The translations under genes were made by a program, and so were the position numbers. Shown here in pieces: positions 1 through 64,000 of a stretch of DNA of 64,000 bases (positions are counted from its first letter, which is position 1; each line of letters starts with the position of its first letter). The DNA comes from Flavimobilis rhizosphaerae. Its GTDB lineage: Bacteria > Actinomycetota > Actinomycetes > Actinomycetales > Cellulomonadaceae. Location of the stretch: assembly GCF_014852685.1 (NCBI RefSeq), contig NZ_JACZDF010000001.1, positions 186,001-250,000 of the forward strand, given 5' to 3'. The notes under the pieces are model-generated. The model was not told the DNA's origin. It ran no database searches and saw only the letters and a program-made list of their open reading frames with translations.

Positions 1-135
1 ACGGGCCTCGTCGACGGGGTCGTGCCCGCGCTGCGCGCCAAGGGCCTGTTCCGCGACTCGTACCCGGGCGCAACCCTTCGCGAGACGCTCGGCCTCGCAA
101 GCTCGGTGCGCTCGCTCACGGGCTCGGGTCGCTAA
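1..135 (+). CDS. C-terminal end of an FMN-dependent monooxygenase (luciferase-like, NtaA/SnaA/DszA type), partial
   Basis: The first 44 codons of the window are open in frame 1 and end at TAA 133-135. The sequence has a motif resembling VVPxLRxKGLFRxxYxGxTLRExLGL, which is the usual tail of NtaA/SnaA/DszA-family flavin monooxygenases that use FMNH2 to oxidise nitrilotriacetate, sulfur or other substrates. The 5' part lies outside the window, so the substrate cannot be judged. The family call rests on this tail alone. Confidence 0.6.
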   Translation, partial: TGLVDGVVPALRAKGLFRDSYPGATLRETLGLASSVRSLTGSGR

Positions 136-167
136 CCGAACCCGCCTGCGCCCCGCCACCTCTGCCG

Positions 168-216
168 AGGAGTCCGCGCAGATGGTCACGCCGAGTGGCC
201 ATCTGCGCGGACTCCT
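168..216. repeat. Perfect 18-bp inverted repeat after the monooxygenase gene
   Basis: Arms 168-185 and 199-216 are exact reverse complements (AGGAGTCCGCGCAGATGG and its complement) around a 13-nt loop. It starts about 33 nt after the stop codon, so a terminator or a palindromic intergenic element is likely. No T-tract follows, as is common in GC-rich actinobacteria. Its sequence is unrelated to the CGATAGC palindromes elsewhere in the window. Confidence 0.6.
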
Positions 217-269
217 GGGGTCGGGGGTGGCGTCGCTCACCAGCCCGGCCATACGCGCCAGCCGCGTGC

Positions 270-275
270 TACCGT
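270..275 (+). promoter_or_regulatory. Candidate -10 element (TACCGT) for the MFS gene
   Basis: TACCGT fits the TANNNT actinobacterial -10 pattern and would give a leader of roughly 125-130 nt before the start at 409. No convincing -35 is visible. Weak call. Confidence 0.25.
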
Positions 276-408
276 CAACGGCGGTGCCCATCGGCACCCC
301 GGCAGGACCCCGCCGACGCCACCAGGCCGCGGACGAGTCCTCCGCCCACGTGCATCACCTGCTCCCGCAGCAAGGCGGCACCGCCCCTGCACGAGAAGGA
401 CCACGCGC

Positions 409-1665
409 ATGAGCACCACGACGTCCACGCCCGCACCCGCTCACCCGACGAGCCTCGCGAGCTCGCTCGTCCGCGCGACCGGCTGGGGCTACTACCCGGT
501 CGCCGCGATCGCGCGCCTGCCGTTCGCGATGGTCGTCGTCGGCGTCCTTACCTACGTGACGACGGTGACGGGCTCGGTCGCGCTCGGCGGGCTCGCCTCG
601 GGCGCGGTCGGTGTGGGCGTCGTGCTCGCGGGACCGTTCGTCGGCGGGCTCGTCGACCGTCACGGGCAGCGCCGCGTCGTGCCCGTCGTCGGTCTGCTCA
701 ACGCGGTGGCCGTCGCCGTCGTGCCGCTCGTCGTCCATGCGGACGCGACGCGCCCGCTCGTCGTCGCCGTCGCGTTCCTCGCGGGAGCGACCGTCCCGCA
801 GGTCGCGCCGCTGTCGCGGACGCGGCTTGTGACGATCGTCGGGGCGCGCGTCGTCCCGGAGAAGCGGGTGTCGACGTTCGCGCACGTCATGTCGTACGAG
901 TCGGCGATCGACGAGACGGCGTTCGTCATCGGCCCCGTGCTCGTCGGTGTGCTCGCCGCGATGGTCGCGCCGTGGCTGCCGCTCGCGGTCGCGGCGACGC
1001 TGAGTCTCACCGCCGTCGTCGCGTTCGCGCTGCACCCGACGGCGGCCGTGCGGGCCGTCGGCCATGCGACCGAGGAGCGTGCGCCGCTGCGCGAGATCGT
1101 GCGGGCGCGGGTGCTCGTCGTCGTCGGTGGGGCGTTTGCCGTCGGCCTGTTCTTCGGGACGACGCTCACATCGCTCACCGCCTTCATGGGGGAGCAGGGC
1201 CGCGGTGACGAGGCTGGTCTCGCGTACGGCGCGATGGGTCTGACGTCGGCCGTGCTCGCGCTCGGGGTGGCGCTGCTGCCGCGGGCGTTCGTGCCGCGTT
1301 GGCGATGGGTCGTGTTCGGCACGGTCATCGTCGTGTCGTCGGCGCTCTACGCGACGCTCGCGGCGGGGGCGTCGCCGATCCTCGCGCTGCTGCTCATGGG
1401 GCTCGGCGTCGGCCCGGTGCTCGTCACGGTGCTATCGATGGCGTCGGCGCGCAGCCCGCAGGGGCGTGCGGCGACGACGATGACGCTGACGACCGCAGCG
1501 CTCAGCCTCGCGCAGGCCGTGGCGTCCGCGGTGACGGGCCAGGTGGCGGAGGCGCAGGGTGCGGGGCCGGCGATGGTTCTGCCGCTCGTGTCGGCGGTGC
1601 TGCTCGTCGTGCTGGGCCTGGCCAACGTCGCGCTCGAGCGCCGCGCCACGCCCGCAGCCGCCTGA
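409..1665 (+). CDS. MFS transporter, 418 aa
   Basis: This is an integral membrane protein of about twelve helices in major facilitator layout. An A-motif-like GGLVDRHGQRRVVP loop follows helix 2 near residue 85, and an Ala/Thr-rich C-terminal half ends in a short basic tail. The ATG at 409 is preceded by an AGAAGGA ribosome site. The family exports drugs or small metabolites by proton antiport, but the substrate cannot be read from sequence. It stands alone between the hairpin at 168-216 and the PadR regulator, about 115 nt from the latter. A role as the PadR target is possible but the pairing is inference. Confidence 0.8.
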   Translation: MSTTTSTPAPAHPTSLASSLVRATGWGYYPVAAIARLPFAMVVVGVLTYVTTVTGSVALGGLASGAVGVGVVLAGPFVGGLVDRHGQRRVVPVVGLLNAVAVAVVPLVVHADATRPLVVAVAFLAGATVPQVAPLSRTRLVTIVGARVVPEKRVSTFAHVMSYESAIDETAFVIGPVLVGVLAAMVAPWLPLAVAATLSLTAVVAFALHPTAAVRAVGHATEERAPLREIVRARVLVVVGGAFAVGLFFGTTLTSLTAFMGEQGRGDEAGLAYGAMGLTSAVLALGVALLPRAFVPRWRWVVFGTVIVVSSALYATLAAGASPILALLLMGLGVGPVLVTVLSMASARSPQGRAATTMTLTTAALSLAQAVASAVTGQVAEAQGAGPAMVLPLVSAVLLVVLGLANVALERRATPAAA

Positions 1666-1752
1666 CGCCCACGCCTCAATACCGCGCGCGGGCAGGCCTG
1701 GCGGGCACTGCCAGTCCGACGCCCTGGCAGCATCGCGAGGTAGGTGGCATGG

Positions 1753-1777
1753 CTGACTAGATTGCGTTACTGTCTAG
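1753..1777 (+). promoter_or_regulatory. Leaderless promoter and candidate PadR operator
   Basis: TACTGT at 1768-1773 lies 6 nt before the ATG at 1780, the spacing of a leaderless transcript. Two near-identical octamers, CTGACTAG (1753-1760) and CTGTCTAG (1770-1777), bracket and overlap this -10 with a 17-bp period. This is the expected place for autoregulation by the PadR protein. The operator assignment is inference. Confidence 0.4.
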
Positions 1778-1779
1778 CC

Positions 1780-2184
1780 ATGACCGACACGACCTGGCCC
1801 GCCGAGTGGCTTCGCGGCGTGCTCGAACCCTGCGTCCTCCACGTCCTCGCCGACGGCCCGACGTATGGCTACGCGATCGCCGAGCGGCTCGACGAGCTCG
1901 GCCTCGGCCGTCTCAAGGGCGGCACCCTCTACCCGCTTCTCGGCCGCCTCGAGACCGCCGGCCACGTCACCGTCGAGTGGCGCGCCGGCGACGGCGGCCC
2001 CGGCCGCAAGTACTACGAGCTCACGCCCGACGGCCGCGCCGCGCTCGCCGACGCCCGGGTGCGCTGGCGCGCGTTCACGACGACGACGCTCGCAATCCTC
2101 GCGCCCGACGGCGCGCCGCCCGACGGGCGCGACGTTCCCCACCCCCACCCCATGCGCACCCCGACGACGGAGGTCCTCCCGTGA
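1780..2184 (+). CDS. PadR-family transcriptional regulator, 134 aa
   Basis: A small winged-helix DNA-binding protein with the PadR signature: LEPCVLHVLADGPTYGYAIAERL at residues 13-35 for the first helices, then KGGTLYPLLGRLETAGHVTVEW for the recognition helix and wing, and GRKYYELTPDGRAAL. The ATG at 1780 is preferred over an in-frame ATG at 1750 because the -10 lies just upstream and homology starts here. Its stop overlaps the GTG of the next gene (GTGA), so the two are translated together. PadR proteins usually repress a neighbouring transporter or membrane gene. Confidence 0.85.
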   Translation: MTDTTWPAEWLRGVLEPCVLHVLADGPTYGYAIAERLDELGLGRLKGGTLYPLLGRLETAGHVTVEWRAGDGGPGRKYYELTPDGRAALADARVRWRAFTTTTLAILAPDGAPPDGRDVPHPHPMRTPTTEVLP

Positions 2185-2897
2185 CACGCACCCCTGACCC
2201 TGCGGCCCTCGCCCCGCACGTCGAGCCGTCGTGGCTCGACGCGTTCGTCCTCGCCCTCCGGGTGCACGGCGTGCCCGGCACCCTCATCGGCGACGCGCTC
2301 GCGGAGGTCGAGTCGCACTGCGCCGAGGCCGGGGAACCGGCAGCGGAGGCGTTCGGCGACCCCGTGGCGTACGCACAGTCGCTCGAACTCGCGCCCGACG
2401 AGAGCCTCGAGTCGGAGATCCGGTGGGGCGGGGTGTGGTCCGGGCTGCAGCTCGTCGCGCTCTTCGCCGTCCCCGCGGCCGTCCGGGGCCTCGTCCGCGG
2501 CGAGCCCGTCAACGTCACGGGAGGGATGCTGCTCACGGTCGTGCTCATGCTGGGGATCGTCGCCGTGCTGGGGGCGAGGTCCACGTGGGCCATGCGCACC
2601 GTCGTCGAACGTCCGGGGCTCGCGTCGATCATGCTCGGTGCCTCGCTCACGTCGGTCGTGCTGCCCTCGGTGCTGTGGCGGACGGTCGTCGTGAGCCTTC
2701 CGGTGCTTCCGGTGCTTGTCGTAGCCGTGCTGCTGCTCGTCGTTGGCACGACGCGGAGCGTCCGAACCCTGGGGGCACCCGACGACATCGTCGGGCCGTC
2801 GGATCCCCGCTCGGTGCGCCTGCGGCTGCCGTTCTCCGCGTTCCTCATGCCGCTCGGCACGATCGTCCTCGCGATCATCGCCGCGCTCACTGCCTGA
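2181..2897 (+). CDS. Membrane protein with HAAS-like N-terminal domain, partner of PadR, 238 aa
   Basis: Translation starts at a GTG overlapping the PadR stop. Residues about 10-70 (WLDAFVLALRVHG through EAFGDPVAYAQSL) form a soluble helical domain like the HAAS/DUF1700 'permease prefix' commonly encoded next to PadR. Four or five hydrophobic helices follow (about residues 90-110, 115-135, 150-170, 172-192 and 215-237). Such proteins are thought to act with PadR in membrane-stress or transporter control. The biochemical function is not known and none is assigned here. Confidence 0.65.
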   Translation: MTRTPDPAALAPHVEPSWLDAFVLALRVHGVPGTLIGDALAEVESHCAEAGEPAAEAFGDPVAYAQSLELAPDESLESEIRWGGVWSGLQLVALFAVPAAVRGLVRGEPVNVTGGMLLTVVLMLGIVAVLGARSTWAMRTVVERPGLASIMLGASLTSVVLPSVLWRTVVVSLPVLPVLVVAVLLLVVGTTRSVRTLGAPDDIVGPSDPRSVRLRLPFSAFLMPLGTIVLAIIAALTA

Positions 2898-2954
2898 CGG
2901 CACGTGCCGCGGGGTACACGGAGCGGCCAGGCGACCCCGGCGCGGGCGCGTGGA

Positions 2955-4354
<1,400 letters not shown>

Positions 4355-4370
4355 CGGCGGACCGACTGCA

Positions 4371-4408
4371 CGACGAAGGGCCCGGCCGCGAGGCCGGGCC
4401 CTTCGTCG
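4371..4408. terminator. Bidirectional terminator hairpin
   Basis: Perfect 17-bp stem (4371-4387 with 4392-4408), GCGA loop, between the convergent aminotransferase and sigma-partner genes. It should serve both strands. Confidence 0.85.
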
Positions 4409-4452
4409 ATCGACGGTCCGGGAGCGCCCCCTGCGCGCCCCGGGGCCGACGA

Positions 4453-6621
4453 TCAGTCGGTGACCCGCTCGGGATTGACCGTCACCGTCGCGACCTTGCC
4501 GGTCGCCGACTCCTTCGTCCCGTCGGTGCCGGTGAGCGTCGCCGTCGCCCACACCTCGTAGGTGCCGGCGCCGACGTGCTCGCCCGTCGAGCAGGACCGC
4601 AGGTCTGTGTTCCACGTGAGATCGGTCGAGTCGCCGCGGGCGAGGTCATACCCGCTCGTCGGGGTATCGTTCGAGTTGTCGGGGATCTGGCCGACGACGA
4701 TCCCGTTGCGGGTGAGGACCCCGCCGACGACCCCCGGGAACGAACCCGCGAGGCGCGTGTCGCCGATGTTCGTCACCGTCATCTCGCCGCCGTGCGCGTT
4801 GTCGAGCCCGACGGTCGTCTTCTCCGGCGTCCCCGAGACCTCGAGCGAGTCGCCCTGGAAACCGGGGACCTCGGCGCCGCACGCGGGGAACGTCGCCGAC
4901 GCGTCCTTCGTGGGCAGTTCCGGCCCGCCACCGATCGTGAGGTCCTGACGCACCGAGATGATCTCGGTCGCGGTCTCGGTGGTGCCGTCGAGCTGGGTGA
5001 CGGGGACGACGACGAGGAGCGTGTACGTGCCGTCGGGCAGGGCGGTGCCGTCGCAGTCCGTCGTCGGGATGTCCGCGACGAGCGCGTCGCGCTCGGGGTA
5101 CTTCGGGAGGATGCTCGCGGGCAGCTCGCCCGTGTGCCACTTGTCGCTGCCCTGGCGGGTCCGCGAGGCTGCGACGACGGTCTCGTCACGCAGGAGGTAG
5201 ACCTCGGCGGCGTCGCCCGTGTACCAGGCCGTCGATCCCTTCGCGTGGCGGATCTGCGCCCTCATGGCGCCGTCGCCGACCTCTCCGGCCGGGACGCGTG
5301 TCGCGGTGCCGTCGAGGGTGAGGGTCACCGTGTCGCCGCCGGCGACGGTCGACGAGGTGATCTCGGCCGTCGGGTCGCCGCACGCGAGCATCGTCGACCC
5401 CTGGCTGGGAGCGTCCGTCGGGTCGCCGAGCATCAGGTCGACAGTGTTGCTTGCCGTGATCGTCCTCGTCGGGAGGTCGTCAGGGCCGATCGACGTGAAC
5501 TCGAGGATCACAGAGGCCTGGTAGTCGCCCGCGGGCAGGAGCCCGGAGCTGTCGCAGGCCGTGGCGCTGCCGCCCACGCGCAGCCCGTCGACGATCCGTG
5601 ACGTGCCGGGCATGATGTCCGTCGCGTCCTCGGGTCCGAACCAGGCCATGAGTTCCGTGCCCTCGGTCTTGTGGGCGGAGACGATCTTGCCGTCGCGGGT
5701 GAGGTACGTCCAGACGCCGGTGACGGTGCGTGCGTGCGTGCTGCCGTCGGTGATGGCCGGGTCGATGCGGAGCAGGTCGGGCAGGACCGGAGCCGGGGTG
5801 ACGGGGCGCTCCGGGCCGATGATCTCGGTGCGGTACTCGCCGCCGAGGGACCGTGAGTCGTCGTCGCTGAGCGACTCGCCGCACGCGAAGACCTGGGTGC
5901 CCATCGTGAGGCCCAGTGCGTCGATCGTCACGTCCCACGGTCCGCCGACAACGTCGACCTGGCGTGAGGCGTCGCCGACGAGCGTGCCGTCGACGGTCGC
6001 CCACACCTGGTAGGTCCCGGCGGGCAGGGTCCCGGACGGGTCGCACGCGACGGACGCGGTGCGCTGGAAAGCCTCGCTCGGGTCGCCGCCCGCGGTCAGC
6101 TCGGCCTGAGTGAACGGCTCGGGCATGGCGCCGGGCAGGGCGACGATCTTGCCATCCTGGACGACGGTGTAGCTGACGTAGCCGGTCGAGCCGAGCGTCA
6201 GCGACTTCTCGGCCGCGCCCTCGTGGAGGACCGCGACGACGTGCGGCAGGTCGGCGAGGCTCCGGGCCGTGAGCGGCGGCGTGGCCGTCGAGAGCACGAG
6301 GTCGAGCCCCTCGATGCTGCCCTTCGGCGGCGTGAACGTCGTGCCGCACGCGGCCGGCAGGTCGGTGTTCGTCGCGGGCGGCGGCGTGCCGTCGCTGCCG
6401 CCGATGTTCTGCGCGACGAGCACACCGCCGACGGCGACGAGTGCGACGGACGCCGCGGCGACGAGCGACCGGGCCGCAGTACGGCGGCGACGCGCGGCGA
6501 GGCCGTGCGTGCGGGCGGTCGCGGCCATGTCCTCGAGGGAGCGGGCGCGCGGGGCGTGGGCGGCGTCGTCGGCGATGCCTCGCAGGAGGCCCGACAGGTC
6601 GCGGTGGTCGTCGTGGGTCAT
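4453..6621 (-). CDS. Sigma-linked membrane protein with four cysteine-pair repeats, 722 aa
   Basis: A cytoplasmic N-terminus (about 50 residues, with RRRR just before the membrane) is followed by one hydrophobic helix at about 52-70 and a large outer part. The outer part contains exactly eight cysteines, at 92/193, 247/356, 414/523 and 581/677. They define four similar modules that begin near a (A/P)CG motif and end near C-x(3-5)-G-x(1-2)-LPAGTYxVWA-type segments. The start ATG overlaps the stop of the upstream SigE-family gene (ATGA). By position it could be an anti-sigma factor or sensor, but no known zinc anti-sigma motif is seen. A disulfide in each module is inference. A paralogue with three modules lies at 7337-9064. 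Confidence 0.7.
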   Translation of the reverse strand: MTHDDHRDLSGLLRGIADDAAHAPRARSLEDMAATARTHGLAARRRRTAARSLVAAASVALVAVGGVLVAQNIGGSDGTPPPATNTDLPAACGTTFTPPKGSIEGLDLVLSTATPPLTARSLADLPHVVAVLHEGAAEKSLTLGSTGYVSYTVVQDGKIVALPGAMPEPFTQAELTAGGDPSEAFQRTASVACDPSGTLPAGTYQVWATVDGTLVGDASRQVDVVGGPWDVTIDALGLTMGTQVFACGESLSDDDSRSLGGEYRTEIIGPERPVTPAPVLPDLLRIDPAITDGSTHARTVTGVWTYLTRDGKIVSAHKTEGTELMAWFGPEDATDIMPGTSRIVDGLRVGGSATACDSSGLLPAGDYQASVILEFTSIGPDDLPTRTITASNTVDLMLGDPTDAPSQGSTMLACGDPTAEITSSTVAGGDTVTLTLDGTATRVPAGEVGDGAMRAQIRHAKGSTAWYTGDAAEVYLLRDETVVAASRTRQGSDKWHTGELPASILPKYPERDALVADIPTTDCDGTALPDGTYTLLVVVPVTQLDGTTETATEIISVRQDLTIGGGPELPTKDASATFPACGAEVPGFQGDSLEVSGTPEKTTVGLDNAHGGEMTVTNIGDTRLAGSFPGVVGGVLTRNGIVVGQIPDNSNDTPTSGYDLARGDSTDLTWNTDLRSCSTGEHVGAGTYEVWATATLTGTDGTKESATGKVATVTVNPERVTD

Positions 6622-7166
6622 CGTGCACCTCCGTGGGTGACGTCAAGATCGATGTGGTGGGCGTCGGCGAGCGGGCCCAGGTGGTGCTCGAGGCGCTTGA
6701 CCGCGTCGGACAGGTAGCGCTTGACAGAGCCCTGGGCGAGCCCGAGCTCGGCAGCGACCTGCGGGACTGTCATGTCCTCGTAGAAGCGCAGGACGACGCA
6801 CACGCGCTCGCGGGGCGTGAGCGTCGACAGCGCGCGCAGCACGTCGAGGTGCGCGGGCACGTGCTCGGGCGTCGCGGCGCCGTCGTCGGGCTGGGACGGG
6901 GGCGCCACTTGGAGGTGGCGGACCGCGGCCCAGCGCTTGCGTCGACGGAAGCCGTCGACGAACGTGTTGCGGATCGTGCGGCGGACGTACGCCTCCGCGC
7001 TGCGGATGTCGTCGTCCGTGCGTCTGCGCGAGTATGCCGCGACGAGCGCGTCCTGCACGAGGTCCTCGGCCTCGGCCAGGTCGCCCGTGAGCAGGTACGC
7101 CGCTGACACGAGGGCGTCACCGCGGGTGCGGACGAGCTCGTCCAGCATGGTGGCCCAGTCGGTCAT
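6618..7166 (-). CDS. SigE-family RNA polymerase sigma factor, 182 aa
   Basis: An ECF-type sigma factor. Region 2 has AEDLVQDALVAAYSRR and the AEAYVRRTIRNTFVDGFRRRKRW segment; region 4 has LTPRERVCVVLRFYEDMTVPQVAAELGLAQGSVKRYLSDAV. The ATG at 7166 follows AGGAG at 9-nt spacing, so an in-frame start 24 codons upstream is not used here. The gene overlaps the cysteine-repeat membrane protein by 4 nt. The sigma probably directs RNA polymerase to an envelope-stress set and is held or tuned by that partner. The signal is unknown. Confidence 0.85.
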   Translation of the reverse strand: MTDWATMLDELVRTRGDALVSAAYLLTGDLAEAEDLVQDALVAAYSRRRTDDDIRSAEAYVRRTIRNTFVDGFRRRKRWAAVRHLQVAPPSQPDDGAATPEHVPAHLDVLRALSTLTPRERVCVVLRFYEDMTVPQVAAELGLAQGSVKRYLSDAVKRLEHHLGPLADAHHIDLDVTHGGAR

Positions 7167-7238
7167 CGGCGTGCTCCTCGTCGCGGCCCGCACGGACGCG
7201 GGATGCACACGGTACGTGTGCGCGGTCCCTGCGACCAT

Positions 7239-7326
7239 CGTGCCCTCCCGGTCCCGCCGCGTGGAGCGGCGTGGTCGGGGCGCCCCGTGCGGGCGCCTCT
7301 ACCTGTATGACGACCGGGAGGGCACG
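7239..7326. terminator. Long-armed inverted repeat, likely terminator after the second sigma cassette
   Basis: Exact 15-bp arms (7239-7253 and 7312-7326) enclose 58 nt with a smaller GGGGCGCCCC hairpin. The repeat begins 11 nt downstream of the stop at 7337 on the minus strand, which fits a terminator for the 9615-7337 cassette. It also lies in the promoter zone of the sigma gene at 7166, so a control role is possible. Confidence 0.5.
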
Positions 7327-7336
7327 TTTCGTTGGG

Positions 7337-9064
7337 TCAGTCCGTGACGGTGATCGTTCCGAGGCTCTCGACGACGGTCACCTCGACCTGGAAGCCGACG
7401 GAGCCGTAGAGGCCGACGACGAGCTCGTAGTCGCCCGCGGGCAGGAGCGCGCCTGTCTCGCACGAGCGGCCGGGGACGTCGACGTCGAGCGGGCCGTCGA
7501 GGCGCGGGACGTCGGCGGCGGGCCAGGCGTCGATGCCGCCGTCGCCAGGGCCTGCTGGGAACGTCGTCCACGTGCCGTCCGGGGTCGGCGTGTGGGCGCG
7601 GGCGACGACGCGGCCGTCCTTGAGGAGGAACGCCTGGACGCCGTCGGCGAGCACGTCGCCGTCGACCGTGAGGGTCGTGCCGAGGTCGAGGGTCGTGCCC
7701 CGCATCGACGTGGTGCGCGCTGTCGTTCCGGCGATGCGCAACGGGGTGCCGCCCTGTGCGAACACGTCCTTGCTGCGGTCGAGCCACGCCGTGTCGTCGG
7801 CCGTCGGGCCCCCGCAGCCGTATGCCATCGTCGGGGCGACGTCGTCGGGGACCTCCCAGGCGGGCTCGGGCTCGAGCGTCACGGGCCGGCGCTCGGAGAC
7901 GAGCCTGAGGACCTCGGAGCTCGACGAGACGAGGTCGGTGACGTCCGCGACGACGAGCAGCGTCAACGGCCCCGAGAGGTCCGTGTCGCTGTCGCACGAC
8001 CCTCTCTGCACGGGCACCCGCGCTCGGGCGTCGTCGCCGGCGACCACGAGATCGAGGTCGAGCTCGCGCGGGTAGGCGTTGGACGCCCCGACGACAGTGT
8101 CGCCGTCGAGCAGGTACGCCGAGAGCCGCTCGACCCGGTAGGGCCGCGGGTCGTCGGCTGCAACCTCGATGCGGGCCTCGGGGGCGTCGTCGAGCCCTGG
8201 TGCGAGGGTTCGGGAAGCGGTCACCGTGAGCCGCGGTGTACCCGGCGTGGTGCTCGCCACGAGGTCGGTCGCGGTAGCCCCGCACGCGAGCGCCTCGGGT
8301 CGTACGGCGGCATCACCGTCAGAGAGCGTGACGATCCAGGGACCGCCGACGACGACCGCGGGCTGTCCGCCGCTGACGTCCTCCCCGGGCTTGCCCTCGT
8401 GGACCCGCGCGTCGCGGACGGACGCCCAGACCTCGTACTCGCCCGCGGGAAGCGACCCGGACGGCAGCGAGGTCTCGGACGTCCGTCGTGACGGGTCGCA
8501 CGGCTCGGGGAACATCCCGACGAACGGCGTGCTCGCCGGACCGCCCGCGGTGAGCGGCGTGGTGACGAGCGGCTGGACCCCGGAGCCTCCGTTCGCGACG
8601 ACGCGGCCGTCCTGGACGACCGTGTACTCCACGTTGCCGTCCGACGTGAGCGTCAGCGCGTCGAGCGAGGCGTCGGCGTCGAGCGTCGCGACGACGCTCG
8701 GCAGCTCCGTGAGCCCGCGCTCGGCGAGGACCTCCGAGCCCGGGGAGAGCGTGAGACGCAACCCCTCGAACGTCGGCGTCGGCGGGGTGAACACCTCCCC
8801 GCAGCGCGCCTCCGTGGCGGCCGCGGGCCCGGGTACGGCGCGCGTCCCGCCGAGCTGCTGCGCAGCGACGACGCCGCCAGCCGCGACCGCGACGACCGCG
8901 GCCGCCGCGGTCGCCGCACGGCCTGCGGCACGCCTGCGTCGCAGGACCGTCGCGCGGCGGCGGACGCCCGCCACGAGCTCGTCGTCCGTGAGGTGGCTCG
9001 TCGAGCGGCCGGCGGCGCCGGCGATGTCGCCGAGCGCGTCGGCGAAGCGGTCGTTGTGGTTCAT
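7337..9064 (-). CDS. Sigma-linked membrane protein with three cysteine-pair repeats, 575 aa
   Basis: Paralogue of the 4453-6621 product. It has a basic cytoplasmic N-terminus ending VRRRATVLRRRR, a hydrophobic helix at about 50-68, then an outer region with exactly six cysteines at 88/189, 261/357 and 417/535. Each pair spans about 95-120 residues, with first cysteines in (R/A/G)CG motifs and SLPAGEYEVWA or LLPAGDYELVV after or near the second. The shared segments CGxxFTPP, VEYTVVQDGR and LTAGG are close to the other paralogue. The ATG overlaps the sigma stop (ATGA). It is probably an envelope sensor or anti-sigma-like partner. The ligand is unknown. Confidence 0.7.
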   Translation of the reverse strand: MNHNDRFADALGDIAGAAGRSTSHLTDDELVAGVRRRATVLRRRRAAGRAATAAAAVVAVAAGGVVAAQQLGGTRAVPGPAAATEARCGEVFTPPTPTFEGLRLTLSPGSEVLAERGLTELPSVVATLDADASLDALTLTSDGNVEYTVVQDGRVVANGGSGVQPLVTTPLTAGGPASTPFVGMFPEPCDPSRRTSETSLPSGSLPAGEYEVWASVRDARVHEGKPGEDVSGGQPAVVVGGPWIVTLSDGDAAVRPEALACGATATDLVASTTPGTPRLTVTASRTLAPGLDDAPEARIEVAADDPRPYRVERLSAYLLDGDTVVGASNAYPRELDLDLVVAGDDARARVPVQRGSCDSDTDLSGPLTLLVVADVTDLVSSSSEVLRLVSERRPVTLEPEPAWEVPDDVAPTMAYGCGGPTADDTAWLDRSKDVFAQGGTPLRIAGTTARTTSMRGTTLDLGTTLTVDGDVLADGVQAFLLKDGRVVARAHTPTPDGTWTTFPAGPGDGGIDAWPAADVPRLDGPLDVDVPGRSCETGALLPAGDYELVVGLYGSVGFQVEVTVVESLGTITVTD

Positions 9065-9615
9065 CGGGTGCCTCCCAGCGTCATGCGGTCGGTTCCAGGT
9101 GCGGAGGTGTCCGGCGCGTCGGGGCCGAGGGTGGCGGCGAGGCGGCGGTGGGCGTCGGACAGGTAGCGCTTGACGGTGCCGACGGACAGGCCGAGGCGGC
9201 CCGCGATGTCGGCGATCGGCAGGTCGTCGTAGTGCCGCAGGACGACGCACGCGCGCTCGCGGGGCGAGAGCGTCGCAAGGGCCTCCTGGACGTCGAGGCG
9301 CACGGGCACGTGGTCGGTCGTCGCGGACTCGTGCGGCGGCTGCTCGTCGGGGACGACCGAGAGGTGCCGGATCGTCGCCCACGTCCTGCGACGGCGGAAG
9401 CCGTCGAGGTACGTCCTCAGGACGGCCTTGCGGACGTAAGCCTCGAGCGCCACGACGTCCGTGCCGGCGCGGACGCGTGCGCACGTCGCGACGAGCGCGT
9501 CCTGGACGAGGTCCTCGGCCTCGCGCACGTCCCCGCTCAGCAGGTACGCGTACCCGACGAGCGCTCGCCGTCTGGTCGCGACGAGCTCCGAGAGCGTCTG
9601 CTCCCATGTCCCCAC
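9061..9615 (-). CDS. SigE-family RNA polymerase sigma factor, 184 aa
   Basis: Close paralogue of the factor at 6618-7166. Region 2 has EAEDLVQDALVATCARV and AYVRKAVLRTYLDGFRRRRTW; region 4 has LSPRERACVVLRHYDDLPIADIAGRLGLSVGTVKRYLSDAHRRL. The GTG at 9615 is chosen because a GGAG lies about 9 nt upstream and no in-frame ATG exists nearby. It overlaps its membrane partner by 4 nt in the same way as the other cassette. The two cassettes look like a tandem duplication followed by divergence. Confidence 0.85.
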   Translation of the reverse strand: MGTWEQTLSELVATRRRALVGYAYLLSGDVREAEDLVQDALVATCARVRAGTDVVALEAYVRKAVLRTYLDGFRRRRTWATIRHLSVVPDEQPPHESATTDHVPVRLDVQEALATLSPRERACVVLRHYDDLPIADIAGRLGLSVGTVKRYLSDAHRRLAATLGPDAPDTSAPGTDRMTLGGTR

Positions 9616-9774
9616 GGCCTGCTCCGATCCTCGAGGTTCCCTGTCACAAGCACCGACGGGCGAGCGACGCAGAAGGTTGGGGGCCGACCTGCGGAAATAC
9701 CGAGACGCAGGTCACAGTCAGGTTACGGGATGCCGGAAACCCGGGTTCCGGCTGTGTGTCCGCCGCCACATCGG

Positions 9775-9780
9775 TAGTCT
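9775..9780 (+). promoter_or_regulatory. Candidate -10 element (TAGTCT) of hppA
   Basis: TAGTCT fits TANNNT and would give a leader of about 66 nt. It lies in the 237-nt divergent space between the sigma cassette and hppA. No clear -35 is seen. Confidence 0.4.
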
Positions 9781-9852
9781 GGCCGAAGCCCGGACGACGA
9801 TGGGGTCGCCCGGGCCCACCTGTCTCTATCGGCAGGACGTCGAGGAGGACGT

Positions 9853-12153
9853 ATGCAGCTCGGGACCACAAGCCTCGTCATCGTCTCGGTCATCACCGTC
9901 GTCGGAGCGCTCTGCCTGCTCGTCGCGGTCGGCCTCAGACGCCAGGTCCTCGCCGCAGGCGAGGGAACCGTCTCCATGCAGGCCATCGCGCAGGCCATCC
10001 AGGAGGGCGCGGCCGCCTACCTCAGCCGGCAGTTCCGCACCCTCGCGCTCTTCGCGGTCGTCGTCGTCGCGCTCCTCACGCTCCTGCCGGGGGACACCGG
10101 CGTGCGCGTCGGACGCTCGATTGCGTTCCTGTTCGGCGCGGGCTTCTCCGCCGCGATCGGCTACCTCGGCATGTGGCTCGCCGTCCGCGCCAACCTGCGC
10201 GTCGCCGCAGCCGCCCAGGTGCCCGGTCCCGTCGAGGGCCGCCGCGCCGAGGGCGCTCGCATCGCGTTCCGCACGGGCGGCGTCGTCGGCATGAGCGTCG
10301 TCGGCCTCGGCCTGCTCGGTGCGGGCGTCGTCGTCCTCGTCTACCGGGCCGACGCCCCCGCCGTCCTCGAGGGCTTCGGCTTCGGCGCCGCGCTCCTCGC
10401 GATGTTCATGCGCGTCGGCGGCGGCATCTTCACGAAGGCCGCGGACGTCGGCGCGGACCTCGTCGGCAAGGTCGAGCAGGGCATCCCCGAGGACGACCCG
10501 CGCAACGCTGCGACGATCGCGGACAACGTCGGCGACAACGTCGGCGACTGCGCAGGCATGGCCGCCGACCTCTTCGAGTCCTACGCGGTGACGCTCGTCG
10601 CCGCACTCATCCTCGGCAAGGCCGTCCTCGGCGAGCAGGGCCTCGTCCTGCCGCTCATCATCACCGCGATCGGTGCGTTCGTCGCGCTCCTCGGCATCGT
10701 CATCACGCGGACGCGAGCGGGCGAGGACGGGCTGCGTGCCATCTACCGCGGCTTCTACGTCTCCGCGCTCGTCGGCACGGGCCTCGCGGCGATCGCCGCG
10801 TTCGTCTACCTGCCCGGCACGTTCGCCGAGATCGAGGGAGTCGCGGCCGAGCTCGTCACGTCGACGTCGGACCCGCGCCTCGTCGCGTCGGGCGCCGTCG
10901 TCATCGGCATCGTCCTCGCGGGCATCATTCTCGCGGTGACGGGCTACTTCACGGGCACGACGTCGAAGCCGACGCTCCACGTCGCCCGCACCTCCCGCAC
11001 GGGAGCCGCGACCGTCGTGCTCTCCGGCATCGGCGTCGGCTTCGAGTCCGCCGTCTACACGGCGGGCATCATCGCGGCCGCCGTGTGCGCGGCATTCCTC
11101 CTCGCGGGCGGCTCCGTGTGGCTCGCGCTCTTCCTCATCGCCCTCGCGGGCTGCGGCCTGCTCACGACGGTCGGCGTCATCGTCGCGATGGACACGTTCG
11201 GCCCCGTCTCGGACAACGCGCAGGGCATCGCGGAGATGTCGGGCGACGTCGACGCGGACGGCGCCCAGATCCTCACGGAGCTCGACGCGGTCGGCAACAC
11301 GACGAAGGCCATCACGAAGGGCATCGCGATCGCGACCGCCGTCCTCGCCGCGACCGCGCTCTTCGGCTCGTACGCCGACGCCGTCACGCAGTCGCTCACG
11401 AAGATCACCGACCCCGCGTCGTCGGGCATCGTCGCCTCGATGCTGACGTTCGAGATCATCTCGCCCGTGACGCTCGTCGGCGTCATCCTCGGCGGCGCGA
11501 CAGTCTTCCTCTTCTCCGGCCTGGCGATCGACGCCGTGACCCGAGCCGCCGGCGCGATCGTCTTCGAGGTGCGCCGGCAGTTCCGCGACCACCCGGGCAT
11601 CATGACGGGGCAGACGCGACCCGAGTACGGCAAGGTCGTCGACATCTGCACGCGCGACTCCCTGCGCGAGCTCGCGACGCCGGGTCTCCTCGCGGCGTTC
11701 GCACCGATCGCCGTCGGCTTCGGCCTCGGCGTGGGTCCGCTCGCAGGGTTCCTCGCGGGCGCCATCGGCACGGGCGTCCTCATGGCCGTGTTCCTCGCGA
11801 ACGCGGGCGGTACCTGGGACAACGCAAAGAAGATCGTCGAGGACGGAGCGTACGGCGGCAAGAACTCCGACGCGCACGCGGCCGTCGTCATCGGCGACAC
11901 CGTGGGCGACCCGTTCAAGGACACGGCTGGCCCCGCGATCAACCCGCTCATCAAGGTGATGAACCTCGTCTCGGTGCTCATCGCGCCAGCGGTCGTCGCC
12001 ATGAGCGTCCCCGCCGATGCCAACCATGTCCTGCGCATCGCGATCGCGACCGTCGCGGCGGCCATCGCGTTCGGCGCGGTCATCCTCTCGCGGCTCCGTG
12101 CCGCGCAGGTCGACGAGGCCGAGGAGCTCGAGAAGGAGGTCGGGCTCGTCTGA
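9853..12153 (+). CDS. hppA: Membrane-bound proton-translocating pyrophosphatase, K+-independent, 766 aa
   Basis: This integral membrane pump hydrolyses pyrophosphate and moves protons outward, recovering energy from biosynthetic PPi. Signature motifs are present: DVGADLVGKVEQGIPEDDPRN, the acidic loop DNVGDNVGDCAGMAADLFES, and the C-terminal GDTVGDPFKDTAGPAINPLIKVMN. Residues GNTTKAITKG carry lysine where K+-dependent enzymes have alanine, which by family knowledge indicates the K+-independent H+-pumping class. About 16 hydrophobic helices and a length of 766 aa are normal. It is monocistronic, ending at a hairpin 12171-12212. A soluble pyrophosphatase gene is also present at 50871-51365. Confidence 0.95.
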   Translation: MQLGTTSLVIVSVITVVGALCLLVAVGLRRQVLAAGEGTVSMQAIAQAIQEGAAAYLSRQFRTLALFAVVVVALLTLLPGDTGVRVGRSIAFLFGAGFSAAIGYLGMWLAVRANLRVAAAAQVPGPVEGRRAEGARIAFRTGGVVGMSVVGLGLLGAGVVVLVYRADAPAVLEGFGFGAALLAMFMRVGGGIFTKAADVGADLVGKVEQGIPEDDPRNAATIADNVGDNVGDCAGMAADLFESYAVTLVAALILGKAVLGEQGLVLPLIITAIGAFVALLGIVITRTRAGEDGLRAIYRGFYVSALVGTGLAAIAAFVYLPGTFAEIEGVAAELVTSTSDPRLVASGAVVIGIVLAGIILAVTGYFTGTTSKPTLHVARTSRTGAATVVLSGIGVGFESAVYTAGIIAAAVCAAFLLAGGSVWLALFLIALAGCGLLTTVGVIVAMDTFGPVSDNAQGIAEMSGDVDADGAQILTELDAVGNTTKAITKGIAIATAVLAATALFGSYADAVTQSLTKITDPASSGIVASMLTFEIISPVTLVGVILGGATVFLFSGLAIDAVTRAAGAIVFEVRRQFRDHPGIMTGQTRPEYGKVVDICTRDSLRELATPGLLAAFAPIAVGFGLGVGPLAGFLAGAIGTGVLMAVFLANAGGTWDNAKKIVEDGAYGGKNSDAHAAVVIGDTVGDPFKDTAGPAINPLIKVMNLVSVLIAPAVVAMSVPADANHVLRIAIATVAAAIAFGAVILSRLRAAQVDEAEELEKEVGLV

Positions 12154-12170
12154 GCCCCGCCCTCCGCGAC

Positions 12171-12212
12171 CGGAGCGCCCTCGCACACGTGATGGTGTGC
12201 GGGGGCGCTCCG
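12171..12212 (+). terminator. Terminator hairpin after hppA
   Basis: 18-bp stem with one G-U pair (12171-12188 with 12195-12212) and a 6-nt loop, starting 17 nt after the stop codon. Confidence 0.8.
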
Positions 12213-12246
12213 AGCCGTTCGGGGGTCGACGCGGGATGATGGGGCG

Positions 12247-13899
12247 GTGAGCAACCCACCACGTCTCCTTCCGGACCTCGTCCCCGCGCTGCGCTCCGAC
12301 CTCCTCGCGGCGGGCTTCACCGTCGCGGGCGTCGGCGAGATCCTCGGGGAGGTCGCGCTCGACGCGCTCGGCCGCGAGGAGGCGGTGCCCGCGCGCCTCG
12401 CGGTCGCGCGGCTGCTCGCCGACCCCGGTACCGACACCGTCGTGCGAGCACGGGCCGCGCTCACGTCGCTCTTCCTGCTCGGCGGCTCGGTCGCGCGCGA
12501 GGATGTCGCGTCGGCGCTGCCGACGCTCGGTGCCCAGGGCGCAGTCGCGCTCGGGCTCGTCGGACAGGCGCCCGCTCTCGGCGCGCAGGCCCCCGCCGAC
12601 GTGCCCGACGGGACCGTGCCCGACCGGACCGTGCCCGACGGGACCGTGCCCGACGGGACCGTGCCCGACGTTCTGCGCGCGATCGTCGACCTGCGCCCCT
12701 ACGCGGCCGACGACGCGCGCGGGCCGATCGACTGGTGGCTCGCGTCCGACCTCGGCGAGCTCGCGACCGGCCGTGCCCTCGAGCCGGACCACGTCCTCGG
12801 GGCGGGGGGTGCGTCGCTCACGCTCGCGCAGGTGACGTCGCGCGCGGACGTCGGGCGGGTGCTCGACCTCGGGACTGGCTGCGGCATCCAGGCCCTCCAC
12901 GCGTCGCGGCACGCGCGCGAGGTCGTCGCGACCGACCTGTCGACGCCCGCCCTCGCGTTCGCGGCGTTCACCGCCGCCCTCAACGGCGTCGAGATCGAGC
13001 TGCGCGAGGGCTCGATGCTCGAGCCCGTCGCTGGCGAGCTCTTCGACCTCGTCGTCTCCAACCCGCCGTTCGTCATCACGCCCCACGCTCCGGGCGGTGA
13101 CGACGCGCTGCCGCTGTTCGAGTACCGCGACGGCGGACGCGCGGGCGACGACCTCGTGCGGGACCTCGTCACGGGTGTCGGCAGCGTCCTCGCCCCGGGC
13201 GGGACCGTCCAGATGCTCGGCAACTGGGAGGTGCGGCGCGGACAGGACTGGACCGAGCGCGTGGGGGAGTGGCTCGACGCGTCGGGCCTCGACGGCTGGG
13301 TCATCCAGCGGGAGCTGCTCGACCCCGCGCGCTATGCGGAGACGTGGCTGCGCGACGGCGGACTTACCGCCGACCGCGACCCCGACGGCTACGCGGCCGC
13401 GTACGCGGCGTGGCTCGACGACTTCGCGAGCCGTGACGTCGAGGCCATCGGCTTCGGCATCGTCTACCTGCGCAAGCCGGCAGACGGGCGCGTGACCCTG
13501 CGTCGTCTCGAGGAGCACACCGGCACCGTCCACCAGCCGCTCGGCGAGCACCTCGCGGCATCGCTCGCGGCGCACGACTGGCTCGAGGCCCGCTCGGACG
13601 CGGCCCTCGCCGACGAGCACCTGCTCGTCGCGCCCGACGTCACCGAGGAGCGCTACCTCACGCCCGGCGCGGAGGACCCGAACGTCGTCATCGTGCGGCA
13701 GGGCGGCGGCCTCGGGCGCGGTGTCCACGCGTCGACGGCGCTCGCGGCGCTCGTCGGGGTGTGCGACGGAGAGTTGAGCGTCGGGCAGATCCTCGGCGCG
13801 ATCGCCGCGCTCTTCGAGGTCGACGCGGACGAGCTCACGGCCGAGGTCCTGCCAGGCGTCCGCGGGCTCGTCCGCGACGGCCTCCTCATCCCCGCCTGA
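12247..13899 (+). CDS. Class I SAM-dependent methyltransferase (HemK/RsmC-like), 550 aa
   Basis: The central domain has SAM motif I VLDLGTGCGIQALHAS (205-220) and the SNPPFVITP motif (271-279), typical of methyltransferases that modify amide or exocyclic amino nitrogens (HemK/PrmC, RsmC). The N-terminal about 110 residues are a helical substrate-binding region, and a C-terminal extension of about 200 residues resembles the actinobacterial DUF7059-type proteins. The target is not known. The start is GTG 12247. Residues 119-141 are a tandem VPDGT pentapeptide repeat (see repeat 12601-12670) inserted ahead of the catalytic domain. It lies 13 nt upstream of the EEP gene, probably in one transcript. 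Confidence 0.75.
   Translation: MSNPPRLLPDLVPALRSDLLAAGFTVAGVGEILGEVALDALGREEAVPARLAVARLLADPGTDTVVRARAALTSLFLLGGSVAREDVASALPTLGAQGAVALGLVGQAPALGAQAPADVPDGTVPDRTVPDGTVPDGTVPDVLRAIVDLRPYAADDARGPIDWWLASDLGELATGRALEPDHVLGAGGASLTLAQVTSRADVGRVLDLGTGCGIQALHASRHAREVVATDLSTPALAFAAFTAALNGVEIELREGSMLEPVAGELFDLVVSNPPFVITPHAPGGDDALPLFEYRDGGRAGDDLVRDLVTGVGSVLAPGGTVQMLGNWEVRRGQDWTERVGEWLDASGLDGWVIQRELLDPARYAETWLRDGGLTADRDPDGYAAAYAAWLDDFASRDVEAIGFGIVYLRKPADGRVTLRRLEEHTGTVHQPLGEHLAASLAAHDWLEARSDAALADEHLLVAPDVTEERYLTPGAEDPNVVIVRQGGGLGRGVHASTALAALVGVCDGELSVGQILGAIAALFEVDADELTAEVLPGVRGLVRDGLLIPA
12601..12670 (+). repeat. 15-bp tandem repeat inside the methyltransferase gene
   Basis: Four full copies of GTGCCCGACGGGACC (second copy with one change) plus 10 nt of a fifth. 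They encode in-frame VPDGT units. A related 15-bp unit recurs in tilS at 54315-54404. Confidence 0.9.
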
Positions 13900-13912
13900 T
13901 CCGGAGGCTCCC

Positions 13913-14689
13913 GTGCGACTGCGCGTCATGACGTACAACATCAAGTTCCTCGCGCTCGACGCGGCCGCCGCGCGACGCGTCGTGCGTGCCGAGAAGCCCG
14001 ACGTGCTGCTCCTCCAGGAGACGCCTCGCTGGGTCCTCGGGCGGTGGCGCACGCGCGCGTTCGCGCGGTCGGTCGGGCTCGAGGTCGTCGCCGGCGGGAT
14101 CGCGGGCCGCGCGTGCGCGATCGCGGTCGCTCCGCACCTGCTCACGCAGGTCGTCGAGGGCCGCGGCGTCGCGTTCGAGCCGCGCTGGGTGCGGTTCCGG
14201 ACGGGGTGGCCGACGCCGCGCGGGTACGCGTACGTGCGGCTCGCGCGGCGGGTGGCGGACGGGGCGTCCGGTGCGGACTCGTCCGGCACGGAACCGTCGG
14301 GCACGGACGTGCCGCGCCCCGGCACCCGGGGCGCGGGCCCGGACGACGTCCTCACGCTCGTGAGCGTGCACTTCTCGGCGCAGCCCCCGTCCCGCGCCGT
14401 CCACGTGCCGGTGTACCGCGCACTCGCGGCGCGTGAGGCGCCCGACGTCGTCGTCGGTGGCGACCTCAACGAGAACCCGCGCGGGCCGAGCGTCGTCGCC
14501 CTCCAGCCGCCGCTGCGTGACGCAGACCCGGCCCAGGCACCCACGCAGCCGGTCACCGCACCGCGCTCCCGCCTCGACGGCTTCCTCGTCGGCGACACCG
14601 TCACGGTGCGTTCGGTCCGGGTGCCCGACGGCCCCGACGTGCTCGTCGGCTCCGACCACCGGCCTGCCGTGCTGGAGCTCGAGTGGTGA
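13913..14689 (+). CDS. Endonuclease/exonuclease/phosphatase-family protein, 258 aa
   Basis: EEP-superfamily metal-dependent hydrolase. The N-terminus MRLRVMTYNIKFL supplies the metal-site Asn; LLLQETPRW carries the catalytic Glu; VVGGDLNENPRGPSV holds the Asp/Asn pair; and the C-terminal VGSDHRPAVLELEW holds the final Asp-His. These residues act on phosphodiester or phosphomonoester bonds, but the substrate is unknown. The GTG at 13913 follows GGAGG. A Gly/Ser/Asp-rich linker with three 15-bp repeats at 14266-14310 interrupts the domain. No signal peptide is evident. Confidence 0.75.
   Translation: MRLRVMTYNIKFLALDAAAARRVVRAEKPDVLLLQETPRWVLGRWRTRAFARSVGLEVVAGGIAGRACAIAVAPHLLTQVVEGRGVAFEPRWVRFRTGWPTPRGYAYVRLARRVADGASGADSSGTEPSGTDVPRPGTRGAGPDDVLTLVSVHFSAQPPSRAVHVPVYRALAAREAPDVVVGGDLNENPRGPSVVALQPPLRDADPAQAPTQPVTAPRSRLDGFLVGDTVTVRSVRVPDGPDVLVGSDHRPAVLELEW
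14266..14310 (+). repeat. 15-bp tandem repeat inside the EEP gene
   Basis: Three units of consensus GTC(C/G)GGCACGGANNN. Parts match the reverse complement of the methyltransferase unit (CCGTCGGGCACGG). They encode a SGTE/SGTD-type linker. Confidence 0.6.
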
Positions 14690-14742
14690 GGGTCGACGCA
14701 CGCCGTCGACGTGCCCTTCGCGCAACCGTCACACACGGTCGC

Positions 14743-14748
14743 TAGGTT
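14743..14748 (+). promoter_or_regulatory. Leaderless -10 (TAGGTT) of the PAP2 gene
   Basis: TAGGTT ends 7 nt before the GTG at 14756, so the transcript should begin at or next to the start codon. This decides the start. Confidence 0.6.
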
Positions 14749-14755
14749 GGGCGAC

Positions 14756-15874
14756 GTGACCCATTCCTCCACCCCGGACGACGCGACGCACCCACTGCCG
14801 CTCGGCGAGCCCGACGGCCCGCCGGCGCACGCCCCGGACGTCGCGCCGCCGACGCAGCCGCTCGGGCGCGTCGAGCCGCGCACGCCCGCGCTCGGCGTGC
14901 CGATGACGTGGGGCGGGCCCGGACGGGACGCGGCCGCGCCCGGGAGGACGGCGACGGCACCGACCGCGGTCGTCACCCCCGCACCTCGCACCGACGCGGC
15001 CCCCGAACACGGTCGCCAAGCACGGCCCGCAGCGCGCGTCGTCCCCCGGATCGTCGCGCTCCTCACGTTCGCAGCGTTCGCCGTCGCGTTCGCGCAGACC
15101 GTGAAGATCTTCCTCGGGACCGCCGCCGGACAGCGCTTCGACGAGCTCGCGCTGCGCGGCTCCGAGCACGGCAGCGGCACCCTCTGGCAGGTCGCGGAAC
15201 CCGTGCTCGACGTCGTCTCCGTCGCGTTCATCGTCGTCGCCGTCGTCGTCGTGCTCGTGATCGCCGCGCTGCGACGCGCGTGGGGGCTCGGGCTGCAGGT
15301 CGCGGTCCTTGTCGCCGGGGCCAACATCACGACGCAGATCCTCAAGCGCGACCTGCTCGAACGCGCTCAGCTGGACGTGCTCACGCAGCGGCCCGGCAAC
15401 TCGCTGCCGTCCGGGCACACGACCGTCGCCGCGTCCGTCGCGATCGCGCTGCTCCTCGTCGTGCCGCGCCGCATGCGGCCCTACGTCGCGCTGCTCGGCG
15501 CGGCGTGGACCGCGGCGACGGGAGTCTCGACGCTCGTGGGGCAGTGGCACCGCCCGTCCGACGTCCTCGCTGCCCTGCTCGTCGTCGGCGCGTGGACGGG
15601 GCTCGTCGTCGCGTTCACGCCGCGTTCCGCGGTCGACCGCACCGTCGGCGGCTCGATCTCGACGACCGCAGGGGTCGTCGTCCTCGGGCTCGGGGCGTTC
15701 GTCGGTGGAGGGTTCACGGCTCTCACGCTCGGGCTCGGGGTCACGGTGCCAGGACTCGAGGCCGACGACGTCGTCGCGTACGCCGCGTCCGTCGCCGCCG
15801 TCGTCGGGCTCACCTGCCTGCTGTTCCTCGTCGCGCTGCTGCTCCGGCAGGAAGCAGCGCGGCGCACGCACTGA
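14756..15874 (+). CDS. PAP2-family membrane phosphatase, 372 aa
   Basis: Following an N-terminal cytoplasmic Pro/Ala-rich region of about 90 residues come about six membrane helices with the PAP2 active-site motifs: K-x(n)-RP (LKRDLLERAQL ... QRPGNS), the central SLPSGHTTVAAS, and the third motif TLVGQWHRPSDVLAA with the catalytic His-x3-Asp. Such enzymes dephosphorylate lipid phosphates (undecaprenyl pyrophosphate, phosphatidic acid). The substrate is not resolved. The start GTG 14756 is set by the leaderless -10 just upstream. The neighbour topA is unrelated. Confidence 0.8.
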   Translation: MTHSSTPDDATHPLPLGEPDGPPAHAPDVAPPTQPLGRVEPRTPALGVPMTWGGPGRDAAAPGRTATAPTAVVTPAPRTDAAPEHGRQARPAARVVPRIVALLTFAAFAVAFAQTVKIFLGTAAGQRFDELALRGSEHGSGTLWQVAEPVLDVVSVAFIVVAVVVVLVIAALRRAWGLGLQVAVLVAGANITTQILKRDLLERAQLDVLTQRPGNSLPSGHTTVAASVAIALLLVVPRRMRPYVALLGAAWTAATGVSTLVGQWHRPSDVLAALLVVGAWTGLVVAFTPRSAVDRTVGGSISTTAGVVVLGLGAFVGGGFTALTLGLGVTVPGLEADDVVAYAASVAAVVGLTCLLFLVALLLRQEAARRTH

Positions 15875-15968
15875 CGTGCGGACCTCCCCACAGGGGGCGC
15901 CCTCGCGGGCGCCGTCCACGGATCCTGGGCCTCGTCGGCCCCCGGGTCGTGGCCCGAGTACGATCCCG

Positions 15969-15974
15969 TACGCT
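15969..15974 (+). promoter_or_regulatory. Candidate -10 (TACGCT) of topA
   Basis: TANNNT element about 65 nt before topA, in the 165-nt gap after the PAP2 gene. Weak call because no -35 is obvious. Confidence 0.3.
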
Positions 15975-16039
15975 GACACGGAGCGCCCGGACCGGGCGCC
16001 GGCAGGACGCGCCCACTGGGCGCGGGGAAGCAGGCAGTG

Positions 16040-18865
16040 ATGTCGTCAGGTCGCAAGCTCGTCATCGTGGAGTCGCCCGCCAAGGCGCGCACGATCGCGT
16101 CGTACCTCGGTGACGGGTACGAGGTCGAGGCGAGCGTCGGCCACATCCGCGACCTCCCTCAGCCTTCCGAGCTCCCCGCGGACATGAAGAAGGGCCCCTT
16201 CGGCAAGTTCGCCGTCGACGTCGAGAACGGCTTCACGCCGTACTACGAGGTCTACGGCGACAAGAAGAAGAAGGTCGCCGAGCTCAAGCGGCTCCTCAAG
16301 GACGCCGACGAGCTCTACCTCGCCACTGATGAGGACCGCGAGGGCGAGGCCATCGCGTGGCACCTCCTCGAGGCCCTGCGCCCCAAGGTGCCCGTCAAGC
16401 GCATGGTGTTCCACGAGATCACCCGCGAGGCCATCGAGCGCGCCCTGCAGAACACGCGCGACCTCGACGACCGCCTCGTCGACGCGCAGGAGACCCGCCG
16501 CATCCTCGACCGCCTCTACGGCTACGAGGTCTCGCCCGTCCTGTGGCGCAAGGTCCGCCAGGGCCTCTCCGCCGGCCGCGTGCAGTCCGTCGCGACGCGC
16601 CTCGTCGTCGAGCGCGAGCGTGAGCGCATGGCGTTCGTCAACGCCGAGTACTGGGACGTCACCGGCGAGTTCACGACCGCCGGCGGCGACCAGTGGTTCT
16701 CCGCGCGCCTCACGGGCCTCGACGGCGCGAAGGTCGCCTCGGGCCGCGACTTCACCGACCGCGGCGAGCTCAAGGGCTCGGACGTCGTCCACCTCGACGA
16801 GGCCGCCGCACGCTCCGTCGTCGCCGCCGCCGAGGACGGGACCACGACCGTCCGCAGCCTCGAGACCAAGCCGTACACGCGCCGCCCCGCGGCGCCGTTC
16901 ACGACCTCGACCCTCCAGCAGGAGGCGTCGCGCAAGCTCCGCATGAGCGCACGCCAGACCATGCGCACCGCACAGTCGCTCTACGAGAACGGCTACATCA
17001 CGTACATGCGTACGGACTCGCCCGCGCTGTCGACGCAGGCGATCGACGCCGCGCGTCGCCAGGCGGCCGAGCTCTACGGCGGCGACTTCGTGCCCGCCAA
17101 GCCGCGCATCTACACGTCGAAGGCCAAGGGCGCGCAGGAGGCCCACGAGGCCATCCGCCCCGCAGGCGACGAGTTCCGCACGCCGCAGCAGGTCGCGACC
17201 GAGCTCTCGGGCGACCAGCTCAAGCTCTACGACCTCATCTGGAAGCGCACCGTCGCCTCCCAGATGGGTGACGCTCGCGGATCGACCGCGTCCGTGCGCC
17301 TCGGCGTCACGGGCACACGGCCCGACGGCACGGCGCTCGACGCAGTGTTCTCCGCGTCCGGCACCGTCATCACCTTCCGCGGCTTCCTCGCGGCGTACGA
17401 GGAGGGGCGCGACACCGAACGCTACGACTCCGACGACGCCGAGGGCTCACGCCTGCCGACGATGGCCGAGGGCGACGCGATGGACGCGCGCGAGCTCGCC
17501 GCCGCCGGGCACTCGACGACCCCGCCGCCGCGCTACACCGAGGCGAGCCTCGTCAAGGCGCTCGAGGAGCGCGGCATCGGCCGCCCGTCGACGTACGCGT
17601 CGACGATCTCGACGATCCTCGACCGCGGCTACGTCCTTGCTCGCGGACAGGCGCTCGTGCCGTCGTGGCTCGCGTTCGCCGTCGTACGACTGCTCGAGGA
17701 GCACTTCCCGAAGCTCGTTGACTACGACTTCACGGCCGCGATGGAGGCCGACCTCGACGAGATCGCGGCCGGCGGGCGCGACCGCACCGCGTGGCTGTCG
17801 CAGTTCTACTACGGCTCCGAGGCCGGCCCTGCCGACGGCGGGCTGCACGGGCTCGTCGAGAACCTTGGCGACATCGACGCGCGCGACATCAACTCTGTGC
17901 CGATCGGTGACGGCATCACGCTGCGCGTCGGCCGTTACGGCCCGTACATCGAGGACCTCTCGGCCGAGGTCGCGGAGGGTGCGACCCCGCCGCGTGCTTC
18001 CGTGCCGGACGACGTCGCGCCGGACGAGCTCACGCCTGAGCGTGCGCGCGAGCTGCTTGCGACGCAGGCGGAGGGTGACAACGTCCTCGGTCAGGACCCG
18101 GTGACGGGCCACGACATCGTCGCGAAGAACGGCCGCTACGGCCCGTACGTCACCGAGGTGCTGCCCGAGCCCGAGCTCGACGAGGGCCTGTCGGCGGCCG
18201 CACGCAAGCGTGCGCTCGCCGCGCTGCCCAAGCCGCGCACCGGGTCGCTCTTCAAGTCGATGTCGCTCGCGACGGTGACGCTCGAGGAGGCGCTGCAGCT
18301 GCTGTCGCTGCCGCGCGTCGTCGGCGTCGACCCGGAGTCGGGCGACGAGATCACCGCGCAGAACGGCCGCTACGGGCCGTACCTCAAGAAGGGCACGGAC
18401 TCGCGGACTCTTCCGAGCGAGGAGCAGCTGCTGACTATCACGCTCGAGGAGGCGCTCGCGATCTACGCGCAGCCCAAGCGTGGCCGCGGGGCGACGGCGT
18501 CCGCGCCGCTGCGCGAGCTCGGTGAGGACCCGACGAGCGGTAAGCCGATCGTCATCAAGGACGGCCGCTTCGGCCCGTACGTCACCGACGGCGAGACGAA
18601 CCGCACGCTGCCGAAGGACGCGTCGATCGAGTCGGTGACGTTCGAGCAGGCGGTCGAGCTCCTCGCGCTCAAGCGCGCGGCAGGCCCAGCGAAGAAGCGC
18701 ACGACGGCCAAGAAGCCGGCAGCGAAGAAGCCGGCGGCCAAGTCGACGGCAACGAAGACTACTGCGACAAAGGCAGTTGCTGCGAAGAAGCCGGCGACGA
18801 AGACGACGGCGACGAAGTCCGCAGCCGCCAAGAAGCCCACGACGAAGAAGCCGGCAGCCGACTGA
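16040..18865 (+). CDS. topA: DNA topoisomerase I, 941 aa
   Basis: Type IA topoisomerase that relaxes negative supercoils. The Toprim domain starts at KLVIVESPAKARTIASYLG, with the metal-site ATDEDREGEAIAWHLL; the nucleophile is Tyr322 in GYITYMRTDSPAL. The C-terminus has no zinc fingers but three repeats of the G(R/K)xGPY type (NGRYGPYVTE, NGRYGPYLKK, DGRFGPYVTD), as in actinobacteria. It ends in a Lys/Ala/Pro/Thr tail of about 55 residues (AKKPAAKK units) that likely aids DNA binding. The ATG at 16040 is chosen; a GTG immediately before it (16037) is equally possible. It is followed by the palindrome cluster at 18892. Confidence 0.97.
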   Translation: MSSGRKLVIVESPAKARTIASYLGDGYEVEASVGHIRDLPQPSELPADMKKGPFGKFAVDVENGFTPYYEVYGDKKKKVAELKRLLKDADELYLATDEDREGEAIAWHLLEALRPKVPVKRMVFHEITREAIERALQNTRDLDDRLVDAQETRRILDRLYGYEVSPVLWRKVRQGLSAGRVQSVATRLVVERERERMAFVNAEYWDVTGEFTTAGGDQWFSARLTGLDGAKVASGRDFTDRGELKGSDVVHLDEAAARSVVAAAEDGTTTVRSLETKPYTRRPAAPFTTSTLQQEASRKLRMSARQTMRTAQSLYENGYITYMRTDSPALSTQAIDAARRQAAELYGGDFVPAKPRIYTSKAKGAQEAHEAIRPAGDEFRTPQQVATELSGDQLKLYDLIWKRTVASQMGDARGSTASVRLGVTGTRPDGTALDAVFSASGTVITFRGFLAAYEEGRDTERYDSDDAEGSRLPTMAEGDAMDARELAAAGHSTTPPPRYTEASLVKALEERGIGRPSTYASTISTILDRGYVLARGQALVPSWLAFAVVRLLEEHFPKLVDYDFTAAMEADLDEIAAGGRDRTAWLSQFYYGSEAGPADGGLHGLVENLGDIDARDINSVPIGDGITLRVGRYGPYIEDLSAEVAEGATPPRASVPDDVAPDELTPERARELLATQAEGDNVLGQDPVTGHDIVAKNGRYGPYVTEVLPEPELDEGLSAAARKRALAALPKPRTGSLFKSMSLATVTLEEALQLLSLPRVVGVDPESGDEITAQNGRYGPYLKKGTDSRTLPSEEQLLTITLEEALAIYAQPKRGRGATASAPLRELGEDPTSGKPIVIKDGRFGPYVTDGETNRTLPKDASIESVTFEQAVELLALKRAAGPAKKRTTAKKPAAKKPAAKSTATKTTATKAVAAKKPATKTTATKSAAAKKPTTKKPAAD

Positions 18866-18891
18866 CCCCTGCGGCCCACCCTCCCTTTGTT

Positions 18892-18936
18892 CCGATAGCC
18901 GATCCGACCACTTCACGTGTTCGGATCGGCTATCGG
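18892..18936. repeat. CGATAGC palindrome, copy 1 (may terminate topA)
   Basis: Perfect 16-bp stem (18892-18907 with 18921-18936), 13-nt loop, core CGATAGCCGATC. First of three similar palindromes with starts 72-74 bp apart. Confidence 0.85.
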
Positions 18937-18963
18937 CTTCGTCGGCCCTGAGGTGGCTCCCGA

Positions 18964-19008
18964 TCGATAGCGGATCCTGACACGATCCGTGTCCGGATCC
19001 GCTATCGA
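18964..19008. repeat. CGATAGC palindrome, copy 2
   Basis: 14-bp outer stem (18964-18977 with 18995-19008) with core CGATAGCGGATCC, plus an inner GACAC/GTGTC stem, giving a longer hairpin with one mismatch. Confidence 0.85.
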
Positions 19009-19037
19009 ACCTCTTCGGGTCGTGGAGGCTCGGAGCT

Positions 19038-19080
19038 CGATAGCCGATCCGGACACGTAGTGCGCACCGATCCGCTATCG
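19038..19080. repeat. CGATAGC palindrome, copy 3 (imperfect)
   Basis: Arms CGATAGCCGATCC (19038-19050) and CGATCCGCTATCG (19068-19080) pair with two mismatches. The remainder of 18866-19251 holds no gene. Confidence 0.7.
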
Positions 19081-19155
19081 GGCGGTCTTGCGAACGCGAT
19101 CAGGGAGTGGCTGGGCGGTGAGCGGCGGGGCTCCCGGGCACGCCATGATCGTGAC

Positions 19156-19263
19156 GATCGGCTATCGGCGTATGCGATGGGTGTGGATGGGCTATCGACG
19201 CGCGCGATGGGCATGGATCGGCTATCGGCGCATGCGATGGGTGTGGATGGGCTATCGACGCGC
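19156..19263. repeat. 30-bp direct repeats (60-bp dimers) built on the GGCTATCG half-motif
   Basis: Units start at 19156, 19186, 19216 and 19246 with the consensus GAT(C/G)GGCTATCG(G/A)CG. Units 1 and 3 are nearly identical, as are 2 and 4, so the true period is 60 bp. The last unit overlaps the end of the DUF559 gene and supplies its TAG stop (CTA on the plus strand, 19252-19254). Open frames across the array are by-products of the repeat. Confidence 0.85.
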
Positions 19264-20301
19264 ACGGAGCGTGGCGAGCGTCGTGCCGACCGTCGAGACG
19301 AAGCGGTCCGGCTCGTAGAGCACCACGCGGGCGGGGAAGCGGAGGACGGTCCTGCCCGACGCGTGCATGCGGTTGTCCCGCTCTCGGTCCTCGTCCGAAC
19401 GATGCCCGTGCGCCGCACGTCCATCGATCTCGACGTCGAGCTGGACGTCGTCGAAGAAGATGTCGGCTCGGCCCACGACCCCGATGCGGTCCCGCACCTG
19501 GACATTGGCGTGCCAGCCAGTGATGCCCGCGGCCCTGAGCGCGTCGTGGCCCCTGCGTTCGGCGACGCTGAACGCACCGTTGACGGTCGCCTCGAGAAGT
19601 CGCCTCAGCTGGCGGTTTCCGACGAGCCCCGGAAGCTCGACGAGCGCACGCTCGATCCCGTCGCGGTCGAACTCGTCACGCGCGGCGAGCCACGCGGACA
19701 GGTCGAGCGCGCTGTCGAACGGTAGCCATGCGAGTGCGTCGCGCCACGCGCGTTCGCGGTGAGTGGTGAGCGCGGGCGCGCCTCCGAACGTCCCGACGTG
19801 TTCGACCTCCCACGGCGCGAGGGGGACCCGGTGCGGCTTGATGCGGTCGCGGATGCCGTCGCCGAGCTGGTCGGTCCAGATGTCGACGCGTTCGAGCTGC
19901 GGGACGGGCGCGCCGTGCCATGCTGCGGCGGCGGGTCCCATGACGATCGAGCCGGGACGGTGGACCCACGTCGCGATGATCGGCGCGGTGGGCATCTGAC
20001 GGGACGTCGCGCTCACGAGGCCGCGTGCAGGGAGCGGGATCCAAGCGCCGGAGGCGATGCGATAGCTGACCTGCCGGGTGGTGTACCCGGCGGCGTGCGC
20101 CTGCACGCGCGTGAAGACGCCTCGCTGGCGGCGGGCGATCCCGGGGACGTCGTCGGGTCGCAAGAGCATCGGCATGAGGAGATCGTCGTCGTCCGGAGCA
20201 CCGCTCGCCGCGTGAGCCGCTGAACCTGTGAACGGCGAGGCGATTCCGATGACTGTGGTCAGCCGTGCCGCGTCGGCGGCAGACTCATGATCGCGCCGCA
20301 T
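19252..20301 (-). CDS. AbiEi-type winged-helix plus DUF559 (Vsr-like nuclease fold) protein, 349 aa
   Basis: The N-terminal half has a winged-helix segment IARRQRGVFTRVQAHAAGYTTRQVSYRI...IPLPARGL, as in type IV antitoxin AbiEi-like proteins. The C-terminal half has a DUF559 fold with RADIFF, VEIDGRAAHGH and RTVLRFPARVV, corresponding to the Asp and Glu-x-Asp region of Vsr-like endonucleases. No cognate AbiEii toxin gene lies nearby. Function is unknown; these genes are common and often multicopy in actinobacteria. The start is uncertain: ATG 20301 gives 349 aa, while ATG 20175 would give 307 aa, closer to the usual length, and neither has a clear ribosome site. It is flanked on both sides by CGATAGC palindromes. 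Confidence 0.65.
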   Translation of the reverse strand: MRRDHESAADAARLTTVIGIASPFTGSAAHAASGAPDDDDLLMPMLLRPDDVPGIARRQRGVFTRVQAHAAGYTTRQVSYRIASGAWIPLPARGLVSATSRQMPTAPIIATWVHRPGSIVMGPAAAAWHGAPVPQLERVDIWTDQLGDGIRDRIKPHRVPLAPWEVEHVGTFGGAPALTTHRERAWRDALAWLPFDSALDLSAWLAARDEFDRDGIERALVELPGLVGNRQLRRLLEATVNGAFSVAERRGHDALRAAGITGWHANVQVRDRIGVVGRADIFFDDVQLDVEIDGRAAHGHRSDEDRERDNRMHASGRTVLRFPARVVLYEPDRFVSTVGTTLATLRARR

Positions 20302-20366
20302 CGTCACCGCGCCTGGACCGTGTCTCCGGGGGAGCGGCCCGGGAAGGCTCCGGCCGGCGCATGCTC

Positions 20367-20407
20367 GATAGCGGGTTCGTACGCCTGACATGTGCGAATC
20401 GGCTATC
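20367..20407. repeat. CGATAGC palindrome, copy 4 (degenerate)
   Basis: Arms GATAGCGGGTTCG (20367-20379) and CGAATCGGCTATC (20395-20407) pair with two mismatches. It lies upstream of the DUF559 gene. Confidence 0.6.
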
Positions 20408-20434
20408 CGGCACTTGAGGCTTCCCAAGCACGTG

Positions 20435-20483
20435 GCTCGATAGCCGATCGGCGCACCTGTAGTGCATCGATCGGCTATCGAGC
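20435..20483. repeat. CGATAGC palindrome, copy 5
   Basis: Perfect 16-bp stem GCTCGATAGCCGATCG (20435-20450) with 20468-20483. An inner GCAC/GTGC pair extends it. Together with copy 4 it forms the right flank of the DUF559 gene. Confidence 0.85.
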
Positions 20484-20486
20484 CAG

Positions 20487-20542
20487 CTAGGGCGGGCCAC
20501 CTAGGGCGGGCCACCTAGGGCGGGCCACCTGGGGCGAGCCAC
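20487..20542. repeat. Four tandem 14-bp direct repeats
   Basis: CTAGGGCGGGCCAC three times exactly (20487, 20501, 20515), then CTGGGGCGAGCCAC (20529). They directly follow palindrome copy 5. The 341-nt gap 20302-20642 holds only repeats and the terminator. Confidence 0.9.
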
Positions 20543-20562
20543 GAAGGGACGGGAGGGGAGTC

Positions 20563-20612
20563 GACGGATTGATGGCTTCCCCCCTCGAATGGCGGGAAGC
20601 CAACAATCCGTC
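20563..20612 (-). terminator. Terminator hairpin of the ABC transporter operon
   Basis: 19-bp arms (20563-20581 and 20594-20612) with one mismatch and a 12-nt loop, 31 nt past the permease stop on the minus strand. Confidence 0.75.
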
Positions 20613-20642
20613 AGCAGAGGGGTGGTGGGAGGGGACAGGTCG

Positions 20643-23261
20643 CTACTCCGACGCCAGGCCCTCGAGGACCGGGACGCGGGAGGCACGGATCGCGGGCCAC
20701 AGGGCCGCGACCACCCCGACGACCGCAGCGAGCACCACGAGCACCCCGATCTGGCCCCACGGCACGACGAGGTCCGTCAGCCCCATGTCCGCCATGACCG
20801 TCGGCAGCGCGCTCGACCCCCCGACGCCCACCGCGACGCCCAGCGCCGTCCCGAACACTGCCGTGAGCACCGACTCGATCCCCACGACGCTCGCCAGCTG
20901 CAGCCGCCCGAGGCCGACCGCCCGCAGCAGCGAGATCTCCCGGCGCCGCTCGACGACCGACAGCGCGAGCGTGTTGACGATGCCGAGCACCGCGATGAGG
21001 ATGCTCAGCGCGAGCATCGCGTAGACGATCGTCAGCATCTGGTTGACCTGCGCCGCGAGCGAGTCCGCGAGGTCGTCGGCGTCCTGCACGGAGACCGCCC
21101 CGTACGCGGTGACCGCGGGCGTCACGGCGTCGCGCATCTGCTCGACGCTCGTCCCGGGCGCCACCCCGAGGAACGCCACGGCGATGTCGCGCGTCGCCGG
21201 AACTGTGACGTCGGCGAAGAGGTCCTGCGGCAGGAAGAACGACCCGCCGAAGGCCCGCGATTCGACGACCGCGCCGACCCGCACCGTCACCGCACCGTCC
21301 GCACCGGCGACGGGCGACGCCGCCGTGCCGAGCGTCAGCGTGTCGCCGACCTCCCAGCCGTTCGCGGTCGCGGCGGACTCGAGGACGAGCGCCTCGCCGC
21401 GGTCGAGCGCGTCGAGCGTCCCGTCGACGACGTGAATCTCGATCGACCGGCGCGGCAGCTCGCGCGGCATGTCGAACGCCCACTGGGCGCCCTCGACCCC
21501 CGCGACGGACGTGAGCCCAGCGGAGACGGGGTCGAGCGCCCCGACCTCGGGCAGCGCGGCGACGGCGTCGATCGCGCCCGACGGCACGCCCGGGAAGCCC
21601 GACACCATGAGGTCGGCCTTGAGGTCGGACTCGACGACGTTCCGCATGGACGTCGAGGCGGAGGCCGCGAGGACGGCGGACGCCGAGACGAGGACCATGC
21701 CGATGGTGAGGGCGCCCGCGGTCGCGGCCGTGCGCCGCGGCTGCCGGACGACGTTCCCCCGGGCGAGGGCGCCGAGGGGCCGGGCGAGGACGACGGACGG
21801 CCAGGCGAGCACCGTGACGACGGGACGGGCGAGGACGGGGGCGAGGACGAGCACGCCCACGACGAGCGCGACGGCGCTCGCGGCGAGGACGGCACCGCCC
21901 ATGCCTGCGGCCTCGCCGTCCGCAGCGCCGAGGAGGTCCTGCCAGCGGGCCTCGGAGACGGTCGACGCGACGACGACGCCCGCGACGCCGAGAGCGACGA
22001 GCACCGCGCCGATCGCGCCGCGCACGCGGAGCCCGCGCTCGGAGGGGGTGTCCTCGCGCATGGCCTCGACGGGCGCGACGAGGGCGGCGCGTCGGGCGGG
22101 CAGGAGGGCGCCGACGACGGAGACGACGACGCCGACGGCGACGGCGAGCAGGATCGTGGGCCACGTCGGGACGACGGACCCGGAGAGCTCGGTACCGGTC
22201 GCGGAGAAGATCGCGCCGATGCCGGCGGCGAGGCCGGTGCCGAGGGCGACGCCGACGACGGACCCGACGACGCCGACGACGAGCGCCTGGACGAGGACGG
22301 AGCCGAGCACCTGGCCGGGCGAGGCGCCGAGGGCGCGCAGGAGCGCGAGCTCGCGGCGTCGCTGGCGGACCTGCATGGAGAAGGCGTTGGCGATGAGGAA
22401 GGTCGCGACGGCGAGCGACACCCCGGCGAAGCCGAGGAGGAAGATCTGGAGGAAGCCGATCTGGTCGTCGATCTGGGCGCGGGTCTCGCCGCGGACGGTG
22501 TCGCCGGTGACGGCCTCGGCGGCGGACGCGCCGGGGACGTCGGTCGCGGCGAGGGCGGCGGCGAGTGTGTCGCGCAGCTCGTCCTGGCTGACGCCAGGGG
22601 CGGCCTCGACGGCGATCTGGGGGACGAGGCCGTCGGGCGCGAGGGTCTCGAGGGCGACGGCGGGGTCGAGCCCGACGACGAGGGCTCCGGCGAGCGGTCC
22701 GTCGAAGGAGAGGACGCCGGAGACGGTGACCTCGCGGATCTCGCCCGCGAGGACGACGGTCGTCGTGGAGCCGGTCGTGAGGCCGGAGCGCGCGGCGGTG
22801 TGCTCCTCGAGCGCGATCTCGGCCGGGCCGGACGGGGCACGTCCGGTGAGGTAGGGGTACCGGGTGTCGTCTGCGGGGAAGGGCGTCGCGATGGTGGGGG
22901 CGCCGCCGGTCGTCACGACGGTGCCGTCGGCGCCGAAGAGGGTGAGGAGCCCCGTGGGCTCGGGGCGGGCGTGGGCGACGCCGGGGGCGTCGGCGAGGAC
23001 GTCGGCGAGGGCCGCGGGGACGGAGGCGTGGACGGTCGAGGAGCTTCCGGAGACGACGTCGGTCCCCGACGTCGTCGCGGCCCCGCGCACGTAGGCGTCG
23101 CCGGCCGCGGACGTGGAGATCACGGCGTCGAAGGTCGTCGACAGGAGGGTGCGGAAGCTGAAGGTGCCGGCGACGAACGCGACGCCGAGCGCGACGGCGA
23201 GGACGGCGAGCGCGGTGCGGCCAAGGTGGGCGCGGATGTCGCGCAGGGCGATCCGCCTCAT
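20643..23261 (-). CDS. ABC transporter permease with two FtsX domains, 872 aa
   Basis: Large MacB/FtsX-type permease. It begins [32 protein letters not shown] (first helix about 13-33), followed by an outer domain of about 200 residues, a first FtsX domain (about 265-400, including FSMQVRQRRRELALLRALGASPGQV), two central helices, a second outer domain, and a C-terminal FtsX domain (about 735-860, VVERRREISLLRAVGLGRLQ). Such transporters extract lipoproteins, lipids or peptides from the membrane rather than importing solutes. The ATG overlaps the ATPase stop by 4 nt. The substrate is unknown. Confidence 0.9.
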   Translation of the reverse strand: MRRIALRDIRAHLGRTALAVLAVALGVAFVAGTFSFRTLLSTTFDAVISTSAAGDAYVRGAATTSGTDVVSGSSSTVHASVPAALADVLADAPGVAHARPEPTGLLTLFGADGTVVTTGGAPTIATPFPADDTRYPYLTGRAPSGPAEIALEEHTAARSGLTTGSTTTVVLAGEIREVTVSGVLSFDGPLAGALVVGLDPAVALETLAPDGLVPQIAVEAAPGVSQDELRDTLAAALAATDVPGASAAEAVTGDTVRGETRAQIDDQIGFLQIFLLGFAGVSLAVATFLIANAFSMQVRQRRRELALLRALGASPGQVLGSVLVQALVVGVVGSVVGVALGTGLAAGIGAIFSATGTELSGSVVPTWPTILLAVAVGVVVSVVGALLPARRAALVAPVEAMREDTPSERGLRVRGAIGAVLVALGVAGVVVASTVSEARWQDLLGAADGEAAGMGGAVLAASAVALVVGVLVLAPVLARPVVTVLAWPSVVLARPLGALARGNVVRQPRRTAATAGALTIGMVLVSASAVLAASASTSMRNVVESDLKADLMVSGFPGVPSGAIDAVAALPEVGALDPVSAGLTSVAGVEGAQWAFDMPRELPRRSIEIHVVDGTLDALDRGEALVLESAATANGWEVGDTLTLGTAASPVAGADGAVTVRVGAVVESRAFGGSFFLPQDLFADVTVPATRDIAVAFLGVAPGTSVEQMRDAVTPAVTAYGAVSVQDADDLADSLAAQVNQMLTIVYAMLALSILIAVLGIVNTLALSVVERRREISLLRAVGLGRLQLASVVGIESVLTAVFGTALGVAVGVGGSSALPTVMADMGLTDLVVPWGQIGVLVVLAAVVGVVAALWPAIRASRVPVLEGLASE

Positions 23262-24070
23262 GCGGTCACCGCCGCGGGGCTCGTGCCGGCGGTGAGCGCG
23301 CCGAGGCGCTCGAGGACCGTCTCGGCGGTGGGGTTCTCGAGGACGTCGGCGAGGCGGCCGTCGGCGAGGAAGAGGACGCGGTGCGCGTAGGAGGCGGCGC
23401 GCGGGTCGTGGGTCACCATCGCGACGGTTTGCCCGAGCTCGTCGACGGAGCGGCGCAGGAACCCGAGGACCTCACCGGCGGAGCGGGAGTCGAGGTTGCC
23501 GGTGGGCTCGTCGGCGAGGACGAGGGCGGGGCGTGTGACGAGTGCGCGGGCGCACGCGACGCGCTGCTGCTGGCCGCCGGAGAGCTCACCGGGGCGGTGA
23601 CTGAGCCGGTCGCGGAGGCCGACGGCTTCGACGACCTCGTCGAACCAGGCGCGGTCGACGCGCTCGCGGGCGATGTCGAGGGGGAGGGTGATGTTCTCCT
23701 CGGCGGTGAGCGTCGGGACGAGGTTGAAGGACTGGAAGACGAAGCCGAGGCCGGTGCGGCGCAGCTGGGTGAGGTGGCGCTGGCGCATGCGGGTGACGTC
23801 GTGGTCGCCGACGACGACGGTTCCGGAGGTTGGGCGGTCGAGGCCTGCGAGGCAGTGCATGAGGGTTGACTTGCCGGAGCCGGACGGGCCCATGATCGCG
23901 GTGAGCCGGCCCTCCTCGAGGTCGACGTCGACGTCGTCGAGCGCGGTGACGGCGGTCGCGCCGGTGCCGTACTCCTTGGTGAGGTTGCGGGCCCAGGCGC
24001 GGGCGACGCGCCCGACGGGGAGGATGCCGACGCCGGTGCGGCGGGGGGCGTGGGCGGTCGCGGTGGTCAT
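23258..24070 (-). CDS. ABC transporter ATP-binding protein (LolD/MacB type), 270 aa
   Basis: The ATPase partner of the FtsX permease. It has Walker [11 protein letters not shown]-loop [18 protein letters not shown], signature [15 protein letters not shown], Walker [14 protein letters not shown], and switch His in VTHDP. The ATG at 24070 has a GAGGAG site 8 nt upstream. An N-terminal extension of about 30 residues precedes the nucleotide-binding domain. The two genes are coupled by a 4-nt overlap and transcribed away from the oxidoreductase gene at 24243. Confidence 0.93.
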
Positions 24071-24229
24071 GGGGTGCTCCTCGTGCTTGTCATGCGGAGT
24101 TCTGGTGTCGAGTCGACCTTCTCGCAGTGCACGTATCGGGCGGCATCGGGTGAGTCCCTGGACGGACCCTGGATGTGGGATGGGTGAAGTCCCTGAGCGG
24201 GGACCGGCGCCTTCGTCATGGCGGACCGG

Positions 24230-24235
24230 TAGCGT
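24230..24235 (+). promoter_or_regulatory. Leaderless -10 (TAGCGT) of the oxidoreductase gene
   Basis: TAGCGT ends 7 nt before ATG 24243. It lies in the 172-nt divergent space with the ABC operon, where no clear promoter for the opposite strand was recognised. Confidence 0.55.
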
Positions 24236-24242
24236 TGCGCCC

Positions 24243-25277
24243 ATGAGCGACGTCGCCCTCCCTGGTCCTGTGCCCGTGTCCGTCCCTGATCCTGCGTCGG
24301 CGCCGCCCGTGCGGTGGGGGATCCTCGGTGCGGGAGGGATCGCGGGTTCGTTCGCGACGGCGGTCGCGTCGTCGACGCGCGCGCAGCTTGTCGCGGTGGG
24401 TTCGCGCGACCGTGTGCGTGGGGAGCGTTTCGCGACGGCGCACGGCATCCCGACGACGCACATCGGGTACGACGCTCTCGTGGCCGACGATCACGTCGAC
24501 GTCGTCTATGTGGCGACGCCGCACTCGGAGCACCGGGAGCATGCGCTGCTCGCGATCGAGGCGGGCAAGCACGTGCTCGTCGAGAAGGCGTTCACGCGCA
24601 ATGTCGCGGAGGCGCGCGAGGTGTTCGACGCGGCGCGTGCGGCGGGCACGTTCGTCATGGAGGCGATGTGGACGCGGCACCTGCCGCACGTCGCGGCGCT
24701 GCGGCAGGTCGTCGCGTCGGGTGTCATCGGTGAGGTCGTCAACGTGTCGGCGGACCACGGTCAGCGGTTCGAGGAGGACCCGTCGCACCGGCTCTTCGCG
24801 CCGGGGCTCGCGGGCGGTGCGCTGCTCGATCTCGGGGTGTACCCGGTGGCGTTCGCGCACGACCTGCTGGGGGCGCCGTCGTCGGTGACGGCGGTCGGTG
24901 ACCTCACGGGGACGGGGGTCGACGGTCAGGTGTCGATGGTCCTCGGGTACGAGGGCCGTGCGCAGGCGACGCTGTCGACGACGTTGTGGTCGCAGACGCC
25001 GACGGTCGGGATGATCTCGGGGACGCTGGGGCGGATCGAGGTGGCGGGGGCGTTCTACGCGCCGTCGTCGTTCCGGGTCTCGCTGCGTGACGGGACGTCG
25101 TGGGAGTACGCGCGTCCGGTGGCGCACGGGCTGGCGTACGAGGCTGCGGAGGTCGCGCGTTGTGTGTCGGAGGGTCTCACGGAGTCGCCGCGGATGACGT
25201 GGCAGGACACGCTCGACGTCATGGCGACGCTCGACGAGGTGCGTCGCCAGGTGGGCGTCGTCTACCCGGGGGAGTGA
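24243..25277 (+). CDS. Gfo/Idh/MocA-family NAD(P)-dependent oxidoreductase, 344 aa
   Basis: The Rossmann nucleotide site is WGILGAGGIAGSFA near residue 25. The family's EKP motif appears as VLVEKAFTRN, with Ala for Pro, and the C-terminal alpha/beta domain starts at the FVMEAMWTRHLP segment. Members act on sugars, inositols, dihydrodiols or biliverdin. The EAMW...FxP and GGALLDLGVYPV motifs are those of the dihydrodiol dehydrogenase-like branch, but the substrate is not assigned. It is predicted leaderless from ATG 24243 and sits 41 nt before tmk. Confidence 0.85.
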   Translation: MSDVALPGPVPVSVPDPASAPPVRWGILGAGGIAGSFATAVASSTRAQLVAVGSRDRVRGERFATAHGIPTTHIGYDALVADDHVDVVYVATPHSEHREHALLAIEAGKHVLVEKAFTRNVAEAREVFDAARAAGTFVMEAMWTRHLPHVAALRQVVASGVIGEVVNVSADHGQRFEEDPSHRLFAPGLAGGALLDLGVYPVAFAHDLLGAPSSVTAVGDLTGTGVDGQVSMVLGYEGRAQATLSTTLWSQTPTVGMISGTLGRIEVAGAFYAPSSFRVSLRDGTSWEYARPVAHGLAYEAAEVARCVSEGLTESPRMTWQDTLDVMATLDEVRRQVGVVYPGE

Positions 25278-25306
25278 GCGCGGGTCGGGGTGTCGGTGGC
25301 GCTCGG

Positions 25307-25312
25307 TAGGCT
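25307..25312 (+). promoter_or_regulatory. Leaderless -10 (TAGGCT) of tmk-holB
   Basis: TAGGCT ends 6 nt before the GTG at 25319, setting both the promoter and the start of tmk. Confidence 0.55.
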
Positions 25313-25318
25313 GGCGGG

Positions 25319-26032
25319 GTGACTTCGATCCTTTCCGGCAGCACTGCCGATGCCGGTGTCTTCGTGTCCTTCGAGGGCGGTGACGGCTCGGGCAAGACGA
25401 CGCAGATCGGTCTGCTGGGCGACTGGTTCACGCGCCTGGGGCATGAGGTCGTCGTGACGCGGGAGCCGGGCGGTACGACGCTCGGCGCGGAGCTGCGCAG
25501 GCTCGTGCTGCACGGCGAGGACATGGCTCCGCGCACGGAGGCGCTGCTCTACGCGGCGGACCGCGCGCACCACGTGTCGACGGTCGTGCGCCCAGCGCTC
25601 GCGCGCGGGGCCGTCGTCGTCACGGACCGTTACCTCGACTCGTCGGTCGCGTACCAGGCGGGTGGACGCGAGCTCGGTGCGGACGAGGTCGAGAACCTCT
25701 CGCTGTGGGCGACGGGCGGGCTGCTGCCACACGTCACGGTGCTGCTCGATCTTGATCCTGCGGTGGGTGTCGCGCGCGTGCCGGGCGGTCTCGACCGTCT
25801 CGAGCGGGCGGGTGCCGCGTTTCACGAGCGGACGCGTGAGGCGTACCTCGCGCGGGCTGCGGCGCACCCGGAGCGGATCGCGGTCGTCGACGCGTCGCTC
25901 CCGGTCGAGGACGTGCATGCGCTCGTCGTCGCGGCGGTCGCGGAGAAGCTGGGGATCGACGTCCCGACGTCGGTCGCGGTCGTGCCGGGAGCGCCGGGAG
26001 CGCCCGCTGCAGCGGACGGGCCGCGCTCGTGA
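25319..26032 (+). CDS. tmk: Thymidylate kinase, 237 aa
   Basis: Phosphorylates dTMP to dTDP for DNA synthesis. It has P-loop [14 protein letters not shown], the dTMP-site [11 protein letters not shown] with the DR(Y/F) motif, REPGGT, and a LID segment [20 protein letters not shown]. The GTG start is set by the leaderless -10. A C-terminal extension of about 25 residues is Pro/Ala-rich. Its stop overlaps the GTG of holB, the standard actinobacterial pairing. Confidence 0.95.
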
Positions 26033-27174
26033 CGGACGTCTGGGAGGACGTCGTCGGGCAGGAGGACGCGGTCGCGCGCCTGCGCGCGGCGGCGACGGAC
26101 GACGCGGCGATGACGCACGCATGGCTCGTCACGGGCCCGCCGGGCTCGGGGCGGTCGGTCGCGGCGAAGGCGTTCGCGGCAGCGTTGCAGTGCTCGGGCG
26201 ACCCGGTGGCTGACGAGGTCGCGGTCGCGGAGGTGCGTGCGGGCACGCACCCGGACGTCACGGTCGTGACGACGGACAAGGTGACGATCTCGATCGACGA
26301 GGTGCGCGGGCTCATCGGGCTCGCCCAGCGGGCGCCTGCGCGCGGCCGGTGGCGCGTCATCGTCGTCGAGGACGCGGACCGCATGCTCGAGCGCACGTCG
26401 AACGTGCTGCTCAAGGCGATCGAGGAGCCGCCGCCGCGTACGGTGTGGGTGCTGTGCGCGCCGAGCCCGCAGGACGTCGTCGTGACGATCCGTTCGCGGT
26501 GCCGGCAGGTGGGGCTGCGCGTGCCGTCGGTCGAGGCGGTCGCGGAGCTGCTCGTGCGGCGGGACGGCCTCGAGCCGGGGCTTGCGCTCGAGTCGGCGCG
26601 CGCGGCGCAGTCGCACGTCGGGATGGCGCGCAGGCTCGCGCGGGATCCGGAGGCGCGGGCGCGGCGACGGCGGATCCTCGAGTCGGCGGCGCGGATCCGG
26701 GGCGTCGGGGACGCGGTGCTCGCGGCCGACGACCTCGTCGAGACGGCGAAGGCGGAGGCGGCTGCGCGCTCGGAGGAGCGTGACGCGCGTGAGAAGGCGG
26801 AGCTGCTGCGGGCGCTCGGCGTCGAGGCGGGCGCGACGGTGCCGCCGGCGTTGCGGGCTCAGGTCAAGCAGCTCGAGGAGGACCAGAAGCGGCGTGCGAC
26901 GCGGCAGCAGCGTGACTCGCTCGACACTGCGATGCTCGACCTGCTGTCGCTGTACCGGGACGTGCTCGTCGTGCAGCTTGGGGCGTCGGGCGACGTCGCG
27001 CTCGTCAACGAGGGTGCGGAGGAGCTCGTGCGGTCGCTCGCGGAGTCCTCGACGCCGGAGCAGTCGTTGCACCGCATGGATGCGATCGGCGAGGTCCGGC
27101 AGCGCCTGGCGGGCAACGTTGCGCCGCTCCTCGCGCTCGAGGCGATGATGGTGGCGCTTCGGCCGCAGGTCTGA
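26029..27174 (+). CDS. holB: DNA polymerase III delta-prime subunit, 381 aa
   Basis: Clamp-loader subunit. It has a RuvB/HolB-like N-terminus [18 protein letters not shown], and Walker A is [14 protein letters not shown] with Arg for Lys, consistent with a non-hydrolysing delta-prime. A DEAD-like VVEDADRML, sensor 1 [21 protein letters not shown] and the arginine-containing RSRCR follow. The usual zinc-binding cluster after ALQC is missing: [26 protein letters not shown] keeps one Cys only. The GTG start overlaps the tmk stop. Confidence 0.9.
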
Positions 27175-27207
27175 CCCCGCCCGGAGCGCGCGGGGCTAAT
27201 GCCCGGA

Positions 27208-27263
27208 TGCAAAGAACTTGTTGCAAAGAAGTCCTTGCAAAGAAGTCTTTGCATGCGTAGTGT
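27208..27263 (+). promoter_or_regulatory. Operator array of 14-bp repeats and leaderless promoter of the ArsR-like gene
   Basis: TGCAAAGAA units start at 27208, 27222 and 27236, with a fourth TGCA at 27250, exactly 14 bp apart. The last units form an 8-2-8 inverted repeat TGCAAAGA-AG-TCTTTGCA at 27236-27253. TAGTGT at 27258-27263 ends 7 nt before ATG 27271. A dimeric repressor bound here would cover the -35 and abut the -10. Confidence 0.7.
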
Positions 27264-27270
27264 TGCTCGC

Positions 27271-27873
27271 ATGACGCACGACGACCCCACCCAGCGGCAC
27301 TACCCGGAGCCCGTGAGCTCCGACGCGCTCAAGGCGCTCGCGCACCCGCTGCGCGTCGCGATCTTCGACGCGATCGCCCACGGACCCGCCACGGCGAGCA
27401 CCCTCGCCGAGCAGCTTGGGGAGTCGTCGGGCGCCACGAGCTACCACTTGCGGCAGCTCGCCCGTCACGGCCTCGTCCGTGAGGCCGTGGGCCGCGGCCG
27501 CGGCCGCGAACGCTGGTGGGAGAAGGTTCCGGGCGGCGTCACTGTCGGCGCTACGCCTGACGCCGGCCCCGCCGAGAAGGCCGCCGCCCGCATGGTCGTC
27601 GGCGAGCTCCTCGGCCTCCGCGAGAAGGCGCTGCGCGCGTTCGTCTCAGAGCTCGAGTCCTTCGACGACGACTGGCAGGAGGCCAGCCTCGTCTCGACCG
27701 TCCACCTCGACCTGCCGCGCGAGGTCCTCGCCGAGCTCGGCACCCGGCTCACCGAGCTCGTCGGCGAGTACGCCGAGACCTACGGCAGCGACCGGGCACC
27801 CGCGCCCGGCAGCCGCTCGGTCACCGTCCAGCTCGCCGCGTTCCCCGTCGTCGGGGGTCGCGAGAACCCCTGA
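27271..27873 (+). CDS. ArsR-like helix-turn-helix regulator, 200 aa
   Basis: Winged-helix protein: SSDALKALAHPLRVAIFDAIAHGPATASTLAEQLGESSGATSYHLRQLARHGLVREA (residues about 15-70). It resembles helix_turn_helix_5/ArsR repressors fused to a C-terminal effector or dimer domain of about 110 residues. No metal-binding Cys motif is present, so it is not a classic metal sensor. The ATG at 27271 is set by the promoter; upstream in-frame starts lie in the operator. It likely autoregulates and controls the MFS exporter downstream. Confidence 0.8.
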   Translation: MTHDDPTQRHYPEPVSSDALKALAHPLRVAIFDAIAHGPATASTLAEQLGESSGATSYHLRQLARHGLVREAVGRGRGRERWWEKVPGGVTVGATPDAGPAEKAAARMVVGELLGLREKALRAFVSELESFDDDWQEASLVSTVHLDLPREVLAELGTRLTELVGEYAETYGSDRAPAPGSRSVTVQLAAFPVVGGRENP

Positions 27874-28020
27874 CCGTCACGGCGGCCCTGCCGCCGCACC
27901 CGCATCCCTCCCGACGGCACCGCCGTCGTAGCCGCCCGACGGCACCGAAGCCGCCCCGCACGACACCACCGACCGGCCCGCCGGCGCGGTGCTCCGTCGA
28001 CCCCTGAGAGGACCCCTGCC

Positions 28021-28134
28021 ATGCGTATCCGCCGCCGCCGCGCACCCCACCGCCCCACGTTCCCGAGCCGCGACGTCGCGACCGACGCCCTCGGCCGCCC
28101 CGTGCTCTACGGCGCACCGCGAGCCGGCCAATGA
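28021..28134 (+). CDS. Small basic ORF translationally coupled to MFS, 37 aa
   Basis: ATG 28021 follows GAGAGG. The predicted product starts MRIRRRRAPHRPTFPSRD and ends APRAGQ. Its TGA overlaps the MFS ATG (ATGA). No recognised domain. It could be a real small protein or a leader that couples ribosomes to the transporter. The 147-nt stretch before it (27874-28020) shows no gene. Confidence 0.45.
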   Translation: MRIRRRRAPHRPTFPSRDVATDALGRPVLYGAPRAGQ

Positions 28135-29465
28135 CCGGCGCCGACGCCCGCACCGCGGCGCAGCCCGAGGCCCTCACGACCGAGCGCGACGAGCCCGCGA
28201 CCGCCGTTCCCGCTCTCGACGACGCCCGCCTCACGACGACCGGCCTCCTGCCCGGCTTCGGCCGCCTGTGGACGTCGTCGATCGCCTCGAACCTCGCCGA
28301 CGGCATCGGCCGTGTCGCCGTCCCGCTGCTCGGCACGACGCTCACCCGCGACCCGCTCGCGATCTCGGTGCTCGGCGCCCTCGCGTTCCTGCCGTGGCTG
28401 CTCCTCGGCCTGCCGGCGGGCGTGCTCGTCGACCGGGTCGACCGCCGCCGGGCGATGGCCGTCGCCAACGGCGTCCGTGTGCTTGCCGCGGCGGGGCTCG
28501 CGCTCACCGTAGCGACCGGCGCCGTGACGATCTGGTGGCTCTACGCCGCCGTGCTCGTGTGGGGCGTCGGCGAGACGGTCTACGACAACGCAGCGACCGC
28601 GCTCGTCCCCGACTTCGTCGAGCGCCACGGCCTCGACCGCGCGAACGGCCGCATGCAGTCGAGCGAGATCGTCGTCCAGACGTTCGTCGCGACACCGCTC
28701 GGCGCGTGGCTCTTCGCTGTCGCGATGGTCGTGCCGCTGTGGTCGACCGCGGCGGGCTTCGCGCTCGCGGCGCTGCTCGTGCTCGCGCTGCCCGCGACGG
28801 TCGCCGTGGGCGCCCGCGCCGCCACCGAACCGGCCCCGTCCCGCCCCGGTGTGCTCGCGGACATGCGCGACGCGTTCGTCTTCGTGTGGCGTCACCGGTA
28901 CCTGCGGCAGATGACCGTGCTCACGGTCGTCGTCGGCAACGCGCTGGCCTTCGGCCAGGCGGCGAGCCTGCTGCTGTTCCTCGACACGTTCGGCGTCTCG
29001 GAGGCATCGGTCGGCGCGCTCACGGCAGTCGTCGGCGCGGGCGCGCTCGTCGGCGCGATGTCCGGCGGGGCGGTCGTGCGGCGGATCGGTCGTGGTCGGA
29101 CGCTCCTCGTCGGGACGCTTCTCGGCGGTCTGGGGATCCTGCTCGTCGGCCTGGCACCGAGCCTGTGGACGGCGCTCGTCGCCTACGCCCTGGGGGCAGC
29201 CGGGGTGTCGCTGTGGAACGTGCCGTGGGGTGCGCTGCGCCAGATCCTCGTGCCGAGTCACCTGCTGGGGCGCGTGAGCGGCCTGCTGCGGGCGATTAAC
29301 TGGGGTCTCATGCCGGTCGCGACGCTCCTGGGCGGCTGGGTCGCGCGCGTCGACCTCCAGCTCCCGTTCCTCCTGGGAGGCGCCATCGTCGTAGCGATGT
29401 CGGTGCTCCGCACCCGCACGATCCTCCGCGCGGACGCGGCAGCCGACACGACCCCCACCCGCTGA
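28131..29465 (+). CDS. MFS transporter (MFS_3/enterobactin-exporter-like), 444 aa
   Basis: About twelve helices. LWTSSIASNLADGIGRVAVPLLGTTLTRDP in helix 1 and the A-motif VLVDRVDRRRAMAVANGVR are typical of the MFS_3 exporter group. Helix 4-5 has YDNAATALVPDFVERHGLDRANGRMQS, and the C-half has LGRVSGLLRAINWGLMPVATLLGGWVA. The substrate is unknown, likely a drug or siderophore-like compound. It is placed behind an ArsR-like regulator and a coupled 37-codon ORF, suggesting an inducible efflux operon. It ends 8 nt before the 34-bp palindrome at 29473. Confidence 0.85.
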   Translation: MTGADARTAAQPEALTTERDEPATAVPALDDARLTTTGLLPGFGRLWTSSIASNLADGIGRVAVPLLGTTLTRDPLAISVLGALAFLPWLLLGLPAGVLVDRVDRRRAMAVANGVRVLAAAGLALTVATGAVTIWWLYAAVLVWGVGETVYDNAATALVPDFVERHGLDRANGRMQSSEIVVQTFVATPLGAWLFAVAMVVPLWSTAAGFALAALLVLALPATVAVGARAATEPAPSRPGVLADMRDAFVFVWRHRYLRQMTVLTVVVGNALAFGQAASLLLFLDTFGVSEASVGALTAVVGAGALVGAMSGGAVVRRIGRGRTLLVGTLLGGLGILLVGLAPSLWTALVAYALGAAGVSLWNVPWGALRQILVPSHLLGRVSGLLRAINWGLMPVATLLGGWVARVDLQLPFLLGGAIVVAMSVLRTRTILRADAAADTTPTR

Positions 29466-29472
29466 CACCCTC

Positions 29473-29545
29473 CCGCGAGATAGCGCTCGAGCGACGAGAT
29501 AGCGCGAGGCGCGCGCTATCTCGTCGCTCGAGCGCTATCTCGCGG
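29473..29545. repeat. Perfect 34-bp inverted repeat with two AGATAGCGC half-motifs per arm
   Basis: Arms 29473-29506 and 29512-29545 are exact reverse complements around a 5-nt loop. Each arm contains CGAGATAGCGC twice (second copy partial), related to the GATAGC core of the other palindromes. It lies just after the MFS stop and could act as terminator. It is the longest perfect palindrome seen in the window. Confidence 0.9.
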
Positions 29546-29617
29546 ACTCGGTGGCGCGGAGATGGGCTGCCCCACCCTCGTCGTGCGGTCGGTGCCGCAG
29601 GTGTCGGTGGGGGCCGC

Positions 29618-29623
29618 TACCGT
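29618..29623 (+). promoter_or_regulatory. Leaderless -10 (TACCGT) of the TAP-like lipoprotein gene
   Basis: TACCGT ends 7 nt before GTG 29631, which selects this start over an in-frame ATG at 29562. Confidence 0.55.
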
Positions 29624-29630
29624 GGGGGGC

Positions 29631-31220
29631 GTGCCCTCGCTCTCCCGCCGTGCGTCCGTCCGTCCCCGCGCCCTGCGCGCGTCCGCCGCGCTCGCCGCGC
29701 TCGCGCTGCTCGTCACCGGCTGCGTCGCCGGCAAGCAGGCGACGCCCGTGTCCGACGGGGGCCCGACGCACTCGTCGGAGCTTCCCGCGAACTTCGACGC
29801 GCTCCTGCCCGACGGTCTCGACCCGGCGTTCCGCGAGTACTACGCCCAGCAGGTGACGTGGGACGCGTGCATCGGCGGCTCGCTCGAGTGTGCGACCGTC
29901 TCGATCCCCGTGAGCTGGCGCGACGCGTCGCTCGGCTCGGCGTCCCTCGAGGTCGTGCGTTCGCCCGCGCTCGGCGAGCGCACCGGGTCGATCCTCGTCA
30001 ACCCGGGCGGCCCCGGCGGTTCCGGCGTCGACTTCATCGAGACGGCCGTCGGGCTCGTGAGCCGTGACGTCCGCCAGGAGTACGACCTCGTGAGCTTCGA
30101 CCCGCGCGGAGTCGGCCGGTCGACGCCCGTCGAGTGCGTCGACGACGACGTGCTCGACCGCATGACGCAGGCAGACCACGACCTGCGCACGGAGGAGGGC
30201 CGCGCGTCGTTCGCCGCCGAGCAGAAGACGTTCGCCGACGGATGCCTCGAGCGCACCGGCACGCTCCTCGGCAACGTCGACACAGCGTCGGCCGCTCACG
30301 ACATGGACCTCCTTCGCGTCCTCGTGCGCGACGAGCAGCTCCACTACCTCGGCTACTCCTACGGCACGCAGCTCGGCGCCGCGTACGCCGGGCAGTTCCC
30401 GGACAAGGTCGGCCGGCTCGTGCTCGACGCGGCCGTCGACATCACGCAGACGAGCGACGAGGCGAGCCTCGGGCAGGCGAAGGGCTTCGAACTCGCGCTG
30501 CGGAACTACGTCACCGCGTGCCAGGCGGGCCCGCAGTGCCCGCTCACGGGGGACGTCGACTCCGGCCTCCAGCAGATCCACGACCTCACGGAGCGTGCGC
30601 TCGCGAACCCGCTGCCGACGGACGACGACGCGCGCCCGCTCACGCGGAACCTCGCCTTCTACGGCATCGCGGTCGCGCTCTACTCGGACGACTCGTGGCC
30701 GTACCTCACGGCTGCGCTGAGGCTCGCGCTCGTCGACGGCGACGGCACCGGGCTGCTCCAGCTCGCGGACATGTACAACGACCGCAAGCCGGACGGCACC
30801 TTCGGGGCGAACAGCTTCTCAGCGTTCCGTGCGGTGGGCTGCGCGGACTCCCGCGGCTCGACGGACCTCGCGACGATGGAGGCCGAGCGCCTCAAGATCC
30901 TTGAGGTCGCCCCGACGCTCGGCGAGTCGTTCGCGTTCGGCGGGCTCGTGTGCGCGGACTGGCCGACGCCTGTTGTCGAGATCGACTACGACATCTCGGC
31001 GAAGGGCGCGGCACCGATCGTCGTCATCGGCACGACGGGCGACCCGGCGACGCCCTACGAGAGCGCGGAGGCTCTCGCGGGGACGCTCGAGTCGGCGACG
31101 CTCCTCACGTGGGAGGGCGAGGGCCACACGGCGTACGGCCGGTCGAACTCCTGCATCAAGGAGGCTGTCGACGCGTACTTCCTCGAGGGCACGGTGCCGG
31201 CCGAGGGGCTCGTCTGCTGA
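29631..31220 (+). CDS. Secreted alpha/beta-hydrolase lipoprotein, tripeptidyl-aminopeptidase (TAP)-like, 529 aa
   Basis: The N-terminus is a lipoprotein signal: basic SRRASVRPR, a hydrophobic stretch, and lipobox LVTGC at about residues 29-33. The mature enzyme is an S33-family fold. Oxyanion segment NPGGPGGSGVDF, DPRGVGRSTPVEC, nucleophile Ser in LGYSYGTQLG, Asp in IGTTGDPATPYE and His in EGEGHTAYGR make the triad. The family cleaves tripeptides or small hydrophobic substrates outside the cell. The GTG start is fixed by the -10 at 29618. It precedes tRNA-Thr. Confidence 0.88.
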   Translation: MPSLSRRASVRPRALRASAALAALALLVTGCVAGKQATPVSDGGPTHSSELPANFDALLPDGLDPAFREYYAQQVTWDACIGGSLECATVSIPVSWRDASLGSASLEVVRSPALGERTGSILVNPGGPGGSGVDFIETAVGLVSRDVRQEYDLVSFDPRGVGRSTPVECVDDDVLDRMTQADHDLRTEEGRASFAAEQKTFADGCLERTGTLLGNVDTASAAHDMDLLRVLVRDEQLHYLGYSYGTQLGAAYAGQFPDKVGRLVLDAAVDITQTSDEASLGQAKGFELALRNYVTACQAGPQCPLTGDVDSGLQQIHDLTERALANPLPTDDDARPLTRNLAFYGIAVALYSDDSWPYLTAALRLALVDGDGTGLLQLADMYNDRKPDGTFGANSFSAFRAVGCADSRGSTDLATMEAERLKILEVAPTLGESFAFGGLVCADWPTPVVEIDYDISAKGAAPIVVIGTTGDPATPYESAEALAGTLESATLLTWEGEGHTAYGRSNSCIKEAVDAYFLEGTVPAEGLVC

Positions 31221-31246
31221 CGTGACGCACGTGACCCGCACGGATT

Positions 31247-31275
31247 TTGCGTGCGCCCGGGTCACTGGGTATTGT
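31247..31275 (+). promoter_or_regulatory. Promoter of tRNA-Thr
   Basis: TTGCGT (31247-31252), 17 nt, TATTGT (31270-31275): a good -35/-10 pair about 40 nt ahead of the mature tRNA. Confidence 0.6.
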
Positions 31276-31314
31276 TGCCGAGGCTTGAGGGCGCTACGGC
31301 GCACGACGAGCCAC

Positions 31315-31387
31315 GCCGCCTTAGCTCAGTCGGCAGAGCGTTTCACTCGTAATGAAAAGGTCGTGAGTTCGATTCTCACAGGCGGCT
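31315..31387 (+). tRNA. tRNA-Thr (anticodon CGT)
   Basis: A complete cloverleaf: acceptor GCCGCCT (31315-31321) pairs with AGGCGGC (31380-31386), discriminator T at 31387. The D-stem is GCTC/GAGC, the anticodon stem TTTCA/TGAAA with loop CTCGTAA, so the anticodon is CGT (reads ACG, Thr). The T-stem is GTGAG/CTCAC with TTCGATT. CCA is not encoded. No integrase or repeated 3' end was seen around it. Confidence 0.95.
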
Positions 31388-31391
31388 CGTC

Positions 31392-31423
31392 CGAAGGCCC
31401 CCACCCGACGGTGGGGGCCTTCG
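31392..31423 (+). terminator. Terminator after tRNA-Thr
   Basis: 14-bp perfect stem (31392-31405 with 31410-31423), 4-nt loop, 5 nt past the tRNA. Confidence 0.85.
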
Positions 31424-31475
31424 TCGTTCAACGGGCAGGTCGGACCCTCCGACGGCCCTGACCTGGGAGGACATC

Positions 31476-32705
31476 ATCACCACGCGCGCCCGCTCCGCCG
31501 TCGGCGGGGCATCGGGCCTCCTGCTCGTCGCCATCATCCTCTACGCGTTCAACCTGCGTGGCCCGATCGTTGCGGTCGCCCCCGTCATCCGGGAGCTCGC
31601 CGCCGACCTCGGCGTCACGGACGGGACGGCGGGCCTCCTCTCGACGATCCCCGTGATCTGCTTCGCGGCCGCGACGCCGTTCGTCGCGGCCTACCTGCGG
31701 CGGGCCTCGCTCGAGCGGGCCGTCCTCGTGTCGCTCGCGCTCGTGCTCGTCGGCACGGTCGTGCGGTCGGTCGGCGGGTTCCCGCTCGCGATCGCGGGCA
31801 CGATCGTCATCGGTGTCGCCATCACGATCGGCAACGTCGCGGTCCCCGTCATCGTCGCGCGTGACTTCCCGTCGCGGGTCGGCATTGTCACGGGCATCTA
31901 CACGTCGGCGCTCAACATTGGCTCGGTCATCACGACGATCGGGACGGCGCCGCTCGCGGCGCTCGTCGGCTGGCGCTGGGCGCTCGCGTTGTGGGGCGTG
32001 CTCGTGCTCGTCGCGGCGGTCGTCTGGCGCATCGCGACGGCGCGGATCGCGGCGGCTCCGGTGTCGGCGCCCTCGGCCGACGCGGCGGACAGCACGCCGG
32101 TCCCGGCTGACAGCATCGCGCTGCTGCCGCCGTGGCGGCGCTGGGACGTGTGGCTGCTCGTCGCGGCGTTCGGGGCGCAGTCGTTCAGCTACTACGGGTC
32201 GAGCACGTGGCTGCCGTCGATCCTCGCGGACACGATCGGGCTGTCGAAGGACGGTGCGGGTGCGGCGTCGTCGGTGTTCCAGCTCATGGCGATCGTCGGG
32301 AGCCTCGGAGCTCCGGCGCTGCTGGCGCGCGGCCTGCCCCTGCGGACGGTGTCGGCGGTGCTCGTCGGGTGCTGGCTCGTGCTGCCGACGGGTCTGTTGC
32401 TCGCACCGCACGGGTACCTCGTGTGGATGGCGGCGGCGGGCGTCGCGCAGGGCGGGTTCTTCACGATGGTCGTCGTCATGATGGTGCGGCGCTCGGGCGG
32501 GTCGTCGAACATGCGGCGCATGTCGGCGTTCGTCCAGGGGCTCGGGTACTGCCTCGCGGCGGCGGGGCCCGTGGCGCTGGGTCTCGTGCATGACGCGACG
32601 GGGTCGTGGACGGCGCCGTTGCTGACGGTGCTCGTCATGGTGGGGATCATGGCGGCGGCGGGTCTCACGGTCGCGTCGGCGAAGCCGGTCGCGACGATCG
32701 ACTGA
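31476..32705 (+). CDS. MFS transporter of the CynX/NimT type, about 409 aa, non-canonical start
   Basis: Homology-like sequence begins TTRARSAVGGASGLLLVAIILYAFNLRGPIVAVAPVI (helix 1) and runs through about twelve helices with LSTIPVICFAAATPF and YYGSSTWLPSIL, the pattern of CynX/NimT cyanate/nitroimidazole transporters. No ATG, GTG or TTG lies in frame before helix 1. A strong GGGAGG (31465-31470) sits 5 nt before ATC 31476. An in-frame CTG is at 31458, but the GGGAGG lies after it. The first canonical start, GTG 31653, would delete helix 1. Options are ATC initiation, CTG initiation, or a base error. Confidence 0.75.
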   Translation: MTTRARSAVGGASGLLLVAIILYAFNLRGPIVAVAPVIRELAADLGVTDGTAGLLSTIPVICFAAATPFVAAYLRRASLERAVLVSLALVLVGTVVRSVGGFPLAIAGTIVIGVAITIGNVAVPVIVARDFPSRVGIVTGIYTSALNIGSVITTIGTAPLAALVGWRWALALWGVLVLVAAVVWRIATARIAAAPVSAPSADAADSTPVPADSIALLPPWRRWDVWLLVAAFGAQSFSYYGSSTWLPSILADTIGLSKDGAGAASSVFQLMAIVGSLGAPALLARGLPLRTVSAVLVGCWLVLPTGLLLAPHGYLVWMAAAGVAQGGFFTMVVVMMVRRSGGSSNMRRMSAFVQGLGYCLAAAGPVALGLVHDATGSWTAPLLTVLVMVGIMAAAGLTVASAKPVATID

Positions 32706-32728
32706 TCCAGGGCCGACCCTCCCCGAGT

Positions 32729-32775
32729 GTCGATAGCCGATCCGCGCGCCATAGGCGTGCGGATCGGCTATCGAC
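32729..32775. repeat. CGATAGC palindrome, copy 6
   Basis: 22-bp stem with one G-U pair (32729-32750 with 32754-32775), 3-nt loop. It begins 24 nt after the MFS stop and may terminate it. Confidence 0.85.
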
Positions 32776-32812
32776 GTCCCCGGGCCAGGTGCGGTCCTTG
32801 GCTCCCCACGCC

Positions 32813-32855
32813 CGATAGCGGATCCGTGCACCCCAAGCGTGCGGATCGGCTATCC
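32813..32855. repeat. CGATAGC palindrome, copy 7 (imperfect)
   Basis: Arms GATAGCGGATCCG (32814-32826) and CGGATCGGCTATC (32842-32854) pair with a central mismatch. Confidence 0.7.
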
Positions 32856-32893
32856 ATGGTCGCGAGCCGCGGTGCGGCTCGCGACCCTCGACG

Positions 32894-32936
32894 CGATAGC
32901 CGATCCGCACGCCATGCGTGCACGGATCGGCTATCG
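32894..32936. repeat. CGATAGC palindrome, copy 8
   Basis: Perfect 14-bp outer stem (32894-32907 with 32923-32936), with an inner GCACG/CGTGC pairing offset by a bulge. The 279-nt gap 32706-32984 holds only copies 6-8. Confidence 0.85.
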
Positions 32937-32984
32937 GACCACTGGAGCGGTGGCTGCGCCAGGGGCAGAACGGCAGGAGGATCG

Positions 32985-33902
32985 TCAGGCCCGGACGACC
33001 GTCACGGGGCAGGGCGTGTGCTCGACCATCTGCGACGATACGGACCCGAGCAGGAGCCGCTCGAACCCGCCGAGCCCGCGCGAACCCAGGACGAGATGAC
33101 GCGCCCCGGCGGCCGCGCGCAGGAGCCCGCGGGCCGGCGCGGACCGTTCGACGCGCTCGACGAGCCGGCCCTCAGGAAGATCGAGCTTCGCGTGCGCGAT
33201 CGCGCGTGCGAGGAGCTCCTCCGTGTGCTGGATGTAGTCCTCGACGGGTGGTGCCCAGCCGAACTGGTTGGGCAGGGGCCCTGTCGTCGTCACCTGCCAG
33301 CACGCCACGGCGTGCAGCGGCAGGTCATGGCGCGTCGCGAGCTCGGCACCGTGACGCAGCGCGGTGACGGACGCGTCGGAGCCGTCGACGCCGACGACGA
33401 CGCGGGGCGTCTCGTCGATCTCGTGGTCGCGGGCGGCCTGCTCGAGGATCGCAGCGGCATGGTCCGGGTCGGGGATGATCGTCACGGGGACGCGGGCCTG
33501 CCGGACGACGCCGGCGGAGACGGATCCCATGAAGAGGCGGCCGAGGCGGCCCAGGCCGCGCCGTCCGACGACGATGCGGTCGGCGCCGGTGCCGCGCTCG
33601 AGGATCGTCGGGACGACGGTGCCGCGGATCTCCTCGGCAGTGACCCGGAGCCCCGACGTGTCGGCCTCGGCGATGAGCTGGTCGAGGCGTTCGCGGGCGC
33701 TGCGAGCGATGTGCTCGTAGTTGTCGGCGGCCTCGAGCACGGCGATGGGACCGAGGGGAGCGGTCTCGAGCCAGGTCGTGTCCCACACGAGAACGACCTG
33801 GAGGTGTGCGCCGTCGGTGCGGGCGTCGCGGACGGCCCAGTCGAGCGCGTGGGCGGAGCTGGGGGATCCGTCGACGCCGACGACGATCCTGCGGTCTGTC
33901 AT
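32985..33902 (-). CDS. Tandem-domain universal stress protein (UspA family), 305 aa
   Basis: Two Usp domains. The first starts IVVGVDGSPSSAHALDWAV and ends with the ATP-site VVGRRGLGRLGRLFMGSVS; the second starts VVVGVDGSDASVTALRHG and ends VLGSRGLGGFERLLLGSVS. Both keep the G-x2-G-x9-G(S) nucleotide pattern, so ATP binding is likely. The ATG at 33902 has an AAGGTGG site. Such proteins respond to hypoxia or growth arrest in actinobacteria, and a DosR-like box lies 85 nt upstream (33987-33998). Confidence 0.9.
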   Translation of the reverse strand: MTDRRIVVGVDGSPSSAHALDWAVRDARTDGAHLQVVLVWDTTWLETAPLGPIAVLEAADNYEHIARSARERLDQLIAEADTSGLRVTAEEIRGTVVPTILERGTGADRIVVGRRGLGRLGRLFMGSVSAGVVRQARVPVTIIPDPDHAAAILEQAARDHEIDETPRVVVGVDGSDASVTALRHGAELATRHDLPLHAVACWQVTTTGPLPNQFGWAPPVEDYIQHTEELLARAIAHAKLDLPEGRLVERVERSAPARGLLRAAAGARHLVLGSRGLGGFERLLLGSVSSQMVEHTPCPVTVVRA

Positions 33903-33986
33903 CGTGCTCACCACCTTCCGACGTCGCGGTGGTGCGACGTCCTCGTCGGTCCTTCCATCCTCGCGTGCGGGGCGTGCGGGGGCAAC

Positions 33987-33998
33987 GGCCCAAGGTCC
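33987..33998 (-). promoter_or_regulatory. Candidate DosR/DevR-type box upstream of the universal stress gene
   Basis: On the minus strand, GGACCTTGGGCC matches the GGACYWWRGTCC-type core of actinobacterial DosR boxes at 11 of 12 positions. It lies 85 nt upstream of the ATG, a plausible activator position. Confidence 0.4.
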
Positions 33999-34112
33999 TC
34001 GTGTAGGTAAGGGCCGGATGTCGGTTGCGGGTGCAAGGATCGGCGGGGTCGGGACAGAGACGGGTGAGGAGGGCGGCTCGTGCCGCCCCGTGGCGGGCCG
34101 GGAGGAGGGCGC

Positions 34113-34598
34113 GTGGAGCACGGACCGCTGTGGTTCGAGGACGTGTTCCGTCGTCATGCGACGGCGGTCCACCGGTACTTCGCGCGTCGCGCGCACCCGG
34201 GCGAGGTCGACGACCTCACGGCGGAGGTCTTCGCGACGGCGTGGCGCCGGCGCGACGACGTGCCCGACGGTCTCGAGCTCGCGTGGCTGTACCGGACGGC
34301 GGGCTACCTGCTTGCGAACCATCGTCGCAAGGCGCGGCCGGTGCTCGTCGAGACGATGCCGGTCGAGGTCGATCACGCGGACCCGCAGCATCTCGTTGTC
34401 GTCGACGACAGTGTGCGGGAGGTGCTCGGCAGGTTGAGCGCGCGGGACCGTCAGGTGCTCGTGCTGCATGCGTGGGAGGGGCTCTCGGGGGCCGAGCTGG
34501 GGGCGGTCCTGGGGATCTCGAAGGGTGGCGCGGAGGCGGCGTTGTCGCGTGCGCGTGCCCGGTTGCGTGAGCTGTGGGCGGAGCGTGAGGCGGGGTGA
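34113..34598 (+). CDS. ECF-type RNA polymerase sigma factor, 161 aa
   Basis: Region 2 has EDVFRRHATAVHRYFARR and DDLTAEVFATAWRRRDDVP with the LAWLYRTAGYLLANHRR helix; region 4 has LSARDRQVLVLHAWEGLSGAELGAVLGISKGGAEAALSRARARLREL. GTG 34113 follows GGAGGAGGG and is preferred to the in-frame GTG 34080, which lacks a site. Its stop overlaps the GTG of the following membrane protein, making a third sigma/membrane-partner cassette in the window, distinct in sequence from the two SigE-family pairs. Confidence 0.8.
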   Translation: MEHGPLWFEDVFRRHATAVHRYFARRAHPGEVDDLTAEVFATAWRRRDDVPDGLELAWLYRTAGYLLANHRRKARPVLVETMPVEVDHADPQHLVVVDDSVREVLGRLSARDRQVLVLHAWEGLSGAELGAVLGISKGGAEAALSRARARLRELWAEREAG

Positions 34599-35767
34599 CG
34601 TGGGTGAGTGACGACGAGGCGTTCGCGCGGCTGCGTGCGACGGACCCGGCGGCGGGCGTGGAGCCCGACGTCGTGGCGTTGCGTGCGCGGGTGACGGCGC
34701 TCGTGGGCGACGTCGCAGGACCGGAGGACGGCACCGACCTGGGGCTGCGGCTGCGGGTCGCGCGGCTGCTCGTCGAGGACGGTGCGCAGGAGGAGGACGC
34801 CGCGGCGGCCGCCGCGATCCTCGGAGCCGGCGGCACGGCGGAGCCGGCGGCCGGGGTGGCGCTGCCTGCGGCCGCCGCCGGTGCGTCGGCGGTCCCTGCG
34901 CGGCGCGCGCGCCGGCGTGGGCCTGCGCGGTGGCTCGCCGCTGCTGCCGCGGTTCTCGTCGTCGGCGGGGTGACGTACGTGGCAGCGGACCGGCTGGGTG
35001 TCGGGACGGGCGCGGACGCCCCGAGCGCAGCGATGGCGTCGATGGCGGCGGGCCCCGACGATGTCAGGGTACGGGGGTACGCCGTCGAGGACACGGGTGG
35101 CGAGCTGGGCTCGCGCGAGGTCGTCCCCGCGGACGCACTGTGGTCCGAGAGCATGACGCTCCGGGCGGTCGCGCTCGAGCCGGTGCCCGGGACGCGTGCG
35201 ACGGTCGCGGCGCTCGCCCGGGTCGTCGGTGTCGCGGGAGATCCGGTGCGGTCCGGGACGGTGTGGACGGTCGCGGACGGGAACGGCACGCTCACGGTCG
35301 ACGGCACGTACGTCGACTATGCGCGTTCGGGGGCGTCGTCGGGCGTGGTGTCGTCGCCCGACGCTTCGGGCGTGACGGCGCGTCTTGTCGCGGTCGTCGG
35401 CGCGGCGGGCCTCGACGTCGATGGCATGGCGTTCGCGGTCGACTCGGACGGCACGGCGGCCTGGACGACGCCGCGCGCGTCGGACCGCGCTGCGGACGCG
35501 GACGTCGTGGGCGACGGGGTGCCGGCCGTCGACTCGTGGTCGATGAAGGTCGACGACGACGGAATCGTCGCGCTCGCGGGGACCTTGCTGCGCAGGACGA
35601 CGACGGACCTCGAGGTGCGCGCGGTGACGGACGTCCTCGGGGCAGGCGCTCCTGCGGACGGCGTGACGCTGCGTGTCGTGCTGCAGCCGGACGGCGACGG
35701 GTGGGTTCCGGTCGCGTCGTACGTCGTGCGAGGGCCGGACGGGACGGAGGCGCGTCCTGCGTCGTAA
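34595..35767 (+). CDS. Sigma-linked single-pass membrane protein, 390 aa
   Basis: A cytoplasmic Asp/Glu/Ala-rich N-terminus of about 105 residues (VSDDEAFARLRATDPAAG start) is followed by RRARRRGPARW and one helix at about 112-130. An outer domain of about 260 residues follows with no cysteines and acidic beta-rich sequence. The GTG overlaps the sigma stop (GTGA). It is a probable regulator of that sigma factor, but the N-terminus has no zinc anti-sigma motif that I recognise. The cysteine-pair modules of the other two cassettes are absent. Confidence 0.6.
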   Translation: MTWVSDDEAFARLRATDPAAGVEPDVVALRARVTALVGDVAGPEDGTDLGLRLRVARLLVEDGAQEEDAAAAAAILGAGGTAEPAAGVALPAAAAGASAVPARRARRRGPARWLAAAAAVLVVGGVTYVAADRLGVGTGADAPSAAMASMAAGPDDVRVRGYAVEDTGGELGSREVVPADALWSESMTLRAVALEPVPGTRATVAALARVVGVAGDPVRSGTVWTVADGNGTLTVDGTYVDYARSGASSGVVSSPDASGVTARLVAVVGAAGLDVDGMAFAVDSDGTAAWTTPRASDRAADADVVGDGVPAVDSWSMKVDDDGIVALAGTLLRRTTTDLEVRAVTDVLGAGAPADGVTLRVVLQPDGDGWVPVASYVVRGPDGTEARPAS

Positions 35768-35827
35768 GGAAGGCGGGCCGTGAGGTTGACCGCGTCGTGA
35801 GGGTGCGGGTCGTGAGGGCCCGACGCG

Positions 35828-36346
35828 TCAGGCGACGCTGCTCGCGCGCGACCGCTGCGGCCGGAGGTGCGGCGCGGGCCGGTTCGACAGCACCGGGGAG
35901 ACGGCGAGGCGCGTGAGCAGCACCGTGATGCCGGCGAGCTCGCGCGCCATCCACCAGGTGGCGATGTCGGTGAGGGGGCTCGCGACGGGCCGGTTGTCGG
36001 CATCGGCGAGGATGAGCGTCGTGGGGCTGCAGCCTGCGACGACGCGCCAGCGCAGGTCGGGTCGGGCCGCCCGGAGGAGGTCGCCGACGGCGATGCCGAG
36101 CGCGGTGAGCGACGGCAGGGGGTCCCAGCGTTCGGCGGGCGTCGTCGCGTGCCAGCGGCAGCACCAGTCGACGAAGAGCCGCTCGACGTGCTCGGGGACG
36201 GTGAGGTCGACGCCCGGGCCGCGGAGGAGCTCGCGGAGCTCCTCCATCCAGACGAGCTGGCACGGGTCGGGCTCCTCGAACTGAGGCTTGCCGTCGGTGG
36301 CACGGCGGAGGTCACCCTCGGGGCTGTGCTCGGTGCGGTGCGCCAT
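35828..36346 (-). CDS. Hypothetical protein, DUF3806-like, 172 aa
   Basis: A soluble protein with no signal or membrane helix. The middle (residues about 60-130: LTALGIAVGDLLRAARPDLRWRVVAGCSPTTLILADADNRPVASPLTDIATWW) resembles DUF3806. It starts at ATG 36346, ends convergent with the sigma-linked gene, and has no informative neighbour. Function unknown. Confidence 0.55.
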   Translation of the reverse strand: MAHRTEHSPEGDLRRATDGKPQFEEPDPCQLVWMEELRELLRGPGVDLTVPEHVERLFVDWCCRWHATTPAERWDPLPSLTALGIAVGDLLRAARPDLRWRVVAGCSPTTLILADADNRPVASPLTDIATWWMARELAGITVLLTRLAVSPVLSNRPAPHLRPQRSRASSVA

Positions 36347-36471
36347 GCCCCCTTTATCGGCAGGAGCGGCGCACGGCATGAGGAAGCCGGGTGAAGTCTC
36401 CGCGACATGTGGCTGACCTGCCACATCGCGGGACGCTGGACTGACCCGTGGCCGATGTCGGTGGCCGGGGC

Positions 36472-36477
36472 TAGGTT
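36472..36477 (+). promoter_or_regulatory. Candidate -10 (TAGGTT) of the OsmC gene
   Basis: TANNNT element with about 38 nt to ATG 36516, which has its own GGAGG site. Confidence 0.45.
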
Positions 36478-36515
36478 CGGAAGGGTCAGCTCGTCCCGAT
36501 GCACCGGAGGTTGTC

Positions 36516-36953
36516 ATGCCTACACGTACCGCTCGCACCGCCTGGAACGGCTCGTTCGAGGAGGGGGCCGGCCAGGTCGAGCTCTCGAGCTCGGGGGCCG
36601 GCACGTACACGGTCTCGTTCCCGACGCGGTCCGCCGACGACGCCAACGGAACGACGAGCCCCGAGGAGCTCATCGCGGCCGCGCACTCGTCGTGCTACGC
36701 GATGCAGCTCTCGGCGCTCCTCGGGCAGGCCGGGCACGCGCCCGACGCGCTGCACGTGAGTGTCGAGGTCGACCTCGGTCCGGATCCGGCGGGCGGGTTC
36801 CGCATCCCGGCGATCCGTGTCGCGGTCGAGGGTGAGGTCGCGGGGATCGACGAGGCGCGCTTCGTCGAGATCGCCGAGGAGGCGAAGGCGACGTGCCCGG
36901 TGAGCAAGGCTCTGGCGGGCACGGAGATCTCGCTCACGGCGTCGCTCGCCTGA
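36516..36953 (+). CDS. OsmC-family peroxiredoxin, 145 aa
   Basis: Thiol peroxidase of the OsmC/Ohr fold. The two catalytic cysteines are in AAAHSSCYAMQLS (about residue 60) and AKATCPVSKAL (about residue 129), with the family's TSPEELIAAAHSSC motif. Length is usual. It protects against organic hydroperoxides. Predicted from ATG 36516 with GGAGG upstream and its own -10; the downstream gene is 77 nt away. Confidence 0.92.
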   Translation: MPTRTARTAWNGSFEEGAGQVELSSSGAGTYTVSFPTRSADDANGTTSPEELIAAAHSSCYAMQLSALLGQAGHAPDALHVSVEVDLGPDPAGGFRIPAIRVAVEGEVAGIDEARFVEIAEEAKATCPVSKALAGTEISLTASLA

Positions 36954-37030
36954 GACGAGGGCTGGGGCGGGCGAGGTCCGCTAGGTCCAACGGCCGGACA
37001 CGAGCGTCCAGGTCGTGGGAGGATTCAGTC

Positions 37031-40009
37031 GTGTCGAGCGCACCTGAAACTCTGCCCGCCCCCCGTCCCTCCGAGGTCGCGGACCTCGTCGCGGCGCTGA
37101 GCGTCGCCGTCTCGGGGGAGGTCGACGCGTCGTCGTCGCGTCGTGCGCAGTACTCGACGGACGCGTCGAACTACCGGGTGCCGCCGCAGGTCGTCGTCTT
37201 CCCGCGAAGCACGGACGACGTGCTCGCGGCGCTCGAGGTCGCGCGCGAGGCCCGCGTGCCGGTGACGGCACGTGGCGCGGGCACGTCGGTCGCAGGCAAT
37301 GCGGTCGGGCCCGGCGTCGTCCTCGACCTGTCCCGTCACCTGCACCGCATCCACGAGATCGACCCGGAGGCACGCACGGCGCGCGTCGAGCCGGGCGTCG
37401 TCATGTCGAGCCTCCAGCAGGCTGCTGCACCGTTCGGGCTGCGCTTCGGGCCTGACCCGTCGACCCAGAACCGCGCGACGCTCGGCGGCATGATCGGCAA
37501 CAACGCGTGCGGCCCTCACGCGGTCGCATACGGCCGCATGGCCGACAACACTCTTGAGCTCGACGTCGTCGACGGCCTGGGCCGGCGCTTCACGGCGGGG
37601 GCGGGCGCGGGGTCGCTCGCGGTCGTGCCGGGCCTCGAGGACCTCGTCACCGCAGAGATGGCCCTCATCCGCACCGAGCTGGGACGCTTCGGCCGCCAGG
37701 TGTCGGGCTACTCCCTCGAGCACCTGCTCCCCGAGAACGGGCGAGACCTCGCGAAGGCGCTCGTCGGCACGGAGGGCACGGTCGTCACGGTGCTCGGCGC
37801 GACGGTGCGGCTCGTCGAGCAGGCGGCGGCGCCGGTCGTCGTCGTGCTCGGGTACCCGGACATGCCGACGGCCGCGGACGACGTGCCGGCGCTGCTCGCG
37901 CTCGACCCGCTCGCGATCGAGGGTCTCGACGCGCGGCTCGTCGACGTCGTGCGCCGGGTCAAGGGACCGGGCGCGGTGCCGGCGCTGCCTGCGGGCGCGG
38001 GTTGGCTCATGGTCGAGGTTGCGGGCGCGGACCTCGACGAGGCGCTCGACAGGGCGCGGCGCATCGCGCAGGCTGCGTCGACGGACGCGTCGGTCGTCCT
38101 GCCCCCGGGGCCGGAGGCGACCGCGATGTGGCGGATCCGCGCGGACGGCGCGGGGCTCGGCGGGCGCACGCCGTCGGGCAACCAGGCGTGGCCCGGATGG
38201 GAGGACGCGGCGGTGCCGCCGGAGCGGCTCGGTGCGTATCTGCGCGAGTTCGACGCGCTCATGGAGTCCTACGGCGTTGAGGGCATGGCGTTCGGGCACT
38301 TCGGCGACGGCTGCATCCACGTGCGGATCGACCTGCCGCTCGAGCACGACGCAGCGGTGTTCCGCAGGTTCATCGTCGACTCCGCGACGCTCGTCGCGAA
38401 GCACGGCGGCTCGCTCTCGGGGGAGCACGGCGACGGCCGGGCGCGCAGCGAGCTGCTGCCGCTCATGTACTCGGCGGGGGCGATCGACCTCTTCGAGCGC
38501 TTCAAGGCGCTCCTCGACCCTGACGACGCGCTCAACCCGGGTGTCGTCGTGCGCCCAGCCCCGCTCGACGCGGACCTGCGCCGCCCCGCGGCGCGGCGCG
38601 AGGTCGTCGCGCACCCGGGGAAGAAGGGCACGGGCTTCGCGTTCACGCACGATGACGGCGACATCACGAAGGCCGTCCACCGGTGCACGGGCGTGGGCAA
38701 GTGCCGCGCGGACAACGCGACCGCCGGGGCGGGCTTCATGTGCCCCTCCTATCAGGCGACGCGCGACGAGAACGACGTCACGCGCGGGCGTGCGCGCACG
38801 CTCCAGGAGATGCTCAACGGGCGGCTCGTCCAGGGTGGCTGGCGTTCTCCGGAGGTCCACGGCGCGCTCGACCTGTGCCTGTCGTGCAAGGCGTGCTCGA
38901 AGGACTGCCCTGCGGGCGTCGACATGGCGATGCTCAAGTCTGAGGTGCTCCACCGCTCGTACCAGGGCCGGTTGCGGCCGATCGACCACTACTCGCTCGG
39001 CTGGCTGCCGCGCTGGGCGCGGCTCGTCACGACGGTTCCGGGGCTCGCGGCGCTCGCGAACGCGGTGTTCAAGGTGCGTCCGCTCGCGAAGCTCATCCTC
39101 GCGGTCGGCGGCATGGACACTGCGCGTCCCAAGATGGTGACGTTCGCGTCGACGCCGTTCCGGCGCCTGTGGCGCCGCGGCGGGGTCCCTGTGACGTCGT
39201 CGGCGGACGCGACGGTGACGACGGGCGTCCTCGGCGCGGCCGACGGCACGCCGCTCACGCCGGGCGTGCGCGGCCGCACGAAGGTCGTCCTGTGGACCGA
39301 CACGTTCTCGGACACCATGGCGCCGCAGGTGCCCGAGGCCGCGGTCGAGGTGCTCGTCGCGGCGGGCTACGACGTCATCGTCCCCGATCAGGAGGCGTGC
39401 TGCGGTCTCACGTGGATCTCGACGGGCCAGCTCGACGGCGCGCGGCGCCGCCTCGCAGGGCTGCTCGACGTTCTCGGGCCGTTCGGCGTCAACGGCGTGC
39501 CGATCGTCGGCCTCGAGCCGTCGTGCACGGCCGTGCTGCGATCGGACCTCCTCGAGCTCCTGCCCGACGACCCGCGTGCGCATGCGGTCGCGCGGGCGAC
39601 GACGACGCTCGCCGAGCTGCTCACGGCGCCCGCGCCGCTCGGCCCGGACCCTGAGGTGTGGCAGATGCCCGACCTCTCGGACGTCACGGCGGTCGTGCAG
39701 CCGCACTGCCACCACCACTCGGTCATGGGTTTCGAGGCCGACCGTGCGCTCCTCAGCGCTGCGGGTGCGACGGTGACGGAGCTCTCGGGGTGCTGCGGTC
39801 TTGCGGGGAACTTCGGTATGCAGAAGGGCCACTACGACGTTTCGGTGAAGGTCGCCGAGCAGCAGTTGCTGCCCGCGCTCGACGCGATGGCCGACGGCGA
39901 CGTCTACGTCGCGGACGGCTTCTCGTGCCGCACGCAGGCCGACCACCTGCGCGGCACGCACGGGGTGGCGCTCGCCGAGCTGCTTGCGGAGCACCTGCGA
40001 CGCAGCTGA
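37031..40009 (+). CDS. FAD-linked oxidase fused to a 4Fe-4S/CCG domain (D-2-hydroxyacid dehydrogenase, Dld/YdiJ type), 992 aa
   Basis: The N-terminus is a FAD_binding_4 domain (VVVFPRSTDDVLAALEVA, ARGAGTSVAGNAVGPGVVLDLS, TLGGMIGNNACGPHAVAYG), followed by FAD-oxidase C (HFGDGCIHVRIDLPL, HGGSLSGEHGDGRARSELL). Next come two 4Fe-4S clusters (CTGVGKCR...MCPSY, then CLSCKACSKDCPAG), and finally CCG repeats (EACCGLTWISTGQL, SGCCGLAGNFGMQKGHYDV). The family oxidises D-lactate or D-2-hydroxyglutarate, passing electrons to the membrane. The substrate is not certain. GTG 37031 follows GGGAGG. Confidence 0.88.
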   Translation: MSSAPETLPAPRPSEVADLVAALSVAVSGEVDASSSRRAQYSTDASNYRVPPQVVVFPRSTDDVLAALEVAREARVPVTARGAGTSVAGNAVGPGVVLDLSRHLHRIHEIDPEARTARVEPGVVMSSLQQAAAPFGLRFGPDPSTQNRATLGGMIGNNACGPHAVAYGRMADNTLELDVVDGLGRRFTAGAGAGSLAVVPGLEDLVTAEMALIRTELGRFGRQVSGYSLEHLLPENGRDLAKALVGTEGTVVTVLGATVRLVEQAAAPVVVVLGYPDMPTAADDVPALLALDPLAIEGLDARLVDVVRRVKGPGAVPALPAGAGWLMVEVAGADLDEALDRARRIAQAASTDASVVLPPGPEATAMWRIRADGAGLGGRTPSGNQAWPGWEDAAVPPERLGAYLREFDALMESYGVEGMAFGHFGDGCIHVRIDLPLEHDAAVFRRFIVDSATLVAKHGGSLSGEHGDGRARSELLPLMYSAGAIDLFERFKALLDPDDALNPGVVVRPAPLDADLRRPAARREVVAHPGKKGTGFAFTHDDGDITKAVHRCTGVGKCRADNATAGAGFMCPSYQATRDENDVTRGRARTLQEMLNGRLVQGGWRSPEVHGALDLCLSCKACSKDCPAGVDMAMLKSEVLHRSYQGRLRPIDHYSLGWLPRWARLVTTVPGLAALANAVFKVRPLAKLILAVGGMDTARPKMVTFASTPFRRLWRRGGVPVTSSADATVTTGVLGAADGTPLTPGVRGRTKVVLWTDTFSDTMAPQVPEAAVEVLVAAGYDVIVPDQEACCGLTWISTGQLDGARRRLAGLLDVLGPFGVNGVPIVGLEPSCTAVLRSDLLELLPDDPRAHAVARATTTLAELLTAPAPLGPDPEVWQMPDLSDVTAVVQPHCHHHSVMGFEADRALLSAAGATVTELSGCCGLAGNFGMQKGHYDVSVKVAEQQLLPALDAMADGDVYVADGFSCRTQADHLRGTHGVALAELLAEHLRRS

Positions 40010-40070
40010 TCTCGGTCGGGACCGGGTGCGATTCGCCCGGTCCGGGGCTGCGCTCCGCGCGTCGAAGCCC

Positions 40071-40076
40071 TAGGCT
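40071..40076 (+). promoter_or_regulatory. Candidate -10 (TAGGCT) of the RAMA-domain gene
   Basis: TANNNT element about 50 nt upstream of GTG 40127. Confidence 0.4.
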
Positions 40077-40126
40077 GGCCCCGCGCGTGGTATTCCGTGC
40101 GCATTCGGGGACTAGCAGGAGTTGAC

Positions 40127-42055
40127 GTGGCGATCTTCGAGCTCGATGCCGAGAGGGCGGTCGCGGTGCAGGCCATGGAGCCCGCGCCGGGCGCGGTCGG
40201 TGCTCAGGTGGAGCAGATCATCGAGCAGCGGCTCGGTGCGATCCTCGGGGAGCGTCTGCTCACCGTCGCGCGAGGCCGGGCCGGGCACGACGAGCCGTTC
40301 CTCCTGTCGGTCGACGGGTTCGGCGGCGTCGTCGTCACGGAGATCGTCACGAACCTCGACGCGGCGACGCTTGCGTCGGCGCTCGTGCGCGCGGGGAGCG
40401 CGTCACGGCTCGGTGACGCCGAGCTCGCGCAGCGCTACCACCGCGGTCCGCAGGCGTTCGTCGGCGACCGCTCCCAGCTCTTCACGACCGTGCCGGAGGT
40501 CGTGGGCGGCGAGCGTCGCCCGGGGGGTGCGCGCCTCGTCGTCGTGTGCGCCGCGGTCGCGCTCGACGCGCTCGACGCGCTCGAGTTCCTCCGCCAGCCC
40601 GGCAGCCGTGTCGAGGTGCTGCGGGTGGGTGTCCTGCGGGGCACCGACGGCCGCCGCGTCCTCGACGTGTCGCCGCTCGGCCTCGGCGGCCGTGGTCCGC
40701 GTGGTCTCGAGCCGACGGAGGCTGCGCCGACCGCGGCTGCGGCCGCCCCCGCGGCGGCGACGTCGCAGGTGACGCGCACGTCGGTCTTTGACCCGCGCGA
40801 CCCGGTCGATCACGAGGCGGAGCGGCGTCGCCTCGCCGCGATGGTCTCGACGCAGGCGCTGCCCGTCGTCACGGACCCGCAGGACGGGCAGTCGCAGCCG
40901 TACGAGCACAGCGCCGTCCCCGCGGCCGCGCACACCGCAGGTCCGTCCGCGTACGCCGCGCAGCGCCCGTCGGCGTACTCGACGCAGCAGCCGTCGGCCT
41001 ACGTTGCGCGCCCGTCCGCGCCGGTCAAGGAGCGGACGCCCGTGCACGAGCCCGTGCACGAGCCCGTCTCGCCGGCCCGCACCGCGATCGGCGTCACCCA
41101 GACCCCGTCCCGTGCCGCGACGCACCCGCGCCCGTACCACCCGTCGGGCGCGCCCGGCACGACGGGCGCGACGGCGCACCCCGCCGGATACGCGGGGGCG
41201 CGCTACCGTGCACGTCTCGCGTCGGTCGAAGAGGTGTCGATCGACACCAACCCCAACGACCTCAGCTCGCTGCGGGACTCGTCGCGGTCCTTCGCGGCGG
41301 CGATGGCGTACGGCGACCCGTCGCCCACCACGGCGCAGGTGTACGACGACGCGCCCCCGCTGGCGGACCCGGAGCCCGAGCCTGCGCCGCTCGCGGCGTC
41401 GTTCGAGGAGCCGGCGTCGTACGACGCGCACCCCTATGACGCGCACTCCTTTGACAAGTCTTCGTACGACGCCACGTCCTATGGGGCAGCCGGTGGGTAC
41501 GCGGCCGAAGGGCACCGTGCAGCGTCGACCTCCACAGCGCCGGCGGCTGCGCCCGGGCGCTACTCGGTCGTCGACGTCCTCGAGCACGACACGCGCGTCG
41601 TGGAGCCCTACGCGGGCCCCAGCCACCCGCAGACCGCACCGTACGGTGCGCCGGCTCCTGCCGCGTCGGCCCCTGCCTACGCGGCTGCTCCCATGTCGTC
41701 GTACGCGGCACCCCGGAGCTCGTCGTACGCGCCGGGGCACGGAGCGCCGTCCGCGACCGTGCAGCCCGCGCACGAGCCGCGCGCCCAGGCCCCCAAGGGG
41801 CCGCGGGACCCGGCGCTCGAGGCACTCGCGGCCCGGCTCGACGGCCCGGCCCCGCTCGTGTGGGTGCGACACCGGCGGGGGGAGTCGATCCACGCGACGC
41901 TCTTCACCGACGGGATCATCGAGCTCGACGACGGCCAGCGCTTCTGGTCCGCGGACCTCGCGGCGTCGGCCGCGGTCGGGGCGTCGGGGGTCGACGGGTG
42001 GCGCATGTGGCGTCTGGGCGACGAGACGGGCCCGACGCTCGCCGAGTGCCGCTGA
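40127..42055 (+). CDS. Protein with a NucS-like N-terminal region (degenerate) and a RAMA-like C-terminal domain, 642 aa
   Basis: The N-terminus (1-180) has EQIIEQRLGAILGERLL and DEPFLLSVDGFGGVVVTEIVTN, matching the pattern of NucS/DUF91 nucleases (D...E-I/V-K) but with Val at the catalytic Lys position, so likely inactive. A low-complexity Ala/Pro/Tyr/Ser linker (about 200-560) separates it from a C-terminal domain of about 70 residues (WVRHRRGESIHATLFTDGIIELDDGQRFWSADLAA...GWRMWRLGD). That domain resembles the RAMA fold found in modified-base recognition. GTG 40127 follows AGGAG. Function unknown; both domain calls are by eye. Confidence 0.5.
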   Translation: MAIFELDAERAVAVQAMEPAPGAVGAQVEQIIEQRLGAILGERLLTVARGRAGHDEPFLLSVDGFGGVVVTEIVTNLDAATLASALVRAGSASRLGDAELAQRYHRGPQAFVGDRSQLFTTVPEVVGGERRPGGARLVVVCAAVALDALDALEFLRQPGSRVEVLRVGVLRGTDGRRVLDVSPLGLGGRGPRGLEPTEAAPTAAAAAPAAATSQVTRTSVFDPRDPVDHEAERRRLAAMVSTQALPVVTDPQDGQSQPYEHSAVPAAAHTAGPSAYAAQRPSAYSTQQPSAYVARPSAPVKERTPVHEPVHEPVSPARTAIGVTQTPSRAATHPRPYHPSGAPGTTGATAHPAGYAGARYRARLASVEEVSIDTNPNDLSSLRDSSRSFAAAMAYGDPSPTTAQVYDDAPPLADPEPEPAPLAASFEEPASYDAHPYDAHSFDKSSYDATSYGAAGGYAAEGHRAASTSTAPAAAPGRYSVVDVLEHDTRVVEPYAGPSHPQTAPYGAPAPAASAPAYAAAPMSSYAAPRSSSYAPGHGAPSATVQPAHEPRAQAPKGPRDPALEALAARLDGPAPLVWVRHRRGESIHATLFTDGIIELDDGQRFWSADLAASAAVGASGVDGWRMWRLGDETGPTLAECR

Positions 42056-42116
42056 CCCGCAGCCCCTCCCGTCGGTCAGGCCGAGTCGGCCGCAGCCGCA
42101 CCGAGGCGCAGTCGCG

Positions 42117-43148
42117 TCAGCCCCAGCCGTAGGCGAGCGACCAGCGCGCGAGCTGCCGGTAGAACTGCGCGCGCGGACCGGGCGGCGAGAGCGCGAGGTC
42201 GTGGATGCCCCCGTCGATGCGCACGAGGGTGACGGTGTCGCCGAGCGACGACGCGCGCCGCGCGATCGTCTCGACGTCGAGCACGATGTCGGCGGCGCGC
42301 ATGTCCTCGCTCCAGCGCGGGTTGATGTGCGTTCGAGCAGAGAGGCTCACGAGCACGGGAACGTCGATGGACAGACCTGCCGCAACCGTGGCGTGACCCG
42401 CGAGGATCGCGCGCAACCACCCTGCGCGCACGGGGAACGACGGGTTGGGACGCCAGTGAGGGTCCGTCACCCAGGTTCCTCCCGAGTGCTCGTCGACCAC
42501 CCGCGCGTAGTAGCCGGGGTCGATGTTCGGCAGCGGCGTGCGCGGGTGGAAGCGCGCGATCTGGGCGACGGCCGGCGTCGAGACGGTCCGGGCGATCGAT
42601 GAACCCTGGAGCTCGAGCCACGGCGAGTTGAGCGCGAGCCCGGTGACCCGCCCGGGGTGGCGGTCCGCCCAGAGAGCCGTGACGAGCCCGCCCGTCGAGT
42701 GCGCGGTGAGGAGCACGGCGCAGTGCGGACCGAGCTCGGCGTGGATCGTCGCGAGGGCAGCGTCGATCTCCTCGTCGTACGTCACGAGCGTCTCGACGTA
42801 GCCGGGAGTCTGGTGCTCGCGCAGGGACCGCCCGTACTTGCGCAGGTCGAGCGCGTAGAACGCGATGCCCTGCGCGGTCCAGAACTCGGCGAGCCCCGTC
42901 TGGAAGAAGTAGTCGGACCAGCCGTGGAGGTAGAGGACGGCGCGCGCGGGCCGGAGCCCGACGAGCCCCGGGTCGTGGCGCACGAGGGTCGCGACGACCT
43001 CGCCCTCGTCGTCGTCCGCGAGGGGGAGCGTGAGTGCGCGGTAGTCGTCACCGAGGACGTCGGTGACCCAGCCGTCGGGCATGCCGAGCGGCGCGCGCGG
43101 CGGCAGGTCGGCGAGCGTGAACGGCTCGCCCGGGCGATCACCCGTCAT
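42117..43148 (-). CDS. Alpha/beta hydrolase (serine aminopeptidase/lysophospholipase-like), 343 aa
   Basis: Hydrolase_4-type fold: VLYLHGWSDYFFQTGLAEFW (oxyanion), DLRKYGRSL, nucleophile Ser in TAHSTGGLVTAL, and a C-terminal His in DGGIHDLALS. The final domain has a VLVSLSARTHINP segment. ATG 43148 overlaps the dehydrogenase stop (ATGA). Substrate unknown, likely an acyl ester. It ends convergent with the RAMA gene, with only a 61-nt gap. Confidence 0.8.
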   Translation of the reverse strand: MTGDRPGEPFTLADLPPRAPLGMPDGWVTDVLGDDYRALTLPLADDDEGEVVATLVRHDPGLVGLRPARAVLYLHGWSDYFFQTGLAEFWTAQGIAFYALDLRKYGRSLREHQTPGYVETLVTYDEEIDAALATIHAELGPHCAVLLTAHSTGGLVTALWADRHPGRVTGLALNSPWLELQGSSIARTVSTPAVAQIARFHPRTPLPNIDPGYYARVVDEHSGGTWVTDPHWRPNPSFPVRAGWLRAILAGHATVAAGLSIDVPVLVSLSARTHINPRWSEDMRAADIVLDVETIARRASSLGDTVTLVRIDGGIHDLALSPPGPRAQFYRQLARWSLAYGWG

Positions 43149-44101
43149 GGTTGCAGGACGATCTTGCCGAAGTGGTCGCCGGCGTCGAGCGCGCGCAGGC
43201 CACGCTCCGCGTCCGCGAGGGGGAGGACCTCGGCGATCGGAGGCTCGATGCCGGTGCGGGCGACGAAAGCGGCGAGCGCGGCGAGGTCGTCGCGCGTGCC
43301 CATGGTGACGCCCTGGACGCGGATCTCCTGGAAGAAGATGCGCGTGAGCTCGGCGGCGTCGGGGTCGCCCGTCGTCGCGCCGGCGACGGCGACGGTGCCG
43401 CCCGGGCGGACGGACGAAACGGAGTGCCGCCACGTCGCGCGGCCGACGGTCTCGACGACGCCGTCGACCCTGCGGGGAAGGCGTGCGCCGGGCTCGAGTG
43501 CCGCCGCACCGAGGGCCGTGGCACGCTCGCGCTTGGCGGCGGAACGGCTCGTCGCGAAGACCTCGAGGCCCGCGGCGACGCCGAGGACGATCGCGGCCGA
43601 CGCGACACCGCCGCCCGCCCCCTGGACGAGCACGGAGTCGCCGGGCCGCAGGTCGCACGCCCGGAACAGGAGGCTGTACGCGGTGAGCCACGCGGTCGGC
43701 AGGCACGCGGCGACCGTGAGGTCGAGGCCGTCGGGTACGTCGAGGAGGTTCGCGGTCGGGACGGACACCTGCTGCGCGAGCGTCCCCGGGTAACGCTCGG
43801 AGAGCAACGAGCGGCGCTCGGTGGGGCCGACGCCGTGGCCGTCCGCCCCGATGACACCGTGGACGAGGACGCGTCGGCCGTCCGCGGTCGTGCCGGCGGC
43901 GTCCGTGCCGAGGATCATCGGCAGGAGAGCGTCGGGCAGGCCGACGCCCCGCAGCGACCACAGGTCGTGATGATTGAGGGAAGCGGCGGCGACGTCGACC
44001 GTCGTCCAGTGCTCGCGCGACTCAGGGGCGGGACGCTCCCCGATGACGAGGCCCGCGAACGGGTCGGTGGCAGAGGTCTTCGCGACGTAGGCGGCCAGCA
44101 T
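43145..44101 (-). CDS. Zinc-binding-dehydrogenase-like quinone oxidoreductase, 318 aa
   Basis: MDR-superfamily protein: ASLNHHDLWSLRGVG in the GroES-like domain, AGTTADGRRVLVHG, NAD(P)-site VLVQGAGGGVASAAIVLGVAAGLEVFAT, and GATTGDPDAAELTRIFFQEIRVQGVTMGTRDDL. The zinc-ligand Cys cluster of alcohol dehydrogenases is not seen, so a quinone or enoyl substrate is more likely. It starts at ATG 44101 and overlaps the hydrolase by 4 nt. Diverges from the small ORF at 44166. Confidence 0.85.
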   Translation of the reverse strand: MLAAYVAKTSATDPFAGLVIGERPAPESREHWTTVDVAAASLNHHDLWSLRGVGLPDALLPMILGTDAAGTTADGRRVLVHGVIGADGHGVGPTERRSLLSERYPGTLAQQVSVPTANLLDVPDGLDLTVAACLPTAWLTAYSLLFRACDLRPGDSVLVQGAGGGVASAAIVLGVAAGLEVFATSRSAAKRERATALGAAALEPGARLPRRVDGVVETVGRATWRHSVSSVRPGGTVAVAGATTGDPDAAELTRIFFQEIRVQGVTMGTRDDLAALAAFVARTGIEPPIAEVLPLADAERGLRALDAGDHFGKIVLQP

Positions 44102-44153
44102 GACGCCACGATACCGAGCGTCGGCTGGTGCAGACAGCCACGGCGGGCTCCGC

Positions 44154-44159
44154 TAGCCT
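44154..44159 (+). promoter_or_regulatory. Leaderless -10 (TAGCCT) of the 36-codon ORF
   Basis: TAGCCT ends 6 nt before ATG 44166, the standard spacing for leaderless starts in this window. Confidence 0.5.
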
Positions 44160-44165
44160 GCTGCG

Positions 44166-44276
44166 ATGGGAGTCCTCGGGGGCAGACGCCGGCGTGACGT
44201 TCGACGTGAGCGTCGGCGCGGGCGGCGCAGCACGTTCGTCGAGTGGATCGTCGACCTCTTCTCCGCCTGGCCCTGA
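44166..44276 (+). CDS. Small leaderless ORF with basic N-terminus, 36 aa
   Basis: Predicted product starts MGVLGGRRRRDVRRERRRGR and ends STFVEWIVDLFSAWP. The Arg-rich N-half and the amphipathic Trp-containing C-half suggest a small membrane- or nucleic-acid-associated protein. It has its own leaderless -10. Its TGA lies 0 nt from the convergent stop of the next gene. No family is recognised. It is missed by length-filtered gene calls. Confidence 0.5.
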   Translation: MGVLGGRRRRDVRRERRRGRRSTFVEWIVDLFSAWP

Positions 44277-45011
44277 CTAGACGAGCGGCAGGACGTTCCC
44301 GAGGTCCGGGACGGAGTCCGCGGTGAACGACGTGCGCAGGGCGACCGCGAGCTCGTCGACGTCGTAGGGCACACGGCCCGCGGCGAGCCGCACCCACAGG
44401 CGCGCGTCCGCGACCTCGAGGTCCCAGCCGCCACGCGCCCGCACGATGCCGCACAGCTCGTCGGCGACGAGCGCGAGCGCCTCACGGTCGACGGGGTCGT
44501 CCGCGCCGCGCGTTGCTGCGACGTCCGCGAACGAGCGTGCGACGTCGTCCGCGTGGACGACGAGCTCGACGAGCCGCGTGACGACGAGGTCGCGCAGCCG
44601 CAGCGGGGCACGGTTGCCGAGGACGACGGCCTCGGGGTCGTCGCCGAGCGTCCGCAGGTGGGCGAAGGCCTCGCCGACAAGACGCGAGACCTCGGCGAGC
44701 CGGTCGCCCGCGATGCGTTCGTCGAGCTCGCGCGTCGTCGTCGTGATGTGCTCCGCCGACGCCTTGTAGCCACCCAGGTACTCCGAGAGCCTCACCGGTC
44801 GCGTCCCTGCGGGCTGCGGGACAGCCGCCGCGAGCGAGCCCATGCAGCGACCGAGGTGGCTGACAAGCTCGCCGCGCGTCCAGCCCGGCAGCACGCTCGG
44901 CTGCGCGGCCGTGCCGAGCAGGTCGTCGCCGAGCGGCTCGAGCCACCGCTCGAGGCGCGTCCACTGGCGGGTGAGCACGTCGGTGAGGTCCGGGAGCGTC
45001 GGCGCTGTCAT
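44277..45011 (-). CDS. Maleylpyruvate-isomerase-type mycothiol-dependent enzyme (DinB fold), 244 aa
   Basis: The pattern TRQWTRLERWLEPLGDDLLGTAAQPSVLPGWTRGELVSHLGR (residues about 13-53) and VTRLVELVVHADDVARS give the His / Glu-x3-His metal-site arrangement of the DinB/MDMPI family. Such proteins use mycothiol, the actinobacterial thiol. It has the usual C-terminal SCP-like MDMPI domain (ADARLWVRLAAGRVPYDVDEL). The substrate is unknown. Divergent from the membrane protein at 45083. Confidence 0.8.
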   Translation of the reverse strand: MTAPTLPDLTDVLTRQWTRLERWLEPLGDDLLGTAAQPSVLPGWTRGELVSHLGRCMGSLAAAVPQPAGTRPVRLSEYLGGYKASAEHITTTTRELDERIAGDRLAEVSRLVGEAFAHLRTLGDDPEAVVLGNRAPLRLRDLVVTRLVELVVHADDVARSFADVAATRGADDPVDREALALVADELCGIVRARGGWDLEVADARLWVRLAAGRVPYDVDELAVALRTSFTADSVPDLGNVLPLV

Positions 45012-45069
45012 GACCCCATCCTGCCCGCCGCACCGCCCGGACGCACTGCGTCCCGCGGACGACCTCCGG

Positions 45070-45075
45070 TAGGTT
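45070..45075 (+). promoter_or_regulatory. Leaderless -10 (TAGGTT) of the 45083 gene
   Basis: TAGGTT ends 7 nt before ATG 45083. Confidence 0.55.
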
Positions 45076-45082
45076 CTCCACC

Positions 45083-46189
45083 ATGCTGAGCGTCGTGCGG
45101 AGCGCCGTGGTCGTCCTGTGCGTCCTCGTCGTCGGCGTCTGCGTGCCGACCGCCCCCGTGGCGCGCTGGGTGCACGGCGCGGTCGACGACACCGACGCGT
45201 ACGTCGCGACGGTCGCACCGCTCGCGCGCGACCCGCTCGTGCGCGAGAGGCTCGCGGACGAGGTGACGACGCGCCTGCTCGAGACGTTCGACCCCGAGGT
45301 GACGGTCCGTGGTGCTGTCGCGACGGCGCTCGGCCCGCTCGCGGACCTCCCGGGTGCGTCGCGCCTCGTCGACGACGCCGTGACGGACGGCGCTGCACAC
45401 CTGCGCGACGGCGTTGCAGCGGGCGTGCGGTACGCCGTCGGCACCGAGGCCTTCGGGACGGCGTGGGACACCGCGCAGCGTGCCGCTCACGCGGGCGTGC
45501 GGTGGGCGCTCACGAGCCCCGACGTCGACGCGGCGCACCGGCCGGCGGTCGGCATCGACGCCGACGGCGCGGTCGTCCTCGACCTCGGGACGCTTTCCGA
45601 CATGGTCGTCGCACAGCTCGACGCGCTCCGGTTCCCCGTGCCGCAGGCCCTGCGGGACATGCCGGCTGCTGCGGGAGTCGTCGAGCGTCTCGACGCGCTG
45701 CGCACGCTCGTGCCCGACGCGCTGCGCGACCTCGACGTCCAGGTCCCTGTCGTGACGTCCGCGAAGCTCGTGAGCGCACGGACGACGCTCGGCGTCATCG
45801 ACACGTGGGGTGCGCTCGCGCCGTGGGTCGCCCTCGCGGCGGTCGTCGTGGCGCTCCTCGTGGCGCGCCGCCGCTGGCTCGTGCTCGCGGCGTGCGGGGC
45901 CTCCGCGCTCGCGGGGACGGCCGCGCTCCTGGTGGGTGCACACGTCGCGGCCCGGGAGGTCGTCGCGCAGCTCGCGCTGCCGTCGGACGGGGTGCTCGCG
46001 CTCGTCACCGACCGCATCGTCTCGATGCTCGCGGGCGGCCTGCCGAGCCTCCTCGCGGACGGTGCGCTCCTCGCGGCGGCAGCGCTCCTCGTCGGCGTGG
46101 CTGGCCTCGTCCTCGCGAGCGGACGCGCTGCCCGCGGCGCCCCCCGCAGCACCGCCGCCGGCCCGGACCCCCGCCTCTCCGACGCGTAG
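45083..46189 (+). CDS. Hypothetical membrane protein, 368 aa
   Basis: N-terminal helix (about 5-25), a long outer domain (about 30-235) with repeated Asp/Arg/Leu heptad-like segments, then three to four helices at about 240-262, 267-290, and near the C-terminus (331-352). Sequence is Ala/Val/Leu-rich. No domain is recognised with confidence. Leaderless start. It ends convergent with metX across a 55-nt gap. Confidence 0.6.
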   Translation: MLSVVRSAVVVLCVLVVGVCVPTAPVARWVHGAVDDTDAYVATVAPLARDPLVRERLADEVTTRLLETFDPEVTVRGAVATALGPLADLPGASRLVDDAVTDGAAHLRDGVAAGVRYAVGTEAFGTAWDTAQRAAHAGVRWALTSPDVDAAHRPAVGIDADGAVVLDLGTLSDMVVAQLDALRFPVPQALRDMPAAAGVVERLDALRTLVPDALRDLDVQVPVVTSAKLVSARTTLGVIDTWGALAPWVALAAVVVALLVARRRWLVLAACGASALAGTAALLVGAHVAAREVVAQLALPSDGVLALVTDRIVSMLAGGLPSLLADGALLAAAALLVGVAGLVLASGRAARGAPRSTAAGPDPRLSDA

Positions 46190-46244
46190 GCCCGGAGCCC
46201 CGTTCGACGGTGCTGGAGGCCGACGGGTCGGGCAGCGGTTGCCG

Positions 46245-47615
46245 TCAGCCGCGGCGGGTGACGAGGCGCTTGAGGAAGTGCCGGACGACAGGCCCGAGCT
46301 GGTCGAACTCGATGAGGAAACCGTCGTGCCCGTGCTCGGACCGCAGCACCTGCAGCGGCCACGCGCCCGGCACGTTGCGCGTGATGCGCTCGGACTCGAT
46401 CGGCTGGAAGAGCCGGTCGGAGTCGACCGCGACGACGAGGGCCTTCGCGGTGATCGACGCGAGCGCGGACTCGACGCCGCCGCGGTCGCGCCCGAGGTCG
46501 TGCGTGAGCATCGACTGCGTGAGGACGAGGTAGGAGTTCGCGTCGAAGCGGCTCGCGAGCTTGTGCGCGTGGTGGTCGAGGTACGACTGGATCGCGTACC
46601 GGCCTCCGCGCAGCGGGTCCTCGGCGTTCTGCGGGATGCGACCGAAGCGTCGGTCGAGCTCGGTCGCCGAGCGGTAGGTGGCGTGCGCGATCTGCCGGGC
46701 GATGCCGAGGCCGACGTGCGGCCCGACGCCGTCGGCGTTCTCGTAGTAGTCCCCGCCGTTGTAGTGCGGGTCGGCGAGGATCGCCGCGATCTGCGGGTGC
46801 GCCCACGCGATCTGGTCGCCCGTCGTCTGCGCGCCGGACGCGATGATGCCGATCGACTCGACGTCGACGCCGGCCTCGGGCCCGCAGAGCGCCCACTCGA
46901 GGGCGCGCAGCCCGCCCATGGATCCGCCGACGACGAAGTGCCACGACGTGACGCCGAGCGCACGGGCCAGCGCGATCTCCGCGCCGACCTGGTCGCGGAC
47001 GGTGAGGTGCGGGAACCGCGAGCCCCACGGGCGTCCGTCGGGCGCGGGGGATGCTGGTCCGGTCGAGCCCTGGCAGCCGCCGACGACGTTGGGGGCGACG
47101 ACGAAGTAGCGGTCGGTGTCGATGGGCGCTCCGGGGCCGACCATCTGCGACCACCAGCCGGGCGTCGGGTGGCCGGGCTCGGCGTCGCCCGTGACGTGCG
47201 AGTCGCCCGTGAGGGCGTGGAGGACGAGGACGGCGTTCGAGCCGTCGGGCGCGAGCGTGCCCCACGTCTCGTACGCGACGGTGACGTCGGGGATCTCGAG
47301 GCCCGACTCGAGCTCGAGCGTGCCGACGTCGCAGAAGCGGCGGCGACCGGGCTCGTCGCCCTGCTGCCATGCGCCGCTCGGCGCGGGCTGCGGGGCGGGG
47401 AGGACGGGCACGTCCGTGCCGGGGCGCGGCGTCGCGCCCGCGAACGGCGGGGCGAGGCGGCGCGGGCGGGGTGCGGGCGTCGTGCTCACGGCACCATCAT
47501 CCGACGGAACCGAGGCAGGGCGTGCCGACGCGGCGCCGTCGGGCATGACCGTGCCGTCCGGGAACGTCCCGGGGTGGGCCTGGCCGTCGCTCGTCGGCGC
47601 CGCGTCGGTACACAT
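46245..47615 (-). CDS. metX: Homoserine O-acetyltransferase, 456 aa
   Basis: Transfers acetyl from acetyl-CoA to homoserine, first committed step of methionine synthesis. Alpha/beta-hydrolase fold with VLHALTGDSHVTG, nucleophile Ser in VVGGSMGGLRALEW, Asp in VVAVDSDRLFQP, and His in SEHGHDGFLIEF. The ATG at 47615 overlaps the metY stop; an in-frame GTG at 47489 would remove a PDGT/MPDGA-rich N-terminal tail of 42 residues and is a credible alternative. Coupled to metY. Confidence 0.92.
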   Translation of the reverse strand: MCTDAAPTSDGQAHPGTFPDGTVMPDGAASARPASVPSDDGAVSTTPAPRPRRLAPPFAGATPRPGTDVPVLPAPQPAPSGAWQQGDEPGRRRFCDVGTLELESGLEIPDVTVAYETWGTLAPDGSNAVLVLHALTGDSHVTGDAEPGHPTPGWWSQMVGPGAPIDTDRYFVVAPNVVGGCQGSTGPASPAPDGRPWGSRFPHLTVRDQVGAEIALARALGVTSWHFVVGGSMGGLRALEWALCGPEAGVDVESIGIIASGAQTTGDQIAWAHPQIAAILADPHYNGGDYYENADGVGPHVGLGIARQIAHATYRSATELDRRFGRIPQNAEDPLRGGRYAIQSYLDHHAHKLASRFDANSYLVLTQSMLTHDLGRDRGGVESALASITAKALVVAVDSDRLFQPIESERITRNVPGAWPLQVLRSEHGHDGFLIEFDQLGPVVRHFLKRLVTRRG

Positions 47616-48958
47616 CAGGCGGTCGCCTTGGCGCCCGTGCGCAGCGCGGCGACGGCCGCGAAGCCGCGGCCGAGGTCCGCGAGGATGTCGTCGATGTGCT
47701 CGAGGCCGACGGAGAGGCGCACGAGGCCGGGCGTCACGCCGGAGAGCGCCTGCTCCTCGGGCGAGAGCTGCGCGTGCGTCGTCGACGCGGGGTGGATGAC
47801 GAGCGAGCGGACGTCGCCGATGTTCGCGAGGTTCGAGTGGAGCTCGAGCGCGTCGACGAACGCGCGGCCGACCTCGGCGTCGCCGTCGAGCTCGAACGCG
47901 AGGACGGCGCCCGCACCGCGGGGGAGGTACTTCTGCGCCGTCGCGTGCCACGGGCTGGACTCGAGTCCCGCGTAGTGGACGGTGGTGACGGCGTCCTGCG
48001 CCTCGAGGAACGCCGCGACCTTCTCCGCGTTGGCGACGTGGCGCTCGATGCGCAGCGAGAGGGTCTCGACGCCCTGGGCGATGAGGAACGCGTTGAACGG
48101 GCTGATCGACGCGCCGACGTCGCGCAGCAGCTGGACGCGCGCCTTGAGGATGTAGGAGAGGTTGACGCCGAAGAGGCCGTCCTTGCCGAGGTCGCGCGCG
48201 TAGACGAGGCCGTTGTACGTGACGTCGGGCTCGTTGAAGTCCGGGAAGCGCTCGGGGTCCTGGCCGAAGTCGAACGTGCCGCCGTCGACGATGACGCCGC
48301 CGATAGAGTTGCCGTGGCCGCCGAGGAACTTCGTCGCCGCGTGGACGACGATGTCGGCGCCGTGCTCGAAGGGGCGCAGCAGGTAGGGCGTCGCGATGGT
48401 GTTGTCGACGATGAGGGGGACGCCGACCTCGTGCGCGGCGTCGGCGACTGCACGGATGTCGAGGACGTCGGAGCGCGGGTTGGGGATGGACTCGGCGAAG
48501 AACGCCTTCGTCGTGGGGCGGGCGGCGGCGCGCCACTGCGCGGGGTCGTGCGGGTCGTCGACCCACGAGACCTCGATGCCGAGCTTGCGCAGCGTGTGGC
48601 CGAGGAGGTTGTAGGTGCCGCCGTAGAGCGACGGGCTCGCGACGATGTGGTCCCCCGCGCCCGCGAGGTTGAGGATCGAGAACGTCGTCGCGGCCTGGCC
48701 CGAGGCGAGCAGGAGCGCGCCGACGCCGCCCTCGAGGGAGGCGATGCGGTCCTCGACGACGCCGGTCGTCGGGTTGCCGAGGCGTGTGTAGATGGGGCCG
48801 AGGTCGGCGAGCGCGAAGCGTGCGGCGGCGGTCTCGGCGTCGGGGAAGACGAAGGACGTCGTCTGGTAGATCGGCAGCGCGCGGGCGCCGGTCGTCGGGT
48901 CGGGCGTCTGTCCGGCGTGGATCTGGCGGGTCTCGAAGGACCAGTCGGCGTTGCTCAT
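47615..48958 (-). CDS. metY: O-acetylhomoserine sulfhydrylase, 447 aa
   Basis: PLP enzyme that joins sulfide with O-acetylhomoserine to give homocysteine. Cys/Met-metabolism fold: TRQIHAGQTPDPTTGARALPIYQTTSF, YTRLGNPTTGVVEDRIASLEGG, SGQAATTFSILNLAGAGD, PLP lysine in HAATKFLGGHGNSIGG, and SVGLEHIDDILADL. Expected length. Expressed with metX behind a leader holding a Cys-containing uORF at 49135-49158. Confidence 0.95.
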   Translation of the reverse strand: MSNADWSFETRQIHAGQTPDPTTGARALPIYQTTSFVFPDAETAAARFALADLGPIYTRLGNPTTGVVEDRIASLEGGVGALLLASGQAATTFSILNLAGAGDHIVASPSLYGGTYNLLGHTLRKLGIEVSWVDDPHDPAQWRAAARPTTKAFFAESIPNPRSDVLDIRAVADAAHEVGVPLIVDNTIATPYLLRPFEHGADIVVHAATKFLGGHGNSIGGVIVDGGTFDFGQDPERFPDFNEPDVTYNGLVYARDLGKDGLFGVNLSYILKARVQLLRDVGASISPFNAFLIAQGVETLSLRIERHVANAEKVAAFLEAQDAVTTVHYAGLESSPWHATAQKYLPRGAGAVLAFELDGDAEVGRAFVDALELHSNLANIGDVRSLVIHPASTTHAQLSPEEQALSGVTPGLVRLSVGLEHIDDILADLGRGFAAVAALRTGAKATA

Positions 48959-49134
48959 GGGTGGCTCCAGGTGGGTGTTCGCGGCCTGCGGGTGGGCGGG
49001 CGTCGAACGGTGTCCTGGTGCCGTGGTGCGACTCGCATGATCGTCGTCGCTGCACGGACGGGTGCGGTCCCGTCGTCGCCCTGGGGGCGTGTCCGCACCG
49101 GGGCCCGGCGTGGCCGGGCGCGAGTGCGGGGGTG

Positions 49135-49158
49135 TCAGCGACACATTCGACGGATCAT
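49135..49158 (-). CDS. Leaderless uORF encoding MIRRMCR, upstream of metY-metX
   Basis: On the minus strand, ATG 49158 opens seven codons (MIRRMCR) and a TGA, in a leader of about 200 nt before metY. TAGAGT (-10, 49166-49171) ends 7 nt before the ATG, so the mRNA should begin with this uORF. A cysteine codon near the end fits cysteine-responsive uORF attenuation reported for sulfur genes in actinobacteria. No SAM riboswitch core was recognised in the leader. Confidence 0.55.
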   Translation of the reverse strand: MIRRMCR

Positions 49159-49165
49159 GGCGGCC

Positions 49166-49171
49166 ACTCTA
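49166..49171 (-). promoter_or_regulatory. -10 element (TAGAGT) of metY-metX
   Basis: Minus-strand TAGAGT 7 nt upstream of the uORF ATG. It sets transcription start at the uORF and a leader of about 200 nt. Confidence 0.55.
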
Positions 49172-49246
49172 GGCGGACGTGGTCACGGGGTGGAACGGGC
49201 CATCCGCATGATGAGATCTCTGTGGCTGGCGGGGCTCCTGTGGCTC

Positions 49247-49314
49247 ATGTGACTGATGTGACTCGCGATGTTCCTGAGGTGGGAGTTCACAACGGGATCG
49301 AAGGCGACTAGCCT
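49247..49314 (+). promoter_or_regulatory. Promoter of the NlpC/P60 gene with upstream direct repeat
   Basis: TTCACA (49286-49291), 17 nt, TAGCCT (49309-49314). Upstream, ATGTGACT occurs twice with a 9-bp period (49247-49254, 49256-49263). A two-component regulator of cell-wall hydrolases such as MtrA could bind there. The regulator assignment is speculative. Confidence 0.5.
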
Positions 49315-49347
49315 CGTCGTGCACCGCTGTCCCGTCTCGGAGGCTCC

Positions 49348-50796
49348 ATGTCCCGCCAGTCCCGGATCCCCAGGTCCGCGTCCGCGCTCGTCGCGGCGGC
49401 GCTCGTCCTCGGTCTCGCCGCGCCCGCCGCGCTCGCGGACCCGAGCGACGACGACGTCGCGTCGGCCCGCGCGAGCGAGGCCGCAGTCGCGGGATCCGTG
49501 GCCGCGATCGAGGTCGAGCTCGCGCGCCTCAGCACCGTCGCCGACGAGGCATGGGCGCGGTCCGCGACCGCAGGTGAGCGCTACCTCACGGCGCAGGTCG
49601 CGCTCGACAGCGCGCAGGCCGCGGCGGCCGCCGCGGACGCGAAGCTCGCCGACGCCCTCACGACCATGGAGGCCTCGCGCAAGGTCCTCGCCGGCATCGC
49701 GCTCGAGCGCTACCGCTCGGGCGGCTCGATCCAGACCCTCGAGGCCGTCCTCACGGCTGACGGCATCACCGACGTCGTCCGCCGCACCTCGTCGCTGCGG
49801 ACCGTCGGCTCCGCCGCCGACGCGGCCGTGCAGCAGTTCCGGGCCGACGCCCTCGTCGCCGACGTCCTGCGGACGGACGCCGCGAACGCCCTCACGGCCG
49901 CGCAGGATGCGGCGACGGAGGCCGAGAAGGCGCGGGCGGAGACAGACCGCCTCACCCAGGCGGCCCAGGCCGCGGCCGATTCTGCGACGGCGCGCCGCGA
50001 CACGCTCATCACCCAGCTCGCCGCTGCCCGCAGCACGACCGTCGAGGCCGAGCGCGCACGCCAGGACCGCATCGACCGTGACCGCGAGCAGCAGCGCGAG
50101 GACCAGGCCGAGGCCGAGCGCGAGCCGTCGGACCCGCCGACCTCCCGCCCCACGCCGACGACCCCGCCGACGACGCCGACGCAGGAGCCGACGACCGAGC
50201 CGACGCGCGAGCCCACGACCGAGCCGAGCCGCGAGCCGACGCGCGAGCCGACGACAGAACCGACGCGCGAGCCGACCCGCGAGCCGACGACCGAGCCGAC
50301 GACGGCCCCGACGGAACGGCCGACGCCCACCCCGACCCCGGCGCCGACGCGCACCCCGAAGCCCGAGCCGACGAAGCCGCCCACGACCGAGGCCCCGGGC
50401 CTCGGCACCGGCACCGCGGTCGGCAGCGCCGCCCAGGGCCGCAAGGCCGTCGCGTGGGCGCGCACGCAGATCGGCAAGATGTACGGCTGGGGTACGACGG
50501 GCCCCAACACGTACGACTGCTCAGGGCTCACGATGCGCGCCTGGGAGGCCGCAGGCGTCGGCATCACCCGGACGAGCCGCTCCCAGTACGTGCGCGTCAA
50601 GAAGATCAGGTACGCCGACATGCGCCCGGGAGACCTCATCTTCTGGGCGAACAACACCTCGGACCCGAACACGATCCGCCACGTCGCGATGTACACCGGC
50701 GGCGGCATGATGATCGAGGCCGCGCGCCCGGGCGTCCCGGTCCGGGAGGTCCCGGTCCGCTACGCGGAGACCATGGCCTACGCGGGACGTCCCTGA
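49348..50796 (+). CDS. Secreted NlpC/P60 peptidoglycan hydrolase, 482 aa
   Basis: Signal peptide 1-30 (cleavage after ALA), then a long coiled coil (about 35-250, Ala/Glu/Arg heptads) of the type that regulates RipA-like hydrolases. A Pro/Thr/Glu linker (about 263-350) contains ten EPT(T/R) tetrapeptides. The C-terminal NlpC/P60 domain (370-482) has Cys391 in YDCSGLTMRAW and His445 in IRHVAMYTGGG. It cleaves stem peptides outside the cell during division. Ends at a strong bidirectional terminator. Confidence 0.93.
   Translation: MSRQSRIPRSASALVAAALVLGLAAPAALADPSDDDVASARASEAAVAGSVAAIEVELARLSTVADEAWARSATAGERYLTAQVALDSAQAAAAAADAKLADALTTMEASRKVLAGIALERYRSGGSIQTLEAVLTADGITDVVRRTSSLRTVGSAADAAVQQFRADALVADVLRTDAANALTAAQDAATEAEKARAETDRLTQAAQAAADSATARRDTLITQLAAARSTTVEAERARQDRIDRDREQQREDQAEAEREPSDPPTSRPTPTTPPTTPTQEPTTEPTREPTTEPSREPTREPTTEPTREPTREPTTEPTTAPTERPTPTPTPAPTRTPKPEPTKPPTTEAPGLGTGTAVGSAAQGRKAVAWARTQIGKMYGWGTTGPNTYDCSGLTMRAWEAAGVGITRTSRSQYVRVKKIRYADMRPGDLIFWANNTSDPNTIRHVAMYTGGGMMIEAARPGVPVREVPVRYAETMAYAGRP
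50185..50304 (+). repeat. 12-bp tandem repeats encoding the EPT(T/R) linker
   Basis: Ten tandem 12-bp units of consensus GAGCCGACG(A/C)(C/G)C. They form the wall-spanning linker of the hydrolase. Confidence 0.85.
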
Positions 50797-50813
50797 CGGC
50801 CCTCGGCGCACGC

Positions 50814-50853
50814 GAACGGGCGGCCGGCTGCGAAAGCAGCCGGCCGCCCGTTC
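50814..50853. terminator. Bidirectional terminator between nlpC and ppa
   Basis: Perfect 18-bp stem (50814-50831 with 50836-50853) closed by a GAAA tetraloop. Serves both convergent genes. Confidence 0.9.
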
Positions 50854-50870
50854 CCGTGCAGGGGGACGCG

Positions 50871-51365
50871 TCAGTGCGCGTAACCCGAGTCGATCGCGCG
50901 CTGGCGCGACCGCTCGATCTCGGCCTCGGCCTCGGCGCGACCCACCCAGTGGGCGCCCTCGACCGACTTGCCGGGCTCGAGGTCCTTGTAGACCTCGAAG
51001 AAGTGCTGGATCTCGAGCCGGTGGTAGTCGGACACGTCGTCGATGTCCTGACGCCAGGCGGCGCGCTGGTCGCCCGTCGGGACGCACAGCACCTTGTCGT
51101 CGCCGCCGGCCTCGTCGCGCATGCGGAACATGCCGAGCGCGCGGCACCTGATGAGGCAGCCCGGGAACGTCGGCTCCTCGAGGAGCACGAGCGCGTCGAG
51201 CGGGTCGCCGTCCTCACCGAGGGTGCCCTCGATGAAGCCGTAGTCGTCGGGGTAGCGCGTCGAGGTGAAGAGCATCCTGTCGAGACGGATGCGACCGGTG
51301 TGGTGGTCGACCTCGTACTTGTTGCGCTGACCCTTGGGGATCTCGATCGTGACGTCGAACTCCAC
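50871..51365 (-). CDS. ppa: Soluble inorganic pyrophosphatase, 164 aa
   Basis: Family I enzyme that hydrolyses PPi: [54 protein letters not shown] with the D-x-D-P-x-D metal motif, and the DKV...CVPTGD segment. GTG 51365 (MEFDVT) follows GGAGGAA at ideal spacing; a longer in-frame start is rejected. Works with the proton-pumping PPase at 9853. Confidence 0.95.
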
Positions 51366-51566
51366 TGCTCTTCCTCCAGACACGGGCGGCCGTCGCCGTC
51401 CCGAGCACCTCTCGTCGTTCGTCCCGCGGGGCACGGGCGCGGGCCCGTGAGCCTTGGTGGCGTGGTCGTGCCAGGTGACGGTTCACGCCGCGTCCACCGT
51501 ACGGGGCACGGGGCACGCTGCTCGGTCGCCGTCGTCCTGCGGGTCCAGTGTGACGTACACGGAGGC

Positions 51567-51572
51567 TAAGGT
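51567..51572 (+). promoter_or_regulatory. Candidate -10 (TAAGGT) of dacB
   Basis: TANNNT element about 33 nt before ATG 51605, in the 239-nt divergent space with ppa. That space holds no gene. Confidence 0.45.
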
Positions 51573-51604
51573 GTGAACCGCGACCGAGGTGCGGGAGGAA
51601 CGTC

Positions 51605-53017
51605 ATGGGTCTGGCGGCACGAGTAGCAGCTGCGACGACGACGTTCGCGCTGCTCGCCGGCGGCGGATATCTCGTCGCCGACACGTTCGACGTCGTCCCC
51701 GGTTTTCTCACGAACGCGCCGGTCGCGCCGCCTCCGGCGCCGTTCCCGACGGCTCCCGGCGCGACGACGGGGCCTGCGCTCACGTCCGGGCTGGCGACGC
51801 TTCCGACGGACGCGCCTGTGCCGTCCGCCACATCGGTCGAGAAGCTCGTCGCGGAGCTCGCCGACGAGGAGAAGTACGTCGGCAAGCGCGTCGGCGTGCT
51901 CGTCACGGACGCGGCGACCGGGCAGGGCATCGCAGGGCGCGCGGCGACGACGGACTTCGTGCCGGCGTCGACGGCGAAGCTCCTCACGGCCGCCGCGGGC
52001 CTCTCGCGGGTCGGCCCCGACCGGACGCTCGACACGACGGCGCTCCTCGCGGGATCGACCGTGACGCTCGTCGGCGGCGGCGACATGATGCTCGCGGCAG
52101 GTGCGGGCGACCCGGCGAAGGTCAACGGCCGTGCCGGTCTCGCGGACCTCGCCGCCCAGGTCGCGGACGCCGTCGCGGCGGCGGGACTCGACTCCGTGAC
52201 GTTGCGTGTCGACGACTCGCTCTTCACGGGGCCGTCCGTCGCACCGTCCTGGGACCCCAAGAGCGTCGAGGCTGGCTATGCCGCCCCCGTCACCGCGATC
52301 GCGGTCGACGTCGCGCGGCGCACGGACGACACGTACGCGCAGCGCCACCCGGACCCGTCGCTCGCTGCCGCGCGCGACTTCGCGCGTGCCCTCGAGAAGG
52401 CCGGCGTCACGGTGACGGGCACGGCGGCGCGCGCGAACCCGGCGGAGGGCGCTGCCGAGGTCGGCCGCGTCTCGTCCGCGCCCCTGTCGGAGGTCGTCGG
52501 GTACTTCCTGCAGACCTCGGACAACACGATCACCGAGGTTGTCGGCCGGATCGTCGCGATCGAGACGGGCCTGTCCGGCTCCGTCCAGGGTGCGACGGCG
52601 GCGGTGCTCGACGCGGTCGGCGCGCTCGGCGTCGACCTCACGGGTGCGAAGCTCGCGGACTGCTCGGGCCTCGGCGACGGCTCGCGGCTCTCACCGCGCC
52701 TGCTCAACGAGCTTCTGCTGCGCATGGTCGACCCCGCGACGCCCGCGCTGCGCGAGGCGGCGCTCCAGATGCCGCTCGCGGGGGTCTCGGGGACGCTCCA
52801 CGAGCGGTTCACGACGTCCGACGCGCGCGGCAGGGTGCGGGCGAAGACCGGCTCGCTCCCGAACGTCTCCGGTCTTGCGGGCACGGTCGTCACGGCCGAC
52901 GGCCGCCTGCTCGTGTTCGCGGTGCTCGTCGACGACTTCCCCGACGGCAACGCGTGGAACGCGCGCGCGACGATCGACAAGCTCGTGACGCGCCTCGCGG
53001 CGTGCGGGTGCGGATGA
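51605..53017 (+). CDS. dacB: D-alanyl-D-alanine carboxypeptidase/endopeptidase (PBP4, S13), 470 aa
   Basis: Class C penicillin-binding protein that trims peptidoglycan peptides. N-terminal signal or anchor (about 5-25). Active-site motifs are S122-x-x-K125 (PASTAKLL), S305-D-N (QTSDNTITEV) and K414-T-G (RAKTGSLPNV). The order and spacing suit S13. Its stop overlaps the metalloprotease start by 4 nt. Confidence 0.92.
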   Translation: MGLAARVAAATTTFALLAGGGYLVADTFDVVPGFLTNAPVAPPPAPFPTAPGATTGPALTSGLATLPTDAPVPSATSVEKLVAELADEEKYVGKRVGVLVTDAATGQGIAGRAATTDFVPASTAKLLTAAAGLSRVGPDRTLDTTALLAGSTVTLVGGGDMMLAAGAGDPAKVNGRAGLADLAAQVADAVAAAGLDSVTLRVDDSLFTGPSVAPSWDPKSVEAGYAAPVTAIAVDVARRTDDTYAQRHPDPSLAAARDFARALEKAGVTVTGTAARANPAEGAAEVGRVSSAPLSEVVGYFLQTSDNTITEVVGRIVAIETGLSGSVQGATAAVLDAVGALGVDLTGAKLADCSGLGDGSRLSPRLLNELLLRMVDPATPALREAALQMPLAGVSGTLHERFTTSDARGRVRAKTGSLPNVSGLAGTVVTADGRLLVFAVLVDDFPDGNAWNARATIDKLVTRLAACGCG

Positions 53018-54135
53018 CGTCCGAGCGCCGTCCGAGCCCTGACCTGTGGGCCGCCGTCGACTGGGACGCGGTCCGGGGCCTCGGTGCGCTGCTCGCCCCG
53101 GCGGGCCCCGTCGACGATCGCGGGGTGCTCGTCGCGCACGTCGAGGGGCTGCGGCGCGCGGCGTCGCTCGCGGTGCCACACGTCCTCGACGTCACGGCGA
53201 TGTCCCCGGCCGACGGGCGTGACGTCGTCGACGACCCGGGCCTGCTCTCGCGGGTGCACGTCGTCGACCGTGCGTCGTGGGTGCGGGCTGCGTCGCAGGG
53301 CATGGAGGTGCTTCTCGGCGGCACGGCTCCCGCGTCTGCGGAGGGCGCTGGTGCGCGTGCGCCCGGCGTCGTCGTGCAGGCTGCGGGTGCCGCCGAGGTC
53401 GGTGCGGCGCTCGCCCTCGTCTCGACGCGGGTCCTCGGCCAGTTCGACCCGTACGTCGCGCGGCCCGGGGAGCCGGGCCGGCTGCTGCTCGTCGCGCCGA
53501 ACGTCCTGCGGGTGGGCCGTGCGCTCGACGCGCGGCCGGACCCGTTCGCGCTGTGGGTCGCGCTCCACGAGCAGACGCACGCCCTGCAGTTCGCGGCCGC
53601 GCCGTGGCTCGCGGACCATCTGCGGGGACGGGTCGGGGCGCTGCTCGACGACGTCGTCGGGTCCGGCGCGGAGCTCGGCCGCGGCGGTCCAGGTCGACGA
53701 GCGCGGACGTGGGCGTCGACCCTCGGGCGGGTCGTGCGCGCCCCGGCGGGCACGTCGCTCGGCACTCGTCTGCTCTCGCCGTCGCAGCGCGCGACGATGG
53801 CGGAGATCGCTGCGGTGATGTCGCTCCTCGAGGGGCATGCCGACGTCATGATGGACCGCGTCGGGGAGAACGTTATCCCGGGCGTCGGGCGGATCCGGGC
53901 GTCGTTCGACGCGCGGCGCTCGCAGCGCGGCGGGGCCGTCGACACGGTGCTCCGCAAGATGCTCGGCCTCGACGAGAAGCTTGCGCAGTACACCGACGGC
54001 GCGGCGTTCGTGCGGGGCGCGATGATCCGGGTCGGCCGTCGCCGCCTCAACGCGGTGTGGGACGGTCCCGAGAACCTTCCGACGACGCGCGAGCTCGCCG
54101 ATCCCGCCGCGTGGGTGCGGCGCGTCCACGGATGA
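53014..54135 (+). CDS. Zinc-dependent metalloprotease-like protein (DUF2342), 373 aa
   Basis: HExxH zincin: ALHEQTHALQF with His185, Glu186 and His189, then LLEGHADVMMDRVG supplying the third ligand. Matches the actinobacterial DUF2342/TIGR03624 group, conserved next to dacB and tilS. The ATG at 53014 overlaps dacB. Substrate unknown. Confidence 0.85.
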   Translation: MTSERRPSPDLWAAVDWDAVRGLGALLAPAGPVDDRGVLVAHVEGLRRAASLAVPHVLDVTAMSPADGRDVVDDPGLLSRVHVVDRASWVRAASQGMEVLLGGTAPASAEGAGARAPGVVVQAAGAAEVGAALALVSTRVLGQFDPYVARPGEPGRLLLVAPNVLRVGRALDARPDPFALWVALHEQTHALQFAAAPWLADHLRGRVGALLDDVVGSGAELGRGGPGRRARTWASTLGRVVRAPAGTSLGTRLLSPSQRATMAEIAAVMSLLEGHADVMMDRVGENVIPGVGRIRASFDARRSQRGGAVDTVLRKMLGLDEKLAQYTDGAAFVRGAMIRVGRRRLNAVWDGPENLPTTRELADPAAWVRRVHG

Positions 54136-55337
54136 GCCTGCCGACCCCGCACACCGTCGCGGGGCGCCGGGCGGTGCGGGCGGCGCTCGCGGACCTGCCG
54201 GGGGCGGCGCCCGTCGTCGTCGGGTGCTCGGGCGGTCCGGACTCGCTCGCGCTCGTCGCGTGCCTCGCGGCGGAGCTCGGGCTGCGGCCCTCGCGGGGTC
54301 GCGCCGCGGCTTCCGCGCCCGACGGTCCCGTCGGCGACGTTCCCGTGCCTGACGCTGCCGTGCCCGACGCAGCCGTGCCCGACGGTCCCGTGGCCGACGC
54401 TCTCCCGCCCCGCCCGCGCGGCGACCGGACCGCGGGCCGCACCGTGCGCGTCGTCGTCGTCGACCACGGTCTGCAGCCGGGCAGCGACGTCGTCGCGGAG
54501 CGTGCCGCGGCGACGTGCCGGACGCTCGGGCTGACGACCGACGTCGTCCGGGTCGTCGTCGACGCGACCGGCGGGCCCGAGGCGGCCGCGCGGACCGCGC
54601 GGCACGCGGCGCTCGAGCGTGCGCTCGACGCGCTGCCGGGCGGGGCTGACGGCGCGATTCTCCTCGGGCACACGCTCGACGACCAGGCCGAGGGCGTGCT
54701 CCTCGGGCTCGCGCGCGGCGCGGGTGCTCGCTCCCTCGCGGGCATGCGACCCGTGCGCGGACGCGTGCGGCGTCCCTTCCTCGGCCTCGGGCGTGCCGTG
54801 ACCGTCGGCGTCTGCGCCGAGCAGGGGCTCGAGCCGTGGCACGACCCGACGAACACGCCCGCGCCCGACGACGACGCCGCGCCGCGCCGCTCGGCCCTGC
54901 GTGCGCGGGTCCTGCCGCTGCTCACGGACGTCCTCGGGCCGGGTGTCGTGCCGGCGCTCGCCCGGACGGCGGAGCAGCTCCGGGAGGACGACGACGCGCT
55001 CGCGTCGTACGCCGCCCGGCTGCTCGCCGACGCTGCCGTCGTGACCTTCCTCGCCGACGCCTCCGAGCGCGCGGTGACCGGGACGTCGGGCGTTCCTGCT
55101 GCTGCGAGCCTCGACTGCGCGACGCTCGCGGCCGCACCCGCGGCCGTGAGGCGCCGCGCGCTGCGCGCGTGGGCCGTCGCCGTCGGCGCGAGCGACGGCG
55201 CGCTCGCCCGCACCCATGTCCTCGCGCTCGACGCCCTCGTCGTCGCGTGGCGGGGGCAAGGGCCCGTCCCGCTCCCCGGACGGGTCACCGTCCGTCGCAG
55301 GTGTGGCACGCTTGAGGGACACCGTCCCGCACCCTGA
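54132..55337 (+). CDS. tilS: tRNA(Ile)-lysidine synthetase, 401 aa
   Basis: Adds lysine to C34 of tRNA-Ile(CAU). PP-loop SGGPDS in [62 protein letters not shown] low-complexity insert (about 54-103) lies between the PP-loop and VVVVDHGL, encoded by six 15-bp tandem repeats (54315-54404). Probably a surface loop. ATG overlaps the metalloprotease stop. Downstream hpt starts 11 nt later. Confidence 0.93.
54315..54404 (+). repeat. Six 15-bp tandem repeats inside tilS
   Basis: Units 54315, 54330, 54345, 54360, 54375 and 54390, consensus GTGCCCGACGNNNCC. Same unit as in the methyltransferase at 12601. Confidence 0.85.
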
Positions 55338-55348
55338 GGAGCCCTTTC

Positions 55349-55903
55349 GTGGACCTGTCCGACATCGGCAACGACATCGATCACGTTCTGCTGACCGAGG
55401 AGCAGATCGGCGCCCGTCTCGACGAGATGGCCGCGCAGATCGACGCGGACTACGCGGGCAAGGACCTCCTGCTCGTCGGCGTCCTCAAGGGTGCGGTCAT
55501 GGTGATGGCCGACCTCTCCCGCCGCCTGCACACGGCCGCGACGATGGACTGGATGGCGGTGTCGTCCTACGGCTCCGGCACGAAGTCCTCGGGCGTCGTC
55601 CGGATCCTCAAGGACCTGGACACGGACCTCACGGACCGTCACGTGCTCATCGTCGAGGACATCGTCGACTCGGGTCTCACGCTCTCGTGGCTCCTGTCGA
55701 ACCTGCGCTCGCGCGGCCCGGCGTCCGTCGAGATCGCTGCCGCGATGCGCAAGCCCGACGCGGTGAAGGTCGACATCGACGTCCGCTACGTCGGCTTCGA
55801 CATCCCCAACGAGTTCGTCGTCGGCTATGGCCTCGACTACGCGGAGAAGTACCGCAACCTCCCGTTCGTCGGGACGCTTGCGCCGCACGTCTACGAGCGC
55901 TGA
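55349..55903 (+). CDS. hpt: Hypoxanthine phosphoribosyltransferase, 184 aa
   Basis: Salvages hypoxanthine and guanine with PRPP. PRPP motif [60 protein letters not shown] start 55349. Followed by a hairpin (55911-55936). Confidence 0.95.
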
Positions 55904-55910
55904 GCACCAC

Positions 55911-55936
55911 GGGGCGTCCCGGCACCGGGACGCCCC
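55911..55936 (+). terminator. Hairpin after hpt
   Basis: 12-nt arms (55911-55922 with 55925-55936), effectively a 10-bp stem with a 6-nt loop, 8 nt past the hpt stop. Confidence 0.65.
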
Positions 55937-55991
55937 GGCCCCGGCCGTCCTGCCCTGGGCGAACACGCAGGAATGGTCCAGCCTCGCGATG

Positions 55992-55997
55992 TACGGT
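55992..55997 (+). promoter_or_regulatory. Candidate -10 (TACGGT) of ftsH-fol
   Basis: TANNNT element about 49 nt before ATG 56046, just after the hpt terminator, so the ftsH-fol genes likely form their own transcript. Confidence 0.4.
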
Positions 55998-56045
55998 CGG
56001 GAGCGGAACTCCCGCGAGCGGAAGGAACGGGTACGCCCGTAGCCG

Positions 56046-58093
<2,048 letters not shown>

Positions 58094-58097
<4 letters not shown>

Positions 58098-58687
58098 CGA
58101 ACGCAGAAGAGCTTCCGGACCGCAGGGTCGACCTCGACCGGGCGGCGGCCGCGGTGCGCGAGCTGCTGCTCGCGGTCGGGGAGGACCCGGACCGCGAGGG
58201 CCTGCGCGAGACGCCGGCCCGCGTCGCGCGCGCGTACGCGGAGGTCTTCGCAGGTCTCAGCCAGGACCCTGCGGACGTGCTCGGCACGACGTTCGACATC
58301 GGCCACGAAGAGATGATCCTCGTCAAGGACATCGAGCTCTACTCGACGTGCGAGCATCACCTCGTGCCGTTCCACGGCGTCGCGCACGTCGGGTACATCC
58401 CTGGTGTCGACGGCCGCGTCACGGGCCTGTCGAAGCTCGCACGCCTCGTCGAGGTCTTCGCACGACGCCCGCAGGTCCAGGAACGGCTGACGTCGCAGAT
58501 CGCCGACGCGCTCGTCGAGCACCTCGAGCCGCGCGGAGTCCTCGTCGTCGTCGAGTGCGAGCACCTGTGCATGTCGATGCGCGGCGTTCGCAAGCCCGGC
58601 GCCCGCACCGTGACGAGCGCCGTGCGTGGCCAGATGCGCGACGTCGCGACGCGTGCCGAGGCCATGAGCCTCGTCCTCGGTCGCTGA
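58094..58687 (+). CDS. folE: GTP cyclohydrolase I, 197 aa
   Basis: First step of folate synthesis: GTP to dihydroneopterin triphosphate. [20 protein letters not shown] (Cys/His zinc ligands), [30 protein letters not shown], and [23 protein letters not shown] overlaps ftsH. Confidence 0.97.
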
Positions 58688-58709
58688 CAGGGCCCGCAAC
58701 GCCCGCCGC

Positions 58710-58715
58710 TAGGCT
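58710..58715 (+). promoter_or_regulatory. Leaderless -10 (TAGGCT) of folP
   Basis: TAGGCT ends 7 nt before GTG 58723, giving folP its own promoter inside the fol cluster. Confidence 0.55.
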
Positions 58716-58722
58716 GACGCCT

Positions 58723-59619
58723 GTGCCCCGCCCCGACCACCCGGCTCCGCTCCCCGCGAGCCTCGCCCGCCTCGACCGCACGCTCGTCATGGGCGTCCTC
58801 AACGTCACGCCCGACTCCTTCTCGGACGGGGGCGAGTGGTTCGGGCCCGAGGCCGCGGTCGCGCACGGCGTGCTCCTCGCCTCCCAGGGAGCCGACCTCG
58901 TCGACGTCGGCGGCGAGTCGACCCGTCCCGGGGCGGCACGGGTGCCGGAGGACGAAGAGCTTGCGCGCGTCCTCCCGGTCGTCCGTGAGCTCACGGCGCG
59001 CGGCGTGCCCGTGAGCATCGACACGACCCGTGCCCGCGTCGCGGCACGCGCGGTCGAGGCTGGCGCCGTCGTCGTCAACGACGTCTCGGGAGGCCTCGCC
59101 GAGCCCGGGATCTACGACGTCGTCGCCCGCACGGGCGTCGTCTACGTCGCGATGCACTGGCGCGGTCACGCCGACGTCATGGACTCCCTCGCCGTGTACG
59201 ACGACGTCGTCACCGACGTCCGGGATGAGCTCGCCGAGCGCGTCGCCGACCTCGTGGCCGCGGGTGTCGCGCGTGAGCAGGTCGTCCTCGACCCGGGCCT
59301 CGGCTTCGCGAAGCCCGGCGCCGCGAACTGGCCGCTGCTCGCGGCCCTCGACGAGCTGCTCGCGCTCGATCTTCCCGTGCTCGTGGGCGCCTCGCGCAAG
59401 AGGTTCCTCGGTACGCTGCTCGCAGGGCCGGACGGGCAGCCGGCACCCCCGCTCGCACGTGACGGTGCGACGGCCGCGATCTCCGCGCTCGCCGCGGCGG
59501 CCGGCGCCTGGTGCGTGCGGGTGCACGACGTCCCGGGCTCCGTCGACGCGGTCCGGGTCGCACGCGCGTGGGACGGCGCACGCCGGCCGCGCACCCTGAA
59601 CACCGAGGAGCAGAAGTGA
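58723..59619 (+). CDS. folP: Dihydropteroate synthase, 298 aa
   Basis: Joins pterin and pABA; sulfonamide target. Loop 1 NVTPDSFSDGG, loop 2 DVGGESTRPGA, VSIDTTRARVAARAVEAGAVVVNDVSGG, and Lys in GASRKRFLGTLLAG. The GTG at 58723 is set by the -10. Its stop overlaps the folBK start. Confidence 0.95.
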   Translation: MPRPDHPAPLPASLARLDRTLVMGVLNVTPDSFSDGGEWFGPEAAVAHGVLLASQGADLVDVGGESTRPGAARVPEDEELARVLPVVRELTARGVPVSIDTTRARVAARAVEAGAVVVNDVSGGLAEPGIYDVVARTGVVYVAMHWRGHADVMDSLAVYDDVVTDVRDELAERVADLVAAGVAREQVVLDPGLGFAKPGAANWPLLAALDELLALDLPVLVGASRKRFLGTLLAGPDGQPAPPLARDGATAAISALAAAAGAWCVRVHDVPGSVDAVRVARAWDGARRPRTLNTEEQK

Positions 59620-60773
59620 CGATCTTGCCCGGCCCGGTTCTCGACGCCCACGGCCGCCAGCTCGACCAGGTGCGGCTCACGGGTTTGTCCGCGACGGGCT
59701 TCCACGGCGTGCTCGACCACGAGCGGGCCGAGGGGCAGACGTTCGTCGCCGACGTCACCGTCCACGTCGACACGCGTCGTGCGGCCGCGTCGGACGACCT
59801 CGCGCACACGCTCAACTACGCCGAGCTCGCCGCCGAGGTCGTCGAGATCCTCGGCGGTCCTGCGGTGCGGCTCGTCGAGACGCTCGCGGAGCAGATCGCG
59901 TCGGCGGCTCTCGACCACACGCTCGTCGCGGCGGTCGACGTCGCGGTCCACAAGCCGTCCGCACCTGTCGGGGTGCCGTTCGGGGACGTCGTCGTCGCGA
60001 TTCGTCGCGACCGCGTCAAGCTGCCGTCCGCACGTTTCGACCCCGCTGCCGCACCGGCGACGTCCGTCGCGACGATCGGTGCGCCCGCCGCTCCCGACGC
60101 GGTACGGCCCGCGGCCGCGCCCGCACCGGTGCCGCCGCCCCCGGCCGGGATCCCGGCGCTCGCGCCGTCCGACGACGATCCCGCGACCGGCCTCGTCGAC
60201 CCCGTCCCTGTGCCTGAGCCCGACCTCATGGACCGCGCCCCGGCCGGTCCCGTGAAGGCGGTTCTCGCCCTCGGCTCGAACATGGGCGACCCGCGCGAGA
60301 TCCTCACGCGGGCGATCGAGGACCTCGCGGGCGCGCCCGGCCTCGAGGTGCTCAAGGTCGCGCCCCTTGCGCGCACCGCAGCCGTCGGGGGCGTCGAGCA
60401 GCCTGACTTCCTCAACACCGTCCTCCTCGTGCGCACGACGCTCGCGCCCCGCGCACTGCTGCGCGTCGCGCACGCCGTCGAGCAGGAGCACCACCGGACG
60501 CGCGACGTCCGCTGGGGCCCCCGGACGCTCGACGTCGACCTCATCACGTACGAGGGCGTCGTCGGCGTCACCGACGACCTCGAGCTGCCGCACCCGCGCG
60601 CACACGAGCGTGCGTTCGTCCTCGCACCGTGGGCGGAGATCGAGCCCGATGCGGTGCTGCCCGGCCTCGGCGGCGGCCCCGTCGCGGCGCTGGCCGCGAC
60701 GGCCCCCGACCGTGAGGGCGTGCGCTGGCTGCGGCTCGACTGGACGTCAGGCGACGGGGGGTCACGTCCGTGA
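59616..60773 (+). CDS. folK: Fused dihydroneopterin aldolase / HPPK, 385 aa
   Basis: A bifunctional folate enzyme. The FolB domain (about 1-130: LTGLSATGFHGVLDHERAEGQTFVADVTV ... VAVHKPSAPV) cleaves dihydroneopterin. A Pro/Ala-rich linker of about 75 residues leads to FolK (about 215-385: VLALGSNMGDPREILTRAI, GPRTLDVDLITYEG, LPHPRAHERAFVLAPWAEIEPDAVLPG), which pyrophosphorylates the product. GTG overlaps folP. The fusion is common in Micrococcales. Confidence 0.93.
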   Translation: MTILPGPVLDAHGRQLDQVRLTGLSATGFHGVLDHERAEGQTFVADVTVHVDTRRAAASDDLAHTLNYAELAAEVVEILGGPAVRLVETLAEQIASAALDHTLVAAVDVAVHKPSAPVGVPFGDVVVAIRRDRVKLPSARFDPAAAPATSVATIGAPAAPDAVRPAAAPAPVPPPPAGIPALAPSDDDPATGLVDPVPVPEPDLMDRAPAGPVKAVLALGSNMGDPREILTRAIEDLAGAPGLEVLKVAPLARTAAVGGVEQPDFLNTVLLVRTTLAPRALLRVAHAVEQEHHRTRDVRWGPRTLDVDLITYEGVVGVTDDLELPHPRAHERAFVLAPWAEIEPDAVLPGLGGGPVAALAATAPDREGVRWLRLDWTSGDGGSRP

Positions 60774-61261
60774 CCTCCGGGCTCCGGGTGCGCTGGCTCG
60801 TCGCTCTCGCGATCGCGGCCGCGACGCTCGGGTGGGGCGTGCTTGCACTCGTCGAGAAGGGCGGCGGCGTCGTCGGGCGCGTCGCGTGGCCGGTGGCCGT
60901 GACGCTCGTGCTGCTCGCAGCGGTCGTCCTCTGGTTCGGGTGGGCGGTGCGCCGGTACACGCAGGGCAGGCGTCCGTCGTTGTCCGGGCTCCGCGCGGCG
61001 CGCACACTCGTGCTCGCGCAGTCGGCCGCGCTCACGGGCGCTGCGCTCACCGGCTGGTACCTCGCGCACGTCCTGCTCGTCGCGGGCAACCTCGACGTCG
61101 CGGCGCTGAGGAGCAAGGCCCTGTGGGCGGGCCTCGCAGCGCTCGCCGCGGTGACGCTCACGGTCGCGGGCGTCGTCGTCGAACGCTGGTGCCGCGTGCG
61201 CGGCAGCGACGGCGACGACGACGGGACGCCACCGCGCTCGGCGAACGCCACGCCGGCGTAG
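60770..61261 (+). CDS. DUF3180 membrane protein, 163 aa
   Basis: Four helices (about 8-28, 37-57, 80-100, 118-140) as in DUF3180, which always follows the folate genes in actinobacteria. Function unknown. GTG overlaps folBK. Confidence 0.85.
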   Translation: MTSGLRVRWLVALAIAAATLGWGVLALVEKGGGVVGRVAWPVAVTLVLLAAVVLWFGWAVRRYTQGRRPSLSGLRAARTLVLAQSAALTGAALTGWYLAHVLLVAGNLDVAALRSKALWAGLAALAAVTLTVAGVVVERWCRVRGSDGDDDGTPPRSANATPA

Positions 61262-61296
61262 CCGTTCGCCGGACTGCGCGGGCGAGCGTCGCGGGC

Positions 61297-61302
61297 TAGG
61301 CT
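61297..61302 (+). promoter_or_regulatory. Candidate -10 (TAGGCT) of the PH-domain genes
   Basis: TANNNT element about 29 nt before ATG 61332. Confidence 0.4.
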
Positions 61303-61331
61303 CTCCCGGTCACGTCGCGGGGGAGTGGGGG

Positions 61332-63542
61332 ATGCAGGTGCGGAGCGAGGCGATCGACTGGGTGCTGCCCTCGCCACGGCAGGTCCGGGCGCGATGCGAG
61401 ACGGCGCTGTGGTGGCTTGGTGTGCCGCTCACCCTGAGCGCGGCCGTCGCGCTCCTCTGGACGCGCTGGGCGTGGCTCGCCGCTGCGGTCCTCGCGCTCT
61501 GGCTCGTGTGGATCCTCGCGACCGCGCGTCCGCACGTCCGCGGGCTCGCGTGGACTGCGACCGACGACGCGTTCGTCGCCCGCTCGGGATGGTGGGTCCG
61601 CAGCGTGAGGAGCCTGCCGTGGTCGCGCGTGCGGTCGGTCGAGCTCTCCGAGGGGATCATCGACACCCGGCTGGGGATCGCGTCGCTCGTCGTCAAGGTT
61701 CCGGGGCTCGGGATCCCCGTCAAGGGTCTGGCGCCCGACGAGGCGAAGGCGCTGCGGGACGAGCTTCTCGCGAGGTCCGCGCCCGACAAGGTGCTGCCCG
61801 GAGAGGCGCGCGGGACGGCGCCCGTCTCCTCGGCGCCCGACTCCTCGGTGCCGGTCTCCGCGGCGCCCGTCGCCCCCGACGGCAGCGTCGTCACCGACAC
61901 CGAGGAGCCGCAGCACGAGCCCGCCCCACCCCCTGAGCCTGCGGAACCCGCTGCGACCCCTGAGGCTGCCGAGCCTGACCTCGACTTCCCGTGGTTCCGC
62001 GCCCACCCCTTGAGCGACGTCGCCGAGTCCTTCTCCGCGCTCCTCGGCCTGGCAGGCATCGGCGCGTACCTCGCGCTCCGGGAGGCCGAGGACGTGGGCG
62101 GCGTGCTCGACTGGGCGACGCGCACCGCGACGGACCCGCGCTGGGCGTCGCTCGCCGTCGCGGTCGTCGTGGCGATCGCACTGTGGTCGGAGGTGTCACG
62201 TCGCAGGACGTGGTGGGCGCTCGACGACGACGTCCTCCACCAGCGGTCCACCGGACGGGCGCGCACGAGCACGAGCGTACGGCTCGACCGGATCGACGGG
62301 GTCGACCTCGCGTCGTCCGTCGGGGCACGCCTCTTCGGTCTCGCCCAGCTCACGGTGCTCGTCGCGGACGGTGACGAGCCGATGACCGTCGGTCACCAGC
62401 GGCGCGAGGCCGCCGAGGCGATGCGCGAGCGGCTGCTGAGCCACGGGGCCGCCCATTTGGACGAGGTGACGGCGGGTCCCGCGCCCGACGCAGGTTCCGG
62501 CTCGGCGCGCTCGACGGCGGAGCACCACCCTGCGCCCGACGCCGACCGCCCGGCGCCGGGAGGGGCCCGGACGTCGGGCGAGCACCACGCTGCGCCCGGC
62601 GACGACCGCCGACCCGCGCGTGTGCGGCTTGTGCGCACCGACCGCCGCACCGTCGTGCGCGCGTTCGTCCTGCGCGACCCGGTCGCGGCCGCGCTCGTCG
62701 GGTCGCTCGTGCTCGCCGTCGTCGCGCTCACGGTGCCCGCGGCGCGCGAGGGGCTCTTCCTCGCCGCCGGCGGGGTCGCGTTCGCGGGCCGACGCGCGTG
62801 GACGCAGATCGACCAGGGCACGGGCCGCACGGTCGAGCGCGCCGGAGGCGACCTCCACGTCGCGTCGGGGCTCGCGACCCGCACCGAGAAGACTGTGCGG
62901 GCGGGCCGCGTCCACGCGGTGCGGCTCGGCACTCGCCCCCAGTGGTGGGGCGCGGACCTCTGGACGGTCACGGTGCTCACCGGTTCCGACGACGGCTCGG
63001 ACGACGAGACCGACGACGACGAGCTCTCGGGCGCGCTCCTGCCCGCGGCCGACGCCGCGACCGCGCTCACCGTCGCGCAGGAGGCGCTCCCGGCGCTCGC
63101 CCGGGTCGACCGTCGGCTGCTCGCCGACCTCTGGCCCGGCGCGCGCGGCGTCATCCACCCCGACCCGACGGTCGACGGTGCCCCCGTGAGCGTGCTGCGG
63201 ATGCCGGACCGCGCGTGGTGGCTCGCGCCGCTCACGTGGCGCGTGCGCACGGCAGCGCTCGCGGGCGACGGGCTGCTCGTGCGCACGGGGCGGCTCGCGC
63301 CGCGCGTGACGTTCGTGCCGCTGCACCGCGTCCAGGGCGTCGCCCTCGAGCAGGGGCCGCTCCTGCGCCGAGCAAGGGTCGTCACGGTCGCCGTGCATCT
63401 CGTCGACGGACCCGTCAAGGTCGACGTCGGGCCGCTCGAGGCGGCCGCCGCGCAGCACCTCGCGGCCGAGCTCGCCGTCGCGGCCAGGAAGGACCTCCGT
63501 GTAGGCACGATGTCCGACGCTGGTGGGACACTGTGCGCATGA
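61332..63542 (+). CDS. Multi-PH-domain membrane protein (bPH_2/YdbT-like), 736 aa
   Basis: Three YdbT-type units of helix pairs plus bacterial PH domain, e.g. AWTATDDAFVARSGWWVRSVRSLPWSRVRSVEL, RTWWALDDDVLHQRSTGRARTSTSVRLDRIDGVDL and DGLLVRTGRLAPRVTFVPLHRVQGVALEQGPLLRRARVVTVAVHLVDGP. Two low-complexity insertions occur: 15-bp repeats at 61818-61877 and a 31-bp duplication at 62520-62610. Function is membrane-associated and unknown. ATGA overlap with the next gene. Confidence 0.8.
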   Translation: MQVRSEAIDWVLPSPRQVRARCETALWWLGVPLTLSAAVALLWTRWAWLAAAVLALWLVWILATARPHVRGLAWTATDDAFVARSGWWVRSVRSLPWSRVRSVELSEGIIDTRLGIASLVVKVPGLGIPVKGLAPDEAKALRDELLARSAPDKVLPGEARGTAPVSSAPDSSVPVSAAPVAPDGSVVTDTEEPQHEPAPPPEPAEPAATPEAAEPDLDFPWFRAHPLSDVAESFSALLGLAGIGAYLALREAEDVGGVLDWATRTATDPRWASLAVAVVVAIALWSEVSRRRTWWALDDDVLHQRSTGRARTSTSVRLDRIDGVDLASSVGARLFGLAQLTVLVADGDEPMTVGHQRREAAEAMRERLLSHGAAHLDEVTAGPAPDAGSGSARSTAEHHPAPDADRPAPGGARTSGEHHAAPGDDRRPARVRLVRTDRRTVVRAFVLRDPVAAALVGSLVLAVVALTVPAAREGLFLAAGGVAFAGRRAWTQIDQGTGRTVERAGGDLHVASGLATRTEKTVRAGRVHAVRLGTRPQWWGADLWTVTVLTGSDDGSDDETDDDELSGALLPAADAATALTVAQEALPALARVDRRLLADLWPGARGVIHPDPTVDGAPVSVLRMPDRAWWLAPLTWRVRTAALAGDGLLVRTGRLAPRVTFVPLHRVQGVALEQGPLLRRARVVTVAVHLVDGPVKVDVGPLEAAAAQHLAAELAVAARKDLRVGTMSDAGGTLCA
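61818..61877 (+). repeat. 15-bp tandem repeats inside the PH-domain gene
   Basis: Four units starting 61818, 61833, 61848 and 61863, related consensus GCGCCCG(T/A)CTCCTCG. They encode an acidic/Pro-Ser linker between PH units. Confidence 0.6.
62520..62610 (+). repeat. 31-bp direct repeat at 60-bp period inside the PH-domain gene
   Basis: GAGCACCAC(C/G)CTGCGCCCG(A/G)CG(C/A)CGACCGCC occurs at 62520-62550 and 62580-62610. It encodes EHHPAPDADR/EHHAAPGDDR in a linker. Confidence 0.75.
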
Positions 63543-64000
63543 CCACCGAGCCCAGCCCGTTCGACCTGCCTGGCATCACCTGGCAGCGCGTCTCGCCCCG
63601 ACTCGTCCCGGCCCGCCAGATCGCGGTCGCCCTCACGCTCGTCGTGCCCCTCCTCGTGGGGGTCGTCCTCGCGGTGCTCGTCCATCCCGCGTTCTGGGTG
63701 CTCGCGGGCGTCGTGGCGGTGCTGTGGGCATGGATCGCGATCGTCGTCGTGCGGCAGGTCCGCGCGATCGGCTATGTCGAGCGCGAGGACGACCTCCTCA
63801 TCCGCAAGGGTGTGATGTTCCGCAACCTCGTCGTCGTGCCGTACGGGCGCATGCAGTACGTCGAGGAGACGCAGGGCCCGCTCGCGCGCATCTTCGGCAT
63901 CAAGTCGCTCCAGCTCCACACGGCTGCGGCAACGACTGACGCGTCGATCGATGGCCTCGACCCGGCGGAAGCCGCACGGCTCCGCGACCGGCTCGCGTCG
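63539..64000 (+). CDS. PH-domain membrane protein (bPH_2/YdbS-like), partial at window end
   Basis: Starts ATG 63539, overlapping the previous stop, and stays open to base 64000 (154 codons). Two helices (about 30-75), then VEREDDLLIRKGVMFRNLVVVPYGRMQYVEETQGPLARIFGIKSLQLHTAA, the bPH_2 pattern of YdbS. The C-terminus lies outside the window. With 61332 it forms the paired YdbT/YdbS set. Confidence 0.88.
   Translation, partial: MTTEPSPFDLPGITWQRVSPRLVPARQIAVALTLVVPLLVGVVLAVLVHPAFWVLAGVVAVLWAWIAIVVVRQVRAIGYVEREDDLLIRKGVMFRNLVVVPYGRMQYVEETQGPLARIFGIKSLQLHTAAATTDASIDGLDPAEAARLRDRLAS

Follow-up and report, generated by a model that had tools for sequence, protein, structure and literature searches.

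The genes metY and metX lie in tandem on the minus strand of the window, the whole 64,000-nucleotide stretch of DNA analysed here, and are preceded by a leader that opens with a seven-codon upstream open reading frame (uORF; Table 1). The uORF reads ATG ATC CGT CGA ATG TGT CGC TGA (MIRRMCR and a stop), and its ATG stands 200 nt from the metY start. Its exact 24-mer occurs once in the genome, and on both strands of the window it is the sole ATG that combines TANNNT 6-7 nt upstream with an ORF of at most 15 codons. The start of the metX ORF overlaps the metY stop (TGATG); because the NF047917 match starts only at residue 90 of 456, the true start of metX may lie further downstream. In 48940-49360 no site fits the -35/-10 consensus of sigma-70, and the promoter call therefore rests on the -10-like hexamer and its conservation.

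Known regulatory RNAs were considered and rejected. An Rfam search of the window at the gathering score returned only a tRNA elsewhere and nothing in the metY leader, bearing out the earlier statement that no SAM riboswitch is recognised there, and two sets of related loci (8 and 5 examined) gave no Rfam match.

Table 1. Features of the metY-metX locus, in window coordinates
Feature	Position	Strand	Basis
-10-like hexamer TAGAGT, 7 nt upstream of the uORF ATG	49166..49171	-	predicted leaderless promoter; TANNNT at 6-7 nt in 72/77 leaders
Seven-codon uORF MIRRMCR and stop, predicted start at or near +1	49135..49158	-	sequence, conservation, uniqueness in window
Segment 1, invariant CGAATGTG (Arg CGA, Met ATG, Cys codon bases 1-2)	49142..49149	-	77 metY leaders; CGA 27/27 in metY-found loci
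Cys codon TGT, codon 6 of the uORF	49141..49143	-	sequence; folding position scan
Segment 2, CCGCAC (most relatives: GCGCAC)	49124..49129	-	leader comparison, folding
Candidate segment 3, GTGCGG, complementary to segment 2	49093..49098	-	picked by search for segment 2 complement; spacing from segment 2 shorter than in most relatives
GACACCGTTCGACG, predicted long-range partner of segment 1 (-18.5 kcal/mol)	49001..49014	-	folding; common to one congener (L003)
Shine-Dalgarno GGAG of metY	48965..48968	-	sequence, leader comparison
metY, O-acetylhomoserine/O-acetylserine sulfhydrylase	47615..48958	-	Cys_Met_Meta_PP 5.4e-129; NF005872 744 bits (cut-off 703)
metX, homoserine O-acetyltransferase	46245..47615	-	NF047917 509 bits (cut-off 475); aligned from residue 90 of 456

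Conservation and distribution of the uORF

Relatives of metY were collected through the protein and not through the uORF; matches occurred in 58 of 59 genomes, and the best 30 were kept as loci. A uORF of the form M-x(1-2)-[RKCM]-R-M-C-... was present at 27 of these 30 loci. The three metY loci lacking it (L009, L028 and L031) were also devoid of any Rfam match. Pattern-found loci were then added to the metY-found ones, giving 77 distinct leaders from 97 metY matches; three matches were dropped for lack of the core, and the others were duplicates (over the first 60 nt) or lay near a locus end. The sequence CGAATGTG was invariant across the 77 leaders, most of those beyond the 27 having been found with patterns that fix it; for this reason the codon counts given below rest on metY, winged-helix regulator and metN loci found through proteins. 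The distance from the uORF stop to metY in the leader set ranged from 125 to 259 nt (median 175).

The sequence-only reading had taken this ORF for a leaderless, Cys-containing uORF whose peptide should recur in related genomes. Its RMC part is indeed strongly kept, and TANNNT lies 6 or 7 nt upstream of the ATG in 72 of 77 leaders, while seven other offsets gave 0-2 of 77 each, suggesting a probably leaderless uORF. At the level of sequence comparison, conservation beyond chance confirms that the uORF is real.

Among 297 genomes of the order, 88 contained the pattern RNCGAATGTGYNGYTRA, as did 20 of 396 genomes in a phylum sample partly drawn from the same order, while its reversed control matched 2 of 297 and 5 of 396, respectively (counts read from tables). 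The uORF pattern occurred in at least 118 stretches. Among the matches listed, metY was next in 45, a winged-helix regulator in 60 and neither in 13; of these last, one (L141, Myceligenerans pegani) has metX, five are cut off with at most 368 nt of sequence remaining, and seven resemble chance hits, for which a rough uniform-base estimate gives about 7. The metY carriers named among the matches listed were Cellulomonas, Actinotalea, Isoptericola, Cellulosimicrobium, Demequina and Georgenia. Two genomes (G019 and L141) carry the uORF before metX rather than metY; in G019 it lies about 100 nt upstream of metX, and the best metY match is weak (4.1e-36). The leader upstream of metX in L210 and L141 is a short one, of about 100 nt; it holds segments 1, 2 and 3 together with a CGCACG a little ahead of the metX Shine-Dalgarno sequence and is perhaps the simplest form of the element.

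A covariance-model search of 246 class genomes gave matches in 7 and no new target. Four leftover loci, outside the window's genome and two Microbacteriaceae genomes, were judged to be chance matches: inspection of L237 and L239 showed that the core is missing, and none was seen in L235 and L236. An ORF encoding MCHRMCS and a stop is present in L055, L056, L058 and L060, from four genomes of one genus; it ends some 14 nt upstream of a gene resembling IMP dehydrogenase (identified in L055) and is probably incidental. Separately, viral contigs contained one 54% relative of metY.

Predicted refolding of the leader RNA

Segment 1 (CGAAUGUG, within the uORF) is complementary to segment 2 directly after the stop codon. 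Such a complement just after the stop was significant against shuffles (p<=0.05) in 78% of the 77 leaders, compared with 1.3% for the remaining leader. Segment 2 reads GCGCACG in 57 of 77 leaders, and a complementary segment 3, CGTGCGC, is found further downstream in 42 of 77. The 1:2 pairing was kept in 88% of cells versus 16-53% when the segments were slid. There was no 1:2 covariation beyond shuffles (the paired cells were equalled by 116 of 500), and covariation cannot prove this helix because its 5′ arm, segment 1, is invariant.

The 2:3 pairing was assessed in several ways. In an alignment of 31 leaders, with groups hand-chosen from the 77, 81.6% of cells were paired, a level reached by none of 500 shuffles; the covariation score was equalled by 22 of 500 shuffles, and sliding by +2 columns gave a higher covariation score (0.086 versus 0.042). 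With free choice of partner in each leader, p<=0.05 was reached in 7.8% of the 77, the same as in a control stretch, with a mean p of 0.30 versus 0.46. A leader's own segment 2 and segment 3 scored higher than pairs swapped among leaders (14.9 versus 13.3; 0 of 5000 permutations, kinship being ignored). For the 21 leaders with a non-standard segment 2, p was 0.04 and the mean rank 0.53, with automatic segment choice failing for several.

Folding was computed with the bases under the ribosome masked, the edge being assumed to lie 15 nt past the first P-site base. Controls had shuffled linkers and intact segments, so that 1:2 lies outside their test. The analyses used subsets of the 77 leaders: 75 for accessibility, 54 for the three ribosome states, 52 plus 5 congeners chosen by another motif for a scan of ribosome positions, and 48 for segment 4; in the 54-, 52- and 48-leader sets segment 3 was picked by sequence motif and position.

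In the free state of the 54 leaders (control values in brackets) the mean probability was 0.77 (0.78) for 1:2, 0.06 (0.04) for 2:3 and 0.62 (0.41) for 3:4. A ribosome stalled at the Cys codon raised 2:3 to 0.56 (0.33) and left 3:4 at 0.22 (0.28), and with the ribosome at the stop codon 2:3 was 0.003 (0.005) and 3:4 was 0.62 (0.43). Upon stalling, 3:4 fell by more than 0.2 in 32 of 54 leaders versus 27% of controls. When the ribosome was moved along the uORF in 52 leaders so that CGA, AUG, the Cys codon, codon 7 and the stop occupied the A site in turn, the probability of 2:3 was 0.47, 0.49, 0.58, 0.14 and 0.003, respectively. This peak followed by a collapse indicates that the Cys codon is the last halt that leaves segment 2 free. 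Taken together, the calculations predict a three-state switch in which 1:2 and 3:4 form in the free RNA, 2:3 upon a Cys stall and 3:4 with the ribosome at the stop; mutually exclusive helices set by the ribosome position, a feature of trp-type attenuation, were thus predicted in silico in the relatives. Both sides of the pair are altered in the congeners L008 and L012 (CCGCAC/GTGCGG, compared with GCGCAC/GTGCGC in most relatives), and their leaders are predicted to switch as expected. The sequence-only reading had proposed regulation by stalling at the Cys codon: its premise gains from a predicted fold that tracks the ribosome stop, with an optimum at Cys in 52 relatives; cysteine has a competitor as candidate signal, since an invariant Met codon adjoins.

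The window's own leader folds differently. Without a ribosome, 2:3 is predicted at 1.0 and 1:2 at 0.0, as also in L003; in L029 the values are 0.66 and 0.09. Only the stop-codon state differs in the window, with 2:3 going to 0.0 and 3:4 to 0.81, the segment 4 partner lying within the first codons of metY. The distance from the start of segment 2 to that of segment 3 is 31 nt in the window and 31-38 nt across the window, L003 and L029, compared with 73-78 nt in L008 and L012, and the CCGCAC/GTGCGG pair of the former three was found only on looking for it. Because its segment 3 lies at another distance, it may differ from the relatives' element, and the model suggests that the switch logic is kept in the window at best in altered form.

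The near letter-for-letter preservation of the uORF, and an RNA after it that looks refoldable upon a pause at the Cys codon, lead us to regard the uORF as probably a switch that senses shortage of a sulfur amino acid, the signal being cysteine and possibly methionine. We consider it likely that the metY-metX leader is a ribosome-mediated, trp-like attenuator. Transcription would start at the uORF ATG or 1-2 bases from it, and the ribosome would translate MIRRMCR. If the uORF is completed, the ribosome at the stop would cover segment 2; after release segments 1 and 2 could pair in most relatives, and segment 3 would pair downstream (3:4), giving the low-expression form. If charged Cys-tRNA (perhaps Met-tRNA) is scarce, the ribosome would halt at Arg(CGA)-Met-Cys and cover segment 1, leaving segment 2 free; 2:3, which we infer to be the ON form, could then arise and metY-metX be expressed. 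Micrococcales would thus possess a compact, conserved candidate cis-regulator of methionine/cysteine supply; the leaders tested match nothing in Rfam.

CGA-AUG leaders upstream of other genes

Leader peptides with the same ending precede two further kinds of gene. Microbacteriaceae loci were found through a regulator protein, with any Arg codon allowed (39 of 40 genomes matched, 30 loci kept; titled carriers were Microbacterium, Agromyces, Leifsonia and relatives). The peptide ended in RMC-x at 28 of the 30 loci (27 CRMC-x and one RRMC-x) and in CRMSA at one more, and CGA-ATG was present at 29. Likewise, 30 of 40 metN matches were taken as loci, from Streptomyces-like genomes of one genus (L271-L300), so called for their metN context and resemblance to the published metL; the R-M of the leader was encoded by CGA-ATG in all 30, followed by Cys in 22 and Arg in 8. 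In these 8 the last Cys codon is now Arg (RMRAF), which may reflect a shift of signal. The published S. lividans metL leader belongs to the same CGA-AUG group.

CGA is a rare arginine codon, with a share of 2.2%, 3.8% and 1.6% in the metY, regulator and metN matches and 4 of 204 Arg codons in seven ORFs of the window. It is poorly decoded, through inosine wobble, and its decoding may be slow. This raises the question of why it was never swapped for a synonym in any leader examined. In the Microbacteriaceae leaders the last codon varies (Arg, Ala, Ser or Gly), and no conserved 3′ partner was seen when 14 of them were inspected by eye; pairing therefore does not seem to explain CGA.

Several further observations were made in the Microbacteriaceae. 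Loci including L072, L092, L096 and L241-L270 carry a conserved leader peptide like MTTNARPLSAQEANGTAGMMMPGRVGMCCRMCR followed by a stop, often of about 30 codons. The protein encoded downstream carries a Trans_reg_C winged helix, its N-terminal region has no Pfam match, and it is possibly a sulfur regulator under Met/Cys control. In L092, L106, L195 and others a palindrome around ATGATGATG lies in the leader-peptide coding sequence, just before the MCCRMCR part; since its arms change in step between loci (GCCGGC/GCCGGC in L195, GCCGAC/GTCGGC in L106, CCGGG/CCCGG in L092), either a hairpin or an operator is conceivable.

The CGA-AUG block links leader peptides as unlike as those of 7 and about 30 codons. 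A wider proposal, which we hold to be doubtful, is that a fixed codon block, CGA-AUG(-UGY), with which leader peptides end, is the basis of a single 'ribulon' for sulfur amino acids common to actinomycetes, with CGA priming the halts. In such a system a rare CGA in the P site would make ribosomes prone to halting at the Met and Cys codons, and even a seven-codon uORF that has a single Cys might then be a sensitive gauge. The block would govern metY/metX in Cellulomonadaceae and relatives and Met import in Streptomyces, and in Microbacteriaceae its target would be a winged-helix regulator that spreads the signal. If CGA does prime stalling, it would be a natural case of synonymous-codon choice as part of a sensor.

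Signal and output of the proposed switch

For the output step we favour premature termination without a U-tract, possibly by Rho, over unmasking of the Shine-Dalgarno sequence. No intrinsic terminator was found in the window leader (48940-49360), and four or more T follow segment 4 in only 3 of 48 leaders. The specific proposal that the switch controls Rho-dependent or other U-less termination in a C-rich leader, to which we give somewhat less than an even chance, is consistent with this absence of a U-tract terminator and with the composition of the 77 leaders (46% C and 29% G, for these leaders alone). Additionally, a 2005 survey proposed Rho for cys leaders lacking terminators (PMC1262725).

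Regarding the signal, cysteine is the likelier in the metY group and methionine a real alternative. A second Cys codon is found in 31 of 77 leaders and in 15 of the 27 metY-found ones, and a second internal Met in 1 of 77; the window uORF has one Cys codon only. A cysteine signal would make sense because the model that metY matches is a bifunctional O-acetylhomoserine/O-acetylserine sulfhydrylase, which includes the cysteine-forming O-acetylserine reaction. Conversely, shortage of Met-tRNA could halt ribosomes at the invariant CGA-AUG and leave the Cys codon secondary, an account that we rate below the cysteine one and well short of even but take seriously. CGA-AUG is the best-kept feature across all three target types (27 of 27 metY uORFs, 29 of 30 regulator loci, 30 of 30 metN loci), and Cys after it is missing from 8 of 30 Streptomyces-like metN leaders and one regulator leader. 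The targets are genes of Met synthesis and Met import, Met runs are present in Microbacteriaceae leaders, and a halt at AUG also yields 2:3 (0.49). However, the extra codons in metY uORFs are Cys and not Met, and folding slightly prefers the Cys halt (0.58).

The sequence-only reading had suggested that stalling could expose metY. As freeing of the Shine-Dalgarno sequence this was not predicted in the window, where its accessibility was 0.25 in all five ribosome states; for the Shine-Dalgarno sequence and AUG together it was 0.47 in the free RNA, 0.49 upon Cys stall and 0.54 at the stop. Translational attenuation in the mycobacterial style, where the ribosome-binding site of metY would be buried in the leader until a ribosome stalling on the uORF released it, is consequently an unlikely main output. 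The 54 leaders do lean towards it, as stalling raised mean accessibility by 0.054 (s.e. 0.016) versus 0.014 in controls and the free-state value was lower in real leaders (0.26) than in controls (0.35), and unmasking has a mycobacterial precedent according to second-hand description. Over 75 leaders, however, the gain was small (+0.027 versus +0.002), and only 3 of 48 leaders have a segment 4 whose end comes within 14 nt of the start codon or goes past it, namely the window, its congener (both within the first metY codons) and one other.

It is very improbable that the conserved segment serves to bind a regulator, as DNA or as RNA, and that the ORF is incidental: CGAATGTG is invariant even where a complementary 3′ partner is missing (18 and 25 of 76 leaders at two pairs), but the frame, the start 6-7 nt past the -10, a stop that follows at once and the choice among Arg, Cys, Ser and Lys are all kept, and the same peptide end recurs in much longer peptides before other genes.

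We found no description of the uORF, its association with metY or the CGA block in the literature searched, which was largely open-access, and the comparisons that follow draw on parts of the cited papers. The nearest relatives in kind are the mycobacterial polycysteine leaderless short ORFs (Canestrari et al. 2020, Mol Microbiol 114:93; via PMC9094748, PMC9031893 and PMC13236596), which place a leaderless short ORF with Cys ahead of sulfur genes, as is predicted here, and are expected to read Cys supply through ribosome speed. Those of the metY group differ in having seven codons (in the window), the CGA-AUG-UGY block, metY-metX as target and a home in Micrococcales. In place of consecutive Cys codons there is one in the window and at least two in 31 of 77 leaders, some non-adjacent, and folding prefers a 2:3/3:4 switch to unmasking of the ribosome-binding site.

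The Streptomyces lividans metL leader before metNIQ (about 28 residues, leaderless and, per its authors, methionine-dependent; PMC8079986) also precedes methionine genes and shares the C-terminal Arg(CGA)-Met(-Cys), its peptide ending in RCMCRRMCAF and a stop. Its conserved N-terminal part, MTTTS..R..ATEA..TPGARC, is absent from the seven-codon uORF, and the available portion of that account describes neither CGA nor a wider family. The Cys leader peptides that stand ahead of cys operons in Mycobacterium and P. acnes, and ahead of cbs in B. longum (PMC1262725), similarly have Cys codons close to the stop and no conserved terminator, with Rho suggested; unlike the metY uORF they have runs of Cys codons and precede other genes. 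The text of that survey contains no occurrence of metY or metX, and the part available reports no conserved structure before Met operons. Finally, the trp/ilv-type attenuators, such as those of C. glutamicum ilvBNC (PMC11857589) and the Corynebacterium ilvB uORF (PMC10272879), share with the predicted metY-metX switch a leader peptide and mutually exclusive helices picked by the ribosome position, and are set apart from it by the U-tract terminator, absent here, and by the regulatory codons, here Met and Cys.
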